A model generated the notes under the pieces. The model was not told the DNA's origin, made no database searches, and saw only the letters and a list, made by a program, of their open reading frames with translations. Below are positions 1 through 53,522 of a stretch of DNA of 53,522 nt, piece by piece. How positions within the stretch are numbered: position 1 is the stretch's first letter; every line of letters starts with the position of its first letter. The stretch is from Candidatus Merdibacter merdigallinarum (lineage in GTDB: Bacteria; Bacillota_I; Bacilli_A; Erysipelotrichales; Erysipelotrichaceae): the NCBI GenBank assembly GCA_019118705.1, contig DWYK01000172.1, positions 1 through 53,522 of the forward strand, written 5' to 3'. Both the position numbers and the translations under genes were made by a program.

Positions 1-1499
1 ATGAAAACTTCACATCCGAGATAACACTATCTCTGCCTTCTGCAGAAGAAGAACTGATGACGGATGTCGTCTTCGTTCTGGATAAATCGACGAGTACCGA
101 TGTGGAAGATGAAATGATCGCCATGCTGCAACAGCTCAACGATCAGATCAGCGAAACAAATGCAACCGTCAAGGTCGGAATCGTCATCTTTAACCGCAAT
201 GCCAATAATGTATTGGAGCTGACAGAGCTCAATGATGCGAATATGGATCAGATCGTGGAAGCGATCCGGACCGATATTTCCAGCGGAACGAACACCCATG
301 CCGGTCTGCTGGCCGGACAGGCAATGTTGGATGCGGATACGGCTGTTTCTGCCAATCGCAAGTATATGATCTTTGTCAGCGACGGTCTGACCTATCTGTT
401 CGATGCAGATGTAAAAGCAATCAATTCTCAGCAGAGCGCCACAGGCGAGTATGGAATCATGGCCGGTAATGATTGCTGGGGCATCCGTCATACAGGAGAA
501 GGCGGAGACCAGTATGTTCCGGAGGACTGGAGCGCATATCTGGCAGATGTCGCTGCACATCTGGATGAGGTTCAGCCATATATTCAGTCCTATGACAACA
601 TGAGCCAGGATAATCACATCCCTCGTGGCAACACAGAACTGCCGACGACCGTAGATGTTGCACTGTATAAGACGTATACGGTTTATCAGGAGATGGTAAA
701 CAGCGGCTACAACTGTTATGCAGTATTGGCAGACAGCGCAGCTGCGGCAAATTACCCTTGGGGACAGTCATTCATGAACTATCTGTCAGGAAATAAAGAA
801 GTCAATTTCTTAGATATCCAGAAAGAGATCTATTATTTGCTGGATGCCGGCTCCACGGTAGAAGATTACATGGGCTATGTGGAGGGAGAATATGATTTTG
901 ATTTTGTGAATCAGGCATCTTCCATGCGCCTGATGGTCGGCGATGAAAGCTATGAGGCGGTAAAGATCGAAGAAAACATCTACGGATTCAAGCCGATCGG
1001 TGAATCCGGCGAATATGCCTTTGTCGTTGAATATGTACCGGGTGAAGGTGCGGAGGAGCACTTCGTATGGCACATCAATGAAGCTGTTTCCAACTTTGCG
1101 CCGGTGCAGCTGACGTATGAAGTCGTTCTTACGAACCCATCCACAGAGCCGGGTACCTATGGTACATATGATGCAGATGGCAGTCAGGGCTATGAAGGGT
1201 TGTATACCAATCTTTCCGCAACGCTGTATCCGGTAGATTCTAACGGCACTGCCGGCAGTGCGGAAGCATTTGCGCAACCGACGGTATCTTATACAGTAGA
1301 GGATGCTTCTGAACCAAGCGATCCAAACGATCCGAGCGAGCCAGGAGAGCCACAGGATCCGTCTGCGCCGACCACTTCAAAGGATCCAGATGATCCGGAA
1401 ACCGGAATTAGCGATACGCTTGCATTGTGGGGCATCCTGTTTGGCGCTTCTGCTGCTTTGGTAACAGTGCTGAGCGTGAAACGCAGGGCCGGCCGATAG
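1..1499 (+). CDS. vWA-domain surface protein with LPxTG-like wall anchor (5' truncated)
   Basis: The reading frame is already open at the first codon of the window (frame 3), so the N-terminus lies outside. The first visible ATG (57) is inside the domain and has no ribosome binding site. The protein begins with a von Willebrand A fold: VVFVLDKSTST is a MIDAS-type DxSxS variant, followed by KYMIFVSDGLT. A beta-rich region follows, then a Pro/Asp/Ser stalk of SDPNDPSEP type. The C-terminus has DPETG, a hydrophobic stretch and KRR, the layout of a sortase sorting signal although the usual Leu of LPxTG is Asp. Surface adhesin or pilus-tip roles are typical of this architecture, but the ligand is unknown. 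A hairpin terminator follows the stop. Confidence 0.8.
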   Translation, partial: ENFTSEITLSLPSAEEELMTDVVFVLDKSTSTDVEDEMIAMLQQLNDQISETNATVKVGIVIFNRNANNVLELTELNDANMDQIVEAIRTDISSGTNTHAGLLAGQAMLDADTAVSANRKYMIFVSDGLTYLFDADVKAINSQQSATGEYGIMAGNDCWGIRHTGEGGDQYVPEDWSAYLADVAAHLDEVQPYIQSYDNMSQDNHIPRGNTELPTTVDVALYKTYTVYQEMVNSGYNCYAVLADSAAAANYPWGQSFMNYLSGNKEVNFLDIQKEIYYLLDAGSTVEDYMGYVEGEYDFDFVNQASSMRLMVGDESYEAVKIEENIYGFKPIGESGEYAFVVEYVPGEGAEEHFVWHINEAVSNFAPVQLTYEVVLTNPSTEPGTYGTYDADGSQGYEGLYTNLSATLYPVDSNGTAGSAEAFAQPTVSYTVEDASEPSDPNDPSEPGEPQDPSAPTTSKDPDDPETGISDTLALWGILFGASAALVTVLSVKRRAGR

Positions 1500-1525
1500 G
1501 ACACAAATTCGATCATCCGATACGG

Positions 1526-1570
1526 AAGAGGGCAGTGGATGTTGCAGTATGAAGACGCTGCCCTTTTCTT
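1526..1570 (+). terminator. Probable intrinsic terminator after vWA gene
   Basis: AAGGGCAG-type left arm near 1526-1535 pairs with CTGCCCTT near 1558-1566, with a long loop and a TTTTCTT tail. The loop of about 20 nt makes it weaker than the other terminators in the window. Confidence 0.5.
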
Positions 1571-1596
1571 AAAGATGGATCGGATCAAGAGGCTTC

Positions 1597-1980
1597 ATGA
1601 GAAAGCTGACGAAGAATCAAAAGGTCGAACTGTATGAGAAGCGCCAGGCAGGAGCGACGATCGGCGAGCTGTCTCGTGCATATGCGTTGCGCAAAGAGGG
1701 CATAAAGTATCTGATCCGTCTGATCGATACACATGGCTATGGCATTTTGCGAGATGGCCATTGCCGAAAATATTCCGCTCAGATCAAGAAACAGGCGGTA
1801 CTGGAAGTGCTGAAAGAAGAAAAGAGCATCGGAGAGACGGCGATCAAATACGGGCTTTCTAGCAAGACGGCTCTGACGAAATGGGTGAAAGATTACCAGG
1901 AAAACGGGAATCAGATCGTGGAACGAAAACGTGGACGGCCGAGAAAACAGCGGGAAAGTGCCGATCGGATGAAAGGATGA
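1597..1980 (+). CDS. IS3-OrfA-like helix-turn-helix protein
   Basis: This 127-residue protein contains two successive helix-turn-helix units. The first lies around residues 5-45 (QAGATIGELSRAYALRKEGI) and the second around 60-100 (KSIGETAIKYGLSSKTALTKW). It ends in the basic segment KRGRPRK. This is the build of the OrfA half of IS3/IS150-family transposases. No OrfB (DDE integrase), terminal inverted repeats or target duplication are visible nearby, so it is either a remnant or a domesticated DNA-binding protein. An AAGAGG ribosome binding site precedes the ATG, and a strong hairpin terminator follows directly. Confidence 0.6.
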   Translation: MRKLTKNQKVELYEKRQAGATIGELSRAYALRKEGIKYLIRLIDTHGYGILRDGHCRKYSAQIKKQAVLEVLKEEKSIGETAIKYGLSSKTALTKWVKDYQENGNQIVERKRGRPRKQRESADRMKG

Positions 1981-2016
1981 AAAAACGAAGCTGATCGTCT
2001 GACAGCTTCGTTTTTT
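1981..2016. terminator. Bidirectional terminator between convergent genes
   Basis: ACGAAGCTG and CAGCTTCGT form a perfect 9-bp stem. It is flanked by AAAAA on the left and TTTTTTT on the right, so it can serve both the HTH gene (+) and bioY (-). Confidence 0.85.
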
Positions 2017-2547
2017 TCATGTCCGCCGGAGGTGGGCCAGGCGTCTGCCGGCGCAGATGGCGAGAACGATCTTAAGAAGATCAGGCATCAGAAACGGCCA
2101 TACGCAAAGCGAGAGCACCTGTGGGAAGGAAATCCAGGCACCGCCTTGCAGATACAGCAGCCAAAACCACAGGGTACCGCAGAGATAACACAGAAACAGC
2201 CCACCCAGACAGGCGCAGAAACAACGGATGGGACGATCCTGCCACCAGCGCTGTGTCAGCCAGAGAAACAGTGCGCTGAGCAGAAAGCCGAAGATGTAGC
2301 CGCCGGTCGTTGAAAACAGCACGCCAGGCCCGCCGCGAAAGCCGGAGAACACCGGAAGGCCGATCGCTCCCAACAGCAGATAAAGCAGGACGCTGATGCA
2401 GCCGGAACGGCCGCCGAGCCAGATGCAGATCAGAAAGACGGCAAACGTCTGCATGGTAAACGGGACGCTCATCGGAATGGCGATCCAGGAACAGATGGCG
2501 ATACAGGCGGCCGCCAGGGCACACTGGGTCCACTCTCTTGTCTTCAT
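2017..2547 (-). CDS. bioY: BioY, biotin-specific ECF transporter S component
   Basis: The protein has 176 residues and six hydrophobic segments, with BioY-family signatures: VPFTMQTFAVFL near residues 28-39, LLGAIGLPVFSGFRGGPGVLFSTTGGYIFGF near 58-88, and a C-terminal MPDLLKIVLA. BioY binds biotin in the membrane and normally works with the shared EcfAA'T energising module, which is not in this window. No biotin synthesis genes are adjacent, which suggests reliance on uptake. The start at 2547 has a good AGGGAGG-type site (AAAGGAGGGATTTCG). A sigma-A promoter overlapped by a palindrome lies just upstream, so a repressor is expected. Confidence 0.93.
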   Translation of the reverse strand: MKTREWTQCALAAACIAICSWIAIPMSVPFTMQTFAVFLICIWLGGRSGCISVLLYLLLGAIGLPVFSGFRGGPGVLFSTTGGYIFGFLLSALFLWLTQRWWQDRPIRCFCACLGGLFLCYLCGTLWFWLLYLQGGAWISFPQVLSLCVWPFLMPDLLKIVLAICAGRRLAHLRRT

Positions 2548-2578
2548 CGAAATCCCTCCTTTGTGGGGTCAGGCAAAC

Positions 2579-2613
2579 AGTATAACAGATAATAGTTTGA
2601 AAATCAAATTATT
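2579..2613 (-). promoter_or_regulatory. bioY promoter with overlapping palindromic operator
   Basis: On the minus strand a -35 TTGATT (2602-2607) and -10 TATACT (2579-2584) are separated by 17 nt. A 23-bp dyad, AATAGTTTGA-AAA-TCAAATTATT (2591-2613), has one mismatch in ten pairs and covers the -35 element, as expected for a repressor site. The TTTGA-N3-TCAAA core resembles FabT-type MarR-family operators more than the BirA consensus. That assignment is from memory and uncertain. Confidence 0.65.
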
Positions 2614-2660
2614 AAGGTGCCGGTTTCGCCGGGCATTGTGTGTGAAAAGCGGGATCGACC

Positions 2661-2718
2661 GAAAAAAAGACAGGACCTTCGGGTGAGCATACACGCTTTC
2701 CCGAAGGCCCTGTCTTTG
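2661..2718 (-). terminator. Terminator of the P1 peptidase/ECF S-component operon
   Basis: On the minus strand, AAAGACAGGGCCTTCGGG pairs with CCCGAAGGTCCTGTCTTT (one mismatch) around a loop of about 15 nt, followed by TTTTTTT. The stem ends about 18 nt after the stop of the ECF gene. Confidence 0.85.
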
Positions 2719-2735
2719 TTCATTGAGCGGATTGC

Positions 2736-3332
2736 TCACAGCGTCTTGTGGCGAAGCACTGCATGGGCCGCCAGTGCGACGATCGCACCGATGATCGCCT
2801 CAGCGATCGAGTTGACACCGACGGTCGTCATCAGCAGGGCGACGATCGTATTGCCCAGGACGGCTTCATATGGCGCCTTGAAGAAGATCCAGATGCCGCC
2901 CAGCACACCGATCGTGTTGATCGCCGCACCGGACAGGCCGGCAATCAGCGCCGCTGCATTTTCGTTTCGGTGAAGCAGCTTTTCATAGATCCAGCCGCTG
3001 CCATAGCCCAGTGCGATGCGAGGCACGAAGGCGATCAGCAGGCTCGTCCAGTTTCCCTGCACGCCGCCCATGGAAAAGAAGGGCGTGAAGCAGAAGCTGG
3101 TGATCGTCGGCTGAAAGGTCGCGTTATAGAACGAGCAGAATCCCATCACGAAGCCCAGGGCCGCTCCATAGCGTTTGCCCAGTGCCATCGCGCAGATGAT
3201 GACAGGGATGTGCAGCATCGTAACGCTCAGAAAACCGACGCGTAAAAACCCCAGCGGGGTAAAGGAGAGGATGACCTCAATGGCCAGCAACATGGAAAAG
3301 AGGACCATCTTCTTTGTTTTTTTGTTTCTCAT
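2736..3332 (-). CDS. ECF transporter S component (PanT-like family)
   Basis: I set the start at the ATG at 3332 (MRNKKTKK), which has an AAAGGA site. The upstream in-frame ATGs lie inside the peptidase gene. The 198-residue product is almost wholly hydrophobic with about six membrane segments. It shows the pattern of the PF12822-type S components: FTPLGFLRVGFLSVTMLHIPVI, then GAALGFVMGFCSF and CFTPFFS. Related proteins are annotated as pantothenate (PanT) transporters, but substrate specificity cannot be read from sequence. It starts one nucleotide after the stop of the S58/P1 peptidase, so the two are translationally coupled. A scavenging role for a product of that peptidase or a related vitamin is an inference. 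Confidence 0.8.
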   Translation of the reverse strand: MRNKKTKKMVLFSMLLAIEVILSFTPLGFLRVGFLSVTMLHIPVIICAMALGKRYGAALGFVMGFCSFYNATFQPTITSFCFTPFFSMGGVQGNWTSLLIAFVPRIALGYGSGWIYEKLLHRNENAAALIAGLSGAAINTIGVLGGIWIFFKAPYEAVLGNTIVALLMTTVGVNSIAEAIIGAIVALAAHAVLRHKTL

Positions 3333-3333
3333 A

Positions 3334-4320
3334 TCAGGATTCCTTTCTACTGTCGTTCGCATGGATACGACGTATGGAGGCAGCGCTTGGCAGACCGTAA
3401 GCGGCCTCTGCGGCAAGAACTGCGCGGTTGATGGCTTTTCCCATGACATGAACGGCAAGGGCACCGACGACATCCGGCATCGCGTCCACTTCGTTGACCG
3501 CCAGCGTAAAGATCGTATCGCCGTCGCTCATCGTATGGACCGGAAAGATCGCATCGGCATAACCGTTGTGAGCGATGCTGGCGATCTTGGCACACTGGCT
3601 CTTGTTGAGCCTTGCGTTGGTGATGATGCAGCCGATCGTCGTGTTGCCCATCGGCAGCGTATCGTGTGCCTGCATCTGTTCCATCAGCGATAATGGATCC
3701 AGGATGCGGCCGTCCTTGCAGACGCCGGCGAGATACTCGCGCGTTTCGACATCACGGACGTTGCCGCAGGCGTTGACGGCGACCACAGCGCAAACCTGCA
3801 GATCGCCGACCTGCACGCCAGCCATGCCCTGTCCGGATTTCATCGCATAGGGCGCATCGAGCAGCTTGCCGACGCTGGCGCCGGTACCGGCACCGTAATT
3901 GCCGTCGCAAAACAGGTTGTGTTCGCTGGCCTTGCAGGCCGCATAGCCCATGGCCGCATCCGGCCGGATCTTGCCGTTGCCGACGCACAGGTCAAACAGG
4001 GAGGCACCGCAGACGATCGGGACGTGTTGATCGGCGATCGCAAAGCCGCAGCCATGCTCTTCCAGATAGCGCATGACACCGCCTGCCGCATCCAGGCCGA
4101 AGGCGCTGCCGCCGGAAAGGATCACACCGTGGATCTGCTGGACCATGTTTTTCGGATGCAGCAGATCGGTCTCTCTGGTTGCCGGTCCGCCGCCGCGGAC
4201 ATCGACACCGGCACTCATTCCTTCCTTGCAGAGGATGACCGTACAGCCGGTCGCGTTTGCTTCATCCTGTGCCTGTCCGATCTGGATCCCTTTGATCTGT
4301 GAAGCCGTGATCTCTTTCAT
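3334..4320 (-). CDS. P1 family (S58, DmpA/NylC-like) peptidase
   Basis: The 328-residue start at 4320 follows AAAGGAGGAAACGAAG. The protein matches the DmpA/BapA/NylC N-terminal-nucleophile superfamily. It has GGGPATRETDLL near residue 43, SGGSAFGLDAAGGVMRYLEE near 70-90, GAGTGASVG mid-protein, and the self-cleavage region LPMGNTTIGCIITNA near 235. The Thr after Asn in that last motif is expected to become the new N-terminal nucleophile after autoproteolysis. Family members act as beta-aminopeptidases or cyclic-amide hydrolases in the cytoplasm. The coupled S component downstream hints at uptake or recycling of a beta-alanine-type amide such as a pantothenate derivative; this is inference only. 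The 5' leader holds a terminator-switch RNA. Confidence 0.88.
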   Translation of the reverse strand: MKEITASQIKGIQIGQAQDEANATGCTVILCKEGMSAGVDVRGGGPATRETDLLHPKNMVQQIHGVILSGGSAFGLDAAGGVMRYLEEHGCGFAIADQHVPIVCGASLFDLCVGNGKIRPDAAMGYAACKASEHNLFCDGNYGAGTGASVGKLLDAPYAMKSGQGMAGVQVGDLQVCAVVAVNACGNVRDVETREYLAGVCKDGRILDPLSLMEQMQAHDTLPMGNTTIGCIITNARLNKSQCAKIASIAHNGYADAIFPVHTMSDGDTIFTLAVNEVDAMPDVVGALAVHVMGKAINRAVLAAEAAYGLPSAASIRRIHANDSRKES

Positions 4321-4344
4321 CTTCGTTTCCTCCTTTGTGGCCGG

Positions 4345-4498
4345 CAATAAAAAAGCTGCCGAAGCAGCACAGAAAAACATCCGTCAAGTGACGAAAAGGG
4401 TACGATCTTCAAGTGCCGTTTCTGATGAATACGGCCTTGGGGGATGTTCGATCTTCTGTGCAGCTTCCAAAAACAGGAATACCACCACGACCATGATA
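4345..4498 (-). promoter_or_regulatory. Candidate transcription-attenuating leader RNA (unassigned riboswitch-like)
   Basis: A -10-like TATCAT (4493-4498) precedes a leader of about 165 nt. Just before the ribosome binding site is a terminator hairpin GCTGC-TTCG-GCAGC followed by TTTTTTATT (4346-4368). The segment GAAGCUGCACAGAA (4467-4454) pairs in 13 of 14 positions with UUCUGUGCUGCUUC (4374-4361), which contains the 5' half of that terminator. The two structures are therefore mutually exclusive. Inside this long closing stem lie a second helix ACAUCC/GGAUGU (4447-4442 with 4382-4377) and a hairpin arm CAAGGCCGU/ACGGCACUUG. This is the layout of a riboswitch aptamer, but I recognise no known class. 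Confidence 0.55.
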
Positions 4499-4577
4499 GC
4501 ACAGACCGGGAAAAAACAAAAGAAAAACGGATAGGGAAACATGGAAAACCGTCGTATAAGCAAGGTGAGGGCGGAAA

Positions 4578-6173
4578 ATGGAAGAGAGCGGAAAGCAGCG
4601 ATATATGACCATTCGGGTACTGAGCAGGGATGGGATGGCAGAAGTGGAACTGGTCCGGGATGCGCAGACCGGGCGTTATGGTGTGCGCAAGCGGGCGAAA
4701 TCGACCGCGGCGGCACTGGATGCGCTCGCGCGGGAGGCACGACTGCTGGCACAGCTGTGTCATCCTCAGATCCCACGGTTGGTGGAATATCGGCCTGCGG
4801 AGCGCTGTCTGATCATGGAATACATGCCGGGGGAAACGTTGGAACAGCGATTTTTACGAGAGGGTCCCTTTGCGCCGGAGCAGATCATCACCTGGGGCAT
4901 CGACCTGTGTGAACTGCTTGCACATCTGCATGACGCTGTGCCGGCGATCATCTATCGGGATCTGAAACCGGGCAATGTCATCGTGATGGAGGATGGCCGA
5001 CTGGCGCTCATCGACCTGGGTGCGGCCCGCCGCTATCAGAAAGGAAAACAGCGGGACACCTGTCTGCTGGGGACCTGTGGCTATGCAGCGCCGGAGCTTT
5101 ATGGCGGTCTGGGACAGAGCGGTCCGCAAAGTGATGTCTATTCACTGGGAGCGATGCTCTATCAGCTCTGGGATCGGACACGGCCACATTCCGCACTCGC
5201 CGGGGTGCTGCGTCATGCGACGGGCTATGGGCCATCCGATCGTTATCCGAACTGTGCGCAGATGAAGGAGGCGCTGATGCAGGCGCGAGGTGTGAAAAAT
5301 AGGAGCGCATCCCTCTTTTTGCGTGTCGCTGTCCTGTTTGGCTGTGTGATCCTCTCGCTGGGGATGCTGTGCGTGCGATATGAAGAAGGTCTGCGGTATG
5401 CGCAGCTGCTGGCTGCATCCCGAAAGGAGAGAGGAGAAGCGCGTTGGGCGCTCTGCGTGCAGGCGATCCAGATCCGTCCGCAGGCGAAGGACGCCTATCT
5501 GTGTCTGTTGCAGGCGTTTGCGGAAGATGGCTGTTTTGATGAGCAGGAAGAACGTTTCTGGAAACAGGAGGTCGCTTTGGAGCTGGAGGCGCTGAAACAA
5601 AGCGATGGCTATGCGGCGGTCGCCTATGCGATGGGGGAGCTCTACTGGTATGGCTATGGTCAGAATGACGGACAGCTGCAGATCGCACCGGAAGCGATGA
5701 AAGCGTCGATTCCCTGGTTTCAGGATGTGCTGCAGCACGCAAAGGAAACGACACCGGCGTATCAGAATGCGATGATCTATCAGGCGATCGGCTGTTTTTA
5801 CCGTGATATCGTCTTATCGATGCGGATGTCAGATGAAGCAGGCCGCTTTCGTGCCTGCTGGGAAGCGCTGTGCGCCCTGCGGCAGGCCATCGAGATGCGG
5901 CCGTTGGCAGATGTGTGGATGCGCCTGCAGCTGGATCAGCTGATGATCGATTTTGTCATGGGCTATCTCTGGGAACTGCGAACGGACGGGGTGACGAAGG
6001 GAGAGGTCGTGACGGTCCTCGCAGAGGGCTATGAGCGGATCCACGCACTGTCCGCACGGAGCGAACAGGAACGGGCGCTGAAAGCACGCCTGCTGGAACA
6101 GGAGGAGATGGTGTGGAAGACGGTGGAAAGTACGTATGCAGAGGAAATGGAACAGGAAGTGAGAGGAGGATGA
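4578..6173 (+). CDS. Transmembrane Ser/Thr protein kinase with extracytoplasmic helical domain
   Basis: This 531-residue protein has a Hanks-type kinase domain at residues 10-235: alpha-C Glu in REARLLAQL, catalytic loop YRDLKPGNVIV (Asp128, Lys130, Asn133), metal-binding DLG (146-148, instead of DFG) and CGYAAPE (168-173). The glycine loop is degenerate (LSRDGMAEV) and the ATP lysine is uncertain (VRKRAK), so activity needs testing. One membrane segment (about 246-267) is followed by a 260-residue helix-rich, TPR-like part predicted outside the cell in place of PASTA repeats. The next gene, an Ig-repeat surface protein, starts 3 nt downstream, suggesting a sensor pair. It is divergent from the P1 peptidase operon. 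Confidence 0.82.
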   Translation: MEESGKQRYMTIRVLSRDGMAEVELVRDAQTGRYGVRKRAKSTAAALDALAREARLLAQLCHPQIPRLVEYRPAERCLIMEYMPGETLEQRFLREGPFAPEQIITWGIDLCELLAHLHDAVPAIIYRDLKPGNVIVMEDGRLALIDLGAARRYQKGKQRDTCLLGTCGYAAPELYGGLGQSGPQSDVYSLGAMLYQLWDRTRPHSALAGVLRHATGYGPSDRYPNCAQMKEALMQARGVKNRSASLFLRVAVLFGCVILSLGMLCVRYEEGLRYAQLLAASRKERGEARWALCVQAIQIRPQAKDAYLCLLQAFAEDGCFDEQEERFWKQEVALELEALKQSDGYAAVAYAMGELYWYGYGQNDGQLQIAPEAMKASIPWFQDVLQHAKETTPAYQNAMIYQAIGCFYRDIVLSMRMSDEAGRFRACWEALCALRQAIEMRPLADVWMRLQLDQLMIDFVMGYLWELRTDGVTKGEVVTVLAEGYERIHALSARSEQERALKARLLEQEEMVWKTVESTYAEEMEQEVRGG

Positions 6174-6176
6174 AGG

Positions 6177-9100
6177 ATGAAGAAGAGAGGACGATCGCTG
6201 AGGTGTCTGCTGATCGCACTGTTTGTGCTGGCCGATCTGCTGCCGATACAGGCACGGACGCTGCCTCAGGAACGAACGGCGGGCATCGCGGATGGTCCTG
6301 CGGCGGGCGATACGGTGGTCATCGATGCGATCCGGATGGACACTTGCTGGCGGAATACGCCGCTTTCCCTCACGGTCGAGGCGCACAGTGAGACGTCGCG
6401 GCCGCTGTATTATGCGCTATGGGCAGAGGAGATCCGCTGGCAGAGCGAACCGCAGTTGACGGTCGAGACGAACGGGACTTATGTCGTGCTGGTGAATGAT
6501 GTCCCACAGGAAGCAGGCAGTGCCCGGCAGAGTGCCACGGTTTCCTGCATTGACACACGGCCACCGAAGGTCACATGGGAACCGCTTGTGGATGGATGGG
6601 TGTCGTCGCAGACGCTGCGCGTCCAAGCGGAAGATGCGCAGAGCGGTCTGGCCGATGAGCCATACAGCTTTGATGAAGGCCGCAGCTGGCAGTGCTCACC
6701 GACGCGGACCGTATCGGAAAACGGTCGCTATACGGTATGGGTCCGTGATCGCTGTGGCAATGTGCAGACGGCCGTGATCGATGTCTCTAATATCGATGCG
6801 CAGGCACCGCAGCTGCCGGAGGGTGCCGAGATCCATCTGCGGCCGACGAATGCAGCACCTTCTTCGACGATCGTGCATCACCTGCTTTTCGGCAGTTATT
6901 TTTCATCGATGACGGTGTGCGTTCCTTATGTGGACGAGGGCAGCGGTGTCGCACAGATCGAGCTGTTCGACGCCCAGGGACAGCTGCTGGCACAGGCACA
7001 GGGACAGGGCCGTCAGGGAGAGGCACAACTGGTCGTATCGGCAGATGAAAACGTACGGCTGCTGGCGACACCGCTCACGGTGCGTCTTATTGACCATTGC
7101 GGAAACGTGCGTTCGATCGCGGTCACAGAAGAAAATGCAAATGTGTGCTCGCTGCGGGAGCTGCTGCTGGAGACCGTCCGGCCGACGATCCAGATCGGGC
7201 ATGAGGGCGGAACGCTGGATGAGCAGGGCCGTCTGTATGATACGCCGACCTTGTCGTTTGTCGTGGAACTTGCCGATGCGGATGCCGGACTGCAGGCAGC
7301 GAGCGTCACGGTGAATGAGGAGCGTCTCCTACAGGAACGCTGGGTGGAGAAACAGAAAAAACAGGCAACGCTCACGGTGGAACTGCCGGCCACAGCAAAA
7401 CAGGAGGGGGAAAACCGCCTGAACGTTGCGACAGTGGATCACGCCGGCAATCGCTGTGAACAGACGTTCGTCTTCTACCAGGATACGACGGCCCCGAAGA
7501 TCCTGTCAGCGACGATCGACGGGGCGGATGCGCTGAAAAAAGAGAGCGGATATTCACTGTTTCCGATGGCAGGGGCGCAGCTGTGCGTGCAGACGCAAGA
7601 TCTGTTTGCCGATGCAATCGAGGTGGAGCTGACGATGATCGCCGCGGATGGTGAAAAAACCGTGCAGCGCATTGCAGGCGATGCACAGGGGATGGCCGTA
7701 TATTCGCTGCCGGATGGCTTTAAAGGGGTGATCGAACTGTGTGCCATCGATGCGGTGGGCAACCGCAGCGAGGTGGTGACGAGCGCTCAGATGATCGTGG
7801 AATCGGACACGGCCCATGCAGCCAGTGCGAAGACCGTGCTGACATTGCCGAAAAGCGAGGTGCAGGATGCGCAGGGACATCCGCTCTATGCGCATCCGAT
7901 CACGGCGACGCTGTCCCTGGAGGATCGTCACAATGGCATTCGTGCTGTGTCATGGACGCTGTGGACAGCAGATGGTGAACGGATCGGGCAGGGTGCAGCG
8001 TCGATGACATCGCTTCTTGCGGCGCCGGATGCGATGAGCGATGAAGAAGGCGTTCATTGGACGGTGAAGGAAAGCGAGCAGAATCTGGTGTTATCGCTGT
8101 GCGGGACCATTCCTCTGCGGGCAGAGGGCAATGCACAGCGGCTGGAGCTGGTGTGGACGGATCATGGCGGTCATCAAAGCTGTGAGCGCATCTGTTTTGG
8201 CATCGACCGCACATCGCCGCAGCTGCGCTGCACGTTTGCGGACGGAGGCAGCGTACAGGGGCTGTTCAATGATCCGCAGGCCTTGATGCTGCGGGTGTCG
8301 GATGTCAACATCGATCTGGAACAGCTGCGGACGGAACTGACCGTCGATGGCCGCGTACAGCTGCTGCAGCCTGTCTGGAAAGCGGATGGCATGGGATGGC
8401 AGACCTCGCTGCTCTGTGCGGAGGACGGCGGCATCCAGGTGCGTCTGTCTGCGTGCGATCGTGCCGGAAACCGACAGGAGCTCATCACGGAGCGCTTCTT
8501 CATCGACCGCCAGGCACCGCGTTGGCAGCTCACAAGTGAACGGTCGCTGTCGGATGGTCCTGTGAACGGCTCGCCGGTCGGCTGGCTGACGGTGCAGGAA
8601 CCCCATTTTGTCGCAGACGGGATCCGCCTCCTCCCATCGCCGGGCACACAGTTGCCGATGATGGGGGAATGGCAGCGCACGGCACAGGGATATCGGGCCG
8701 CATTGTATTTTTTGCAGGAAGGAACCTATGATTTCCGGATCCTGGCACAGGATGCAGCGGGCAACCGCGCCATTGCGGAAGGCGCATCGTTCATCCTCGA
8801 TCAGAGCGCGCCGCTCTTGCGGGTGCTGGGCATTCCGGAAGGGGCCGCGCTGCGTTCGCTGCCGATCATCGAGATCCGCAGCAGCGATGCATACACGCCG
8901 GATGTCTCGATCCGTCTTTCGCTGCAGCGAACCGATGGACAAAGCGTGAAACTGCCGCCGTTGCAGAAGGTCGCGCAGGAGGTCTTTCGTCTTTCACTGG
9001 CCGATGGGAGCGAATGGGCGGACGGCAGCTATCGGCTGACGGTCACGGCGAGCGATCGTGCCGGCAATACACAGAGAGAGGAGATCTCCTTCCTCGTCAA

Positions 9101-9824
9101 TCAGAGCGGATCGACCTTTCTTCTGCCGTCGGCACTGAACCATGCGTATGTCGCACAGCTGTCGTCGCTGCGCATCCGACAGTACAACCTCAGTCCGCTG
9201 ATACAGGATACGCTGATCCTCATCCATAACAACGAAAGCCGCATCCTGCAGAAAGGACGCGACTACACCGTGAGCGAAGATGGGACGAACGGGCACACCT
9301 ATACGTATACGCTGAAGGATGCGCTGTTTGCGCAGGAGGGCGTCTACCGCCTGCGCATCCTGTCGAGGGATGCGGCCGGCAATACCAGTGATTCTTTTGC
9401 CCCGGATAATGACGCTTCTCTGACGTTTGTCATCGACCGCAGCGCACCGAATATCGAATGGTTGCAGGAAAACGGGGAGGATGCGGGCCTGACGTGCACC
9501 TTTGCGATCAGTGATCACTATGCGCTTGCATCGGTTCGCTTTCGATACGATGGAAAAGAGCTGGAAGCGACCAAACAGGACGAGCGCTATACTTTGACGC
9601 TCCCTTATGAAAACGGAAAGTTGGAGATCACCGCCATCGATGCGGCCGGCAATCAGGCGAGCAGGTGCTTGTGGCATACGGCGCAGAGCGATGCCCCATC
9701 CAGGGCATCCATTCCCGAGACACCACAGCCGGTCCCTGCATTTCTTTTGCCGCTCATCCTCATAGGGATGCTCGCTGTGGGGGCGATGATCCTCGGAATG
9801 TATCGAAAAGTAAAAAAATCATAG
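6177..9824 (+). CDS. Large membrane-anchored Ig-like repeat surface protein
   Basis: The ATG at 6177 uses the GAGAGGAGG site at the end of the kinase gene. The 1215-residue product has a signal peptide (KKRGRSLRCLLIALFVLADLLP), many beta-sandwich repeats and a C-terminal membrane helix (LLPLILIGMLAVGAMILGMY) with a basic tail, so most of it lies outside the cell. Repeats are marked by D-x-AGN motifs (CDRAGNRQ, DAAGNRAI, SDRAGNTQ, RDAAGNTS, DAAGNQAS), each followed by a short strand and a D-R/Q-x-AP boundary. This is typical of bacterial Ig-like modules of about 90-100 residues. No enzyme motif or sortase signal is seen. Pairing with the kinase suggests a ligand-binding or stalk partner, which is inferred from gene order. 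Confidence 0.75.
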   Translation: MKKRGRSLRCLLIALFVLADLLPIQARTLPQERTAGIADGPAAGDTVVIDAIRMDTCWRNTPLSLTVEAHSETSRPLYYALWAEEIRWQSEPQLTVETNGTYVVLVNDVPQEAGSARQSATVSCIDTRPPKVTWEPLVDGWVSSQTLRVQAEDAQSGLADEPYSFDEGRSWQCSPTRTVSENGRYTVWVRDRCGNVQTAVIDVSNIDAQAPQLPEGAEIHLRPTNAAPSSTIVHHLLFGSYFSSMTVCVPYVDEGSGVAQIELFDAQGQLLAQAQGQGRQGEAQLVVSADENVRLLATPLTVRLIDHCGNVRSIAVTEENANVCSLRELLLETVRPTIQIGHEGGTLDEQGRLYDTPTLSFVVELADADAGLQAASVTVNEERLLQERWVEKQKKQATLTVELPATAKQEGENRLNVATVDHAGNRCEQTFVFYQDTTAPKILSATIDGADALKKESGYSLFPMAGAQLCVQTQDLFADAIEVELTMIAADGEKTVQRIAGDAQGMAVYSLPDGFKGVIELCAIDAVGNRSEVVTSAQMIVESDTAHAASAKTVLTLPKSEVQDAQGHPLYAHPITATLSLEDRHNGIRAVSWTLWTADGERIGQGAASMTSLLAAPDAMSDEEGVHWTVKESEQNLVLSLCGTIPLRAEGNAQRLELVWTDHGGHQSCERICFGIDRTSPQLRCTFADGGSVQGLFNDPQALMLRVSDVNIDLEQLRTELTVDGRVQLLQPVWKADGMGWQTSLLCAEDGGIQVRLSACDRAGNRQELITERFFIDRQAPRWQLTSERSLSDGPVNGSPVGWLTVQEPHFVADGIRLLPSPGTQLPMMGEWQRTAQGYRAALYFLQEGTYDFRILAQDAAGNRAIAEGASFILDQSAPLLRVLGIPEGAALRSLPIIEIRSSDAYTPDVSIRLSLQRTDGQSVKLPPLQKVAQEVFRLSLADGSEWADGSYRLTVTASDRAGNTQREEISFLVNQSGSTFLLPSALNHAYVAQLSSLRIRQYNLSPLIQDTLILIHNNESRILQKGRDYTVSEDGTNGHTYTYTLKDALFAQEGVYRLRILSRDAAGNTSDSFAPDNDASLTFVIDRSAPNIEWLQENGEDAGLTCTFAISDHYALASVRFRYDGKELEATKQDERYTLTLPYENGKLEITAIDAAGNQASRCLWHTAQSDAPSRASIPETPQPVPAFLLPLILIGMLAVGAMILGMYRKVKKS

Positions 9825-9865
9825 AGAAACGGAGTCTTTTCGTGGGCTTTTGATGCAAACTGCTG

Positions 9866-10064
9866 TATAATGGAGACAATGCTGAGCCGGGGAGGTGAAC
9901 GCGCTTTCAGCAAGCTTCTGCCGTGAGCGGCACATCCGTGCATCAAAAGCCCTGTCTGGTATGCGAGGGGTCAGAGAACAGCGGTCGGCTCACGAAAACG
10001 TCTGGCGGTATACGATCGGATGCGGAGGAATTCTTTCTCGCGGTTAGGCATTTCTAACTTTTAT
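9866..10064 (+). ncRNA. Candidate structured RNA between Ig-repeat gene and pflB
   Basis: This 317-nt gap has no convincing protein gene. A consensus -10 TATAAT (9866-9871) lacks a clear -35. The following 190 nt can form several helices: TGCTGA/TCAGCA (9880-9885 with 9908-9913), TGCCG/CGGCA (9919-9932) and an outer TGAGCCG/CGGCTCA (9883-9889 with 9986-9992). It ends in GTTAG/CTAAC followed by TTTT (about 10045-10064), a weak terminator. A perfect 14-bp inverted repeat, GGGCTTTTGATGCA (9844-9857) and TGCATCAAAAGCCC (9939-9952), spans the promoter. It lacks the GGAAGGAAGC loop of SRP RNA and I could not match a family. Confidence 0.35.
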
Positions 10065-10087
10065 GTGTGGATCTGCGGGTGTATCGG

Positions 10088-10116
10088 TTGATTCCGGAGG
10101 AAAGATTCCTTATAAT
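10088..10116 (+). promoter_or_regulatory. pflB promoter with dyad in spacer
   Basis: A -35 TTGATT (10088-10093) and -10 TATAAT (10111-10116) are separated by 17 nt. The spacer contains the dyad AGGAA-AGA-TTCCT (10098-10110), a possible repressor site. Confidence 0.75.
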
Positions 10117-10141
10117 ATCTAACGGGAGGTGCTTCGAGCAA

Positions 10142-12397
10142 ATGAATATTGAACGCAAAGAATGGGAAGGATTCAGCGGACGGATCTGGAAAGAAGAAGT
10201 CAATGTCCGTGATTTTATCCAGCATAACTACAAGCCGTATGACGGGGATGAGAGCTTTTTGGAAGGGCCGAGCGAGGCGACCGACAAGCTGTGGGGCGAA
10301 CTGCAGAAGCTGCAGAAGGAAGAGCGTGCCAAAGGCGGTGTCCTCGATATGGAGACCGAAGTCGTCTCATCGCTGACGGCTTACGGACCGGGCTATATCA
10401 AAGAAGAGTGGAAGGATCTGGAGAAGATCGTCGGCCTTCAGACCGATCAGCCGCTGAAGCGTGCATTCATGCCGTATGGCGGCATCAAGATGGCGGAGGA
10501 GGCCTGCACGACCTATGGCTATACGCCAAGCGAAAAACTGCACGAGATCTTTACGAAATATCATAAGACACACAACCAGGCGGTATTTGACGCTTATACG
10601 CCGGAGATGCGCTTAGCGCGCCGCAACAAGATCGTCACCGGTCTTCCGGATACGTATGGCCGCGGACGCATCGTCGGTGATTATCGCCGGGTGGCATTAT
10701 ACGGTATCGATTATCTGATCGAAGAGAAGGAAAAAGACAAAGCCAACTGCGGCTGTGGCACGATGACGGACGACATCATCCGGCAGCGCGAGGAACTGGC
10801 TGAGCAGATCAAGGCGCTGCACGGCATGAAAGAGATGGCTGCCATCTACGGCTATGACATCAGTCAGCCGGCCAAGAACGCACACGAGGCCTTCCAGTGG
10901 CTGTACTTTGCGTACCTGGCAGCGATCAAGACCCAGAACGGTGCGGCGATGTCGGTCGGACGTGTATCGACCTTCCTCGATATCTACATCGAACGTGACC
11001 TGGCAAACGGCACACTGACCGAAGCACAGGCACAGGAGCTGGTCGATCACATGACGATGAAGTTCCGCATGGTCAAATTCGCCCGTATCCCATCATACAA
11101 TCAGCTGTTTTCCGGCGACCCGGTATGGGCGACGCTGGATGTGGCCGGACTGGGAATGGACGGCCGTCATCAGGTAACGAAGACCTGCTTCCGTTTCCTG
11201 CACACGCTGGAAAACATGGGGCCGTCACCGGAACCGAACCTGACCGTGCTCTATTCATCCCGTCTGCCGGAGCCGTTTAAGAAGTATGCGGCGAAGATAT
11301 CCATTGCGACAAGCTCCGTTCAGTATGAAAACGATGATGTCATGCGTCCGGTATGGGGCGATGACTATGCGGTCTGCTGCTGTGTATCCGCAACGCAGAC
11401 CGGAAAGGAAATGCAGTTCTTCGGTGCCCGCGCCAACCTGGCAAAGTGTCTGCTGTATGCGATCAACGGCGGTGTGGACGAAAAGACCAAGGTGCAGGTC
11501 GGACCGGAGTACAAGCCGATCACGAGCGAATATCTGGATTATGATGAGGTCATGCATCGTTACGATGTCATGATGGAGTGGCTGGCCGATCTCTACGTCA
11601 ACATCCTGAACCTGATTCAGTACATGCATGACAAGTATTATTATGAGGCAACACAGATGGCATTGATCGATACGAACGTCCGCCGTACGTTTGCGACCGG
11701 AATCGCCGGCTTCTCGCATGTGGTCGATTCCCTGAGCGCGATCAAGTATGCCAAGGTGAAGACGATCCGCGATGCGGACGGTCTGGTCGTCGACTACGAA
11801 GTGGAAGGCGACTTCCCGCGCTATGGAAACGATGACGACCGTGCGGATGACATCGCCGTATGGCTGCTGAAGACCTTCATGGGCAAGATCGAGAAGCGTC
11901 ATACATACCGCGATTCCGAGCCGACGACATCGATCCTGACGATCACATCCAATGTCGTCTATGGAAAGGCGACCGGAGCGATGCCGGATGGACGCAAGGC
12001 CGGTGAACCGCTGTCGCCGGGTGCGAATCCGTCTTACGGTGCAGAACAGAACGGTCTGCTGGCTTCTTTGAACTCGGTTGCCAAGCTGCCGTATGAGTAC
12101 GCACTGGACGGCATTTCCAACACGCAGACGATCAACCCGGGCGCGTTGGGTCATGATGAGGCAGAACGTATCGACAATCTCGTTCGTGCGATGGATGGTT
12201 ACTTCGATCAGGGCGCACATCATCTCAACGTCAATGTCTTCGGCGTGGAGAAGCTCAAGGATGCGATGGAACATCCGGAAAAAGAGGAATACGCGAACTT
12301 TACGATCCGCGTATCCGGTTACGCGGTCAAGTTCATCGACCTGACGCGTGAACAGCAGCTGGACGTCATCGCGCGTACCTGCCACGAACATCTCTAA
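10142..12397 (+). CDS. pflB: Pyruvate formate-lyase (formate C-acetyltransferase)
   Basis: The 751-residue glycyl radical enzyme converts pyruvate and CoA to acetyl-CoA and formate in the anaerobic cytoplasm. The start at 10142 ([11 protein letters not shown]) is the usual PflB N-terminus and follows GGGAGGTG. The in-frame ATG at 10067 would add a non-conserved tail and lies upstream of the promoter. The paired active-site cysteines lie in the [21 protein letters not shown] region (near residues 415-435). The glycyl radical site is RVSGYAV about 30 residues from the C-terminus. pflA, encoding its radical-SAM activase, follows 71 nt downstream. A small hairpin between the two may lower pflA expression relative to pflB. 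Confidence 0.97.
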
Positions 12398-12421
12398 GCC
12401 GTAAGCGAAAATGGCTGCACA

Positions 12422-12451
12422 AGGTTTGTTTTTCGACAAACAGACCTTTTT
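12422..12451 (+). terminator. Weak intercistronic hairpin between pflB and pflA
   Basis: GTTTGT (12424-12429) and ACAAAC (12436-12441) form a 6-bp stem, and a CCTTTTT run follows. It is probably a leaky terminator or mRNA-stability element that sets the pflB:pflA ratio. Confidence 0.35.
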
Positions 12452-12468
12452 CAAAGGAGGAAACAATT

Positions 12469-13239
12469 ATGGGAGAGCATAAAGGCGCACTGCATTCCAT
12501 CGAGACCTTCGGATCGGTCGACGGTCCGGGCATTCGCTACGTCATCTTTCTGCAGGGCTGTGCGATGCGCTGTCAGTTCTGTCACAACGCAGACACCTGG
12601 CAGATGCGAAACGGCGAAGCCGATGCGAAAGACGTGCTGCAGCGGGCCCTTCGTTACCGCAGCTACTGGCGCGGCGGGGGCGGCATCACCGTCAGCGGCG
12701 GGGAACCGCTGCTGCAGATCGATTTTCTGCTGGATCTGTTTGAAGAGGCAAAAAAGCAGGGCATCCACACCGTCATCGACACATGCGGGCAGCCGTTTAC
12801 CAGAGAAGAGCCGTTCTTTTCCAAATTCAAAGCGCTGATGACAAACACCGACCTGGTGCTGCTCGACATCAAGCACATCGACAGCGAACAGCATCGAACG
12901 CTGACCGGCTGGGGCAATGAGAACATCCTGGACATGGCCCGCTGGCTTTCCTCGATCGGCAAGCCGGTGTGGATCCGCCACGTGCTGGTCCCACAGCGAA
13001 ACGACAGCGATGAGGACCTGCGCCGCCTGGATGCCTTTGTCCGAACACTTTCCAATGTGGAACGCTTTGAAGTGCTGCCTTATCACACGCTGGGGGTCTA
13101 CAAATGGAAAGAACTGGGCATTCCCTATCCGCTGGAAGGCATCGATCCGCCCACAGAGGAGCAGATCGCACATGCCAATGAGCTGCTGCATACAGCCGAT
13201 TATCAAGGATTTCGCAAATCAGAAACAAAAAAAGATTAG
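12469..13239 (+). CDS. pflA: Pyruvate formate-lyase activating enzyme (radical SAM)
   Basis: The 256-residue protein contains the radical-SAM cluster motif CxxxCxxC in GCAMRCQFCHNADTW (near residues 27-41), preceded by ETFGSVDGPGIRYVIFLQG, the activase hallmark. SAM-binding GGGITVSGGEPLLQ follows near 65-78. It uses S-adenosylmethionine and a [4Fe-4S] cluster to install the glycyl radical on PflB. Length and motifs are standard for PflA. The ATG at 12469 has the strong site AAAGGAGGAAACAATT. Its position behind pflB supports the specific assignment over other glycyl radical activases. Confidence 0.96.
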   Translation: MGEHKGALHSIETFGSVDGPGIRYVIFLQGCAMRCQFCHNADTWQMRNGEADAKDVLQRALRYRSYWRGGGGITVSGGEPLLQIDFLLDLFEEAKKQGIHTVIDTCGQPFTREEPFFSKFKALMTNTDLVLLDIKHIDSEQHRTLTGWGNENILDMARWLSSIGKPVWIRHVLVPQRNDSDEDLRRLDAFVRTLSNVERFEVLPYHTLGVYKWKELGIPYPLEGIDPPTEEQIAHANELLHTADYQGFRKSETKKD

Positions 13240-13291
13240 CCAAAACTAACTTTTTTGATAAAAAAGACTGGTATTCTGTCCACAGCTGTGT

Positions 13292-13492
13292 TATACTGTA
13301 ACCAGTTAGACAAGGGTAACTAATAACGGGGTTTACAGCCAACAACCAATTTGTCATGTGCGGATCCTCTCAACAACCTCAACGAACCGTTACATGCGCA
13401 ACTTCTCCTGTGACAGCTGCACTTGGATAACGATTTACAGCTTGCGAAACTTTACAACCAGATAAAAGAGCCCCTGATCGGGCTCTTTTATC
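13292..13492 (+). ncRNA. Candidate small RNA or attenuator before the GTPase-nuclease gene
   Basis: An extended -10 TGTTATACT (TATACT at 13292-13297) starts a transcript that would end at a perfect 13-bp hairpin GATAAAAGAGCCC/GGGCTCTTTTATC (13461-13473 with 13480-13492). Internal helices include CATGTGCGG/CCGTTACATG with one bulge, around a CU/CA-rich loop, and CGCAA/TTGCG. A 24-codon ORF (13356-13430, MCGSSQQPQRTV...) lies inside but has no visible Shine-Dalgarno. A second promoter follows the terminator, so this may be an independent small RNA rather than a leader of the next gene. Confidence 0.5.
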
Positions 13493-13536
13493 TGTCCTGT
13501 CCCTGGGGATCTTTCGTCGACGCTTCCAACATTCTG

Positions 13537-13545
13537 TGGTATGAT
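13537..13545 (+). promoter_or_regulatory. Extended -10 promoter of the GTPase-nuclease gene
   Basis: TGGTATGAT is an extended -10 element (TATGAT at 13540-13545) lying between the upstream terminator and the start codon at 13581. No good -35 is seen, which is usual for extended -10 promoters. Confidence 0.5.
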
Positions 13546-13580
13546 AGATGCGTTCATTCGTAGGAAAGAAGGGGAAGACC

Positions 13581-16214
13581 ATGACAGCTTCAGAAACGCA
13601 GAGCGGAACAAGAGCACGGGAAACACAGATCGCACTGGGACTGCTGGCTCATGTGGATGCGGGAAAGACGACGCTGAGCGAGGGGCTTCTGTATCTGAGC
13701 GGCGCGATCCGCAAACGGGGCCGGGTCGATCATGGAGACAGTGCACTGGATTATGATCGTCAGGAACAGGCTCGCGGGATCACCATCTATGCCAAAGAAG
13801 CGTACATCACGCATCACGGGCACGGGTACACGCTGCTGGATACGCCGGGCCATGTGGATTTTTCCGCAGAGATGGAACGGACGCTGTCGGTGCTGGATTA
13901 TGCACTGGTGGTCATCAGCGCACTGGATGGCGTACAGGCCCATACCCGGACCATCTGGCAGCTGCTGGATCGCTATCAGATCCCCACGTTCATCTTTGTC
14001 AACAAGATGGACATCGCACATGACTCAAAAGAGGAACTGCTCGCAGAGCTGCAGCAGGAGCTCGATCCCCACTGTGTGCAGTTTTATCCGCACAACGATG
14101 CGCGGGATGAGGAAGCGGCCCTGTGCGATGATGACATGCTGGAACGGTTTCTGGCACAGGGGTCACTGCAGGAGGAAGAATTGACGGCGCTGATCCGGGA
14201 GCGCCGTCTGTTTCCGGTCTTTTTCGGCTCCGCCTTGCGGCTGGATGGTGTGGAAGCACTGCTGGATGCGCTGGATGCCCATACCTGCATGCCGGAATAT
14301 CCGGAGGTCTTTGGCGCCCGGATCTTCAAGGTCAGCAGTGATGAACAGGGCAACCGGCTGACCCATCTGAAGATCACCGGCGGCTCGCTGCGGGTGAAGA
14401 CCCGACTGTATCAGGAAGAGAAGGCCGATCAGCTGCGCCGTTACTGCGGCAGGGGCTATGAAATGCTTCCGGAGGCATCGGCCGGTATGATCGTCGCCGT
14501 GAAGGGCCTTCGTTCGCTGTATCCCGGAGAGGGGCTGGGGGCAGAGAGCGAAGCGATCCATCCGGTACTGACGCCGTATATGACGTATCAGCTGTACCCG
14601 GTGAGCGGCGGGGACCTGACCCAGCTGACCACGGCCTGCCGCCAGCTGGCACAGGAGGATCCGCTGCTGCATGTCACATTGTCTGCCGACCAAAAGCATC
14701 TGTATCTGCAGCTGATGGGAGAGATCCAGTGTGAGGTGCTCCTTCAACAGTTGAAAGACCGCTTTGGCATGGAGGTTCGCGTCGATGAAGGCAGCGTGCT
14801 CTACAAAGAGACGCTGGCAGAGCCGGTGGAAGGCGTCGGGCACTTTGAACCGCTGCGCCACTATGCGGAAGTGCATGTGCTGCTGGAGCCTCTGCCGCCG
14901 GGAAGCGGGATCGAGGTCGCCAGCCGCTGTTCACAGGATGTGCTGGCTGCCTCCTGGCAGCGTCTGATCCTGTCCCACATCTGTGAAAAGGAACATGTCG
15001 GTGTGCTGGGCGGCTTTTTGATCAGTGATCTGCGCATCACGCTGCTCAGCGGGAAAGCCCATCTGAAGCATACGGAAGGCGGTGATTTCCGCGAAGCGGT
15101 GTACCGGGCGATCCGCCAGGGCCTGCGCAGAGGAAAGAGCGTGCTGCTGGAACCGTATGGCAGCTTTCGCCTGGAAGTAAACGAGGAGAGCCTCAGCCGC
15201 GTCATATATGAGATCGAGCGCATCGACGGACAGTTTCAGCTGCAGGCATCGGATCTTGGCATGAGCGTACTGTCCGGCAGTGCACCGTTGGCGGGCCTGC
15301 AGAAGCTGGCCAGAGAGCTGCCTTCTCATACCAGGGGACGCGGACGTCTCTATCATACCTTTGACCGTTATCTGCCATGCCGTCACGCACAGGACGTGCT
15401 GGAAGCGCGTGCCTATGACTGTGACCGCGATGTCCAGGAGCCTTGTGGGTCGATCTTCTGCGCACAGGGCGCCGGCTTTTATGTGCCGTGGGATGAGGTG
15501 GAGAACTACATGCATCTGCCCTATGCCTATGTGCCAGAGCAGGAGGCGCCATCGCCGCGTCCGCATGCGGATACCTGTTCCTCCTCCCGTTCGACGGCAG
15601 CGAGCGACGAGGAACTGGAGGCGATCTTTGCGCGCACCTATGGAACGAAAAAGAAGAAGGTCAGCGACCGGGAGAGCTATGCGCGCCATGAACAGCAGCG
15701 CGCATCCGCACAGACCCGGCTGTTGCCGGAATGTCTGCTGGTCGACGGCTATAACATCATCCACGACTGGGAGGAACTGCAGACGATCGCCGTGAGCGAT
15801 CTGGCCGCGGCCCGTCATCGGCTCATCGATCTGATGTGCAGTTACCAGGGCTATCGCCGTTGTACCCTCATCCTCGTCTTTGACGCATATCAGGTAAAGG
15901 ATCAGGGAACGACGATGCAGCAGGTCGACAACATTTATGTCGTCTACACCAAAACGGCCCAGACGGCAGACAGCTATATCGAGCAGGCGACCCATCGCCT
16001 GGCTGAAGAGTATCGGGTGAGCGTCGCCACTTCGGACGGTCTGGAACAGCTGATCGCCATCGGGCAGGGCGCCATGCGGATCTCCGCCCGCGGCCTGCGG
16101 GAAGAGCTGATCCGTCTGCGGGCACAGGGCGAGGAAGCGGCATCCGCCTATCGAAGCAGCGGCTTTTCGCAGCCGCTGGCCGAGCTGCGAAACTGGGAAA
16201 AAGAGGATTCCTGA
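13581..16214 (+). CDS. TetM-like ribosome-protection GTPase fused to YacP/Rae1-like NYN nuclease
   Basis: This 877-residue protein has an EF-G/TetM-type body (about 1-640). Its GTPase motifs are AHVDAGKTT (G1), RGITI (G2), DTPGH (G3), NKMD (G4) and GSAL (G5), followed by domain II and IV/V-like regions. After a Ser/charged linker the last 165 residues are a NYN nuclease domain closely resembling YacP/Rae1: LLVDGYNIIHDW, LILVFDAY, ATSDGLEQ and GQGAMRISARGL. TetM-type factors bind the ribosomal A site to dislodge tetracycline, and Rae1 cuts mRNA in the A site, so the fusion would bring both to one place. The start at 13581 follows GAAGGGGAAG. Tetracycline resistance itself is not shown; many such proteins are housekeeping factors. 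Confidence 0.85.
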   Translation: MTASETQSGTRARETQIALGLLAHVDAGKTTLSEGLLYLSGAIRKRGRVDHGDSALDYDRQEQARGITIYAKEAYITHHGHGYTLLDTPGHVDFSAEMERTLSVLDYALVVISALDGVQAHTRTIWQLLDRYQIPTFIFVNKMDIAHDSKEELLAELQQELDPHCVQFYPHNDARDEEAALCDDDMLERFLAQGSLQEEELTALIRERRLFPVFFGSALRLDGVEALLDALDAHTCMPEYPEVFGARIFKVSSDEQGNRLTHLKITGGSLRVKTRLYQEEKADQLRRYCGRGYEMLPEASAGMIVAVKGLRSLYPGEGLGAESEAIHPVLTPYMTYQLYPVSGGDLTQLTTACRQLAQEDPLLHVTLSADQKHLYLQLMGEIQCEVLLQQLKDRFGMEVRVDEGSVLYKETLAEPVEGVGHFEPLRHYAEVHVLLEPLPPGSGIEVASRCSQDVLAASWQRLILSHICEKEHVGVLGGFLISDLRITLLSGKAHLKHTEGGDFREAVYRAIRQGLRRGKSVLLEPYGSFRLEVNEESLSRVIYEIERIDGQFQLQASDLGMSVLSGSAPLAGLQKLARELPSHTRGRGRLYHTFDRYLPCRHAQDVLEARAYDCDRDVQEPCGSIFCAQGAGFYVPWDEVENYMHLPYAYVPEQEAPSPRPHADTCSSSRSTAASDEELEAIFARTYGTKKKKVSDRESYARHEQQRASAQTRLLPECLLVDGYNIIHDWEELQTIAVSDLAAARHRLIDLMCSYQGYRRCTLILVFDAYQVKDQGTTMQQVDNIYVVYTKTAQTADSYIEQATHRLAEEYRVSVATSDGLEQLIAIGQGAMRISARGLREELIRLRAQGEEAASAYRSSGFSQPLAELRNWEKEDS

Positions 16215-16222
16215 ATCTCTGA

Positions 16223-16265
16223 GAAAACGCATGCCAGCCATGTTCTGCGCATGCGTTTTGTTTCC
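16223..16265 (+). terminator. Terminator of the GTPase-nuclease gene
   Basis: AAAACGCATG pairs with CATGCGTTTT, with a TTTTG tail, directly after the stop codon. Confidence 0.8.
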
Positions 16266-16306
16266 GCAATTTTTTTGTGTTCCTCTTGTCCGAACCGCAC
16301 ATATTT

Positions 16307-16316
16307 GTGATATAAT
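16307..16316 (+). promoter_or_regulatory. Extended -10 promoter of the corA leader
   Basis: TGTGATATAAT contains the extended form TG-A-TATAAT (TATAAT at 16311-16316). A TTGTCC at 16286-16291 is 19 nt upstream, a long spacing. Transcription would start near 16323, giving a leader of about 125 nt. Confidence 0.6.
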
Positions 16317-16344
16317 AGCCGAGGAATGAAAGAAGGTGTTGTAT

Positions 16345-16419
16345 ATGGCTCCTGAGCCCGAAGCAAATTACCCGCTAGAACAGACAAGACAAAAGACACA
16401 GGAGGCATATGCAAGATGA
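16345..16419 (+). CDS. Upstream leader peptide of corA (24 aa, Pro/Glu-rich start)
   Basis: The 24-codon ORF begins MAPEPEANYPLEQ and ends EAYAR, with an AAGAAGGTG site at suitable distance. The alternating Pro and acidic residues at the N-terminus resemble the magnesium-sensing leader MgtL of enterobacteria, where such sequences destabilise ribosomes at low Mg2+. The stop codon (16417-16419) sits in the loop of a hairpin whose 3' arm can alternatively pair with the corA ribosome binding site. I infer a regulatory rather than a structural product. Confidence 0.55.
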   Translation: MAPEPEANYPLEQTRQKTQEAYAR

Positions 16420-16439
16420 TCCTCCTGTAAAAAAGGAGG
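16398..16439 (+). promoter_or_regulatory. Mutually exclusive hairpins controlling the corA ribosome binding site
   Basis: Three segments compete. A is ACAGGAGG (16398-16405, in the 3' part of the leader ORF), B is CCTCCTGT (16421-16428) and C is AGGAGG (16434-16439, the corA Shine-Dalgarno). A:B is a perfect 8-bp stem with a 15-nt loop and leaves C free. B:C is a 6-bp stem with a 7-nt loop and hides the ribosome binding site. Ribosome movement over A during translation of the leader peptide would shift the balance. Confidence 0.6.
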
Positions 16440-16447
16440 AAGAAAAC

Positions 16448-17398
16448 ATGCTGGAGTTTTACAAGACTTTTGACAATGTGACCAAGCGCATCGACCAGCC
16501 GGAACCTGGCTGCTGGATCAATGCGGTCTCTCCCGATGAGGAAGAAGTGGATTACCTCGTCCATACGATCGGCGTCCTGCCGGAATTCGTCAAGTCTTCA
16601 CTGGATGAGGAGGAGAGCTCTCACATCGATTACGATGACGATGAGAACCAGACGCTGATCATCGTCGACTACCCGAGCGCGGAAGACAGGGAAGATACCT
16701 ATGATGAGAATACGCTGCAGTACACGACGTTGCCATTGGGCGTCGTTATCATGAAAGGCTACATCATCACGATCTGTCTGCATGAAAATCTCAATATCGA
16801 GGACATGGCCAACGGCGTCGTCCGTGGCGTGCATACGGACATGAAGACGCGATTTTTGCTGTTGCTGCTGCTGCGGATCTCCCAGCGCTTTCTGATCTAT
16901 CTGCGTCAGATCGACCGGTTGTCTTCCCGCACCGAGCAGAAGCTGCATCAGTCGATGAAGAACGAAGAGCTGATCCAGATGCTGGGACTGGAGAAATCAC
17001 TGGTCTACTTCTCCACCTCGTTAAAGACCGATGAGATCGTGCTCAACAAGATCATGCGCGGTAAATTCATCAAGCTCTATGAAGAAGATCAGGATCTGCT
17101 GGATGATGTGCTGATCGAGATCCACCAGGCGATCGAGATGTGTAACATCTATTCCAACATCCTTTCCGGTACGATGGATGCCTTTGCATCGGTCATTTCC
17201 AACAACCTCAACATCGTCATGAAGGTGCTGACCGTCATCACGATCGTCATGGCGATCCCGAACATCATCTTTGGCTTCTATGGCATGAATGTCGGAGGTC
17301 TGCCGGTGGCACAGTCGTGGATCCCGCCGCTGATCATCGCGATCATCGCCATGGGCATCGCTACCTGGATCTTCATGAAAAAGGATATGTTTCACTGA
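16448..17398 (+). CDS. corA: CorA-family divalent cation (Mg2+) channel
   Basis: The 316-residue protein has a long acidic cytoplasmic N-terminal domain, a helical stalk (about 130-250) and two C-terminal membrane helices. The family motif YGMN (FGFYGMNVGGLP) ends the first membrane helix. Members form pentameric Mg2+ or Co2+ channels in the plasma membrane. The start at 16448 (MLEFYKTF) follows AAAAAGGAGGAAGAAAAC. An ATG at 16409 would start inside the regulatory hairpin loop and is not the likely start. Expression is probably controlled by the leader peptide and competing hairpins upstream. Confidence 0.92.
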   Translation: MLEFYKTFDNVTKRIDQPEPGCWINAVSPDEEEVDYLVHTIGVLPEFVKSSLDEEESSHIDYDDDENQTLIIVDYPSAEDREDTYDENTLQYTTLPLGVVIMKGYIITICLHENLNIEDMANGVVRGVHTDMKTRFLLLLLLRISQRFLIYLRQIDRLSSRTEQKLHQSMKNEELIQMLGLEKSLVYFSTSLKTDEIVLNKIMRGKFIKLYEEDQDLLDDVLIEIHQAIEMCNIYSNILSGTMDAFASVISNNLNIVMKVLTVITIVMAIPNIIFGFYGMNVGGLPVAQSWIPPLIIAIIAMGIATWIFMKKDMFH

Positions 17399-17399
17399 A

Positions 17400-17428
17400 G
17401 CGGACACCGATGTTCGCTTTTTTTTCGC
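17400..17428 (+). terminator. Terminator of corA
   Basis: GCGGACA-CCGA-TGTTCGC forms a 7-bp stem with one G-U pair, followed by TTTTTTTT. Confidence 0.85.
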
Positions 17429-17433
17429 TCATG

Positions 17434-17458
17434 AAAAAAACCTCCCGTCTGCGGGAGG
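17434..17458 (-). terminator. Terminator of trkA-trkH operon
   Basis: On the minus strand CCTCCCG-CAGA-CGGGAGG is followed by TTTTTTT. It sits immediately after the trkH stop codon. Confidence 0.88.
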
Positions 17459-17460
17459 TG

Positions 17461-18954
17461 TCAGTCTTTGGATCGCCGGTGCCGACGGGCATGGGAGAGA
17501 AAGGCCGCAAGGAAGATCAGGATCGGATAGATCTCCAGACGCCCGATCAGCATGGCAAAGGACAATACGATCTTGGAGAGATCGGAGAACATGGAGAAGT
17601 TTCCCAGCGGACCGGCAATGCCGAGCCCTGGACCGACGTTGCCCAGACAGGAAAAGCAGGCAGAGACGGTGGATTCCATGTCAAAGTTGTCCAGGGATAC
17701 GATCAGCAGGATGATCACCAGGATCAGGATGTAACAGAAGAAGTAACTGCAGATCTGGTGGACGACGTTCTTGTCGATCACCTTGCCATCCATCGTGATG
17801 ACATCGACCTTCTGCGGATGCAGCAGGCGCTGCAGGTCCAGTTTGGTGCGCTTGAGCAGTACGGTCAGACGGCTGATCTTCAGACCGCCTGCGGTCGATC
17901 CGGCACAGGCACCGACAATCATCAGCGTGAGCAGGATCATCTTGGAAAACATTGGCCACAGATTGAAATCCGCCGTGGAATAACCGGTCGTCGAGATCAC
18001 CGTGGCAACCTGGAAGAAGGCGTAGCGAAATGCCTGCAACAGGGAGCCGTCATACAGCGAGAGGATGTTGAATGCGATCATCACCACACTGCAAGCGACG
18101 ATCAGCAGATACATGCGCAGTTCTTCATTGCGGAAGACGCTGCGGACGTTTTTGATCAGCAGAAAGTAGAACATGTTGAAGTTGATGCCAAACAGCAACA
18201 TGAACACGGCGATCACCATCTCCAGATAAACGCTGTCATAGAAGGCGATGCTGGTGTTCTTGATGGCAAAACCGCCGGTACCGGCCGTACCGAAGGTCGT
18301 GCACAGCGAATCGAACAAAGGCATGCCGCCCAGCAGCAGGAAGAGGACCATGACCGCGGTCAGCACCAGATAGATCTTATAGAGAATGGCTGCGCTCTCC
18401 CGCAGACGGGGCACCAGCTTGCCGATGATTGGTCCCGGTGCTTCTGCCCGCATGACGTGCATCATGCGGTCGTTGGAGCGGGGAACGATGGCGAGCAGAA
18501 AGACGAGGATGCCCATACCGCCGATCCAGTGTGTGAAGCTGCGCCAGAACAGAGAGGCGTTGGAGAGTGCCTCGACATCGGTCAGAATGCTGGAACCGGT
18601 CGTGGTAAATCCGGAGACCGTTTCAAAGAAACAGTCCACCAGGGAGGGAATCTCGTTGCTGAAGAAGAACGGAAGTCCTCCGAAGAAGGAAAGGATGATC
18701 CAGGTCAGACCAACGGCGATCATGCCTTCCTTTGCAAAATAAGAATGTTTGGATTTTAGGGCTGCCAGCGCAGCACCGCACACCAGACAGCACAGGATCG
18801 TGAGCAGATAGGCGTGCCACACCTGTTCGCCATAGAAGATGTCGACGATCAGCGGCAGTACGAGCAAAGCGCCCTCCATGAGGAGCGCATAGCCGATGAT
18901 GCTGCCGATGACGCGCCAGTTCAGCATATGCAGGCGACGGTTAAGCGAGAACAT
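17461..18954 (-). CDS. trkH: TrkH-family potassium uptake channel subunit
   Basis: The 497-residue membrane protein has the fourfold pore-loop repeat of the Trk/Ktr superfamily. Selectivity-filter segments are SGFTTTGSS, GTAGTGGFA, STTGYSTAD and LGNVGPGLG. It conducts K+ across the plasma membrane and is gated by the TrkA ring. I chose the ATG at 18954 (MFSLNRRLHMLNW), which has GCGGGAGA upstream and overlaps the 3' end of trkA by 14 nt. The later ATG at 18927 has no ribosome binding site. Overlap with trkA indicates translational coupling in one operon. Confidence 0.93.
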   Translation of the reverse strand: MFSLNRRLHMLNWRVIGSIIGYALLMEGALLVLPLIVDIFYGEQVWHAYLLTILCCLVCGAALAALKSKHSYFAKEGMIAVGLTWIILSFFGGLPFFFSNEIPSLVDCFFETVSGFTTTGSSILTDVEALSNASLFWRSFTHWIGGMGILVFLLAIVPRSNDRMMHVMRAEAPGPIIGKLVPRLRESAAILYKIYLVLTAVMVLFLLLGGMPLFDSLCTTFGTAGTGGFAIKNTSIAFYDSVYLEMVIAVFMLLFGINFNMFYFLLIKNVRSVFRNEELRMYLLIVACSVVMIAFNILSLYDGSLLQAFRYAFFQVATVISTTGYSTADFNLWPMFSKMILLTLMIVGACAGSTAGGLKISRLTVLLKRTKLDLQRLLHPQKVDVITMDGKVIDKNVVHQICSYFFCYILILVIILLIVSLDNFDMESTVSACFSCLGNVGPGLGIAGPLGNFSMFSDLSKIVLSFAMLIGRLEIYPILIFLAAFLSHARRHRRSKD

Positions 18955-20299
18955 CGTTGATCTCCCGCAGCCCCTGCAGCTGGCTGATGATGATGACCGT
19001 ATCGCCGATCGCGACCTGTGAGCTTCCAACGGCGATCGAAGCCTTTCCCTTACGGATGATATAGCTGACCAGAATGCCTTTTTTAAACTGCAGATCCTTC
19101 AGCGGACGGCCGATGAAGCGGCAGTTGTCCCGAACGCGGAACTCCAGCACTTCCACCTGATCGCCGACGATCTTCGTCAGTGACTCCACGCTGCTGCCCA
19201 GCGTGTTCTGCATCGCCCGCACATACTGGACGATCTGGTTGGCTGTCAGGTTTTTCGGAGTGATCGTGTTTTCCAGTCCCAGCCGTTCCAGCAGAAAGCC
19301 CAGCGCCATGCGGTTGACCTTCGGCAATACACGCGGAACGCCGTGGCTGGAAGCAAACATCGAGGTGATGACGTTTTCTTCGTCGTTGTCCGTCAGTGCG
19401 ATGAAGGCATCCATCTCCTCCAGACACTCGCTGAGCAGCAGTTCGTGGTCGGTGCCGTCTCCGTGGATGACCGTCAGCTGCGGGAAGCGTTCCACCAGCT
19501 CTTCACAGCGTTCGCTGCGCATCTCGATGACCTTGACGGCGATGCCCAGCTCCATCAGCATCGGAACCAGATAGAAGGTGATCTTGCCGCCGCCGATGAT
19601 CATGACCTCATGGATCGCCCGATGCTCGATGATGCCGGTCTCGCACAGGAATTTTTTCAGCTGTTTGGCCGTTGCGGTCAGCGTCACCTTGTCGTCCTTT
19701 TTCAGGATGGTGCTGCCATCCGGGATGATGACTTCTTCCTGGCGCTGGATCGCGACGAACTGCACCTGTGATTTCAGGGCATTGTCGACCTGATGGATGG
19801 CCCGCTCGATCAGCGGGCTGTTCTCCCGGATCTTGATCTCCGCCAGTTCCATGCGTCCCTTCGCAAAGGAGCTCACCTTGACGCTGTTGGCAAAATTCAG
19901 CGAACGCACGATCTCTCTGGCAGCGGTCTGTTCCGGATTGATCTGCATGCTCAGACCGAGATCTTCCTTCAACATGCGCAGTCCGCGGACATACTCCGGG
20001 TTGCGGATGCGGGCGATCGTATGGTCCGCTCCCATCTTTTTGGCCAGCAGACAGCTGATGATGTTGATCTCATCGCTGGAAGTCGCTGCGATGACCAGAT
20101 CGGCCTGATCGACCTGCGCCTCTTTGAGGACATCGTAGTTGCAGCCGTTTCCCTGAATGCCGACGACATCCAGCACATTCATCGTCAGGTTCAGCACCTG
20201 CGGTTTGTTTTCGATGATCGTGATATCATATCCCTCATGGCTCAGCTGCTTGGCGATCGCGAAGCCGACCTTGCCATCCCCGATGATGACGATTTTCAT
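18941..20299 (-). CDS. trkA: TrkA, peripheral NAD-binding K+ uptake regulator
   Basis: The 452-residue protein contains two RCK units in tandem. Each begins with a Rossmann glycine motif (MKIVIIGDGKVGFAIAKQL at residues 1-19, and EVMIIGGGKITFYLV near 230) and is followed by a TrkA-C domain. A single chain with two RCK copies is the TrkA form, unlike the shorter KtrA. It binds NAD(H) or ATP and gates TrkH. The start follows CTGGGGAGAAC. It is the first gene of the trkA-trkH operon, with a promoter about 45 nt upstream. Confidence 0.95.
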   Translation of the reverse strand: MKIVIIGDGKVGFAIAKQLSHEGYDITIIENKPQVLNLTMNVLDVVGIQGNGCNYDVLKEAQVDQADLVIAATSSDEINIISCLLAKKMGADHTIARIRNPEYVRGLRMLKEDLGLSMQINPEQTAAREIVRSLNFANSVKVSSFAKGRMELAEIKIRENSPLIERAIHQVDNALKSQVQFVAIQRQEEVIIPDGSTILKKDDKVTLTATAKQLKKFLCETGIIEHRAIHEVMIIGGGKITFYLVPMLMELGIAVKVIEMRSERCEELVERFPQLTVIHGDGTDHELLLSECLEEMDAFIALTDNDEENVITSMFASSHGVPRVLPKVNRMALGFLLERLGLENTITPKNLTANQIVQYVRAMQNTLGSSVESLTKIVGDQVEVLEFRVRDNCRFIGRPLKDLQFKKGILVSYIIRKGKASIAVGSSQVAIGDTVIIISQLQGLREINDVLA

Positions 20300-20343
20300 G
20301 TTCTCCCCAGCTTTCTAATGGTATGTACAGCATTTGCCCATAC

Positions 20344-20371
20344 ATTTTACTACAACCTGCCAAATTGTCCA
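20344..20371 (-). promoter_or_regulatory. trkA promoter
   Basis: On the minus strand -35 TGGACA (20366-20371) and -10 TAAAAT (20344-20349) are separated by 16 nt. Confidence 0.55.
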
Positions 20372-20404
20372 GATATAATCGATAAAAACCGGAAAGAAAC
20401 GAAA

Positions 20405-20450
20405 AAGAAAAGACAGAGGACGGCCATGTGAAGCGTGGCCATCCTCTGTC
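20405..20450 (-). terminator. Terminator of the sirtuin/macrodomain operon
   Basis: GACAGAGGA-x-GGCCA pairs with TGGCC-x-TCCTCTGTC around a short loop, with one internal mismatch, and TTTTCTTTTTC follows on the minus strand. The stem starts at the sirtuin stop codon. Confidence 0.85.
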
Positions 20451-21324
20451 AGGATGTATGGGGAATGGAAGCGAACAGATCACGGATGTCACAGTTGAGG
20501 GCGATGCTCCGTGCGGCGATCTCCTGCGGGACGAAGGCCTCGCCTTTGTTGACACAGATGTACTGTGCCTTTGGGTTTTGAAGGACCTGTCGCCAGAAGT
20601 TGTATTTGATGATGCCGGGCGTATTGGCACCGACCCCCAGTTCCAGATAGACGATCGCATGGTGGCGGTGACGCCGCACATAATCCTCATAACATCTGGC
20701 GGCCGCATGCCAGCCTTCGTCCTCGACGAAGGTGTCGTCCACCCGCAGGCTGACGCACATCGGTGCGCCGCAATGCGGGCAGGTGGGGATGAGCGAGGAA
20801 GGAATGCGCATGTCGCGCTGCTGCTGCACCATGGCACGGATGACGGCTTCATTGTCATAGGTTTCCTGCCGGCAGGGACGGCTGCACTGAAACAGCCCGT
20901 AGTCGCCCTGTGTGTAAAACAGCCGCTGTTTGTCAAAGCCGGCCTTCTGAAAACAGTGGTCCACGTTGGTGGTCAGCACGAAGTAGTCTTTCTGTGCGAC
21001 GAGCGACAGCAGCTCTCGGTACAGTGGGACACCGCTGTCATCATAGCGGTTGTAACAGACGTGCCGGCTCCACCATGCCCAGTATTCCTCCAAGGTGTCA
21101 AAAGGGTAAAATCCGCCGGAATACATGTCCGTGATGCCGTAGCGTTCGCCAAAATCACCAAAGAGGCGTTCAAACCGCTCGCCGTCGTATGTGAGAGAGG
21201 CGGCCGTGGAGAGGCCGCTGCCGGCGCCGATGAGGATGGCATCGGCCTGGGCGATCTGCTCTTTTGCCTGTTGCAGCTTACAGGAGCTGTTCGTAGAGCT
21301 GACGGTCTTTTTCCTTGAAAACAT
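20449..21324 (-). CDS. SirTM-class sirtuin (probable protein ADP-ribosyltransferase)
   Basis: The 291-residue Sir2-fold protein has ADAILIGAGSGLSTAA (NAD-binding, near residue 28) and TTNVDHCFQKAG. At the position of the usual sirtuin HG motif it has TQGDYG, with Gln in place of the catalytic His. That exchange marks the SirTM class, which ADP-ribosylates proteins rather than deacylating them. Zinc ligands are probably CSRPC and CPHCG. Classical SirTMs sit beside a macrodomain protein and modify lipoylated GcvH-L. Here the macrodomain is present but GcvH-L and LplA2 are absent. The ATG at 21324 has an AAGGTG site and overlaps the macrodomain gene by 47 nt. Confidence 0.85.
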   Translation of the reverse strand: MFSRKKTVSSTNSSCKLQQAKEQIAQADAILIGAGSGLSTAASLTYDGERFERLFGDFGERYGITDMYSGGFYPFDTLEEYWAWWSRHVCYNRYDDSGVPLYRELLSLVAQKDYFVLTTNVDHCFQKAGFDKQRLFYTQGDYGLFQCSRPCRQETYDNEAVIRAMVQQQRDMRIPSSLIPTCPHCGAPMCVSLRVDDTFVEDEGWHAAARCYEDYVRRHRHHAIVYLELGVGANTPGIIKYNFWRQVLQNPKAQYICVNKGEAFVPQEIAARSIALNCDIRDLFASIPHTS

Positions 21325-22048
21325 TGAATATCACCTTCATTTCGCTGTTGGTCTGTGCTCGACATGCTTGTATGGTCGTAACGGCGATCTGTGCCGCCAC
21401 ATCGTTTGGAAAGTGGAACTCACCGGTGGAGATGCAGCAGAATGCGATGCTCTTCAGCTGATGTTCCTGTGCCAGTCGAAAGCAAGAACGATAACACGCG
21501 GCCAGAAGCTGTCGGTCGCGTTTGGTGAGCGGTGCCGTGATGAGCGGTCCGACGGTGTGGAGGATGTATCGGCTGGGAAGATTGTAGGCCGATGTCAGTT
21601 TGGCCAGGCCAACGGGCTCTGCATGACCCTGGGCCTGCATCTGCTCTGCGCAGGCGAGGCGCAGCTGCATGCCGGCATAGGTGTGGATCGCATTGTCGAT
21701 GCAGCCATGGCAGGGGACGAAGCAGCCCAGCATCTGCTCGTTGGCCGCATTGACGATGGCATCACAGGCCAGGCGGGTGATGTCGCCCTGCCACAGATAC
21801 AGACCGCTTTGTCGCTCGTTCAGCGTCGACAGCTCAACGATTCCCTTGCGTCGGCTTTCTTCCTGCAGATAGGCGTCCTGTACGGCCAGCACCTCTGGCG
21901 CGATCGCTTTGGGCGGCCGTACGTTCATCAGGGATCGCAGCAGATCGCGCTGACCCTGCGCATCGGCAGGGATGGCGATGTCCTGCCATCTTGGCTCTTC
22001 TGCAAGCAAAGCGCGCAGCAAAAACAGCCGGCGTTCTTCCTGTGTCAT
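21278..22048 (-). CDS. Zinc-containing macrodomain protein (ADP-ribosyl hydrolase)
   Basis: The 256-residue protein has an N-terminal helical extension and a macro domain from about residue 85. Signatures are GDITRLACDAIVNAANEQMLG, the zinc-type insert CFVPCHGCIDNAIH, GLAKLTSAYNLPSRYILHTVGP and CISTGEFHFPNDVAAQIA. This subclass removes ADP-ribose from proteins modified by the linked SirTM. The ATG at 22048 follows GAAAGGAGGGATCCGC and overlaps the stop of the upstream flavoprotein gene as ATGA, so the genes are coupled. Confidence 0.9.
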   Translation of the reverse strand: MTQEERRLFLLRALLAEEPRWQDIAIPADAQGQRDLLRSLMNVRPPKAIAPEVLAVQDAYLQEESRRKGIVELSTLNERQSGLYLWQGDITRLACDAIVNAANEQMLGCFVPCHGCIDNAIHTYAGMQLRLACAEQMQAQGHAEPVGLAKLTSAYNLPSRYILHTVGPLITAPLTKRDRQLLAACYRSCFRLAQEHQLKSIAFCCISTGEFHFPNDVAAQIAVTTIQACRAQTNSEMKVIFNVFKEKDRQLYEQLL

Positions 22049-22674
22049 GCGGATCCCTCCTTTCGGATGGCGTCCTGCGGACAGACGACGTGGCAGTTGC
22101 CGCAGCGCAGACAGTGTCGCTGATCGATGCGAACAGGGGAATGCGCCACATCGATGCAGGACTGCGGACAGACCTCGGCACAGCGCCCGCATCCGTCACA
22201 GGCAGCGGTGACGAAATAGCCGCCGACCGTCTTCGGACTGGTGCCAAACGAGAAGGAGGCGCGCTCGATCGGCCGTCTGGACAGATCGAACCACTCACCG
22301 CATCCCTCATACAGCTGAAAGACACGGATCGCCTGACGCGATGCTTCGCTCGGGTAGATGTCGTACATGTACGGGTTCTTGGCGAAGAGCTGTCGCTGAC
22401 GGGATGCGTCGACCTCGCGGACCTTGCCGTGCAGCGTCAAAGCGGCGCTCTGCATGGTCGTATCGCCCCGAATGCCGGTCAGTGACACATAGGGGCGCTG
22501 CTTCAGACGCATGTAAAAGCTCTTGCCTTGGGCGGTCAGAAAGTAGACACTGTTTGCATCGTGATCCATCAGGTCGATGGCGCAGGTCATCGGCAGTCCC
22601 AGTTCATCGATGGTGGCGACGACGACCGTGTGGATCTGATGGACGAGCATGTGCAGATAGTCTTTTGTTTCCAT
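22045..22674 (-). CDS. PNPOx-fold flavoprotein with two [4Fe-4S] clusters
   Basis: The 209-residue protein fuses a pyridoxamine-5'-phosphate-oxidase-like split barrel (about 1-135, FMN-binding: HTVVVATIDELGLPMTCAIDL) to a ferredoxin module. The module has two CxxCxxCxxxC motifs: CDGCGRCAEVCP and CLRCGNCHVVCP. It could pass electrons between a flavin and iron-sulfur clusters. It is the first gene of the operon with the macrodomain and SirTM genes and may be their modification target or a redox partner; both ideas are inference. The start follows AAAGGAGGATGTCCC. The promoter carries two matching operators. Confidence 0.85.
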   Translation of the reverse strand: METKDYLHMLVHQIHTVVVATIDELGLPMTCAIDLMDHDANSVYFLTAQGKSFYMRLKQRPYVSLTGIRGDTTMQSAALTLHGKVREVDASRQRQLFAKNPYMYDIYPSEASRQAIRVFQLYEGCGEWFDLSRRPIERASFSFGTSPKTVGGYFVTAACDGCGRCAEVCPQSCIDVAHSPVRIDQRHCLRCGNCHVVCPQDAIRKEGSA

Positions 22675-22703
22675 GGGACATCCTCCTTTTCGTTTGGATA
22701 ATA

Positions 22704-22768
22704 GATGTAACCTTTAAGATTACATCAACATTGTACACGGACCGTGGTGTAATGTCAATGATTACACC
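22704..22768 (-). promoter_or_regulatory. Sirtuin-operon promoter with twin operators
   Basis: The minus-strand promoter is near consensus: -35 TTGACA (22753-22758), 17-nt spacer, -10 TACAAT (22730-22735). Two palindromes share TGTAA-N9-TTACA. One (GGTGTAAT-N7-ATTACACC, 22746-22768) is centred on the -35. The other (GATGTAA-N9-TTACATC, 22704-22726) covers the start site. Centres are 42 bp apart, about four helical turns, so cooperative or looping repression is plausible. Confidence 0.75.
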
Positions 22769-22779
22769 GAAAGAGAAAG

Positions 22780-22804
22780 AAAAAAGTGAACCGAAGCTCA
22801 CTTT
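22780..22804 (-). terminator. Terminator of the acetyltransferase gene
   Basis: On the minus strand AAGTGA-gcTTCGgt-TCACTT is followed by TTTTTTCTTT. Confidence 0.75.
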
Positions 22805-23396
22805 ACTGTGGATCTGGATCTTTTCGGATGCGGTCGCTCTCCTGAATGGGACGGACGTTTCGGCAGGGATGGCCCATCGCCAGCGTATGAGGCGGCACAT
22901 CCCGGGTGACCTGGCTTTTGGCACCGATTACGGCACCGGTTCCGATGGTGACCCCGGGCAGGATCGTCACATCAGCGCCGATCCACACGTCATCGCCGAT
23001 CGTCACCGGCAACGCCTGTTCCAGTCCCTGATTGCGCTCATCGCTGCACAGGGGATGCCGGGCGGTGTAGATGCCGCAGTTGGGACCGATGAAACAGCGG
23101 GCACCGATGGTGATGCGTCCACCGTCCATGAGATAGGCATTATGATTGAGGAAGGTCCCTTCCCCGATCTGACAGTGTGCGCCATAATCCACATGGAATG
23201 GGGAAAGGATGGTGACCTGCTCTTGCATGTGGGGCAACAGTTCGTTCAGGATCCGCTGTCGTTCTTCTGTCTTCGCGGGCGATGTGTGGTTGAAACGAAA
23301 GCAGAGCTCTTCTGCCCGCAAGCGCATCGCAATGAGCGCTGTATCAAAGTTGGCGTCATACCAGTAACCGCGGATCATCTTTTCATATTCATTCAT
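22803..23396 (-). CDS. Maltose/galactoside O-acetyltransferase family (left-handed beta-helix)
   Basis: The 197-residue protein belongs to the Maa/LacA/NodL group. The N-terminal Mac domain has YEKMIRGYWYDANFDTALIAMR. The hexapeptide-repeat helix (about residues 60-190) includes IGPNCGIYTARHPL with the catalytic His, then DDVWIGADVTILPGVTIGTGAVIGAKSQVTRDVPPHTLAMGHPCRNVRPI. It transfers acetyl from acetyl-CoA to a sugar hydroxyl; the exact sugar is unknown. The start follows AGAAAGGAACC. It is transcribed divergently from the MGMT-like gene, and the palindromic ATTATAAT (23423-23430) can act as -10 for both. Confidence 0.92.
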   Translation of the reverse strand: MNEYEKMIRGYWYDANFDTALIAMRLRAEELCFRFNHTSPAKTEERQRILNELLPHMQEQVTILSPFHVDYGAHCQIGEGTFLNHNAYLMDGGRITIGARCFIGPNCGIYTARHPLCSDERNQGLEQALPVTIGDDVWIGADVTILPGVTIGTGAVIGAKSQVTRDVPPHTLAMGHPCRNVRPIQESDRIRKDPDPQ

Positions 23397-23422
23397 GTGT
23401 CTGGTTCCTTTCTGATCCCTGT

Positions 23423-23430
23423 ATTATAAT
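23423..23430. promoter_or_regulatory. Shared palindromic -10 of divergent promoters
   Basis: ATTATAAT reads as TATAAT on both strands, 27 nt from the acetyltransferase start and 22 nt from the MGMT-like start. No clear -35 is seen for either. Confidence 0.4.
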
Positions 23431-23451
23431 GATAGCAGGGAGATGTTGCAG

Positions 23452-23748
23452 ATGGAAGATTCTTTTGCGTATCTGGTGCTGGCGATCGTCAGTGAGATCC
23501 CCGGCGGGAAGGTGGCGACCTATCAGCAGATCGCACGTCTGGCCGGAAGAGAACGGGGTGCCCGTCTGGTCGGTCGTGTGCTTTCGCACGCCTCTCTTTA
23601 CGGGGATTATCCCTGTCATCGTGTCGTCAGCAGCCAGGGGCGGACGGCACCCGGCTGGGAAGAACAGCGTGTTTTGCTGGAAGCGGAAGGCGTGGGGTTT
23701 CTCAAGAACGGAACGGTCGATCTGTCGCTGTATCAATGGAGGGAATGA
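23452..23748 (+). CDS. MGMT/ATL-family DNA-binding protein
   Basis: The 98-residue protein is the C-terminal methyltransferase domain of O6-methylguanine-DNA methyltransferase standing alone. It has the winged-helix segment IPGGKVATYQQIARLAG, the arginine-finger region GRVLSHAS, and the active-site motif PCHRVVSSQGR. The cysteine is retained, so it is not the Trp-substituted ATL type. Very short forms are usually damage sensors or one-domain transferases. I place the start at 23452 because GGGAG is correctly spaced there but directly abuts the ATG at 23443. A terminator overlaps the stop codon. Confidence 0.85.
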   Translation: MEDSFAYLVLAIVSEIPGGKVATYQQIARLAGRERGARLVGRVLSHASLYGDYPCHRVVSSQGRTAPGWEEQRVLLEAEGVGFLKNGTVDLSLYQWRE

Positions 23749-23761
23749 CCCTCCTTTTTTT
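23738..23761 (+). terminator. Terminator of MGMT-like gene
   Basis: GGAGGG-AATGA-CCCTCC is followed by TTTTTTT. The stem includes the stop codon. Confidence 0.85.
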
Positions 23762-25643
23762 AATGCGGATAGCCGGTTCCCTCATAGAGGTAATCCTCTT
23801 CGTCATAGTATAGGTACGCATCCACGCTCGAGCGGATATCTTCGACGTTGTCGCCGATGATGCCGCTGACGCCCATACGCAGATAGCTGAGCATGGAATA
23901 CGTATCGTTGACCGTCCAGATATAGACCGGGATGACGTTGTTGCGAGCCTGTTCCAGAAAGCGGGTGTTGACCTGACTCTCTTCGATCGCCAGAAAGTCG
24001 ACATTGAGGTTCTGGTCGATCTTTCCCAGAGAACCAAAGATGCAGTAGCCGATCCACCATTGTGGGCGCAAATGCTGCAGATAGGTGATGGCTTCATAGT
24101 CCATGGACATGAAGATGACCCGATCTTCAAACCGGCTGTCTTCGATGGCCGTCACCAGCGCATCCACCATCTCGATCGCTTCGCCCTCTCCCGGTTTGAG
24201 CTCGATGAGCAGACCGAAATCGTCATCGCATTGCCGTGCGGTCGAGATCGCTTCCTGTAAGGACGGCATGGTATAGCGCTGGCCCCGGTCAGAGAGCTCG
24301 ATCTGCTGCAGTTCTTGCAGCGTATGGTCGCCGATCGTAAGGCTGGTGTCAGAAAGCCGGCCGGTCGAGCTGTCATGAAAGACGACCAGTTCGCCATCGG
24401 CCGTCAGCTGGATGTCGATCTCTGCATAATCCGCCCCATGTACGGCGGCACTTTGGATGCCGGCCAGGGAGTTCTCCGGCGCATGGCTGTCTCCGCGATG
24501 TCCGATGACCCACGGACGGTGCAGCAGCGGCTGCTGGTCGAGGTAGATCATCATGACGATCACCATGAGCGGACACAATAGCAGGATCAGCGTCCGTCGA
24601 TGCTCAAAGGTGAGAAAGCGCTGCAGCAGGCGGGTGCCAAGCGTGCGAGCCCCCTGTTTCATCCGCGCGGACAGCCGCTGAGCGAAAAAGGTCTCCTGCG
24701 GGCGCAGGGAAAGCGGCGATACCGGACAGACCTTGTCCATCAGCCGCAGGATGAAGATGAAGTAGAACATGGAGAGCGCCAGCAGAAAGCACCAGTAGAG
24801 GATCGTGGAGGCCAGCTGCAGCCGGAAGTGATGGGAATGGAAGAAGTAACGGATCAGATAGATGTTGAAGTCGCTGTTTTTCAAGACCGGTGCCGGCAGC
24901 TGCCGCAGAAAGAAGGCGTGAAGCAGGAAGCAGCCGAGGACGACCAGCGCAAAGATCCACTTCTGTCTTCGCGTCATCTGCATGATCGAGCGCACGCTGT
25001 CCCTGCAGGCGCTCCAGAAGGAGGCTGTTTCCTGAAACAGCAGCGGGATGGCAAACGACAACAGCGCATAGAGGAGAAAGAGGGCGCCAAAAAACAGCAG
25101 GACCAGCAGCTTGCCGGGCAGCGTCAGCGACAGCTCGCTGGTGATGAAGGCGGGGATCTGCACGGTCGTCAGATAGGAAGAGACATAGCCGATGTGCGTG
25201 AGCGGCAGCAGCCCCATGAAATAGATCGGTGCGAGCAGAGAAGACGGATGGCGCAGGACCTTCAGCTGATGGAATGCGGTCGCATAGAGGGAGGCGGTCG
25301 TATACTCGAGCTTGTGCAGCATGCACCAGGTCATGGCGTACAGCGTCAGCAGTTCAAAGACGATGAACAGCAGCGCAAAGAAGAAGATGACGATCAGCAC
25401 CAGGATGCCCCATGGCGTCAGAAATGCGGAAAACATGGTAAAATTCGTCAGCGAGGACTGATAGCTGACGTTGTTGATGTAGTAATTGAGCAGCGCATTG
25501 GTCAGCGGATGAACGGCCAGGATCATCAGCAGACGGTAGATCAGCTCAAAGCGCAGGACATTGCACAGCCAGCGCAGTTCATGATGGTGCTTCTGCCACA
25601 GCGCCTGTCCTTTTCGATCGATCATTTCTTTCCATTGGTTCAT
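23760..25643 (-). CDS. Membrane-bound glycerophosphodiester phosphodiesterase
   Basis: The 627-residue protein has an N-terminal membrane region of about 380 residues with roughly eight hydrophobic segments (the GDPD membrane-domain type). A C-terminal GlpQ-type catalytic domain follows. Catalytic motifs are IGHRGDSHAPENSLAGI (His-Arg and Glu-Asn), YAEIDIQLTADGELVVFHD, and later LLIELKPGEGEAIEM and VYIWTVND. It hydrolyses glycerophosphodiesters or lipoteichoic-acid-like polymers, probably on the outer membrane face. The ATG at 25643 has no Shine-Dalgarno. A -10 TATAAT (25651-25656) is only 7 nt upstream, which predicts a leaderless mRNA. An ATG at 25622 is an alternative start. Confidence 0.88.
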   Translation of the reverse strand: MNQWKEMIDRKGQALWQKHHHELRWLCNVLRFELIYRLLMILAVHPLTNALLNYYINNVSYQSSLTNFTMFSAFLTPWGILVLIVIFFFALLFIVFELLTLYAMTWCMLHKLEYTTASLYATAFHQLKVLRHPSSLLAPIYFMGLLPLTHIGYVSSYLTTVQIPAFITSELSLTLPGKLLVLLFFGALFLLYALLSFAIPLLFQETASFWSACRDSVRSIMQMTRRQKWIFALVVLGCFLLHAFFLRQLPAPVLKNSDFNIYLIRYFFHSHHFRLQLASTILYWCFLLALSMFYFIFILRLMDKVCPVSPLSLRPQETFFAQRLSARMKQGARTLGTRLLQRFLTFEHRRTLILLLCPLMVIVMMIYLDQQPLLHRPWVIGHRGDSHAPENSLAGIQSAAVHGADYAEIDIQLTADGELVVFHDSSTGRLSDTSLTIGDHTLQELQQIELSDRGQRYTMPSLQEAISTARQCDDDFGLLIELKPGEGEAIEMVDALVTAIEDSRFEDRVIFMSMDYEAITYLQHLRPQWWIGYCIFGSLGKIDQNLNVDFLAIEESQVNTRFLEQARNNVIPVYIWTVNDTYSMLSYLRMGVSGIIGDNVEDIRSSVDAYLYYDEEDYLYEGTGYPH

Positions 25644-25650
25644 AGCACAA

Positions 25651-25679
25651 ATTATACAAGAAGTGCCGCATGGTTGCAA
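25651..25679 (-). promoter_or_regulatory. Promoter of the GDPD gene, predicted leaderless
   Basis: -10 TATAAT (25651-25656) lies with TTTGCA as a poor -35 (25674-25679) at 17 nt. The start codon begins at the expected +1/+2 position. Confidence 0.4.
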
Positions 25680-25711
25680 ATATGGGGATGAGCGATCGGA
25701 CGAAAGAGGTC

Positions 25712-25740
25712 TTTACAGCGGGCGGCCATGGGTATATGAT
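25712..25740 (+). promoter_or_regulatory. ribU promoter
   Basis: -35 TTTACA (25712-25717) and -10 TATGAT (25735-25740) have 17-nt spacing and precede the FMN riboswitch. Confidence 0.65.
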
Positions 25741-25754
25741 AAAGGTGCATAAAA

Positions 25755-25867
25755 TAAAACTTCGGGGCAGAGTGAAATTCTCGACTGGCGGTAAACTCCG
25801 CGAACCTACGGGTGGAACCGGTGCAACTCCGGTAGCAACAGTGAAAGTCTGGATGGAAGAAGTTTTT
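25755..25867 (+). ncRNA. FMN riboswitch (RFN element)
   Basis: The conserved RFN blocks are all present: CTTCGGGGCAGAGTGAAAT, CGACTGGCGGTAAACTCCGCGA, ACCGGTGCAACTCCGGTAGC and GTCTGGATGGAAGAAG. P1 is closed by AAAACTTC against the GAAGAAGTTTT end. It binds FMN and should switch off the downstream riboflavin transporter when flavin is plentiful. Confidence 0.96.
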
Positions 25868-25918
25868 GTCGTTGATCACGGGCATCCTTTTTTGATCTGC
25901 CCTTGCGTCATCGTGCTC

Positions 25919-25957
25919 AAACGTGTCTGGAAGGGTTATTTTAGGCACGTTTTCTTT
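25919..25957 (+). terminator. Expression-platform terminator of the FMN riboswitch
   Basis: AAACGTGTCT (ends 25928) pairs with AGGCACGTTT (from 25943) with one G-U, followed by TCTTTG. It lies between the aptamer and ribU, as expected for transcriptional control. Confidence 0.65.
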
Positions 25958-25981
25958 GTATGATGAAAAGGAGTGATCGAC

Positions 25982-26632
25982 GTGAACAACGATACAAAGA
26001 AACTGACGACCGTCGGCATGCTGTGTGCGCTGGCGGTGATCGTCAACCTGCTCATCCACTTCCCGATGATCCCGGCGGTCAGCTTTCTCAGCTATGATCC
26101 CAAGGACATCATCATCGTGATCGGTGGTTTCATCTACGGCCCGCTGACCGCTTTCGTCATGAGCCTGATCACCTCGTTCCTGGAGATCTTCTATCGCGGC
26201 GGCACCTTGCTGGATGTGCTGATGAACGTGATCTCCACTTGTACCTTTGCCTGTGTGGCAAGTGCGACCTACAAGCGCGACCACACCCGCAACGGCGCAT
26301 TGCTGGGGCTGGCGGCGGGGACGCTTTGCTGTGTGCTCAGCATGCTGCTGTGGAATTACATCATCACCCCGATCTACTTCGGCATGCCCAGGGCGGCGGT
26401 CGCGGCCATCCTGCTGCCGGGCATCCTGCCGTTCAACCTGCTCAAGTGTGCGATGAATGCCGGGGTGACCCTGTTTCTCTACAAACCGCTCGTCACGCTG
26501 TTTCGCCGAAACGATCTGGTGGAACAAAGCCATGGCGATGGGACGTCGGGCACGGCAACGATGGCAGTGATCGGCGCATTTCTCTGCCTTTCGGCCATCT
26601 GCTTTCTCTTAGGCTTTCAGGGCATCATCTGA
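25982..26632 (+). CDS. ribU: RibU, riboflavin ECF transporter S component
   Basis: The 216-residue protein has about six membrane helices and a RibU-like profile: LLIHFPMIPAVSFLSYDPKDIIIVIGGFIYGP near residues 20-50 (the conserved YDPKD riboflavin-site segment), then GLAAG and NYIITPIYFGMPR. It takes up riboflavin with the shared ECF module, absent here. The preceding FMN riboswitch makes the substrate assignment secure. I use the GTG at 25982, correctly spaced from AAAAGGAG. The in-frame GTG at 25973 overlaps that site. A flavin-binding-fold gene follows 15 nt downstream. Confidence 0.95.
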   Translation: MNNDTKKLTTVGMLCALAVIVNLLIHFPMIPAVSFLSYDPKDIIIVIGGFIYGPLTAFVMSLITSFLEIFYRGGTLLDVLMNVISTCTFACVASATYKRDHTRNGALLGLAAGTLCCVLSMLLWNYIITPIYFGMPRAAVAAILLPGILPFNLLKCAMNAGVTLFLYKPLVTLFRRNDLVEQSHGDGTSGTATMAVIGAFLCLSAICFLLGFQGII

Positions 26633-26647
26633 CAGGAGGGATATCAT

Positions 26648-27109
26648 ATGACGATGACATTTGAAGAAGCAAAGACGATCATGGATCAAAAACTGGGCGA
26701 CTATAAGATCATGGCGCTGGCGAGCTGTGTGGACGATTATCCGATGGTGCGCAACGTCAGCTGCATCTTCTACAACGACAAGATCTATTTCAAGACGGAC
26801 CGAAACTTTCGCAAGACGAAGCAGCTGTTTCAAAATCCTCGGGTAGCGATGTGCTTCAACGGCGTGCAGGTCGAAGGCATCGCCGAAAACAAAGGATTGG
26901 TCGTCGAAGAGGAAGGCCGGGTCTTCGAAAAGAAATATAAGGAATATCTGTGGCAGAGCTACAATGCGTATTCACACGAAGACAGTGAGATCCTTATCGA
27001 GGTGACACCGAAGTTCGTGGAGATCTGGGATGAGGATGAAGCGCGCAACGCCTTTCAGATCCTGATCGATTTTGATACCAGAGAGGTGGAAGTACGGCCA
27101 TATGACTGA
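26648..27109 (+). CDS. PNPOx-like flavin-binding protein
   Basis: The 153-residue protein has the pyridoxamine 5'-phosphate oxidase split-barrel pattern: MALASCVDDYPMVRNVSCIFYNDKIYFKTDRNFRKTKQLFQNPRVAMCFNGVQVEG. FMN- or F420-like cofactor binding is typical of the family; the substrate is unknown. It is cotranscribed with ribU, whose riboswitch would tie its expression to FMN supply and so supports FMN as cofactor. The start at 26648 follows AGGAGGGATATCAT. A strong bidirectional terminator follows. Confidence 0.85.
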   Translation: MTMTFEEAKTIMDQKLGDYKIMALASCVDDYPMVRNVSCIFYNDKIYFKTDRNFRKTKQLFQNPRVAMCFNGVQVEGIAENKGLVVEEEGRVFEKKYKEYLWQSYNAYSHEDSEILIEVTPKFVEIWDEDEARNAFQILIDFDTREVEVRPYD

Positions 27110-27133
27110 AAAGCAGACATCTGTCTGCTTTTC
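27108..27133. terminator. Bidirectional terminator
   Basis: GAAAAGCAGACA-TC-TGTCTGCTTTTC is a near-perfect palindrome between convergent genes. Both strands give a TTTTC run. Confidence 0.85.
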
Positions 27134-27134
27134 A

Positions 27135-27833
27135 TTATATATAGATGATCTTGACAGTGGAGAGGGACAGTTTCCCTTCGATGCGCACCATCTGGGAGAC
27201 ACTGGCATCGCAGTAGCCGCTTTCCTGTATGTTGCTGAGCGTCTGTGTGCAGCTCTCTGTGATGTTCCAGGACCGCGGCACATACAGCTCGATGCCGCAC
27301 ATCATGGCGGACAGGCGGATGACGGCGCTCTCCTGCACGATGTGGGCATTATCAAAATACACTTTCATCGCCCCCATGGAGCATTCGATATCGGCCTGCT
27401 GAAAGTCGGCGGAGCTCACATATTTGATGCCGGTGCCCATGGTCGTCTTCAGGCGGACACAATTGTCGTTGACCGATTCCTGGGCGGCATCTGCCCAGTC
27501 GCGCGCTTCTCTGCAGTCGTCAAATGAGCCAGAGCGGTGAGGGATCAGAAAGTGGAAGCCGATGCTGGCTAATGTGGCAGCCAATAACAGCGTGCCCGGG
27601 GTCAGCGGTTCCAGCGGCAGCAGATCATCGTAGCAGATGAGCAGAAAGGCGATGGAAAACAGGATGCCGGTCATGCTGCGGTGAATGATCGACTGTAACA
27701 GCCAGATGACCAGGGCGATGGTGACGAGCAGCCGGATCAGCGAGATCTCCGCGAACAGCGAGAATCGGTTGAGGATGACGAGCACGGCTGCCAAAAGGAA
27801 AAACAATCCCCAAAAAATGCGTTCTTTTTTCAT
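27135..27833 (-). CDS. LiaF-like membrane protein (cell-envelope response)
   Basis: The 232-residue protein has about four short hydrophobic segments in residues 1-100 (FWGLFFLLAAVLVILNRF, LIRLLVTIALVIWLLQSII). A soluble C-terminal beta-rich part follows (GIKYVSSADFQQADIECSMGAMKVYFDNAHI, then IELYVPRSWNI). This layout matches LiaF/YvqF-type proteins that restrain envelope-stress signalling. It overlaps the LytTR regulator stop as ATGA, so the two form one operon. A role as membrane sensor or brake for that regulator is inferred from this coupling. The start is at 27833, inside the overlap. Confidence 0.75.
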   Translation of the reverse strand: MKKERIFWGLFFLLAAVLVILNRFSLFAEISLIRLLVTIALVIWLLQSIIHRSMTGILFSIAFLLICYDDLLPLEPLTPGTLLLAATLASIGFHFLIPHRSGSFDDCREARDWADAAQESVNDNCVRLKTTMGTGIKYVSSADFQQADIECSMGAMKVYFDNAHIVQESAVIRLSAMMCGIELYVPRSWNITESCTQTLSNIQESGYCDASVSQMVRIEGKLSLSTVKIIYI

Positions 27834-28291
27834 AAGGTTGACCTTCTTTCTTCCAGACGATGGCGCAGAGCAGGGTAGTAGCGCCTCGATGCATAGACCT
27901 GTTTGTGGGTATTGGCAAAGGAGACCGTACAAGCGGCAGACAACGTGCGCTCCAGGGAGCCGACCTGCTGCAGGTTGAGGATGGTCGATTTGGAGATGCG
28001 CATGAAGCTCTTGGGCAGCAGCTCTTCCAGTTCATACAGCCGTTTGTCGGTACGGTAGACATCCGCGGCCGTATGGGCATGCACCTCACGGCCGTCCGTC
28101 TCAAAGAAGAGCACGGAGGAAAGACGGATGAAACATTCCGCATGGTCTTTGTAAAACAGGATCGTTTCCTGCATGCGGGAGAGTTCCTGCAGTTCCCCAT
28201 ACATGCGTTCGATCGCGTCATTTCGCTGTGCACAGCGGATGATGATCTCGTCCTCCGGACAGCTTTTATCCACTTCCACTCGTATTTTCAT
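27830..28291 (-). CDS. LytTR-type DNA-binding regulator
   Basis: The 153-residue protein has a C-terminal LytTR domain (about 55-150): IRLSSVLFFETDGREVHAHTAADVYRTDKRLYELEELLPKSFMRISKSTILNLQQV. The N-terminal 50 residues are not a receiver domain, so it is not phosphorylated in the usual way. Stand-alone LytTR genes paired with a membrane protein are common in Bacillota, where the membrane partner inhibits the regulator. The start at 28291 follows GGAAAGGAACCGTGATC. It is divergent from the large ABC transporter gene, a probable target. Confidence 0.88.
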   Translation of the reverse strand: MKIRVEVDKSCPEDEIIIRCAQRNDAIERMYGELQELSRMQETILFYKDHAECFIRLSSVLFFETDGREVHAHTAADVYRTDKRLYELEELLPKSFMRISKSTILNLQQVGSLERTLSAACTVSFANTHKQVYASRRYYPALRHRLEERRSTL

Positions 28292-28418
28292 GATCACGGT
28301 TCCTTTCCACACCCATAGGAAACCACATTTTTGTGATCCTGTAAACCATTCGCGCGCAAGCGGTCGAAAACGCGGGACAAGCGGATAGACAGAATCGTCA
28401 AAAGCAGAGAAGTGTCTA

Positions 28419-28480
28419 TTGTATTTCCAAAAGGGGAATGCTACGATCTACGTAAGACAGTGGATCTGTCATCGACAGAT
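28419..28480 (+). promoter_or_regulatory. ABC transporter promoter region and dyad
   Basis: TTGTAT and TACGAT with 17-nt spacing (about 28419-28447) form a plausible promoter. Downstream, ATCTGTC-ATC-GACAGAT (28464-28480) is a perfect dyad just before the AAAGGAG site, either an operator or a leader hairpin. Confidence 0.45.
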
Positions 28481-28498
28481 GTGGAAAGGAGCTTGCAC

Positions 28499-31075
28499 AT
28501 GCTTGAGCTAAAGCAGATCATCAAGGATTATGACAGCGGCAATGAGGTCGTACATGCTCTCAGGGGCATCACGCTGTCCTTTCGAGAAAACGAGTTTGTC
28601 TCGATCCTGGGACAGAGCGGATGCGGCAAGACGACGCTGCTCAATATTGTCGGCGGACTGGACCATTACACCAGCGGGGATCTGGTCATCAATGGAAAGT
28701 CGACAAAGGATTTTACGGACCGGGACTGGGATGAATACCGCAATCATTCCATCGGGTTTGTCTTTCAGAGCTACAATCTGATCCCGCATCAGAACGTGCT
28801 CTCCAACGTGGAGCTGGCACTGACGCTGTCCGGTGTCTCCAAGGAAGAACGCCGTCAGCGGGCCAGGGCGGTGCTGGAGAAGGTCGGTCTGGGCGATCAG
28901 CTCTACAAGAAGCCAAGCCAGATGAGCGGAGGCCAGATGCAGCGCGTGGCGATCGCCCGTGCCCTGGTCAATGATCCGGACATCCTGCTGGCGGATGAGC
29001 CGACCGGTGCGCTGGATTCGGCGACCAGCGTTCAGATCATGGAGCTGCTCAAAGAGATCGCCAAAGATAAACTGGTCATCATGGTCACGCATAACCCGCA
29101 GCTGGCTGATGCGTATTCCACTCGCATCATCCGTCTGCTGGACGGAGCGATCGTCGATGACAGCGATCCATTCGATGCGGCAGCACTTGAGGAGAAAAAG
29201 GAAGGGGTCCGCAAGGGCCGCCCGTCCATGTCGTTTGTGACGGCGCTCTCTTTGAGCCTCAACAACCTGATGACGAAGAAGGCGCGGACCTTTCTGACTG
29301 CCTTTGCCGGCAGCATCGGCATCATCGGCATCGCATTGATCCTGTCGCTCTCCAACGGCGTACAGACGTATATCGACAGCGTGGAGCGGGATACGCTCTC
29401 CTCCTATCCGATCACGATCGAAGACAGCTCCATGGACATGAGCGTCATGATGGAGACGATGATGGGGCTCAACGATGAAGCGGACACCCATGCGGATGAC
29501 AACATCTACTCCAAGGCGATGATCAAGGACATCCTGGAGACGATGTCGGACAAGATGGAAAACAACAATCTGCAGGCGTTCAAAGACTATCTGGAAAGTG
29601 AAGATTCCACGATCGACGATCATGCCAAGGCGATCGAATACAGCTATGATCTGCAGATGAACGTGTACAACACGAACAGCGATGCCGGCCTGGTGCAGGT
29701 GAGCCCCAACCAGCTGTTAGACGATCTGGGGTTTTCGACGATGACGCAGCTGAGCGAATCGTTCATGGGCAGCAACGCGAGCTCGCAAAATGAGGTGTGG
29801 AACAAACTGCCGGAAAGCGAAACACTGCGGGAAGAGGAGTATGAGCTGATCGAAGGACACTGGCCGAGCGCGTACAATGAGGTCGTGCTGGCGGTGGATG
29901 AGAACCGTGAGATCACCGATTATGCGCTGTATGCGCTGGGACGGATGGATCCGCAGGAAGTGGTGGACAGCTTTGAATCGCTGCAGGAGGGCGGTGAGGT
30001 CAGCCTGAGCGATCCGACCAGCTATACGCCGCAGGAACTGCTGGACATGGAGTTTCAGCTGGTGCTCAGCAGCGATCTTTACCGCAACGTAAACGGGATC
30101 TGGATCGACATGAGCGAGGATGAGGATTTCGTACAGGAGGCGGCCGATAACGGGGAAACGATGCGTGTCGTCGGCATCATCACGCCGAGCGAAGGTTCCA
30201 GCAAGCGAGAGGTCGGCGGTATTTATTACACTTCCGCACTGGAAGAGCATGTGATCGAACAGGCAGAGGCATCCGAGATCGTCAAGGAACAGCGGGAACA
30301 TCCGGATATCAACGTCTTTACGCAGACGGCGTTCGGTGAGGATGAGGAGTTTGACATCACTACGCTGACCCCGCAGCAGCAGATGCAGTTTGCGTCCATG
30401 AGCCAGCAGGAACTGGCACAGTATATGGCGGATTACAGCGAAAACCGCAACGCAACTTATGAAGGCAATCTGGAACGCCTGGGAGTGGTCGATCTCGATA
30501 CGCCTAGTTCCATCAGTATCTACGCAAACACTTTTGAAGACAAAGAAATGATCTCTCAGCTGATCGAAGACTACAACCTCACACAGCAGGAAAACGGGGA
30601 TGACACCAATGTCATCACGTACAATGATATCGTCGGTACGATGATGGAGTCGGTCACGTCCATCATCGACATGATCAGCTATGTCCTCATGGCATTTGTG
30701 AGCGTATCGCTGATCGTATCCAGCATCATGATCGGCATCATCACCTATATCTCGGTGTTGGAGCGCACGAAGGAGATCGGCATCCTGCGTGCGATCGGTG
30801 CCAGCAAGAAGGACATTTCCCATGTGTTCAACGCCGAGGCGTTCATCATTGGCCTCATCTCCGGCTTGCTTGGCATTATCGTAACGCTGATCCTGGATCT
30901 TCCGATCTCCTTGATCGTGGAACATCTGACCGGTGTTGCGAATATCGCACTGTTGCCGGTCGCCGGCGGTGTGATACTGGTATTGATCTCGCTGGCGCTG
31001 ACGACGATCGCCGGACTGATCCCTTCCCGCATTGCGTCGAAGAAAGATCCGGTCGAAGCGCTGCGAAGCGAATGA
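28499..31075 (+). CDS. MacB-like ABC transporter: fused ATPase and FtsX-type permease
   Basis: The 858-residue protein joins an ATPase (1-235: Walker [10 protein letters not shown], signature MSGGQMQR, Walker [15 protein letters not shown]-loop VTHNP) to a permease. The permease has one membrane helix near 265, a 450-residue extracytoplasmic domain rich in Asp/Glu, and three C-terminal helices. The last part has the FtsX motif [25 protein letters not shown] and ends DPVEALRSE. Such proteins are mechanotransmission or peptide/antibiotic efflux pumps. The divergent LytTR/LiaF-like pair suggests envelope-stress control. The start at 28499 (MLELKQI) follows GGAAAGGAG. Confidence 0.9.
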
Positions 31076-31084
31076 CCGAAATCA

Positions 31085-31118
31085 AAAGCGATCATCCTCA
31101 CAGGATGATCGTTTTTGT
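31085..31118 (+). terminator. Terminator of ABC transporter gene
   Basis: AAGCGATCATCC-TCACA-GGATGATCGTTTTT is a strong intrinsic terminator. Confidence 0.9.
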
Positions 31119-31183
31119 ATGAACAAACGAGTGCGGAGGCGAGAATGAAGCGCTTCGCTGACAGGGAACGAGCGGATCCCATG

Positions 31184-31205
31184 AAAAAAGCATCCCGAAG
31201 GATGC
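31184..31205 (-). terminator. Terminator of small membrane protein gene
   Basis: On the minus strand GCATCC-TTCG-GGATGC is followed by TTTTTT. Confidence 0.85.
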
Positions 31206-31221
31206 ATGTCAGCGAACTGCT

Positions 31222-31479
31222 TTAAAGCTCATGCTCGGTGTATTCCACATCGATGACATCGTCGTTTGGCCGGCGTCCGGCAGAAGATGTGCTGCTGTGG
31301 CGGGATGAACTGCTGCTTCGCGCATTTCCCTGTGCGCCTGCCGTGCTCTGACGCAGGCGAAACGACTGAACGAGGGAATAGATGGCGTAGGCGATCACGA
31401 GGATCAGCAGCAGCCCCGGCATGCGGAACATCACCAGCTGAAGCAGCGAAAGGATGATGAAGAAATAAAAGAGATACAC
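31222..31479 (-). CDS. Small membrane protein of unknown function (85 aa)
   Basis: One or two hydrophobic segments lie at residues 3-37 (YLFYFFIILSLLQLVMF, PGLLLILVIAYAIYSLVQ). A Ser/Arg-rich, low-complexity middle follows (SSSSSRHSSTSS), and the end is acidic (DDVIDVEYTEHEL). I recognise no family. The start follows AGGTGAGGTGATAGCG. A TATAAT lies about 25 nt upstream on the minus strand, and a terminator follows, so it is a single-gene unit and probably real. Confidence 0.65.
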   Translation of the reverse strand: MYLFYFFIILSLLQLVMFRMPGLLLILVIAYAIYSLVQSFRLRQSTAGAQGNARSSSSSRHSSTSSAGRRPNDDVIDVEYTEHEL

Positions 31480-31634
31480 GCTATCACCTCACCTGTTGGA
31501 TACTTCTATTATACTGAAAAGCCGCTGACTTGCACGTGATTTGAACAATTCACATAATTTCGCACAATCCCCTGTCGCGGCGTGCATGTGAGTTGCCTGC
31601 TTTTCCAGAAGCGTTGCCGATTTTGCCAGCCGGG

Positions 31635-31683
31635 TTGCGGTCTGCACGATCTGTGTTATAGTGTAGACAGAAAGCATAACACA
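31635..31683 (+). promoter_or_regulatory. Promoter with long dyad before a small ORF
   Basis: -35 TTGCGG (31635-31640) and -10 TATAGT (31657-31662) are 16 nt apart. The perfect dyad TGTGTTAT (31652-31659) and ATAACACA (31676-31683) overlaps the -10 and the start site. Confidence 0.45.
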
Positions 31684-31692
31684 AGGAAGGTG

Positions 31693-31758
31693 ATGCCAGT
31701 TGAAATTATTCTTGATGAGAACGAGGCGAATCCTTTGGATTTCGTAAGCGATATGTGA
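31693..31758 (+). CDS. Small ORF (21 aa) in a short terminated transcript
   Basis: ATG at 31693 opens MPVEIILDENEANPLDFVS and ends DM-stop. An AAGGAAGG site lies close to the start. The stop codon sits in the loop of a perfect hairpin CGATATG/CATATCG (31749-31768). A strong terminator follows 40 nt later, and the next gene is on the other strand. The peptide is acidic with one Pro. It could be a regulatory peptide, part of a dead-end RNA, or a remnant. No function is assigned. Confidence 0.35.
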   Translation: MPVEIILDENEANPLDFVSDM

Positions 31759-31805
31759 GAACATATCGTAGAGAAAAAAAAACAAAAAAGAATACAAGCA
31801 AGAAA

Positions 31806-31855
31806 AAGAAGCTGCAGGGGAACGAGCGATCTGTTCCACAACAGCTTCTTTTTTT
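31806..31855 (+). terminator. Terminator of the small-ORF transcript
   Basis: AAGAAGCTG (31806-31814) pairs with CAGCTTCTT (31842-31850). Inside is GGAAC/GTTCC, and a TTTTTT tail follows. Confidence 0.85.
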
Positions 31856-32267
31856 ACAGCAGCTCCGCGCGTGCGTCCCACTCTGTCAGCAGTCTTTCCA
31901 GCAGATCGGCTGCCTGATGCACCGTCTGCAGGCAGCGGGTCGCTGGCTGAAAGCACTGTGGCTTGATCTCGGCGCAGCGCAGCGCGTGAAACTGTGCCTG
32001 AAAACGGCGGACCAGCTCTTTGGTGAGCGGGGCCAGTGCCGGCGTATCGTGTGCTTTTGTTTCGACATAACGGCTGGCGATCGCACAGATCGCACCGGTG
32101 AGCGCGCCGCAGACTTCACCGACCTGCATGCCGCCGCCAAATCCGGCAGCCAGGCGCATCGCGTGTTCATCCAGTCCCAGCGCGTAGACGTCGTTGGCTG
32201 CATGCAGCATGCACTCGGCACAGTTGTAGCCGGAGAGATAATACAGTTCTGCTTTTTCCTTTAACAT
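31854..32267 (-). CDS. C_GCAxxG_C_C family protein (putative redox protein)
   Basis: The 137-residue protein carries the motif that names the family, spread as YNCAECML (Cys near 16 and 19) and GFGGGMQVGEVCGALTGAICAI (residues 42-63). Later cysteines lie at CAEIKPQC and CLQTV. Members are small, anaerobe-associated proteins suspected to bind a metal or take part in redox chemistry, with no proven reaction. The start follows GAGAGGATC. It runs divergently from htpG across a 140-nt gap and converges on the small-ORF terminator. Confidence 0.85.
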   Translation of the reverse strand: MLKEKAELYYLSGYNCAECMLHAANDVYALGLDEHAMRLAAGFGGGMQVGEVCGALTGAICAIASRYVETKAHDTPALAPLTKELVRRFQAQFHALRCAEIKPQCFQPATRCLQTVHQAADLLERLLTEWDARAELL

Positions 32268-32321
32268 GATCCTCTCATTCCTTTCCGTTACAGTATAGCA
32301 TACCCGAAGGAGAGGGGCGAT

Positions 32322-32393
32322 TTAGCACTTGGGGGGTTGACAGTGCTAAAAGAGTGCGTTATACTTTTAGCAGACTTAAATGATGAGTGCTAA
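32322..32393 (+). promoter_or_regulatory. htpG promoter with two CIRCE-type HrcA operators
   Basis: The promoter is TTGACA (32337-32342), 17 nt, TATACT (32360-32365). CIRCE-like element 1, TTAGCACT-N12-AGTGCTAA (32322-32349), spans the -35 but is one base longer than the 27-bp consensus. Element 2, TTAGCAGAC-N9-GAGTGCTAA (32367-32393), has the right spacing and two changes in the left arm, and covers the start site. Both point to HrcA repression. Confidence 0.85.
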
Positions 32394-32409
32394 CAAGGAG
32401 GAATACGGC

Positions 32410-34335
32410 ATGGCAAGGAAAAAACAGTTCAAGGCAGAATCCAAGCGTTTGCTGGATCTGATGATCAACTCGATCTATACGCACAAGGAGATCTTTTTGC
32501 GTGAATTGATCTCCAATGCCAGCGATGCGATCGATAAGCTCTATTATCTTTCGCTGACGGAGAACCGGCAGGATGTGGACCGCGATGCATTTGAGATCCA
32601 TCTGGATGTGGATCGGGAAGCGCGTACGCTCACCATCCGCGATAACGGTCTGGGCATGAACAAGGAAGAGCTGGAGGAAAATCTGGGAACGATCGCCAAA
32701 AGCGGTTCCCTGGCGTTCAAGCAGAAGCTGGAGGAAGGCGAACAGAGCGATGTGGACATCATCGGACAGTTCGGTGTCGGCTTCTACTCGGCGTTCATGG
32801 TCGCACAGAAGGTCGTCGTCACCTCCCGCAAATACGGAGAGGAGCAAGCCTACCGCTGGGAGAGCAATGCGAGCGACGGCTATACGATCGAACCGTGTGA
32901 AAAAGAAGGCTGGGGCAGTGAGATCACCTTATATCTCAAGGACAACACAGAGGAAGAAAACTACGATGAGTTCCTGGCGCAGTATGAGATCGAGCGCCTG
33001 ATCCGCAAGTATTCCGATTACATCCGCTATCCGATCCGCATGGAGGTCGAGGAGCAGAAACGTGTCGAGGAAGAACATGCGGACGAAAACGCCGAGCCGA
33101 AATACGAGACCATCATCGAGACCAAGACGCTCAACTCGATGGTGCCGCTGTGGAAGCGAAACAAGAACGATATCACGGCAGAGGAGTATAACAGCTTCTA
33201 TAAAGACAAGTTCATGGACTTCACCGATCCGCAGAAGGTCATCCACTTCAGCGTGGAGGGCAACGTCAGCTTTACTGCGCTGCTGTTCATCCCGGGCAAG
33301 GCACCGATGAACTATTATTCACAGGATTACAAGAAGGGCTTACAGCTGTACAGCCGCGGCGTGTTCATCATGGACAAGGCCGAAGATCTCATTCCGGAGC
33401 ATTTCCGCTTCGTCAAGGGACTGGTCGATTCACAGGATCTTTCGCTGAACATCTCCAGAGAGATGCTGCAGCATGACCGTCAGCTGAAGGTCATCGCCAG
33501 CCGCATCGAGAAGAAGATCAAGTCGGAACTGCTGCTGATGCTGCGCAACGAGCGCGAGGAATATGAGAAATTTTGGAACAACTTTGGTCTGCAGATCAAA
33601 TTCGGTGTCTACAATGACTATGGCATGCACAAGGATCTGCTGCAGGATCTGCTGCTGTTCTACTCTTCACATGAGAAGAAGCTGGTCACCCTGGATGAAT
33701 ATGTGGCCCGCATGCCGGAGGATCAGAAGTACATCTACTTCGTATCCGGTGCGGATGTCGATAAGATCGACCGCATGCCGATGGTGCAATCCGTCAAGGC
33801 CAAGGAGTACGAGATCCTCTATCTGACAGACAATGTGGATGAGTTCGCGTTGCAGGCGCTGGGCAATTACAAGGAAAAGCAATTCAAGAACATCTCGCAG
33901 GGCGATCTGGATCTGGCCAGCGAGGAAGAAAAGAAGGAAGTCGAGCAGACGGCAGAGGCAAACAAGGATCTGCTGGAAGACATCAAGGAAGCGCTGAAGG
34001 ACAAAGTGCAGGATGTAAAGATCTCGACCCGTCTGGTCGATGATCCGGTCTGCATGTCCAGCGATGAAGGCATGTCCTTTGAGATGGAGAAGGTGCTCTC
34101 CGCGATGCCGGAAGGCAATCCATACGGCATGAAGGCGACCCGCATCCTGGAGATCAACCCGAAGCATCCGATCTTTGCGGCGCTGCAGAAGATCTATGCA
34201 TCTGATAAAGAGGCCGTAAAGGAGTATGCGGATGTCCTTTACACGCAGGCGATGCTCATCGAGGGATTCCCGGTGGAGGACCCGATGGAATTCTCCCGCA
34301 AGGTCTGCGACATCATGGTCAAGGCCGCACGATAA
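32410..34335 (+). CDS. htpG: HtpG, Hsp90-family chaperone
   Basis: The 641-residue protein shows all Hsp90 signatures: NSIYTHKEIFLRELISNASDAIDKL (17-41), DNGLGMNKEEL (ATP lid, near 81-91), GQFGVGFYSAFMVA (near 119), then the middle domain and a C-terminal dimerisation domain without the eukaryotic MEEVD tail. It is a cytoplasmic ATP-dependent chaperone. The start at 32410 (MARKKQF) follows AACAAGGAGGAATACGGC. An ATG at 32380 lies inside the operator. HrcA/CIRCE control is unlike Bacillus subtilis htpG, which as I recall is HrcA-independent. Confidence 0.97.
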   Translation: MARKKQFKAESKRLLDLMINSIYTHKEIFLRELISNASDAIDKLYYLSLTENRQDVDRDAFEIHLDVDREARTLTIRDNGLGMNKEELEENLGTIAKSGSLAFKQKLEEGEQSDVDIIGQFGVGFYSAFMVAQKVVVTSRKYGEEQAYRWESNASDGYTIEPCEKEGWGSEITLYLKDNTEEENYDEFLAQYEIERLIRKYSDYIRYPIRMEVEEQKRVEEEHADENAEPKYETIIETKTLNSMVPLWKRNKNDITAEEYNSFYKDKFMDFTDPQKVIHFSVEGNVSFTALLFIPGKAPMNYYSQDYKKGLQLYSRGVFIMDKAEDLIPEHFRFVKGLVDSQDLSLNISREMLQHDRQLKVIASRIEKKIKSELLLMLRNEREEYEKFWNNFGLQIKFGVYNDYGMHKDLLQDLLLFYSSHEKKLVTLDEYVARMPEDQKYIYFVSGADVDKIDRMPMVQSVKAKEYEILYLTDNVDEFALQALGNYKEKQFKNISQGDLDLASEEEKKEVEQTAEANKDLLEDIKEALKDKVQDVKISTRLVDDPVCMSSDEGMSFEMEKVLSAMPEGNPYGMKATRILEINPKHPIFAALQKIYASDKEAVKEYADVLYTQAMLIEGFPVEDPMEFSRKVCDIMVKAAR

Positions 34336-34346
34336 GGAAGACAGAG

Positions 34347-34375
34347 GCTGTCGGAAAGCTCCGGCAGCTTTTTTC
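34347..34375 (+). terminator. Terminator of htpG
   Basis: GCTGTCGGA-AAGC-TCCGGCAGC, with one G-U, is followed by TTTTTT. Confidence 0.85.
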
Positions 34376-34441
34376 TTTGGATAATATTTACATCGTCCCT
34401 TTTTTCCACATAGATGCGTGTGTACGGTTCATACTGAGAAT

Positions 34442-34726
34442 ATGAAAACACAGTGGAAACGGTTGCTGCAGGAGCCGCCGATCAGAAAAAGTCTGACAAT
34501 GACCGGTGCGTTTGGCATTTACATGATGAACGTCGGTTTTTTCTGCTGCCGCTCGCTGCGTCCCTGTGAGCAGGGCTATGCGCCTAACGATCTGCAGTAT
34601 CTCTGTGACCAGCTGCAGTGTGCCAATCCCTATGCCTGTGTGATCGCACTGCTGGACGGGCTGGTCGGTGCGTTCCTTCTCTGCTGGGGGATCCGTCAGC
34701 TGCTGCATCATCGACGGCGATTGTGA
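34442..34726 (+). CDS. Small cysteine-rich membrane protein of unknown function (94 aa)
   Basis: The protein has two hydrophobic segments (about 24-42, TMTGAFGIYMMNVGFFCC, and 74-88, VIALLDGLVGAFLLCWG). They are separated by a loop with four cysteines (RPCEQGY, YLCDQLQCANPYAC) and end in a basic HHRRRL tail. I recognise no family. There is no Shine-Dalgarno, and a CATACT -10-like element ends exactly 6 nt before the ATG, so a leaderless transcript is possible. It may be a dubious gene, but its hydrophobic topology supports coding. Confidence 0.45.
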   Translation: MKTQWKRLLQEPPIRKSLTMTGAFGIYMMNVGFFCCRSLRPCEQGYAPNDLQYLCDQLQCANPYACVIALLDGLVGAFLLCWGIRQLLHHRRRL

Positions 34727-34777
34727 AACGTTTTCAGGAAAAATTTCATAAAATTTTCAAAGATTACAAAAATGGTG

Positions 34778-34805
34778 TTGACAAAGTCAGAAGATCCGGT
34801 ATAAT
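34778..34805 (+). promoter_or_regulatory. Promoter of the lysine-riboswitch transcript
   Basis: -35 TTGACA (34778-34783) and -10 TATAAT (34800-34805) are both consensus, with 16-nt spacing. Confidence 0.85.
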
Positions 34806-34817
34806 AAAGGACATACA

Positions 34818-35034
34818 AATAAGAGTTTAGAGGCAGCAATGTATCAGAGTACCAGCGGGAGCCGGCAGGCGATGAACGGTGGGAAAGGTAACCATTGCCG
34901 AAGGAGAAATGTCGGCGGACATCATCCTGGGGCTGCAGGGAATACTTGCAGCACTCCTTCATAAGCATTTATGAAGAGGCGCTATTAGAGGACCAGATCA
35001 GATCAGGAGTCGTGCTAATAGCATGGCTCTTATT
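34818..35034 (+). ncRNA. Lysine riboswitch (L box)
   Basis: Conserved L-box blocks are readable: TTTAGAGGCAGC at the 5' junction, GTGGGAAAGGTAACCAT, GCCGAAGGAGAAAT, CTGGGGCTGCAGGGAATACTTGCAGC, and the final TTCATAAGCATTTATGAAGAGG arm. AATAAGAG (34818-34825) pairs with CTCTTATT (35027-35034). A second stem GCTATTAG/CTAATAGC (34981-34988 with 35014-35021) lies just before the latter and probably forms the terminator side of the switch. It should repress the downstream transporter at high lysine. Confidence 0.88.
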
Positions 35035-35068
35035 TTGTAAGCATGGATCAAAAAGGGAGGAAATGTTT

Positions 35069-35911
35069 ATGAACAGAAGATTTGGTGCTTTTTTATGTGC
35101 AGGTGCGATGGCCGTGACGATGCTGACGGGCTGCGGCGGAGGCGGCAGCGATACGGCCGGCGAGGAGGACAATCAGTTCGTTGTCGGAATGGAGTGCAAC
35201 TATGCGCCGTTCAACTGGCTCAGCAGCAATCAGACGGACAGCTCGGTTGCTCTGGAGGGATCGGGCTATGCGGATGGCTATGATGTCATGATCGCGCAGA
35301 ACATTGCGGATCAGCTGGGCATGGAACTGGTCATCAAGCAGATCACATGGGATTCCTTGCTGCCGTCACTGCAGAGCGGTGATGTGGATGCCGTCATCGC
35401 CGGTATGACCGCAAACGAGACCCGTGAAGAGAGCGCGGACTTCACGACGCCGTACTATGATTCACAGGGCATGATCATGATCGTGCGCAAGGACAGCGAT
35501 CAGGCATCTTATACCGATATCCAGCAGTTCAGCGGACAGAACGTCGTCGGACAGCTGGGAACCAACTACGATGATGTCATCGATCAGATCGAAGGCGTCA
35601 ACCATGTCACACCGAAGGACAACTATCCGGAGATGGTGCTGGCACTGCAGAACGGCGATGTGGACGGCATCACTGCAGAGATCGCGGTCGCCGAGGGAAT
35701 CGTGGCAGCCAACCCGGATCTGACGTATATCACATTTGACGAAGGCAAGGGCTTTGAGGCCGATACGACCGTATCCATCGCGATGCCGGAAGGAAGCCGC
35801 GACAGCGATTTCTTCAATCAGGTACAGGAAGCGCTGGACAACATCGATCAGGATACGCGAACACAGTACATGCAGAAGGCGGTTGAGATCCAGCCGGCCA
35901 ATGAGCAGTAA
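35069..35911 (+). CDS. Amino acid ABC transporter substrate-binding lipoprotein (probable lysine)
   Basis: The 280-residue protein has a signal peptide with lipobox LTGC (MNRRFGAFLCAGAMAVTMLTGC, Cys near 22). A periplasmic-binding-fold type 3 domain of the polar amino acid class follows: GMECNYAPFNWL, DGYDVMIAQNIADQLGMELVIKQITWDSLLPSLQSGDVDAVIAGMTANETREESADFTTPYY. It captures an amino acid at the outer membrane face and delivers it to the permease. The lysine riboswitch supports lysine as the ligand. The start at 35069 is 8 nt after GGGAGG; the ATG at 35063 is too close. Confidence 0.92.
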   Translation: MNRRFGAFLCAGAMAVTMLTGCGGGGSDTAGEEDNQFVVGMECNYAPFNWLSSNQTDSSVALEGSGYADGYDVMIAQNIADQLGMELVIKQITWDSLLPSLQSGDVDAVIAGMTANETREESADFTTPYYDSQGMIMIVRKDSDQASYTDIQQFSGQNVVGQLGTNYDDVIDQIEGVNHVTPKDNYPEMVLALQNGDVDGITAEIAVAEGIVAANPDLTYITFDEGKGFEADTTVSIAMPEGSRDSDFFNQVQEALDNIDQDTRTQYMQKAVEIQPANEQ

Positions 35912-35951
35912 TCGATAAAACGAAGAGAGAACAGAGGGGCGGATCGTCGTT

Positions 35952-36674
35952 ATGAATTTGGATTTAATGAAAAGCTGGGAGATCTTTACAAGCAATATCG
36001 ATATGTTTCTGTACGGTGTGCAGACCACGCTGATCTATGCACTTGTCGGTACGATCGCCGGCTTTATCATCGGACTGGTGCTGGGTGCCATTCGCTCATT
36101 GGAGGTCAATGAGTCGGATCCTGCGTTCATTCGGATCCTCAAATGGCTGGGACAGTGGTTTACTCGGCTGTATATCTGGGTGTTTCGCGGAACCCCGATG
36201 ATGGTACAGGCGATGTTCCTGTATTACGGACTGCAGTCGGTGATCGGCTGGGACGGCCCGACGGCCGGTCTGTTCGTCATCTCCATCAATACAGGTGCCT
36301 ACATGGCGGAGATCATCCGTTCCGGTCTGCAGTCGGTGGACAAGGGGCAGAGCGAAGCGGCGAAGAGCATCGGTCTGACATCGCTGCAGACGCTGATCTA
36401 TATCATCTTTCCACAGGCGATCCGCAATGCCTTCCCATCGATCGGCAATCAGCTGATCGTCAACATCAAGGACAGCTCGATGCTCAACGTCGTCTGGGTC
36501 ATTGAACTGTTCACGCAGAGCCGTGCGATCGCCGGCAGCAACTATCGACCGGTCGAGACGTATTTTGTGGCGGCTGTCATCTATCTGATCCTGACGACGG
36601 TGGCCACGCTGGTGTTGAATTTCATCGAACGCAAGATGGCGATCGAAAGCAAGAGCCGCGATCTGTGTGCATAA
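35952..36674 (+). CDS. Amino acid ABC transporter permease
   Basis: The 240-residue HisM/GlnP-type permease has about five membrane helices. Its ATPase-docking loop is [24 protein letters not shown] (near 117-140). The [16 protein letters not shown] motif (near 80-95) is typical of the polar amino acid class. It forms the membrane channel, probably as a homodimer since no second permease is present. It lies 40 nt after the binding-protein gene and 11 nt before the ATPase gene, giving a complete SBP-permease-ATPase operon. Confidence 0.94.
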
Positions 36675-36685
36675 GGGGTGCGAAT

Positions 36686-37438
36686 ATGGAACCAATCATC
36701 GAGATTCGTCATCTGCAGAAGCATTTTGGCAGCCTGCAGGTGCTAAATGATATTGACTTTAACATCGAAAAGGGAGAGGTCGTCACGATCATCGGATCCA
36801 GCGGGTCCGGAAAATCGACGATGCTGCGCTGCATCAACATGCTGGAAACGCCCAGCGGCGGGGAGATCCTCTTCCATGGAAAGAACATCGCAGAGCGGGG
36901 CATCGATGTCAACCAGTACCGTTCCCGTGTCGGCATGGTATTTCAGAATTTCAATCTGTTCGCCAATAAGACCGTATTGCAGAACTGCATGCTCGGACAG
37001 ATCAAGGTGCTCAAGAAAAGCAAGGAAGAGGCCCGTGAGCGCGCGATGATGTATCTGCGCAAGGTCGGCATGGAAGCCTTTGCGAATGCCGGTAGCGTTC
37101 AGCTTTCCGGTGGACAGAAACAGCGTGTGGCGATCGCCCGGGCACTGTGCATGCAGCCGGAGGTACTGCTGTTCGATGAACCGACCAGCGCCCTTGACCC
37201 GGAGATGGTCGGGGAGATCCTTGATGTCATCAAGGAGCTGGCGCAGGAGAACATGACGATGGTCATCGTTACCCATGAGATGGCGTTTGCCAGAGATGTA
37301 TCCACCCGTGTCGTATTCATGGATGAGGGGGTCATCGCGGAACAGGGAACGCCGCAGCAGATCTTCGGGGCACCGCGTCAGGAACGGACGAAGGAATTTT
37401 TGAGCCGTTATCTGCGTACGCAGGGAAACCAATCGTAA
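36686..37438 (+). CDS. Amino acid ABC transporter ATP-binding protein
   Basis: The 250-residue protein has Walker [10 protein letters not shown] (near 35-43), Q-loop [10 protein letters not shown], signature [15 protein letters not shown], Walker [15 protein letters not shown] and H-loop VTHEM. This is the GlnQ/HisP type. It powers uptake by the permease gene upstream. The start at 36686 (MEPIIEI) follows ATAAGGGGTGCGAAT. A strong terminator closes the operon. Confidence 0.95.
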
Positions 37439-37441
37439 AGA

Positions 37442-37481
37442 AAGATCTCTCCGTGAGAAGTGTGCATGGAGAGATTTTTTG
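37442..37481 (+). terminator. Terminator of the amino acid transporter operon
   Basis: ATCTCTCC (37445-37452) pairs with GGAGAGAT (37468-37475), followed by TTTTTT. Confidence 0.85.
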
Positions 37482-37527
37482 TTGGCAGCCTGTGGAAAAC
37501 AGGCTAAAATGAAGGAGAGGTGATGAT

Positions 37528-38412
37528 ATGGAGATACGCACGCTGTATTCGTTCTTATGTGCAGCACGTGAGGGCAATATCACCAAGGCGGCCGAGAAGC
37601 TCCATCTCAGCCAGCCGGCGCTGAGCCGTCAGCTGGCAGCGCTGGAGGATGAGGTCGGGACGCTGCTGCTGATCCGGGGCAAACGGCATCTGCAGCTGAC
37701 CGAAGCCGGCATGCTGCTGCGGCGACGGGCGGAAGAGATCCTGGCGCTGGTGGACAAGACCGAAAAAGAACTGCTGGATCAAAGCGAATCGCTGAGCGGT
37801 ACCCTGTCCATCGGAGCGGCGGAATGCGAAGCGGCACGGGTGCTGCTGCCGCAGCTGGTCAAACGGTTTCATCAGCTGCATCCGCAGGTGACCTATGCCT
37901 TTACCTCGGGAACGGCTGATCTGATCCGCGATCGGATCGACAGCGGACTGCTGGATTTCGGCATCCTGATGGAACCGGTCGATCTGGAGCGCTATGATTT
38001 TGTCCGGCTGCCGTTTTTTGAAGAGTGGGGCGCACTGGTCAGCGTGCATGCACCGCTTGCCCAGAAAGAATCGCTGCGTCCCCGCGATCTGGAATCGATC
38101 CCGCTGATCTACTCCGGACGGACGATCGTTCAAAGTGAGATCAACAGCTGGCTGCAGGATTCGGCGGACCGGCTGACGATCCTGGCCACCTATGATCTGA
38201 TCTCCAATGCGGTCTCGTTTGCCGCCGACGATCTGGGAGCGGTCATCGTCAGCAGAGGTGCCTATGGCACCCATCAGGATGAACGGGTGCGCTTCCTCCC
38301 GTTTGCGCCCACGCTGCGCACCGGCACCGTCCTCGTATGGAAGAAGCATCAGCTGTTCTCACCGTTGCTCAATCGCTTTCTGGAACAGGTATACCATTAC
38401 CTGGACGCATGA
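37528..38412 (+). CDS. LysR-family transcriptional regulator
   Basis: The 294-residue protein has the LysR winged helix at 1-60 (MEIRTLYSFLCAAREGNITKAAEKLHLSQPALSRQLAALEDEVG), a linker helix and a substrate-binding domain (about 90-290, beginning GTLSIGAAECEAARVLLPQL). It resembles the CynR/CysB-like group, which contains both activators and repressors. The effector is unknown. No divergent target gene is adjacent: the transporter operon lies upstream on the same strand and ends in a terminator, so it may act elsewhere. The start follows GAAGGAGAGGTGATG. Confidence 0.92.
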   Translation: MEIRTLYSFLCAAREGNITKAAEKLHLSQPALSRQLAALEDEVGTLLLIRGKRHLQLTEAGMLLRRRAEEILALVDKTEKELLDQSESLSGTLSIGAAECEAARVLLPQLVKRFHQLHPQVTYAFTSGTADLIRDRIDSGLLDFGILMEPVDLERYDFVRLPFFEEWGALVSVHAPLAQKESLRPRDLESIPLIYSGRTIVQSEINSWLQDSADRLTILATYDLISNAVSFAADDLGAVIVSRGAYGTHQDERVRFLPFAPTLRTGTVLVWKKHQLFSPLLNRFLEQVYHYLDA

Positions 38413-38504
38413 TGAACCATGAGGAATAAGCATTCGACTTCTCTGTGCATGCGCGATACAATGTAGCTGTCAAAGGACAGCTGCTTTTTTTAGGAGGTCG
38501 TAGG

Positions 38505-38861
38505 ATGATGGAAGAGATGGCAAAGCGCTTTGGTCTCAGCCGGCATCAGCTGCAGATGCTGCAGGAGGCGGGCGTGTTTACGCAGGAGGACGAGCGGGTG
38601 GTCGCACAGCGGATCTCACTGGCGCTCTCTTTGGACAACCTTGGCATATCCGGGGAAGAACTGCGTTATGTACTGGCGCTTTACCATGATCCGTTGCGCA
38701 ATCAGAAAGAGCTGCTGCTGTGTCTGCGAAGACAGCGTGGCATCATTCTGGAAGCACTGCACGCGCAGAACCGGCGTCTGGATGAGATCGACTATCTGAT
38801 CGTGACGCTTCGACGCCTGACAGCTGAACACGACAGCGGCACACAGAGAAGGAAACGATGA
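38505..38861 (+). CDS. MerR-like regulator (short, atypical)
   Basis: The 118-residue protein begins with a helix-turn-helix-like stretch (MAKRFGLSRHQLQMLQEAGVF) comparable to MerR. The usual wing residues and the (R/Y)Y dimension of the motif are altered. A helix with ALSLDNLGISGEELRYVLAL then leads to a long C-terminal coiled coil (RRQRGIILEALHAQNRRLDEIDYLIVTLRRL), as in MerR dimers. There are no metal-binding cysteines. The start at 38505 follows TTTAGGAGGTCGTAGG. Its stop overlaps the start of the RibD-C-like gene, so they form one operon. Confidence 0.65.
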   Translation: MMEEMAKRFGLSRHQLQMLQEAGVFTQEDERVVAQRISLALSLDNLGISGEELRYVLALYHDPLRNQKELLLCLRRQRGIILEALHAQNRRLDEIDYLIVTLRRLTAEHDSGTQRRKR

Positions 38862-39295
38862 AGCGACCATATGTATTTTGTCACATGCTGATCTCATTGG
38901 ACGGAAAGATCATGTGCAGCTATATGGACAGCCCGCAGGGGACACGCGCCGGTGCATTTTTCTATCCGTTTGCTTTTGGCAGGCAACGACACTCTGCGCA
39001 TCAGGAATGTCTGCCCGACCGGGTGACGCGCGATGACAACTTCACGCCGAGACGAACACCGGATCTTTCGCTCGTCCATGCAAAGCGGAAGGAATGCTTT
39101 GGCATCGAGATGCTGATGCTGGGCGGCGGAGGCGTGCTGAACCGGTCGTGTGCCTCTGCGGCGGACGGAGATCCGACGACACCGGCGCTGTTTTGTGCGA
39201 ATGCGAGGAGGAGCGTCTCCTTTGCCCTGACACATGCCCAGCGGGTGGATGATGACACGCTCTGGCTGCGGTATCGGGTCCTTCCTCGAATATGA
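38858..39295 (+). pseudogene. RibD-C/dihydrofolate-reductase-like gene with internal deletions
   Basis: The 145-residue frame starts like RibD C-terminal-domain reductases (RPYVFCHMLISLDGKIM, then YMDSPQGTRAGAFFY and RVTRDDNFT). It then jumps to the family's C-terminal block (FGIEMLMLGGGGVLN, AADGDPTTPALF, WLRYRV). Family members are usually about 230-250 residues. Roughly 80-90 central residues plus a shorter piece after GGGGVLN appear to be missing, yet the frame is intact. Loss of much of the NADPH-binding core makes activity unlikely, so I call it a probable pseudogene. The ATG overlaps the MerR-like stop codon (ATGA). Confidence 0.6.
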
Positions 39296-39329
39296 CCTTA
39301 TTCGAAAGAAGCGAGAAAGGAGCTTATGT

Positions 39330-39746
39330 ATGAACAAGGAACAGATGATCAAAGATCTTGGCGGGGAACTGTTTGCGACAGGAGAAGAGAACACTGCGTT
39401 TGCACAGTATTTTGTCGGTCAGAGCTATCTGAACATGCTGACGACGGAAGGTGTCGGCATCGGCAATGTCACATTTGAACCGGGCTGTCGCAACAACTGG
39501 CACATCCATCATGGCGGCGGACAGATCCTGCTGGTGACCGGCGGACGTGGATGGTACCAGGAGTGGGGAAGACCGGCACAGCCGCTGAAAGCGGGCGATG
39601 TCGTCAACATCCCGGCAGAGGTCAAGCACTGGCATGGAGCTGCCAAAGACAGCTGGTTTGCACATCTCGCCGTAGAAGTACCGGGCGAGAACAAAAGCAA
39701 CGAATGGTGCGAACCGGTCAGTGATGAGGAATATGACGCATTATGA
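39330..39746 (+). CDS. Cupin-domain protein
   Basis: The 138-residue protein is a single-domain cupin. The first metal motif is NNWHIHHGGGQILLVTGGRGWYQEWG, with two His and a Gln where Glu is common. The second is VVNIPAEVKHWHGA. The C-terminal AVEVPGENKSNEWCEPVSDEEY matches a group often placed with carboxymuconolactone-decarboxylase-like or reductase genes. It probably binds a divalent metal; the substrate is unknown. The start at 39330 follows GAAAGGAGCTTATGT. A terminator follows. Confidence 0.88.
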   Translation: MNKEQMIKDLGGELFATGEENTAFAQYFVGQSYLNMLTTEGVGIGNVTFEPGCRNNWHIHHGGGQILLVTGGRGWYQEWGRPAQPLKAGDVVNIPAEVKHWHGAAKDSWFAHLAVEVPGENKSNEWCEPVSDEEYDAL

Positions 39747-39751
39747 TGACG

Positions 39752-39774
39752 GACAGCTGCGGCTGTCTTTTTTT
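39752..39774 (+). terminator. Terminator of cupin gene
   Basis: GACAGC-TGCG-GCTGTC is followed by TTTTTTT. Confidence 0.85.
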
Positions 39775-39868
39775 GACCGGAAACGATCGGTTTTCCGCGT
39801 ACAACCCAAAGCGATGAGCGGGTCGCGGCGGAATCACTATAATGGATGCGAGAACAGGAGGAGAACAG

Positions 39869-40402
39869 ATGAAGAAAAACGTATTGATCATTGCGGGAAG
39901 TCCGCGCAGGGAAGGAAACAGCGATCTGCTGTGTGAGGCGTTTGCCCAGGGAGCACGAGAGGCCGGTCATTCGGTGGAAATGGTGACCTTGCGTTCGCTG
40001 CACATCGCGCCCTGTCAGGCGTGCTATGGCTGCCGCGCGAGCCATGTGTGCGTGCAGAAGGATGATATGGAAACGCTGCTGTCCAGGATGCTGGCCTGTG
40101 ATGTGCTCGTTCTGGCAACACCGGTGTATTTTTACTCGATGAGCGCCCAGATGAAAACGATGATCGACCGCACGCTGCCTGTCTATGCGCAGATGCGGGG
40201 AAAGGAACTGTATTTCATAGCGACCGCAGCGGCCTCACGGAAGGCCATGGAGCGGACGATGGATGCACTGCAGGGCTTTGCGGACTGTCTGCCGCAGGCA
40301 GTCGTCAGAGCGCGCATCTACGGGGAAGGCGTCTATCAGAAAGGAGAAGTGCGGGCGACAGAGGCCATGGCACAGGCGCTGGCTGCCGGACGGGACTGCT
40401 GA
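39869..40402 (+). CDS. NADPH-dependent FMN reductase / flavodoxin-fold protein
   Basis: The 177-residue protein has the FMN-phosphate loop VLIIAGSPRREGNSDLLCEAF (4-24) and the family block APCQACYGCRASHVCVQKDDMETLLSRMLACDVLVLATPVYFYSMSAQMKTMIDRT. The cysteine pattern CxxCYGC is shared with iron-sulfur flavoprotein-like reductases of anaerobes, though a cluster is uncertain. It reduces flavins or small oxidants with NAD(P)H in the cytoplasm. The start at 39869 follows AACAGGAGGAGAACAG. A TATAAT at 39838-39843 lies just upstream. Confidence 0.9.
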   Translation: MKKNVLIIAGSPRREGNSDLLCEAFAQGAREAGHSVEMVTLRSLHIAPCQACYGCRASHVCVQKDDMETLLSRMLACDVLVLATPVYFYSMSAQMKTMIDRTLPVYAQMRGKELYFIATAAASRKAMERTMDALQGFADCLPQAVVRARIYGEGVYQKGEVRATEAMAQALAAGRDC

Positions 40403-40492
40403 CCTTCTGCTCTGGCAGATCCGGTTCCTCGGTTGAATCTGCTTTGGGAGTGTGGTATCATCATGCTGTAAGGGAAATGCGGGTGATGTCCT

Positions 40493-41035
40493 ATGGCGGA
40501 TTCCAATATCACAAAACAGGCACTGTCCGGATCGCTGAAGAAGCTGCTGACGCAAAAACCGCTGGAAAAGATCAGTGTGGCCGATATCTGCACGCTGTGC
40601 GGAATGAATCGAAAGAGCTTCTATTATCATTTCAAGGATAAATACGATCTGGTCAACTGGATCTACTATAATGAATTCGTCGCAGTCGTCAGTCAGAAGG
40701 AATACGATATCGCCTGGGATCTGCTGCAGGACCTGTGCGATTATCTCTACGAGAATCGTTCTTTTTACCGCAAGACCTTTTATCTGAGCGAACAGAATCC
40801 GTTCACGGATTATTTTACATCCTGCATCGCCATGGTGCTCGAAGATGACATCTGCGAGATCTTCGCTTCACAGGAGAACCTGGACTTCTATATCGGCTTT
40901 TATACGGATGCATTTGTCGTGGCGATCCGCAAGTGGATCATGGACAGCGAGCCGATGGAACCCTCCAGATTCTGCCACAGCCTGGAGACCTGTCTGGTGC
41001 AGATATCAAAGGCGGTCATCGAACGTCTGGCATAA
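40493..41035 (+). CDS. TetR-family regulator (DhaS-like)
   Basis: The 180-residue protein has an N-terminal TetR helix-turn-helix (ITKQALSGSLKKLLTQKPLEKISVADICTLCGMNRKSFYYHFKDKYDLVNWIYYNE, residues 5-60). A C-terminal domain of the TetR_C_8 type follows, as in DhaS and related Bacillota regulators. The ligand and target are unknown; the flavin reductase upstream is a candidate because they lie 90 nt apart on the same strand. An extended -10 TGGTATCAT lies near 40453-40461. The start follows the weak site GGGTGATGTCCT. Confidence 0.88.
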   Translation: MADSNITKQALSGSLKKLLTQKPLEKISVADICTLCGMNRKSFYYHFKDKYDLVNWIYYNEFVAVVSQKEYDIAWDLLQDLCDYLYENRSFYRKTFYLSEQNPFTDYFTSCIAMVLEDDICEIFASQENLDFYIGFYTDAFVVAIRKWIMDSEPMEPSRFCHSLETCLVQISKAVIERLA

Positions 41036-41041
41036 AAAGAG

Positions 41042-41084
41042 AGCGGTGTACGGCCCTGGATCAGGGAGTTCACCGCTTTTTTTG
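41042..41084 (+). terminator. Terminator of TetR gene
   Basis: AGCGGTGTAC pairs with GTTCACCGCT, with one mismatch, followed by TTTTTTT. Confidence 0.85.
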
Positions 41085-41087
41085 TGT

Positions 41088-41122
41088 AGAAAACAGCTCA
41101 GAGGATCGATCTCTGAGCTGTT
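41088..41122 (-). terminator. Terminator of the unknown minus-strand gene
   Basis: AACAGCTCAGAG and CTCTGAGCTGTT form a perfect 12-bp stem, followed on the minus strand by TTTTC. It lies about 65 nt past the stop codon at 41187. Confidence 0.75.
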
Positions 41123-41186
41123 GTGCTGCGCTATCTTTAAAGGAATGTTCCCTTTTCCCTCAGAAAGCCGGTCTAGGTCACCGTTG

Positions 41187-42203
41187 TCAGAAGTGGTTTT
41201 CCGGATGATCCAGGATGTGCCACAGCGTATCCCGGGTGATGTTGAGCCGTGCATCGGCTTCATCTTTTCGATGGGAGAGCAGATTGCCGTTTCGGTCAAA
41301 GCCCATGATGCATTCATCATCGGAGATGATCCGGTCGATCATCAGCTGATCATAGCGCAGGTCCGCCAGCAGCATGCTGAAACGCTGCCGGGAACGGGCA
41401 TCGTTGATATACCGATAGACCGTTTGCCGGTCTTCCTCGCTGACATCTGCACCGGCTGCCAGCAGGGCGAACATCGGTTCGTTTGCGGCCGTTCTGCGTG
41501 CCCAGCGATCATCGAGCAGGGATGGGACATCTTCACGGTGATAGTGGTAATAGATCGCATAGGGTGCTTTTCGCCGGCGCAGCTGACGGCAGGCTTCAGC
41601 GGTCTGTCCGTCATCGAATACCGCCGTGATGAGGTGATCGATCGATGCCAGCGCATCGTAGAGCGCATCGCTGTAAGCGACATCTCTCAGCAGCAGCACG
41701 AAGGCGCAGCTGCTCTGCTGGCGGATGATCGGCAGCAGCGGCAGCGGATCCTGCTTCTGCACATAAAGCAAATACGTATAGATGCCCAGATCATTTCCCT
41801 GTTCGATGATGTCGGCATACAGATCCGGCTGTTCCTGCAGCAGCTTTGCATCGATCTGCAGGGAGAGGGCCCAGGGGATGTTGAAATGATAGCGCTCCTC
41901 CAGGGAACGGATGATGTTGGCCCCCATGGTACAGCTGTTGTAGCCGACGTTGATACCGAAGGTGCTGAGGTGTGCCGGTGTCGTATTTTTCAGCAGCTGC
42001 TCCAGTAACGTATAATAGGCGCTGTCCTCATCTTCCAGCATGTTCTGGATCGTGCGCAGGAACGGTTTTTGAAAACGTCCTTTCGCAAAGTTGACACCGA
42101 GATCGACCAGATTGCGAAGCCCTCGTCTGGGATCCTCTTCGATATCCATGAATGCCTTATGGACGATGTTTTCGATCGAGATGCGCTTAAAATCTCTCTG
42201 CAT
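41187..42203 (-). CDS. Unknown protein, possible cysteine-less radical-SAM-like fold (338 aa)
   Basis: I do not recognise this family with confidence. The soluble protein starts with a basic helical segment and then has GINVGYNSCTMGANIIRSLEE near residue 85. Repeated strand/helix units suggest a barrel (IPWALSLQID, GIYTYLLYVQ, CAFVLLLRDV, HLITAVFDDG, YAIYYHYHRED). The C-terminal DDECIMGFDRNGNLLSHR and the following LNITRDTLWHIL recall the tail of SPASM radical-SAM enzymes. The cysteine triad needed for a cluster is absent. The start follows AGAGGGGCGAATGCC. It is a single-gene unit with its own terminator. Confidence 0.6.
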   Translation of the reverse strand: MQRDFKRISIENIVHKAFMDIEEDPRRGLRNLVDLGVNFAKGRFQKPFLRTIQNMLEDEDSAYYTLLEQLLKNTTPAHLSTFGINVGYNSCTMGANIIRSLEERYHFNIPWALSLQIDAKLLQEQPDLYADIIEQGNDLGIYTYLLYVQKQDPLPLLPIIRQQSSCAFVLLLRDVAYSDALYDALASIDHLITAVFDDGQTAEACRQLRRRKAPYAIYYHYHREDVPSLLDDRWARRTAANEPMFALLAAGADVSEEDRQTVYRYINDARSRQRFSMLLADLRYDQLMIDRIISDDECIMGFDRNGNLLSHRKDEADARLNITRDTLWHILDHPENHF

Positions 42204-42258
42204 GGCATTCGCCCCTCTTTCTCATCATCAGCATAAGCCAAACAGGCGGAAAAGAAAA

Positions 42259-42281
42259 GGAACACTTTTCCAAAGTGTCCC
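42259..42281. promoter_or_regulatory. Palindrome upstream of the unknown gene
   Basis: GGAACACTTT-TCC-AAAGTGTCCC has one mismatch in ten pairs. A further TGTCC/GGACA half-site pair is adjacent near 42277-42295. It is placed like an operator or leader hairpin for the minus-strand gene. The rest of the 260-nt gap to 42463 holds possible promoters but no clear gene. Confidence 0.4.
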
Positions 42282-42463
42282 AAAAACGGACATTTTGGTC
42301 AAAACGAGAGATTTTTAGACAACCCTCACAGATTGTGCAATGCATTTTTGTCGGGAAACGACTACAATGACAATGTAAAGAAGTTCCGTACTGTTTTTTT
42401 ATAAATGAACATCTTCACGGTGGTTACAATAGAGATGAGAAGGAAAAGAAAGGAGGAATCGGC

Positions 42464-43141
42464 ATGAAGGAACAACGGCTGGGCCGTTCGGTCATCGTGC
42501 TGATCGTTTTTTATCTCATCGCCTGCGGCGTGGGATTCATCATCAATTTTCAAAAAGGAGATCTGCAGGCAGTCGGCATGGGCGTCGTCGCTCTGCTGAC
42601 GCCATGGATCGTCCCGCTTTTATTTCATCTGCTGGGACTGCGGATGACACAGGAAGTCTGGGTGCTGGATCTGGTCTTCGTGTTCTTCGCTTCGCTGATC
42701 GGCAGTTGCTTTGGCGGTTATGGCGTTCCGATGTTTGACAAGGTGCTGCATTTTTGCAGCGGATTGCTGATCACGACGGCAGGGGCGCTCATCTATCAGA
42801 TGCTGGCCGGGATCCAGAGCGGCAGAAGCACGAATGAGCGATGGCTGTTCATCCTCTTTCTGATCTTCATGAATCTGGGCATCGCCGTCCTGTGGGAGTT
42901 TTATGAATACTTTATGCTGGTCGTCTTTCAGAATGACTGCATCCATCACTATGACAGCGGCGTGCATGATTCGATTACCGATATGCTGTGTGCGTTCATC
43001 AGCGGATTATATGTGACCGGTCAGTTTCACCGATGGATGAAGTCGGGAAAGGAAGGCTTTTTCGTACGGCTGTGCAATCGCTTCTGTCAGGCGAACGGCA
43101 TCGGTGAAAACGGAAAGGAAGAGGAGGGATCAAACGTATGA
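42464..43141 (+). CDS. YjdF-like (DUF2238-type) membrane protein A
   Basis: The 225-residue protein has six or so membrane helices. Conserved-looking segments are GGYGVPMFDKVLHFCSGLL (near 80-98), GIAVLWEFYEYFMLVVF (near 138-154) and HDSITDMLCAFISG. These features also occur in the gene at 47506, a paralogue at the other end of the same operon. The family has no proven function. Its stop overlaps the Ca2+-ATPase start as ATGA. The start follows AAAGAAAGGAGGAATCGGC. Confidence 0.7.
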   Translation: MKEQRLGRSVIVLIVFYLIACGVGFIINFQKGDLQAVGMGVVALLTPWIVPLLFHLLGLRMTQEVWVLDLVFVFFASLIGSCFGGYGVPMFDKVLHFCSGLLITTAGALIYQMLAGIQSGRSTNERWLFILFLIFMNLGIAVLWEFYEYFMLVVFQNDCIHHYDSGVHDSITDMLCAFISGLYVTGQFHRWMKSGKEGFFVRLCNRFCQANGIGENGKEEEGSNV

Positions 43142-45762
43142 ACGACGAACAGGACAGCAGGTCGCAAAGAGAAGAACTGATCAAAGGTCTGCATACCGAT
43201 CCATCCCGTGGACTGAGCAGCGAGGAGGCGCTGGAGCGAAAGAAGCGCTATGGTGAGAACCGGCTGGAAGAGAAAAAGCCAAAGACGCTGTTTCAGCGGT
43301 TTCTGGATCAGCTCAAAGATGTGATGATCCTGATCCTGCTGGCGGCCGCGGTCATCTCTTTCATCACTGCGTGGCATTCGCATGACACGGCCGAGTTTTT
43401 TGAACCGGTCCTGATCTTGCTGATCGTCATCCTCAATGCGATCCTGGGCGTCATGCAGGAAAGCAAGGCGGAGAAGGCGATGGAGGCGCTCAAGAGCATG
43501 TCGGCACCGCATGCGCGCGTGATCCGTGACGGCAGGGAACAGATCATCGATGCGAAGGATCTGGTGCCCGGTGACATCATCAAGGTGGAAGCCGGCGATT
43601 ATGTGCCGGCCGATGCACGGCTGTGGAGGAGCAATTCGCTGAAGTGTGAGGAATCAGCGCTGACGGGTGAGTCGCTTCCGACAGAAAAGGACGCACAGGC
43701 GCTGGTGCCGAATGACGCCCCGCTGGGCGATCGGACCAATATGATCTTTTCCGGCTGCAGTGTCACGTATGGTACGGCAGAGGCGATCGTGTGTGCGATC
43801 GGCATGGACAGCGAGATGGGAAAGATCGCCGGGCTGCTCAACGGGGAAGGCGATACCAGTACGCCGCTGCAGATAAAGCTGGCGCAGCTGGGCAAATACC
43901 TGGGCGTGCTGGCGATCGTCGCCTGTGTGATCGTCTTTATCGTCGGTGTGCTCAACGGCATTCCGGTGCTGGATATCTTCATGACGGCGGTATCGCTGGC
44001 GGTATCGGCCATCCCGGAGGGACTGCCGGCGATCGTTACGATCGTATTGTCGATCGGCGTACAGCGCATGGCGAAGAAACATGCGATCATCCGTCGGCTG
44101 CCTGCGGTGGAGACGCTGGGCAGCGCTTCGGTGATCTGTTCGGATAAGACCGGTACGCTGACGCAGAATCGCATGACGCTGGTGGAGGCCTATCTGGATG
44201 AAGGACATCAGCGGGAAACGATCTCGAAGGAGAACTCGCCGGCGCTGCGTCGACTGCTCGCATGGGGAACGCTGTGCAGCGATGGATCGATCACGGTGAG
44301 CGATGAGGGCGTGCAGCACATCGGAGATCCGACCGAAACGTCCATCATCTACGCCGCTTATCAAAATGGCATGGAACAGAAACAGCTGCAGCAGACCTAC
44401 CCACGGCTGGCGGAGATCCCTTTTGATTCGGACCGCAAGCGGATGAGCAGCATCCACCGGATCGACGGTCGTCTGATCGTCATCGTCAAGGGTGCGTTCG
44501 ATCTGATGGTGCCGCGCTGTATCCACGGCGATCTGGCGATGGCAAAGCAGGTCAATGAAGAGATGAGCGCCCGTGCCCTGCGCGTGCTGGCGCTGGCTTA
44601 TAAAGAGCTGGATGCCATTCCGGATCCGCTGACGAGCGAGACGCTGGAATATGATCTGACGCTGGTTGGACTGATGGGCATGATCGACCCGCCGCGTCCG
44701 GAGGCGAAGGAAGCGGTCCGCATCTGTCAGCAGGCAGGCATCCGTCCGGTCATGATCACCGGCGATCATGTCATCACCGCATCGGCCATCGCCAGAGAGC
44801 TGGGTATCCTGCGTGAAGGCGATCGCGCCATCACCGGTGTAAAGCTCGATGCGATGAGCGAGGAAGAACTGGATGCAAGCGTGGAACAGATATCGGTCTA
44901 TGCACGCGTATCTCCGGAAAATAAGATCCGCATCGTCAAGGCGTGGCAGCGTAAGGGTCAGATCGTTGCGATGACCGGAGACGGTGTCAACGACGCACCG
45001 GCGCTGAAAGCGGCGGACATCGGCTGTGCGATGGGAATCACCGGTACCGACGTCGCCAAGGGCGCGGCGGCCATGACGCTGAGCGATGATCATTTTGCGA
45101 CGATCGTCGATGCCGTCCGCGAGGGAAGAGGCATCTATGCCAACATCCGCAAGGTCGTCGGCTTCCTGCTGGGCACCAACATCGGAGAGGTGCTGCTGGT
45201 CTTCGTCGCCATGCTGCTGTGGCATCAGACACCGCTGCTGTCGATGCAGCTGCTGATGATCAATCTGGTGACCGACAGCCTGCCGGCCATCGCACTGGGC
45301 ATGGAGGCGGTCGAATCCGATGTGATGTCGCAGAAGCCAAGATCCAAGAAGGAAAGCCTGTTTGCGCACGGGCTGGGCGTCCGCATCGTGCTGCAAGGCT
45401 GCATGTTTGCCATCCTGTCGCTGATCGCGTTTTGGATCGGCTGTGATCTGGACGGAAATCTTGCCCAGGGACAGACGATGGCGTTCATCGTCCTGTCGGT
45501 CTCACAGATCCTGCAGGCCTATAACATGCGCTCGGATCACTCTCTGTTTACGATCGGTGTCTTCACCAACCGCAAGCTCAACGTCGCTGCGCTGCTCTCT
45601 CTTGCCTTGGTCGCGCTCGTCGTATTGACACCGGTCGGCATCCTGTTTGAGATGGCTTCGCTTCCGCTGCATCTGTATGCGGCCGCGCTGGGACTGGCTT
45701 TGATCCCTACGATGGTCATGGAAGTATCCAAGCGATTTGGACTGATCAAGCATGCGCATTGA
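43138..45762 (+). CDS. P-type Ca2+-transporting ATPase (P2A-like)
   Basis: The 874-residue pump has the phosphorylation motif CSDKTGTLTQNRMT (Asp near 338), GDxxP loop LVPGDIIKVEAGDYVPADAR, actuator TGES (LTGESLP), nucleotide-domain KGAFD, hinge MTGDGVNDAPALKAADIG and ten expected membrane helices. Helix 4 has AVSAIPEGLPAIVTIVLS and helix 6 NLVTDSLPAIALGME, which together fit SERCA/PMCA-type Ca2+ pumps such as Listeria LMCA1. It exports Ca2+ using ATP. It is followed by a Ca2+/cation exchanger gene, reinforcing the ion assignment. The start overlaps the preceding stop codon and has GAAGAGGAGGGATC upstream. Confidence 0.94.
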   Translation: MNDEQDSRSQREELIKGLHTDPSRGLSSEEALERKKRYGENRLEEKKPKTLFQRFLDQLKDVMILILLAAAVISFITAWHSHDTAEFFEPVLILLIVILNAILGVMQESKAEKAMEALKSMSAPHARVIRDGREQIIDAKDLVPGDIIKVEAGDYVPADARLWRSNSLKCEESALTGESLPTEKDAQALVPNDAPLGDRTNMIFSGCSVTYGTAEAIVCAIGMDSEMGKIAGLLNGEGDTSTPLQIKLAQLGKYLGVLAIVACVIVFIVGVLNGIPVLDIFMTAVSLAVSAIPEGLPAIVTIVLSIGVQRMAKKHAIIRRLPAVETLGSASVICSDKTGTLTQNRMTLVEAYLDEGHQRETISKENSPALRRLLAWGTLCSDGSITVSDEGVQHIGDPTETSIIYAAYQNGMEQKQLQQTYPRLAEIPFDSDRKRMSSIHRIDGRLIVIVKGAFDLMVPRCIHGDLAMAKQVNEEMSARALRVLALAYKELDAIPDPLTSETLEYDLTLVGLMGMIDPPRPEAKEAVRICQQAGIRPVMITGDHVITASAIARELGILREGDRAITGVKLDAMSEEELDASVEQISVYARVSPENKIRIVKAWQRKGQIVAMTGDGVNDAPALKAADIGCAMGITGTDVAKGAAAMTLSDDHFATIVDAVREGRGIYANIRKVVGFLLGTNIGEVLLVFVAMLLWHQTPLLSMQLLMINLVTDSLPAIALGMEAVESDVMSQKPRSKKESLFAHGLGVRIVLQGCMFAILSLIAFWIGCDLDGNLAQGQTMAFIVLSVSQILQAYNMRSDHSLFTIGVFTNRKLNVAALLSLALVALVVLTPVGILFEMASLPLHLYAAALGLALIPTMVMEVSKRFGLIKHAH

Positions 45763-45815
45763 CAGTTGTGATAAAATAAAAGTAGCTTTTTTGAGAATAA
45801 ATGGAGGAAGTTACA

Positions 45816-46739
45816 ATGAATGTGCTGATTGCAGCTGCTTTGATCGTCATCGGTTTTGTCTTTCTGGTCAAAGGAGCGGATCTGTTTGTGGACAACGCAT
45901 CGGGCATCGCAAAGAAACTGGGTGTCTCACCGGTGGTGATCGGACTGACGATCGTCGCGTTCGGAACCTCGATGCCGGAGCTGGCCGTCAGCGTGACGGC
46001 GGCGTTGCAAGGGTCCAATGAAATTGCCGTCGGCAATGTCGTCGGCTCCAACATCTTCAATCTGCTGGTGGTCGCCGGTGCGAGTGCCTGTCTGTATCCG
46101 CTGATCTGTGACTGGGTGCTCCTGAAGCGGGACTGGCCGCTGTCTGCGGTAGCGGCGATCTTGCTGGGCATCTTCCTGCTGGGAGATCAGATGATCTCCC
46201 GCCTGGAAGCGCTGGTGCTGCTGGTGATCTTTGCCGTCGTCTTGTTCCTGCAGCTGAAAGGAGCCAAGCAGGAGGAAAACATCCATCCGGAGGAACGTTC
46301 GATGGGCCGGCTGGTGCTGTTTCTTCTGATCGGCATCGCGGCGATCGTGATCGGCGGTCAGGTGACCGTGGAAGGTGCGACCTCGTTGGCGCGGATCCTG
46401 GGACTCAGCGAGACACTGATCGGACTGACGATCGTGGCGGTGGGAACCTCGCTGCCGGAACTCGTCACATCTGTCGTGGCGGCCCGCAAGGGAGAAAATG
46501 ATATTGCCATGGGCAATGTCATCGGTTCCAACTTGTTCAACATCCTGTGCATCCTGGGCGTATCGGCACTGCTGCATCCGATCCATGTGGAGGTGACCGC
46601 CCTGTACGATACGGCATTTCTGGTCGTCGTAACGGTCGTTTACTGGCTGATCTGCCGTCGCCGTTCGCCGGACCGTCTGATCGGAACGGCGATGATCCTG
46701 ACTGATATCGGTTATATGGCTTACATCATCCTGCGCTGA
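45816..46739 (+). CDS. CaCA-family Na+/Ca2+ exchanger-like transporter (YrbG type)
   Basis: The 307-residue protein has ten predicted helices in two inverted halves. Each half carries an alpha repeat: GTSMPELAVSVTAALQGSNEIAVGNVVGSNIFN (near 45-77) and GTSLPELVTSVVAARKGENDIAMGNVIGSNLFN (near 210-243). The acidic residues in both repeats are the cation ligands. It exchanges Ca2+ for Na+ or H+. The start at 45816 (MNVLIAAA) follows ATGGAGGAAGTTACA. Together with the upstream Ca2+-ATPase it gives the operon two calcium exporters of different energy coupling. Confidence 0.94.
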   Translation: MNVLIAAALIVIGFVFLVKGADLFVDNASGIAKKLGVSPVVIGLTIVAFGTSMPELAVSVTAALQGSNEIAVGNVVGSNIFNLLVVAGASACLYPLICDWVLLKRDWPLSAVAAILLGIFLLGDQMISRLEALVLLVIFAVVLFLQLKGAKQEENIHPEERSMGRLVLFLLIGIAAIVIGGQVTVEGATSLARILGLSETLIGLTIVAVGTSLPELVTSVVAARKGENDIAMGNVIGSNLFNILCILGVSALLHPIHVEVTALYDTAFLVVVTVVYWLICRRRSPDRLIGTAMILTDIGYMAYIILR

Positions 46740-46778
46740 TCATCGGTATCCGCAGCGAATTCAAAAGGAGAAATGACA

Positions 46779-47486
46779 ATGTTTTATTACGGTTTCGACG
46801 ATTCATCTCAATATCTGCTGTATCTGCTGGCCGTGCTCATCGTCGTCTATGCGCAAAGCCGCCTCAACGGGACCTATCAGAAGTATCGTTCGATCGCCAG
46901 CAGCAGCATGCTCAGCGGGGAACAGTGCGCGCAGCGCATCCTCTCGCAGAGCCGGCTGTCGCATGTGCGCGTGGAAGTGTCCGCCGGCGGGATCCTGAGC
47001 GATCATTACGATCCGCGTCATAAGGTGGTGCGGCTCTCTTCGGAGATCTATTATGGTTCTTCGATCGCTTCGCTCAGCGTCGCCGCCCATGAGTGCGGGC
47101 ATGTCCTGCAGGATGCGCACGGTTTCGTGTTCCTGCGCATCCGCGATGCGCTGGTGCCGGTGGTCAATCTGGCCAGCCGCATCGGATGGATCCTGCTGGT
47201 CTTCGGACTGTTGCTGTTTTATCGCTCCAGCACGCTGCTGATCATCGGTGCGGCACTGCTGGGCGTTTCGCTGCTGTTTCAGATCGTGACGCTTCCGGTG
47301 GAGCTGGACGCTTCCCGGCGGGCGCTGGTGATCTTACGGGAGAGCGCGATGCTGGAAGAAGCGGAGATCCCGATGGCCAGGGCCATGCTGCGGGCGGCGG
47401 CCTTCACCTATGTCGCGTCGGTCCTCTCAACGCTGACCCAGCTGCTGCGCATCCTGCTGCTCGCCCGGGGAAGAGATCGCCGTTAA
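46779..47486 (+). CDS. YugP-like membrane zinc metallopeptidase
   Basis: The 235-residue protein has an N-terminal membrane helix (YLLYLLAVLIVVYAQS), the zinc motif HECGH in SVAAHECGHVLQDA (near 102-115) and two later membrane segments (RIGWILLVFGLLLF, LIIGAALLGVSLLFQIV). A conserved PVELDASRRAL near 170 also fits the YugP/DUF family of membrane metallopeptidases. Substrates are unknown. The ATG at 46779 is 8 nt from AAAAGGAG; the ATG at 46773 is too close. It lies 39 nt after the exchanger gene and 19 nt before the next gene in the calcium operon. Confidence 0.88.
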   Translation: MFYYGFDDSSQYLLYLLAVLIVVYAQSRLNGTYQKYRSIASSSMLSGEQCAQRILSQSRLSHVRVEVSAGGILSDHYDPRHKVVRLSSEIYYGSSIASLSVAAHECGHVLQDAHGFVFLRIRDALVPVVNLASRIGWILLVFGLLLFYRSSTLLIIGAALLGVSLLFQIVTLPVELDASRRALVILRESAMLEEAEIPMARAMLRAAAFTYVASVLSTLTQLLRILLLARGRDRR

Positions 47487-47505
47487 GGACGTTAAGGAGA
47501 GGAAG

Positions 47506-48354
47506 ATGCGAATGAAAAAAAGATGGCGGGCTTCCATGGAGGCGGTCAAGATGGAGATCCGTGAGCATAAAGGACCATTTGCCGTCTACCTGCTGCTGCG
47601 GACGCTCGTCATCCTGACGATGATCCTGCAGCTGTTCAACCGCAACTACGAAAACGTCTTTCTGTGTCTGCTCACCCTGTTCCTGCTGATCGTTCCCAGC
47701 ATCATTCAGGTGGAGTTCAAGGTCGAACTGCCGACGACGCTGGAGATCATCCTGCTGCTGTTCATCTTTTGTGCGGAGATCCTGGGAGAGACGCAGTACT
47801 TCTATCTGCGCTTTCCGATGTGGGACACGGTACTGCATACGCTCAACGGCTTTATCGCGGCGGCCATCGGTTTCTCGCTCGTCGATCTGATGAACCGCGA
47901 TCCACGCATCCACTTTCAGATGTCTCCATTGTTTGTCGCCATCGTCGCTTTCTGCTTCAGCATGACGATCGGCGTCATCTGGGAATTCTTTGAGTTTTTC
48001 ATGGATCGCTTTGCCGGACTGGACATGCAGAAGGATACGATCATCCATGGCTTTACCTCTGTGGCGCTGGATCCGACCCGGCAAAATATCCCGATCGCGG
48101 TGGAAAACATCCACGATGTCATCATCAACGGACGATCGCTGGGCGTCGGCGGCTATATCGACATCGGTCTCTTCGATACGATGAGTGATCTGCTCGTCAA
48201 CTTTGCCGGAGCGCTGCTGTTTTCGATCTTTGGCTATTTCTATGTGAAAAACCGGGGAAAGGGCTCGTTTGTCAAGCGCTTCATTCCCCGGCGGAAAGAT
48301 AAGAACCGTGATTATAAAGAACTGCTGCTCAGAAAGCAGCAGGAGGAAGGATGA
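47506..48354 (+). CDS. YjdF-like (DUF2238-type) membrane protein B
   Basis: The 282-residue protein has about seven membrane segments. It shares key blocks with the gene at 42464: FPMWDTVLHTLNGFIAAAIG, MTIGVIWEFFEFFMDRF and IGLFDTMSDLLVNFAGALLF. It is longer, with an inserted loop (DPTRQNIPIAVENIHDVIINGRSLGVGG) and a basic C-terminus. Function is unknown. It is the last gene of the calcium-transport operon, so two distant paralogues bracket the operon. The start follows TTAAGGAGAGGAAG; an ATG at 47512 is a possible alternative. Confidence 0.7.
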   Translation: MRMKKRWRASMEAVKMEIREHKGPFAVYLLLRTLVILTMILQLFNRNYENVFLCLLTLFLLIVPSIIQVEFKVELPTTLEIILLLFIFCAEILGETQYFYLRFPMWDTVLHTLNGFIAAAIGFSLVDLMNRDPRIHFQMSPLFVAIVAFCFSMTIGVIWEFFEFFMDRFAGLDMQKDTIIHGFTSVALDPTRQNIPIAVENIHDVIINGRSLGVGGYIDIGLFDTMSDLLVNFAGALLFSIFGYFYVKNRGKGSFVKRFIPRRKDKNRDYKELLLRKQQEEG

Positions 48355-48355
48355 G

Positions 48356-48381
48356 GATCGCCCGCTGCGGCGATCTTTTTT
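48356..48381 (+). terminator. Terminator of calcium-transport operon
   Basis: GATCGCC pairs with GGCGATC, followed by TTTTTTAT. Confidence 0.85.
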
Positions 48382-48721
48382 ATGGGATCGCAAAGGGATC
48401 TTCGTCCAACGCTTCCCCGCTCAGATCGACGATGGCGTCAAAGGGGATGCGGGTCTTGACGATCTGAAGCTGTCGCGCATCTCTGCGGACGGCTGCGACC
48501 ATTCCCTGCAGGCGAAGGCAGTCTCCGTTTTCGATGTAACAGACGGTGACGAGCATGCCCGGCCGCAGCCGCTGCAGCTTCTGGTCGAGCATCTGCAGCT
48601 CCTCTTCAAACAGCTGCGGCCGCTCGACGATGACCCGCTCCTGCTGTTTCAGCTGGCTGCGAAAGCCTTTCAGCGAGTCAAAGGGCTGAAACAGCGCTGC
48701 CCGTTCATAATGTTCGTTCAT
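48380..48721 (-). CDS. YolD-like protein
   Basis: The 113-residue protein matches the YolD family: an N-terminal RAALFQPFDSLKGFRSQLKQQE segment, and a small SH3-like barrel around LRPGMLVTVCYIENGDCLRLQGMVAAVRRDARQLQI with the final RIPFDAIVDLSGE. YolD genes are the usual partner of UvrX-type Y-family polymerases, as here, and may regulate them. The start follows TAAGGAGGGATCTTC, 12 nt after the polymerase stop. Confidence 0.85.
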   Translation of the reverse strand: MNEHYERAALFQPFDSLKGFRSQLKQQERVIVERPQLFEEELQMLDQKLQRLRPGMLVTVCYIENGDCLRLQGMVAAVRRDARQLQIVKTRIPFDAIVDLSGEALDEDPFAIP

Positions 48722-48733
48722 GAAGATCCCTCC

Positions 48734-49996
48734 TTAGGATGCCTTGTGTCCGCCGATCGTCTGATTGCGGTATTTCTGTGTGGATGCCTCTAATGTGTTC
48801 ATGCCCTTCAGGACGGCATTTTTGCCATAACGGGTGCGGATGTGCACCAGCGTCTGCTGCAGCTGCCGTTCCTTTTCGATCGTATCGGCATCCGCAAACA
48901 AAGAGTATTGCATGAAGTGTTCCTTCTGCACGTTTCCCAGGGCGATGGTGATCTGCCGGATCGGCTGGCCGTCAGCGACGATCTGATGATACAGCCGCAG
49001 AAAGGCAGCGGTCAGCGTCCGGCAGGAGCCGGTGTAATTGGAGAGCTTCCGGGATGCGTGGGCATGCTTTCTCGATTCGTCGGAATAGCCGACGGTCAGG
49101 GAGATGTGATCGGTGACCAGCCCTTTTTCACAGAGCGAAAGCACATTGACATCGACCATCTCCTTGAGGATGAGCTCGGCTTCGCTCTTGTCATAATCCC
49201 GAAAGAGGATCTGCGAGTTGGAGATGGAATTCGCCTTGGGCACATAATGTTTGATTTCCTGGATCGTGGTCGGTTCTACGCCCCACGCATGATCGATCAG
49301 AGAACGGGCACGGACGCCGAACATCCGGTAGAGGGGTTCCTGAGGATAATGTGCGAGCGTGTACAGGTCATCGATGCCCAGGCGGTGCAGCCGCTCGCTG
49401 ATGCCGGGCCCGATCATCCAGAAATCCTGCAGCGGTCGATGATGCCAAAGCGTCTGGCGAAAGAGCGCTTCGCTGAGGGCGCCGATGTTGGAGGCGGAAT
49501 GCTTTGCCGTGATATCCAGTGCGACCTTGGCCAGAAACAGGTTGGTGCCGATCCCGGCGGTCGCCGTGATGTGCGTCTGTTCAAAGATCGCGTCCATGAT
49601 CCGCTGTGCCAGCTCCCTCGCCCGCAGGAGATAGAGCTTTTGATAGGGCGTGATGTCGAGGAAGGCTTCGTCGATGGAGTAGACATGGATGTCCTCGGCA
49701 GCGACAAACTGCAGCAGGATGCCATAGATGCGGACCGCGTAATCCATGTACAGCTGCATGCGGGGCGGCGCCGTGATATATTCGATGCCTTCGGGGATCT
49801 CAAAGATGCGCCCGCGGCTCTTTACGCCATGGCGTTTGATGGCCGGTGTGGCCGCCAGCGTGATGGCGCCTCTGCCGCGGTCAGGATCTGCGACGACCAG
49901 GTTGACCGCAAAGGGGTCCAGGCCGCGTTCGACACATTCCACCGAGGCGAAGAACGATTTGAGATCGATGCACAGATAGATGCGCTGCCGGGCCAT
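48734..49996 (-). CDS. Y-family DNA polymerase (UvrX/UmuC-like)
   Basis: The 420-residue translesion polymerase has the catalytic motifs YLCIDLKSFFASVECVERGLDP (first Asp near 8), VYSIDEAFLDITPY (Asp-Glu near 106) and TATAGIGTNLFLAKVALDITAK. The helix-hairpin-helix IGPGISERLHRLGIDDLYTLA comes next. The little-finger region is followed by a QYSLFAD-type element, similar to a beta-clamp-binding motif. It copies damaged DNA with low fidelity. The start at 49996 (MARQRIYL) follows GAAAGGAGGGATGTGC. With yolD it forms an operon divergent from an S24-type repressor, an SOS-like module. Confidence 0.93.
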   Translation of the reverse strand: MARQRIYLCIDLKSFFASVECVERGLDPFAVNLVVADPDRGRGAITLAATPAIKRHGVKSRGRIFEIPEGIEYITAPPRMQLYMDYAVRIYGILLQFVAAEDIHVYSIDEAFLDITPYQKLYLLRARELAQRIMDAIFEQTHITATAGIGTNLFLAKVALDITAKHSASNIGALSEALFRQTLWHHRPLQDFWMIGPGISERLHRLGIDDLYTLAHYPQEPLYRMFGVRARSLIDHAWGVEPTTIQEIKHYVPKANSISNSQILFRDYDKSEAELILKEMVDVNVLSLCEKGLVTDHISLTVGYSDESRKHAHASRKLSNYTGSCRTLTAAFLRLYHQIVADGQPIRQITIALGNVQKEHFMQYSLFADADTIEKERQLQQTLVHIRTRYGKNAVLKGMNTLEASTQKYRNQTIGGHKAS

Positions 49997-50018
49997 GCAC
50001 ATCCCTCCTTTCATGGAT

Positions 50019-50069
50019 ATTGTATCGCCAAACTGTCCGATAATCAATAAAATTTTAGGACAAACAGTT
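50019..50069. promoter_or_regulatory. Shared operator region between polymerase and S24 repressor genes
   Basis: The polymerase promoter on the minus strand is TTGATT (50042-50047), 17 nt, TACAAT (50019-50024). AACTGTCC (50031-50038) and GGACAaACAGTT (50058-50069) form an interrupted inverted repeat flanking the -35, a likely binding pair for the divergent repressor. Confidence 0.6.
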
Positions 50070-50135
50070 AGAAAATAATGGATGTTTGTTGCGAAAATGC
50101 CGATGTTGCGCTACAATGGCGATGAGGATACAAGG

Positions 50136-50726
50136 ATGAAGCTGAAGGATATCTTATTGAGCTATAAAACAAAAAACGGACTGAGCCATGAGGCGATGGC
50201 TCGCCGGATCGGTGTGTCACGCTCCACGTATTATCGCTGGATCAGCGAGAGCGAGGTCCATCTGCAGGCAGAGACCGCCAAGCGCCTGTCTCACGTGCTG
50301 GGCTGTGAGCGTTCACTGCTGGAGGCGCCCGGCGGACAGATCAAGCCGCTGCTGGGAACGGTAAAGGCCGGCTATGATCTGTTTGCACAGGAACAGATCG
50401 AGGATATGATCGAAGTCAGCGAGCGGGATGCGAAACGCGGGGATTACTTTCTGCGGGTCTGCGGTGATTCGATGGAAGGCGCACACATCTATGATGGAGA
50501 TCTCATCTATGTGCAGACGTGCGACGCGGTGCAGAGCGGTCAGATCGCCGTCGTTTTGATCGGTGAGGAGGTCACGGTCAAACGCGTCGTCTACAAGCGG
50601 GATCTGCTGATCCTGGAAGCGAGCAACCCAAAGGTGGAAGCGCGTTATTTCACGCAGCAGGAGATCGCGGAACAGGGCGTGCGCATCCTTGGCCGGGTGC
50701 GGTTCGTACGCACTGACTTTGATTAG
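50136..50726 (+). CDS. XRE-type repressor with S24 (LexA/HdiR-like) autocleavage domain
   Basis: The 196-residue protein has an N-terminal Xre helix-turn-helix (MARRIGVSRSTYYRWISES, near 20-40) and a C-terminal S24 peptidase domain. The predicted cleavage site is Ala-Gly in GTVKAGYD (near 72). The catalytic Ser is in RVCGDSMEGAHI (near 110) and the catalytic Lys in VTVKRVV (near 148). Such HdiR/LexA-like repressors cut themselves when RecA filaments form, releasing target promoters. The divergent Y-family polymerase is the obvious target. The start at 50136 follows GAGGATACAAGG. Confidence 0.9.
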   Translation: MKLKDILLSYKTKNGLSHEAMARRIGVSRSTYYRWISESEVHLQAETAKRLSHVLGCERSLLEAPGGQIKPLLGTVKAGYDLFAQEQIEDMIEVSERDAKRGDYFLRVCGDSMEGAHIYDGDLIYVQTCDAVQSGQIAVVLIGEEVTVKRVVYKRDLLILEASNPKVEARYFTQQEIAEQGVRILGRVRFVRTDFD

Positions 50727-50787
50727 CGCGGACAGGAGCAGATGACGGTACGATCCTTTTTTGGATCGTGCGGGAGCGAAAAGAAAA

Positions 50788-50854
50788 GGGCCGTTTTGGG
50801 TCACAGAGCAACGCCCGCCAAATTGGCGGTACTCTCTGTGAAAGCGGTCCTTTT
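50788..50854. terminator. Long bidirectional terminator hairpin
   Basis: Nested stems GGGCCG/CGGTCC, TCACAGAG/CTCTGTGA and CCGCC/GGCGG form one long arm. TTTT follows on both strands (with interruptions on the minus strand). It separates the repressor from the convergent two-component operon. Confidence 0.8.
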
Positions 50855-50855
50855 G

Positions 50856-51992
50856 TCAGTTTCGTTTGGTTTCATGCAGTAGTTCATCGCTGATCGCCAG
50901 TATGCGTTCAGCGATCTTTTCTCGTCCTCTTCGCTCCAGACGGACATACAGCGGGTAGGTGAGCAGCATGCCGATGAGCCCGGGGAGGCCCAGCGCGATC
51001 CCGGCAAGCAGCAGCGTGCCGCTCTGTTCGAGCGCCAGCCCCAGCCCGTTGCCCGTTGCGGAATGAGAGGTATCGCCCTGATAAAACTTTTCAAAGATGT
51101 GTGCTCCGGTCTCAGGATCCATCCCGCAGCCGGTATCGGTGATCGAGACGATGATCTTTTTGTCCTGGCGAAGGGCCCGCACCCGGACGCTGCCGTTTGC
51201 CTCCGTAAATTTGAACGCGTTGGAGAACAGATTGTTCCAGGCGAGCGCCAGCAGCTCACTGTCGGCCGTGATCGTCAGCCCTTCTTCGATATCGGTCTCC
51301 AGATCGATCTGCCAATCCTCCCAGATCTGTTCAAAGCGCAGCAGGCACTCAGCCAGCTGTTCCCCGAGATCGTACGTCTCTCCCTTCAGATAGATGTTCT
51401 GGTTTTCCAGCTTGTTGAGACGCAGGATGTTGGTGATGAGCTGTGAGAAGGAATAAGCGGTCGTGGAGATGACCTTCGCATAGGCGATGCGTTCCCTTTC
51501 GCTGAGATCGCTGCTTTGCAACAGGTCGGCATGATTCTTGATGATGGACAGCGGTGTCTTCAGCTCGTGGGAGACATTGGCGATAAAATCACTGCGCAGC
51601 GTCTCCACACCGGCCAGCTCTTTTGCCATATCGTTGAAATTGTCGATGATCACATCCATCTCGTTGCGGGCGATGCTGCGCCGCTGACGGGGAATGCGGA
51701 CGCTGAAGTCGCCGTGTATGATCTTCTGCGTCGCCTGCAGCAGCTGATTGAGCGGACGTTCGACCATCAATCTCTGATAAAGACCGTCGAGGATGGTGAA
51801 GATCAATGAGAGCAGGATGATGTTGAGAAAGGTGGAAATCGCACTCCAGCGATTGTGGCGGATATCGATCTCCAGATCGTTGAGAAACAATACCATGCAG
51901 CAGGTGATGACAAAGCACAGCATCACGAAGAAGATGAGATATTTTCGCGGAGAGAACAGGCTGCGCCGGACCAGTTTCTTCTCTTTTCTCAT
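50856..51992 (-). CDS. Sensor histidine kinase with abnormal C-terminus (chimeric)
   Basis: The 378-residue protein has two membrane helices (YLIFFVMLCFVITCCMVLFL, FLNIILLSLIFTILDG), HAMP, the phospho-acceptor block FIANVSHELKTPLSIIKNHADLL (His near 148) and an ATPase domain. The ATPase has N-box LAWNNLFSNAFKF, G1 DTGCGMD and G2 GNGLGLAL. Immediately after G2 the sequence turns into EQSGTLLLAGIALGLPGLIGMLLTYPLYVRLE, a membrane-like stretch, then REKIAERILAISDELL. The normal last strand and helix of the domain are gone. It looks like a deletion fusion to another membrane protein's tail. The ATG overlaps the response regulator stop (ATGA). Confidence 0.82.
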   Translation of the reverse strand: MRKEKKLVRRSLFSPRKYLIFFVMLCFVITCCMVLFLNDLEIDIRHNRWSAISTFLNIILLSLIFTILDGLYQRLMVERPLNQLLQATQKIIHGDFSVRIPRQRRSIARNEMDVIIDNFNDMAKELAGVETLRSDFIANVSHELKTPLSIIKNHADLLQSSDLSERERIAYAKVISTTAYSFSQLITNILRLNKLENQNIYLKGETYDLGEQLAECLLRFEQIWEDWQIDLETDIEEGLTITADSELLALAWNNLFSNAFKFTEANGSVRVRALRQDKKIIVSITDTGCGMDPETGAHIFEKFYQGDTSHSATGNGLGLALEQSGTLLLAGIALGLPGLIGMLLTYPLYVRLERRGREKIAERILAISDELLHETKRN

Positions 51993-52660
51993 TTGATGAC
52001 CGCCTTATAGCCCAGCCCGTGGACCGTTACGATCGAAAAGGCATCACAATCGGCGAACTTGTCCCGCAGCTTTGCCATGTAGACATCGACGGTCCGGCTG
52101 CCGAATGTGGAATCCGCATCCCAGAACTCGCTCATCAGCTGCGCCCGGGTAAAGGTCTTCTTCGGATAGGAGAGCAGTTTGAAGAGGATGTTGAATTCCC
52201 GCAGTGTGAGCATGATTTCCTCTCCCCGATAAGTGACGGTCATCTCCTCGCTGTTCATCGTCAGCTCATGGATGTGCAGCTCTTTGCTGTCGGCGATGTG
52301 CGCCCGCCGCAGCAGGGCATGGATCCGCAGCAGCAGTTCATCCAGGTCGATCGGTTTGACCAGGTAATCATCGATGTTGAGACGAAAACCGCGGACCTTG
52401 GACTGAATGTCATCCCGGGCGCTGATGAAGAGCAGCGGGATGTTTTTGTCGATGCGGCGGATGCTCTCCGCAAATTCATAGCCGTCAATTTCCGGCATCA
52501 TGATATCGGAGATGATGAGGTCAAAATATCCCTCAAAGAGCACATCGTATGCCTGTGCGGCGCTGGTACAGCCGACCGCGTGTATGTTGTTTTTCATCAG
52601 ATAGGTACAGATGACCTGGTTTAGTTCCTTCTCGTCGTCTACGACCAGGATATTGATCAT
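51989..52660 (-). CDS. OmpR/PhoB-family response regulator
   Basis: The 223-residue protein has a receiver domain (MINILVVDDEKELN; phosphorylated Asp in DLIISDIMMPEIDGYEF near 51; Thr/Ser position in LLFISARDD; Lys in DDYLVKPID). A winged-helix output domain follows (EIMLTLREFNILFKLLSYPKKTFTRAQLMSEFWD ... TVDVYMAKLRDKF ... VHGLGYKA). It partners the overlapping histidine kinase gene. The start at 52660 follows AAGGGAGACAACCTACC. Two TTAACA repeats in its own promoter resemble PhoP boxes and suggest autoregulation. Confidence 0.95.
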   Translation of the reverse strand: MINILVVDDEKELNQVICTYLMKNNIHAVGCTSAAQAYDVLFEGYFDLIISDIMMPEIDGYEFAESIRRIDKNIPLLFISARDDIQSKVRGFRLNIDDYLVKPIDLDELLLRIHALLRRAHIADSKELHIHELTMNSEEMTVTYRGEEIMLTLREFNILFKLLSYPKKTFTRAQLMSEFWDADSTFGSRTVDVYMAKLRDKFADCDAFSIVTVHGLGYKAVIK

Positions 52661-52696
52661 GGTAGGTTGTCTCCCTTTTTTCTTCAAGTCGCAGAA

Positions 52697-52728
52697 ATTA
52701 TACCATGCAGTTGTTAAAGGATTGTTAA
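52697..52728 (-). promoter_or_regulatory. Promoter with PhoP-box-like direct repeats
   Basis: On the minus strand -10 TATAAT (52697-52702) has no -35 of its own. The -35 zone instead holds TTAACA-N5-TTAACA (52723-52728 and 52712-52717), an 11-bp-period direct repeat like Bacillus PhoP sites. It is suited to activator binding. Confidence 0.6.
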
Positions 52729-52825
52729 AAATACAAAAAAGTGCAGACGGTTGGCTGAAGTGGCGGTTTGTGTGTGCATACGGGAGAAAGCGAAGAACCC
52801 ATCATAGAAAAATGAAGAAAAAGCT

Positions 52826-52854
52826 TGCAAAAAGAAGGAGGTGATGTTATTATA
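52826..52854 (+). promoter_or_regulatory. tRNA operon promoter
   Basis: -35 TTGCAA (52826-52831), 17 nt, -10 TATTAT (52849-52854). It lies about 40 nt upstream of the first tRNA of a seven-gene run. Confidence 0.7.
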
Positions 52855-52895
52855 TACGAGCACTGAGGTGGATACGGCCTCAAGGAGACGATGAT

Positions 52896-52972
52896 GCGCC
52901 CATAGCTCAACTGGATAGAGCGTTTGACTACGGATCAAAAGGTTGTGGGTTCGATTCCTGCTGGGCGCGCCA
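52896..52972 (+). tRNA. tRNA-Arg(ACG)
   Basis: A 77-nt cloverleaf with acceptor GCGCCCA/TGGGCGC, anticodon ACG at 52930-52932 in loop CTACGGA, T-loop GTTCGATTC and encoded CCA. The first A is expected to be edited to inosine. Confidence 0.96.
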
Positions 52973-52989
52973 TTTTTTAGTTAAGAAAG

Positions 52990-53066
52990 CGGGACGTAGC
53001 ACAGCTTGGTAGTGCACTTGATTTGGGATCAAGGGGTCGCAGGTTCAAATCCTGTCGTCCCGACCA
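52990..53066 (+). tRNA. tRNA-Pro(TGG)
   Basis: Acceptor CGGGACG/CGTCCCG, anticodon TGG in loop TTTGGGA, T-loop GTTCAAATC and encoded CCA. Confidence 0.96.
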
Positions 53067-53079
53067 GAAGAAAAGAAAC

Positions 53080-53156
53080 GGCTGGGTAGCTTAGCTGGCT
53101 AGAGCATCCGGTTCATACCCGGAAGGTCGTGAGTTCGAGTCTCACTCCAGCCACCA
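53080..53156 (+). tRNA. tRNA-Met(CAT), elongator
   Basis: Acceptor GGCTGG/CCAGCC, anticodon CAT in loop TTCATAC, T-loop GTTCGAGTC and encoded CCA. The loop context (TTCATAC) matches elongator Met rather than the Ile2 type. Confidence 0.9.
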
Positions 53157-53166
53157 AATGAGATAA

Positions 53167-53243
53167 GGACCCTTAGCTCAGTTGGTCAGAGCATCCGGCT
53201 CATAACCGGTGGGTCGTAGGTTCGAGTCCTACAGGGTCCACCA
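53167..53243 (+). tRNA. tRNA-Ile2(CAT, lysidine-modified) - probable
   Basis: Acceptor GGACCC/GGGTCC, anticodon CAT in loop CTCATAA, T-loop GTTCGAGTC and encoded CCA. Body and loop resemble Bacillus tRNA-Ile2, in which C34 becomes lysidine by TilS and reads AUA. Elongator Met is the alternative. Confidence 0.8.
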
Positions 53244-53257
53244 GAAAGGAAAGAGAT

Positions 53258-53348
53258 GGAGGAATACCCAAGTGGTTGAAGGGTCCGGTCTTGAAAACCG
53301 GTAGGTCGTGAGAGCGGCGCCTGGGTTCGAATCCCAGTTCCTCCGCCA
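53258..53348 (+). tRNA. tRNA-Ser(TGA)
   Basis: A 91-nt class II tRNA with a long variable arm. Acceptor GGAGGAA/TTCCTCC, anticodon TGA in loop CTTGAAA, and encoded CCA. Confidence 0.96.
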
Positions 53349-53363
53349 GAAAAGAAAAGACAT

Positions 53364-53440
<77 letters not shown>

Positions 53441-53443
53441 AAA

Positions 53444-53519
53444 GGTCTCGTAGCTCAGTCGGTAGAGCAAAGGACTGAAAATCCTTGTGTCGTTGGTTCG
53501 ATTCCGACCGAGACCACCA
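53444..53519 (+). tRNA. tRNA-Phe(GAA)
   Basis: Acceptor GGTCTCG/CGAGACC, anticodon GAA in loop CTGAAAA, T-loop GTTCGATTC and encoded CCA. It ends 3 nt before the window edge, so the cluster probably continues. Confidence 0.96.
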
Positions 53520-53522
53520 TTT

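Follow-up and report, generated by a model that had tools for sequence, protein, structure and literature searches.

The window analysed here is the whole 53,522-nucleotide stretch of contig DWYK01000172.1 from Candidatus Merdibacter merdigallinarum. On its minus strand lie, one behind the other, a gene for an S58 (P1) peptidase, an N-terminal-nucleophile hydrolase of the DmpA/ThnT/NylC type (3337..4320; Pfam PF03576, E 5e-33), and panT, the gene for an ECF transporter S-component (2739..3332; PF12822). Both stand behind an RNA leader that is the subject of this work. A serine/threonine protein kinase-like gene (4578-6173, plus strand) runs divergently from the peptidase leader, and the two share their upstream region. 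A gene for BioY, the biotin ECF S-component (2017-2547, minus strand), follows about 190 nt downstream of panT, with which it possibly forms a vitamin-uptake cluster; an orphan 127-residue IS3-type transposase helix-turn-helix protein is encoded at 1597-1980 on the plus strand. Rfam places two riboswitches elsewhere in the window, both on the plus strand: a lysine riboswitch (34820-34992, 69.9 bits) and an FMN riboswitch (25754-25868, 104.8 bits), which would be the second vitamin-responsive leader of the window.

Among the PDB matches of the peptidase are a NylC-type enzyme and ThnT, a nylonase type and a thienamycin-pathway enzyme of the same family S58. The alignment to both covers most of the window protein, and the Asn-Thr nucleophile is preserved in its NTT motif. 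Its segment VDVRGGGPxTRETD is nearly that of ThnT, although its best PDB score is to the NylC-type enzyme. ThnT itself acts on pantetheine only when this is attached to a carbapenem (PMC6097109). From its operon with panT and its similarity to ThnT alone, the peptidase is suggested to be a candidate pantetheine or pantothenoyl-amide hydrolase, which would give an S58 peptidase a function in vitamin B5 metabolism. For the ECF S-component there was no NCBIfam match above cut-off, and its sole credible PDB matches are 4rfs_S (E 1.7e-11) and 6zg3_C (E 6.6e-6), both of which are structures of PanT (PMC7755397). The homology to these only solved relatives is distant; the protein is most likely PanT, a predicted pantothenate transporter. 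An S58 gene is found directly or closely upstream of panT in seven genomes from five genera.

The same genomes say something about where the vitamin comes from. In searches with positive controls, panB and panC were absent from the window genome, whose assembly is 86% complete, and from three relatives that carry the leader, two of which are 97-99% complete; coaBC is present in all four. Across the family, panB was above cut-off in none of the 195 genomes. The host gut bacteria thus probably live by pantothenate uptake, with probable recycling, and without a synthesis of their own.

Read along the minus strand, which carries all leader features given here, the region contains an extended -10 element, a first hairpin (HP1), a second hairpin (HP2), the downstream strand of the closing stem at 4374-4361, a terminator, a ribosome site and the peptidase start codon at 4320. 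The -10 element, TGCTATCAT (4501-4493), was read from the sequence, and is followed directly by HP1, at whose base, near 4486, transcription is expected to start. The promoter scan found no sigma-70 hexamer pair meeting its consensus; sequence comparison places a -10-like stretch of similar kind at the same position in the leaders of the relatives L003-L005. HP1, UG-GUGGU-A-UUCC(7 nt)GGAA-GCUGC-A-CA (4457..4487), has a geometry common to the four leaders. It is weak in the window, with three G.U pairs, and goes unscored there by the covariance model R1 described below; its counterpart in L005 is matched by R1 with an E of 0.036. HP2, AAG-GCCGU-A-UUC(4 nt)GAA-ACGGC-A-CUU (4411..4438), is matched by R1 at 30.8 bits (E 1.1e-6, with the whole 53-kb window searched).

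Downstream of the hairpins, the UUCG-capped terminator with six U that the initial annotation had noticed ahead of the peptidase gene is indeed there: GCUGC-UUCG-GCAGC-UUUUUU (4349..4368), with the hairpin at 4368-4355 and the U run at 4354-4349. It is seen in the sequence as well as in the terminator scan, where it is one of 3 terminator-like sites against 0.5 expected, and it is kept in L003-L005. The distance to the ribosome site had been put at 25 nt; from the U run to the site AAAGGAGG (4336-4329) we measure about 12 nt. The long stem also proved correct: 4467-4454 pairs with 4374-4361 in 13 of 14 positions, with a single U.U mismatch, and its 3' strand overlaps the 5' arm of the terminator. 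The first half of its 5' strand is at the same time the 3' strand of HP1. The further helices reported for this region are present too, but what they are had been missed, namely two similar pan-type hairpins, one inside the stem and one 5' of it. The leader as a whole folds better than 200 of 200 shuffled sequences (z -3.26).

Some 65 genomes of the family have an S58 gene, and the leader precedes it in four of them: the window genome, two congeners, one of which is Merdibacter massiliensis, and one genome from another genus. Since no such element was found upstream of the roughly 60 other S58 genes, the S58 peptidase alone is not the conserved target. When the four leaders are compared directly, pair by pair, HP1 and HP2 follow a single plan in all of them, in which the stem runs from a few outer pairs past a bulged A in the 3' strand to five middle pairs, and then past a second bulged A, this time in the 5' strand, to inner pairs that start from a U-A. 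The closing stem is kept in the three relatives only as a core, GCACAG/CUGUGC, with a run of A/U; only in the window leader, among the four, does the overlap with the arm of the terminator extend to 13 bp. Because only four genomes are known, three of them from one genus, covariation in the peptidase leader is thin. Covariation had been proposed as the check on the 4454-4467 / 4361-4374 pairing, for which there is hardly any in four mostly invariant leaders; for hairpins of the kind found before panT it is strong.

One such hairpin lies at the junction of the two genes. This third pan hairpin, UAC-GUCGU-A-UCCAUGCGA-ACGAC-A-GUA (3348..3374; R1 30.6 bits, E 1.3e-6), spans the end of the peptidase gene and abuts the panT ribosome site AAAGGA at 3346-3341. 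In the window it sits inside translated sequence, so that ribosomes finishing the peptidase would open the hairpin and may in this way couple panT to the gene before it. The peptidase stop codon of L003, like that of L004, falls within the hairpin loop; the L004 hairpin has one mismatch, and L005 has no hairpin at this junction.

To see how general this arrangement is, one can look at panT itself. In most of the 90 panT upstream regions that were collected, a pan hairpin stands immediately before the ribosome site, and in many of them the 3' outer strand of the hairpin (A-GGA) is part of that site. A strict version of the hairpin occurs in 42 of the 90, against 0.57 expected from shuffles, and in none of the regions upstream of 58 leaderless S58 genes; a strict second hairpin lies 5' of the first in 23 of 62 panT leaders (0.56 expected). 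Model R1 is a covariance model of 57 panT hairpins, none of which comes from the genus of the window. In this alignment 88.7% of the cells are paired, nine of the 11 pairs have changes on both sides, and there are 88 double-change cells compared with 31 after shuffling; the pairing collapses on sliding by a single column. The pattern by which the training hairpins were chosen demands most of the pairs as well as the bulged A residues, and more weight therefore lies with the shuffle and slide controls than with the raw pairing percentage.

Run over the whole window, R1 returned exactly two significant matches, HP2 and the junction hairpin (3374-3348), with the next best at E 0.15. Over the 195 family genomes there were 84 matches at E up to 1e-3, and 80 of these lie at most 200 nt upstream of panT; the other four are two panT starts at contig ends, the window leader, and one apparent chance match. 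Beyond this family, elsewhere in the order and class, R1 picks out panT-coaBC operons and, twice, coaBC-coaX, and the computed placement before panT or CoA-pathway genes is near-exclusive. At one locus (L231, G001:C42) a strong pan hairpin is followed by a remote ECF S-component that shares 31% identity with PanT and may have a second substrate or be a fast-evolving PanT.

The initial annotation had assigned the leader to no RNA class. That holds for Rfam, where no covariance model matched the leader at gathering thresholds and none credibly at E up to 10; it does not hold for the geometry, which is that of the pan motif (RF01749). The pantothenate link that had been suspected is thereby upheld from two sides, by an ECF S-component closest to PanT and by an RNA of pan geometry. 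The Rfam pan cut-off of 36.2 bits is not reached: there is no match in the window, and the relatives score between 23.4 bits, for the L003 junction hairpin, and 32 bits, for a site that immediately precedes panT-coaBC in a genome of another genus. The Rfam pan model gave no match at E 1 on the order and class leaders found by R1, and no over-cut-off member in a search over the class and phylum, with a positive control in B. subtilis. Weak pan matches in the family at L073, L074 and L076-L081 were treated as chance, because no recognisable pantothenate gene lies downstream of them in the ORF listing. The leader also bears no likeness by eye to antiterminator sites of the RAT/LicT type, and has no Rfam match to them. 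Judged by its hairpins, the peptidase leader is a divergent pan-type RNA element with tandem hairpins, too divergent for the Rfam model to call. We do not file it as a formal member of RF01749, since it stays below the cut-off and outside the panBCD context.

How such a leader might work is suggested by its folds. Constrained folding of the four leaders gave two states within about 5 kcal/mol of each other. One has HP1 and the full terminator; in the other, an extended antiterminator takes the 3' strand of HP1 together with the 5' arm of the terminator. By small margins, the window leader and L005 prefer the antiterminator, and L003 and L004 prefer HP1 with the terminator. With two states in competition, occupancy of HP1 would favour termination. 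It is on this point that the initial annotation has to be amended: a cis-regulatory RNA with a terminator and an antiterminator was rightly seen, but the closing stem does not belong to the aptamer itself. It borrows the 3' strand of HP1, and hairpin occupancy should therefore switch the gene off, not on.

We consider it likely that the leader, as a divergent pan-type element, puts a vitamin B5 salvage operon made of the S58 hydrolase and PanT under feedback control. When pantothenate or a downstream product such as CoA is plentiful, the pan hairpins would be occupied, either by a protein or by a metabolite. An occupied HP1 would keep its own 3' strand, no antiterminator would form, and the terminator would end transcription ahead of the peptidase gene. 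Under scarcity of the vitamin, HP1 would open and its 3' strand would pair with 4374-4361, taking up the 5' arm of the terminator and allowing the operon to be transcribed. The panT hairpin, by covering the ribosome site, would add a translational control. In the polarity that we infer here, both outputs go off upon occupancy, as is expected for feedback on uptake. A similar switching logic may be at work in the coaBC-coaX leaders (L237 and L249, near 1501-1570), where a pan hairpin is followed by an intrinsic terminator whose 5' arm GCCAUUUC could pair almost throughout with the pan 3' strand GAAAUGAC, at seven of eight positions on L249.

What the hairpins respond to is a separate matter. 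It is conceivable that the structure is there by chance and that the leader is an ordinary attenuator or terminator, as its presence in only four genomes could be taken to mean; the z-score of -3.26, the R1 E-values of 1e-6 and the conservation of bulges and stems in all four leaders make this the most improbable of the readings. Hardly more probable is an unrelated new riboswitch class whose likeness to pan is a coincidence. Such a class would fit the absence of any score from the Rfam pan model in the window, but R1, trained on panT leaders from other genera, selects just two sites in 53 kb, HP2 and the junction hairpin, and the downstream gene and the geometry are the same.

The weightier choice is between a protein and a metabolite. 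MS2 coat protein binds a hairpin with a bulged A, and by analogy a dimeric RNA-binding regulator that senses pantothenate or CoA could bind the tandem bulged-A hairpins, with the RNA itself being no sensor. We moderately favour this reading because the hairpins are small and tandem, with a variable loop and conserved bulged A residues; it was also the proposal of those who discovered pan (PMC2864571). Against it stands the window operon, which encodes no regulator, and no regulator gene has been identified. A protein-binding antiterminator had been named at the outset as a finding that would speak against a riboswitch here, and the protein proposed for pan itself comes close to that. The other reading, in which the hairpin pair is a riboswitch for pantothenate or CoA, seems to us unlikely, though far from negligible. 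It would suit a regulon that comprises uptake, salvage and CoA synthesis but neither panB nor panC, and expression platforms at a terminator and a ribosome site are typical of riboswitches; a 28-nt hairpin with a variable loop, however, offers little pocket, and up to 2022 there was no validated riboswitch for CoA, which reviews name as conspicuously missing from the riboswitch ligands (PMC9971707, PMC10043782). We put forward as a doubtful proposal that pantothenate, a phosphorylated intermediate or CoA binds to the pan hairpins directly, with HP1/antiterminator/terminator and ribosome-site masking as the two outputs; a regulator protein remains our preferred occupant.

Whichever occupant is right, the panT leaders have a bearing on pan RNA as such, an orphan since 2010 with no more than a proposed kind of sensor. 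The synthesis-gene contexts (panBCD) had allowed for pathway intermediates as the signal, among them pantoate, ketopantoate and beta-alanine. In bacteria without panB, a large pan regulon for uptake, CoA synthesis and probably amide salvage speaks instead for pantothenate or something downstream of it, and pantoate and ketopantoate are unlikely signals where panB and panC are absent. What the genes of the known and the new pan contexts have in common is pantothenate and the later intermediates, which would leave CoA or pantothenate. The short panT leaders, which would act on translation, make simple constructs for the protein-versus-metabolite question, and if their hairpins did bind a metabolite, they would be the RNA sensor that the CoA pathway has long lacked.

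Termination and ribosome-site masking are also the means by which the THF, FMN, TPP and lysine riboswitches regulate genes for vitamins or amino acids. In the Rfam search none of these four had a match at the leader. The closest known system is the pan motif, which Weinberg et al. described in 2010 as a mostly tandem stem carrying two conserved bulged A residues and suggested to be a dimeric protein-binding motif (PMC2864571). It was placed upstream of panB, panC or panD, in organisms that make the vitamin, whereas the elements described here precede the genes for PanT, the S58 hydrolase, coaBC and coaX; in panT leaders, moreover, one hairpin is usually at the ribosome site, and the scores remain below the Rfam cut-off. 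In the open-access literature that was searched, pan contexts were panBCD only; an earlier mention of a panT link in subscription papers is possible. The likenesses are nonetheless close. HP1, HP2 and the junction hairpin all have the two bulged A residues, one on each strand and 5 bp apart; the Rfam pan model has the geometry of the window hairpins, with three outer, five middle and two to three inner pairs and an A bulge on each side; and the tandem arrangement, the U-A and C-G pairs adjoining the 5' bulge and the location in the 5' UTRs of pantothenate genes are shared as well. The leader thus appears to be pan-like in its geometry and in its working, in a panT and salvage context that is apparently new next to the published panBCD ones.

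Follow-up and report, generated by a model that had tools for sequence, protein, structure and literature searches.

The corA locus and its leader

The window analyzed here is the whole 53,522-nt stretch of contig DWYK01000172.1 of Candidatus Merdibacter merdigallinarum. A gene for a CorA-family Mg2+ transporter is preceded in it by a short upstream open reading frame (uORF) and by four segments, S1 to S4, with alternative pairing partners. The elements of the locus and its flanking genes are as follows.

13548-16214, + strand: one 888-aa protein that joins an EF-G-like GTPase (GTP_EFTU, EFG_III, EFG_IV, EFG_C) to a YacP-like NYN nuclease domain
16286-16291, + strand: weak -35 element TTGTCC, spaced 19 nt from the -10 element TGATATAAT
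16308..16316, + strand: probable extended -10 promoter element TGATATAAT, by inspection
16330..16338, + strand: uORF Shine-Dalgarno AAGAAGGTG; across 35 leaders GGTG never varies and the A/G positions before it hardly do
16345..16419, + strand: leader peptide uORF of 24 codons, MAPEPEANYPLEQTRQKTQEAYAR (MAPEPEANY...), with ATG at 16345-16347 and TGA at 16417-16419
16336..16354, + strand: S1, the end of the uORF Shine-Dalgarno, the start codon, and codons 2-3; pairs with S2 (fold, covariation)
16398..16414, + strand: S2, ACAGGAGGCAUAUGCAA, including ACAGGAGG at 16398-16405; partner S1 or S3 (fold, covariation)
16421..16428, + strand: S3, CCUCCUGU / CCTCCTGT, anti-Shine-Dalgarno; partner S2 or S4 (fold, covariation)
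16434..16439, + strand: S4, the corA Shine-Dalgarno AGGAGG (sequence, conservation, modeled accessibility)
16448..17398, + strand: corA, CorA-family Mg2+ transporter, 316 aa (Pfam PF01544, E 4e-49)
17461-20299, - strand: genes for potassium uptake (TrkH, TrkA), convergent with corA

Close relatives carry a TATAAT-like -10 element, mostly of the extended kind, in the corresponding position ahead of the uORF (by inspection); a consensus promoter scan with 16- to 18-nt spacing did not call the candidate -10 at 16308..16316. Given the position of this element before the uORF, the corA leader would be about 125 nt long. An in-frame upstream start for corA, the ATG at 16409 (MQDDPPVKKEEEN...), is absent from relatives and was taken as a chance occurrence. 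No intrinsic terminator was found in the window's corA leader. The corA product is the sole CorA-like match in the genome. Searches of the genome, which is 86% complete, yielded neither MgtE nor an M-box, in keeping with a role of CorA as a main regulated importer; a gene for bL31 is present.

The initial annotation of this DNA had described the 24-codon uORF with its own Shine-Dalgarno and three segments, all of which we confirmed in the sequence. It had also proposed a hairpin switch over the corA Shine-Dalgarno; the pairings that it named are present and conserved, but it overlooked a fourth segment, S1, at the start of the uORF. In the three-segment scheme, which lacks S1:S2, nothing would keep S2 occupied by default, and the scheme is therefore incomplete. 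Its view that no known riboswitch core fits the leader agrees with our search, in which no Rfam family reached the gathering score and a permissive threshold gave chance matches (E near 5).

Predicted fold and modeled ribosome positions

In the predicted resting fold of the window leader (-34.3 kcal/mol; z = -3.2 versus shuffles), the dominant feature is a long-range pairing between 16336-16354, at the uORF start, and 16398-16414. The leader is laid out as a four-segment relay with its ORF over segment 1: the predicted closed form combines S1:S2 with S3:S4 and hides the corA Shine-Dalgarno, and the predicted open form consists of S2:S3 and exposes it. When leader bodies were shuffled, 0/200 matched the window's pairing with the corA Shine-Dalgarno and 0/200 matched its pairing with the uORF start.

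We modeled ribosome positions by masking a static fold, assuming a ribosome footprint of 14 nt on each side of the P-site nucleotide. Modeled Shine-Dalgarno accessibility of the window leader was 0.00 when ribosome-free and 0.52 when a ribosome occupied codon 5. Across 35 leaders, the median was 0.00 with no ribosome and 0.42 to 0.46 with one at codon 1, 3, or 5; it was 0.18 for codon 7 and 0.00 when the ribosome stood on S2, and the highest value of all states, 0.83, came with a ribosome at the uORF stop. An early-held ribosome would thus open corA and a ribosome on S2 would close it, as far as a static model can tell; in L002, L135, and L138, masking codon 5 barely opens the Shine-Dalgarno in this crude treatment. 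It had been suggested in the initial annotation that early ribosome drop-off switches corA on and full translation switches it off. The logic is the same as that shown experimentally for Salmonella mgtQ/mgtB (PMC8092293). The model also exposes the Shine-Dalgarno when the ribosome stands at the stop codon.

Conservation of the leader within Erysipelotrichales

The corA orthologues of the nearest relatives are preceded by the same leader. We searched 295 genomes of the same order with the pattern GGTG-N4-7-ATG-NCNCC-NGANCC, using the reversed pattern as a control, and obtained 42 matches, against 0 for the control. Thirty-three of the 42 are short uORFs of the form M-[SAT]-P-[ED]-P directly before corA (CorA 62-100% identical), and the link of the true uORF matches to corA is exclusive across the 295 genomes (33/33). 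The other 9 have neither corA nor the switch beside them, lie in unrelated surroundings, and were rejected as chance.

An alignment of 35 distinct leaders, including L036 and L039 from the scan of named genomes described below, shows that Pro3 and Pro5 are invariant (35/35) and that Asp or Glu occupies position 4 in 34/35. Codon 2 is Ser, Ala, or Thr and never Glu, and the peptide is unconserved from codon 7 onwards. Position 3 makes use of all four Pro codons, position 5 of three, and position 4 of all four acidic codons, and S2 falls in all three reading frames of the uORF (21, 10, and 4 leaders); this third-base variation, together with the frame-free position of S2, indicates that the N-terminus is conserved as a peptide and S2 as RNA. 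As a rule the uORF is 20-27 codons long, and in nearly all leaders no more than about 12 nt separate its stop from S3. The conservation across 35 leaders, together with the covariation of two of the three pairings, argues most strongly against a chance arrangement. The architecture and conservation of the leader are thus well supported; conservation of the small ORF and of both pairings in relatives, which the initial annotation had set as a test, holds across the 35 leaders.

The single exception at position 4 is L036 (leader 1399-1503; MSPVPERANRRK), which has Val4 in place of Asp/Glu and whose uORF ends before S2, yet S2 to S4 are kept. Among more divergent orthologues within the order, L011 (MKEDPYSHD) retains the motif and six more distant ones are without it. 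The L011 leader (minus strand, upstream of corA) has the start region GAUGAUCG, S2 CGAUCAUCGAAGGAA, and S3 UUUCCUUCGAU plus a Shine-Dalgarno; the four-segment scheme seems to be kept there despite the different sequence.

Covariation of the pairings

Covariation was counted on the segment alignment and compared with shuffles; slid registers pair in 35-64% of cells. For S1:S2, 81% of cells are paired and 39 are doubly changed, versus 21.5 (sd 3.3) in shuffled alignments (0/500 as high); for S2:S3, the corresponding values are 80% and 35 versus 8.7 (sd 3.9; 0/500), and for S3:S4, 77% and 24 versus 19 (34/500), although such shuffle controls overstate significance for related sequences. Because kinship inflates these tests, ten divergent leaders (<62% similarity) were tested on their own by comparing cognate with cross-species duplex strength: permutations as good as the cognate set numbered 34/20000 for S1:S2, 0/20000 for S2:S3, and a marginal 1050/20000 for S3:S4. 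S1:S2 and S2:S3 covary, and S3:S4 does so weakly, as expected from a Shine-Dalgarno that hardly varies.

A similar peptide start before corA in Clostridia

The named-genome scan covered 80 corA loci (Erysipelotrichales, Coriobacteria, and mostly Clostridia). With Erysipelotrichales and Coriobacteria left out, 46 of the 56 loci, mostly from Clostridia, have one Shine-Dalgarno-led short ORF, 20-320 nt upstream of corA, with Asp/Glu-Pro at codons 4-5; examples, with start codons read as Met, are MSPDPSGS, MNPDPGS, MSGDPLSR, MKADPLG, and MTADPCG. Control ORFs with Asp/Glu-Pro at these codons numbered 2/278 further upstream and 1/345 inside and downstream of corA (total, 3/623), giving a Fisher P of about 1e-20 and below, a statistic that ignores kinship. 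Most of the Clostridia members carry just one acidic residue close to the N-terminus, Asp4. The motif ORF was found in 0/15 corA loci of Coriobacteria and in 0/22 readable corA loci of other Bacilli lineages.

Leaders of the Flavonifractor type have the uORF followed by an intrinsic-terminator-like hairpin, e.g., CCCGCACGCCTG ... AGGTGTGCGGGG-ATTTTT, which suggests transcription attenuation using the same peptide sensor; one peptide start would then be joined to different outputs. The order of uORF (mostly VSGDPLSR...), GC-rich hairpin, and T-run was seen in L073, L081, L088, L091, L092, L094, L095, L097, L101, and L106. For the short Clostridia leaders, where the choice of Shine-Dalgarno was crude, a clean Shine-Dalgarno-masking relay was not established.

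The 46 Clostridia-type uORFs (L038, L054-L110) also differ in codon usage from the corA genes of the same loci. Ser at codons 6-11 is AGT in 43/50 cases, versus 41/979 in corA, and Arg at codons 6-11 is CGA in 29/44, versus 17/487; Ser at codon 2 is mostly AGC, and from codon 12 onwards the bias is lost (AGT 3/36, CGA 2/60). A weaker AGT/CGA bias is present in the Erysipelotrichales type. As a test of a fixed RNA word, the frames of the k-mers were compared: they fall mostly in one frame in Clostridia, and CGAA falls mostly in another frame in Erysipelotrichales. The bias may reflect slow decoding just past Asp-Pro, or else a constraint on the RNA.

Comparison with known systems

The closest known counterpart is Salmonella mgtQ/mgtB, in which a short uORF with Asp2 and Glu5 is coupled to a relay of 1:2 plus 3:4 versus 2:3, with the mgtB ribosome-binding site in segment 4; experiments showed that acidic codons raise mgtB translation and that bL31 opposes this, and slowing or destabilization of the ribosome gives 2:3, the ON state (PMC8092293). 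The corA leader has the corresponding parts: early acidic and Pro codons conserved in the peptide, the identical four-segment topology of mutually exclusive pairings (3:4 covariation being weak), and the ribosome-binding site of a Mg2+ transporter gene, here corA, in segment 4. It differs in that mgtQ has 8 codons, lies in an operon's intergenic region, and controls MgtB in Proteobacteria, whereas the corA uORF has 20-27 codons as a rule, lies at the 5' end of the corA transcript in Bacillota, and has its start codon covered by S1. The phylum and the transporter family differ from those of mgtQ, the peptide is too short to decide on common descent, and convergence is likely.

MgtL of mgtA (Escherichia coli and Salmonella) begins E2-P3-D4-P5; this motif causes ribosomes to drop off at low Mg2+, which is linked to the ON state (PMC11282234). 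The initial annotation had likened the corA peptide to MgtL, and the likeness covers residues 3-5: P-[DE]-P occupies the same codons as Pro3-Asp4-Pro5 of MgtL, also before a Mg2+ importer gene, with Glu2 of the MgtL EPDP (codons 2-5) replaced by Ser/Ala/Thr. MgtL acts via Rho-dependent transcription termination, whereas the anatomy of the corA leader points to Shine-Dalgarno masking, with no Rho step indicated. Before corA itself in Salmonella and E. coli, efficient translation of the corL uORF lowers corA; corL differs in being poorer in acidic and Pro residues, in forming a three-way junction, and in being controlled through Rho (PMC11552253). As published, the corA RNA motif occurs in Gammaproteobacteria only (PMC6429828).

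The topology of 1:2 plus 3:4 versus 2:3, with the ribosome-binding site in segment 4, is also that of the ermC-type translational attenuator. Attenuators of this type, mentioned in PMC2965389, differ in relying on drug-dependent stalling inside another leader peptide and in targeting a resistance gene. The corA leader appears, then, to work like mgtQ, to share the start motif of MgtL, and to control the target of corL, and we claim homology to none of them. Control of Mg2+ uptake in Bacillota is usually ascribed to the M-box (RF00380); regulation by M-box and MgtE likewise acts at the RNA level, with an aptamer and without a uORF. We found no report of a leader of the present kind in Bacillota in the literature searched, the coverage of which was limited, so that this is absence of evidence only.

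Interpretation and alternatives

Our preferred reading, which we consider probable, is that the leader is a leader-peptide translational attenuator of corA in which ribosome destabilization raises CorA at low Mg2+. We infer that the uORF is translated and that events would run as follows. With no ribosome on the leader, S1 would pair with S2 and S3 with S4, hiding the corA Shine-Dalgarno. A ribosome slowed or destabilized at Pro3-Asp/Glu4-Pro5(-Asp/Glu6) would keep S1 covered without reaching S2; S2, being free, would capture S3, and corA would be translated. A normally elongating ribosome would instead cross S2, so that S3:S4 could form and corA would be off. Low Mg2+ destabilizes ribosomes on acidic/Pro N-termini in enterobacteria, and by this comparison we infer a response to Mg2+ in which a shortage of intracellular Mg2+ should increase CorA through the switch. 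Destabilization is usually linked to multi-acidic motifs, which are more acidic than the single Asp4 of most Clostridia members.

The proximity of the uORF stop to S3 and the modeled peak of accessibility with a ribosome at that stop, which a simple attenuator does not need, fit termination-reinitiation or translational coupling, in which S3:S4 would be opened by ribosomes that end the uORF on or beside S3, the same or another ribosome would start corA, and corA would follow uORF translation. We regard this as rather unlikely, since it leaves the covarying S1:S2 and S2:S3 and the conserved Pro-Asp/Glu-Pro start without a role, and since a failure of ribosomes on the uORF would lower corA, which, if low Mg2+ is the signal, is the opposite of what a Mg2+ importer calls for. 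The attenuator could also be kept and its signal changed, with the uORF sensing another translation stress such as proline-tRNA charging, EF-P/ABC-F activity, or a ribosome-targeting drug. Pro5 is invariant, as is Pro3 in the Erysipelotrichales type, drug-sensing leaders classically have this ermC-like topology, and EF-P reportedly affects Salmonella mgtA (PMC6460261); against these stand the presence of just one or two, nonadjacent prolines, the equal conservation of the acidic residue before Pro5, and the placement of all true uORF matches before a Mg2+ transporter gene, and we give this explanation a small chance. Very unlikely, and the least probable of all, is an ion- or ligand-binding riboswitch in which the uORF is incidental: a folded and conserved leader of 125 nt before a metal transporter gene would suit one, but it has no Rfam match and no conserved unpaired core (codon 7 to S2 is unconserved), its conservation is at the peptide level with synonymous variation, and the peptide motif persists across leaders of different RNA structure.

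A translational attenuator responding to Mg2+ remains our preferred reading, and extending it to the whole family is a tentative step. Possibly, though we would not yet bet on it, the leader peptides before corA in Erysipelotrichales and Clostridia belong to a single class of ribosome-based Mg2+ sensors, widespread and so far undescribed. Sensing would fall to D/E4-P5 together with the wobble-decoded, locally rare codons that directly follow it (AGU, CGA), so that decoding speed and nascent chain together read Mg2+, and the outputs would be interchangeable: a Shine-Dalgarno-masking relay in Erysipelotrichales and an intrinsic terminator in the Flavonifractor type.

Relatives share the uORF and the switch, and most Clostridia examined have a similar peptide ahead of corA, so that sensing of magnesium by the ribosome, documented in enterobacteria, is probable in these bacteria too. 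If so, many gut Bacillota would let the ribosome report low Mg2+ to control the CorA importer, and the Pro3-Asp4-Pro5 start common to MgtL would be either a striking convergence or of very old ancestry. Dozens of natural variants, in which the sensor is separable from the output, would offer material on ribosome destabilization by short acidic/Pro chains. The outcome is one small regulatory RNA that is directly testable.

Other elements in the window

Elsewhere in the window, all on the + strand, lie an FMN riboswitch (25754-25868), a lysine riboswitch (34820-34992), and, at the window end, seven clustered tRNA genes (52896-53516).
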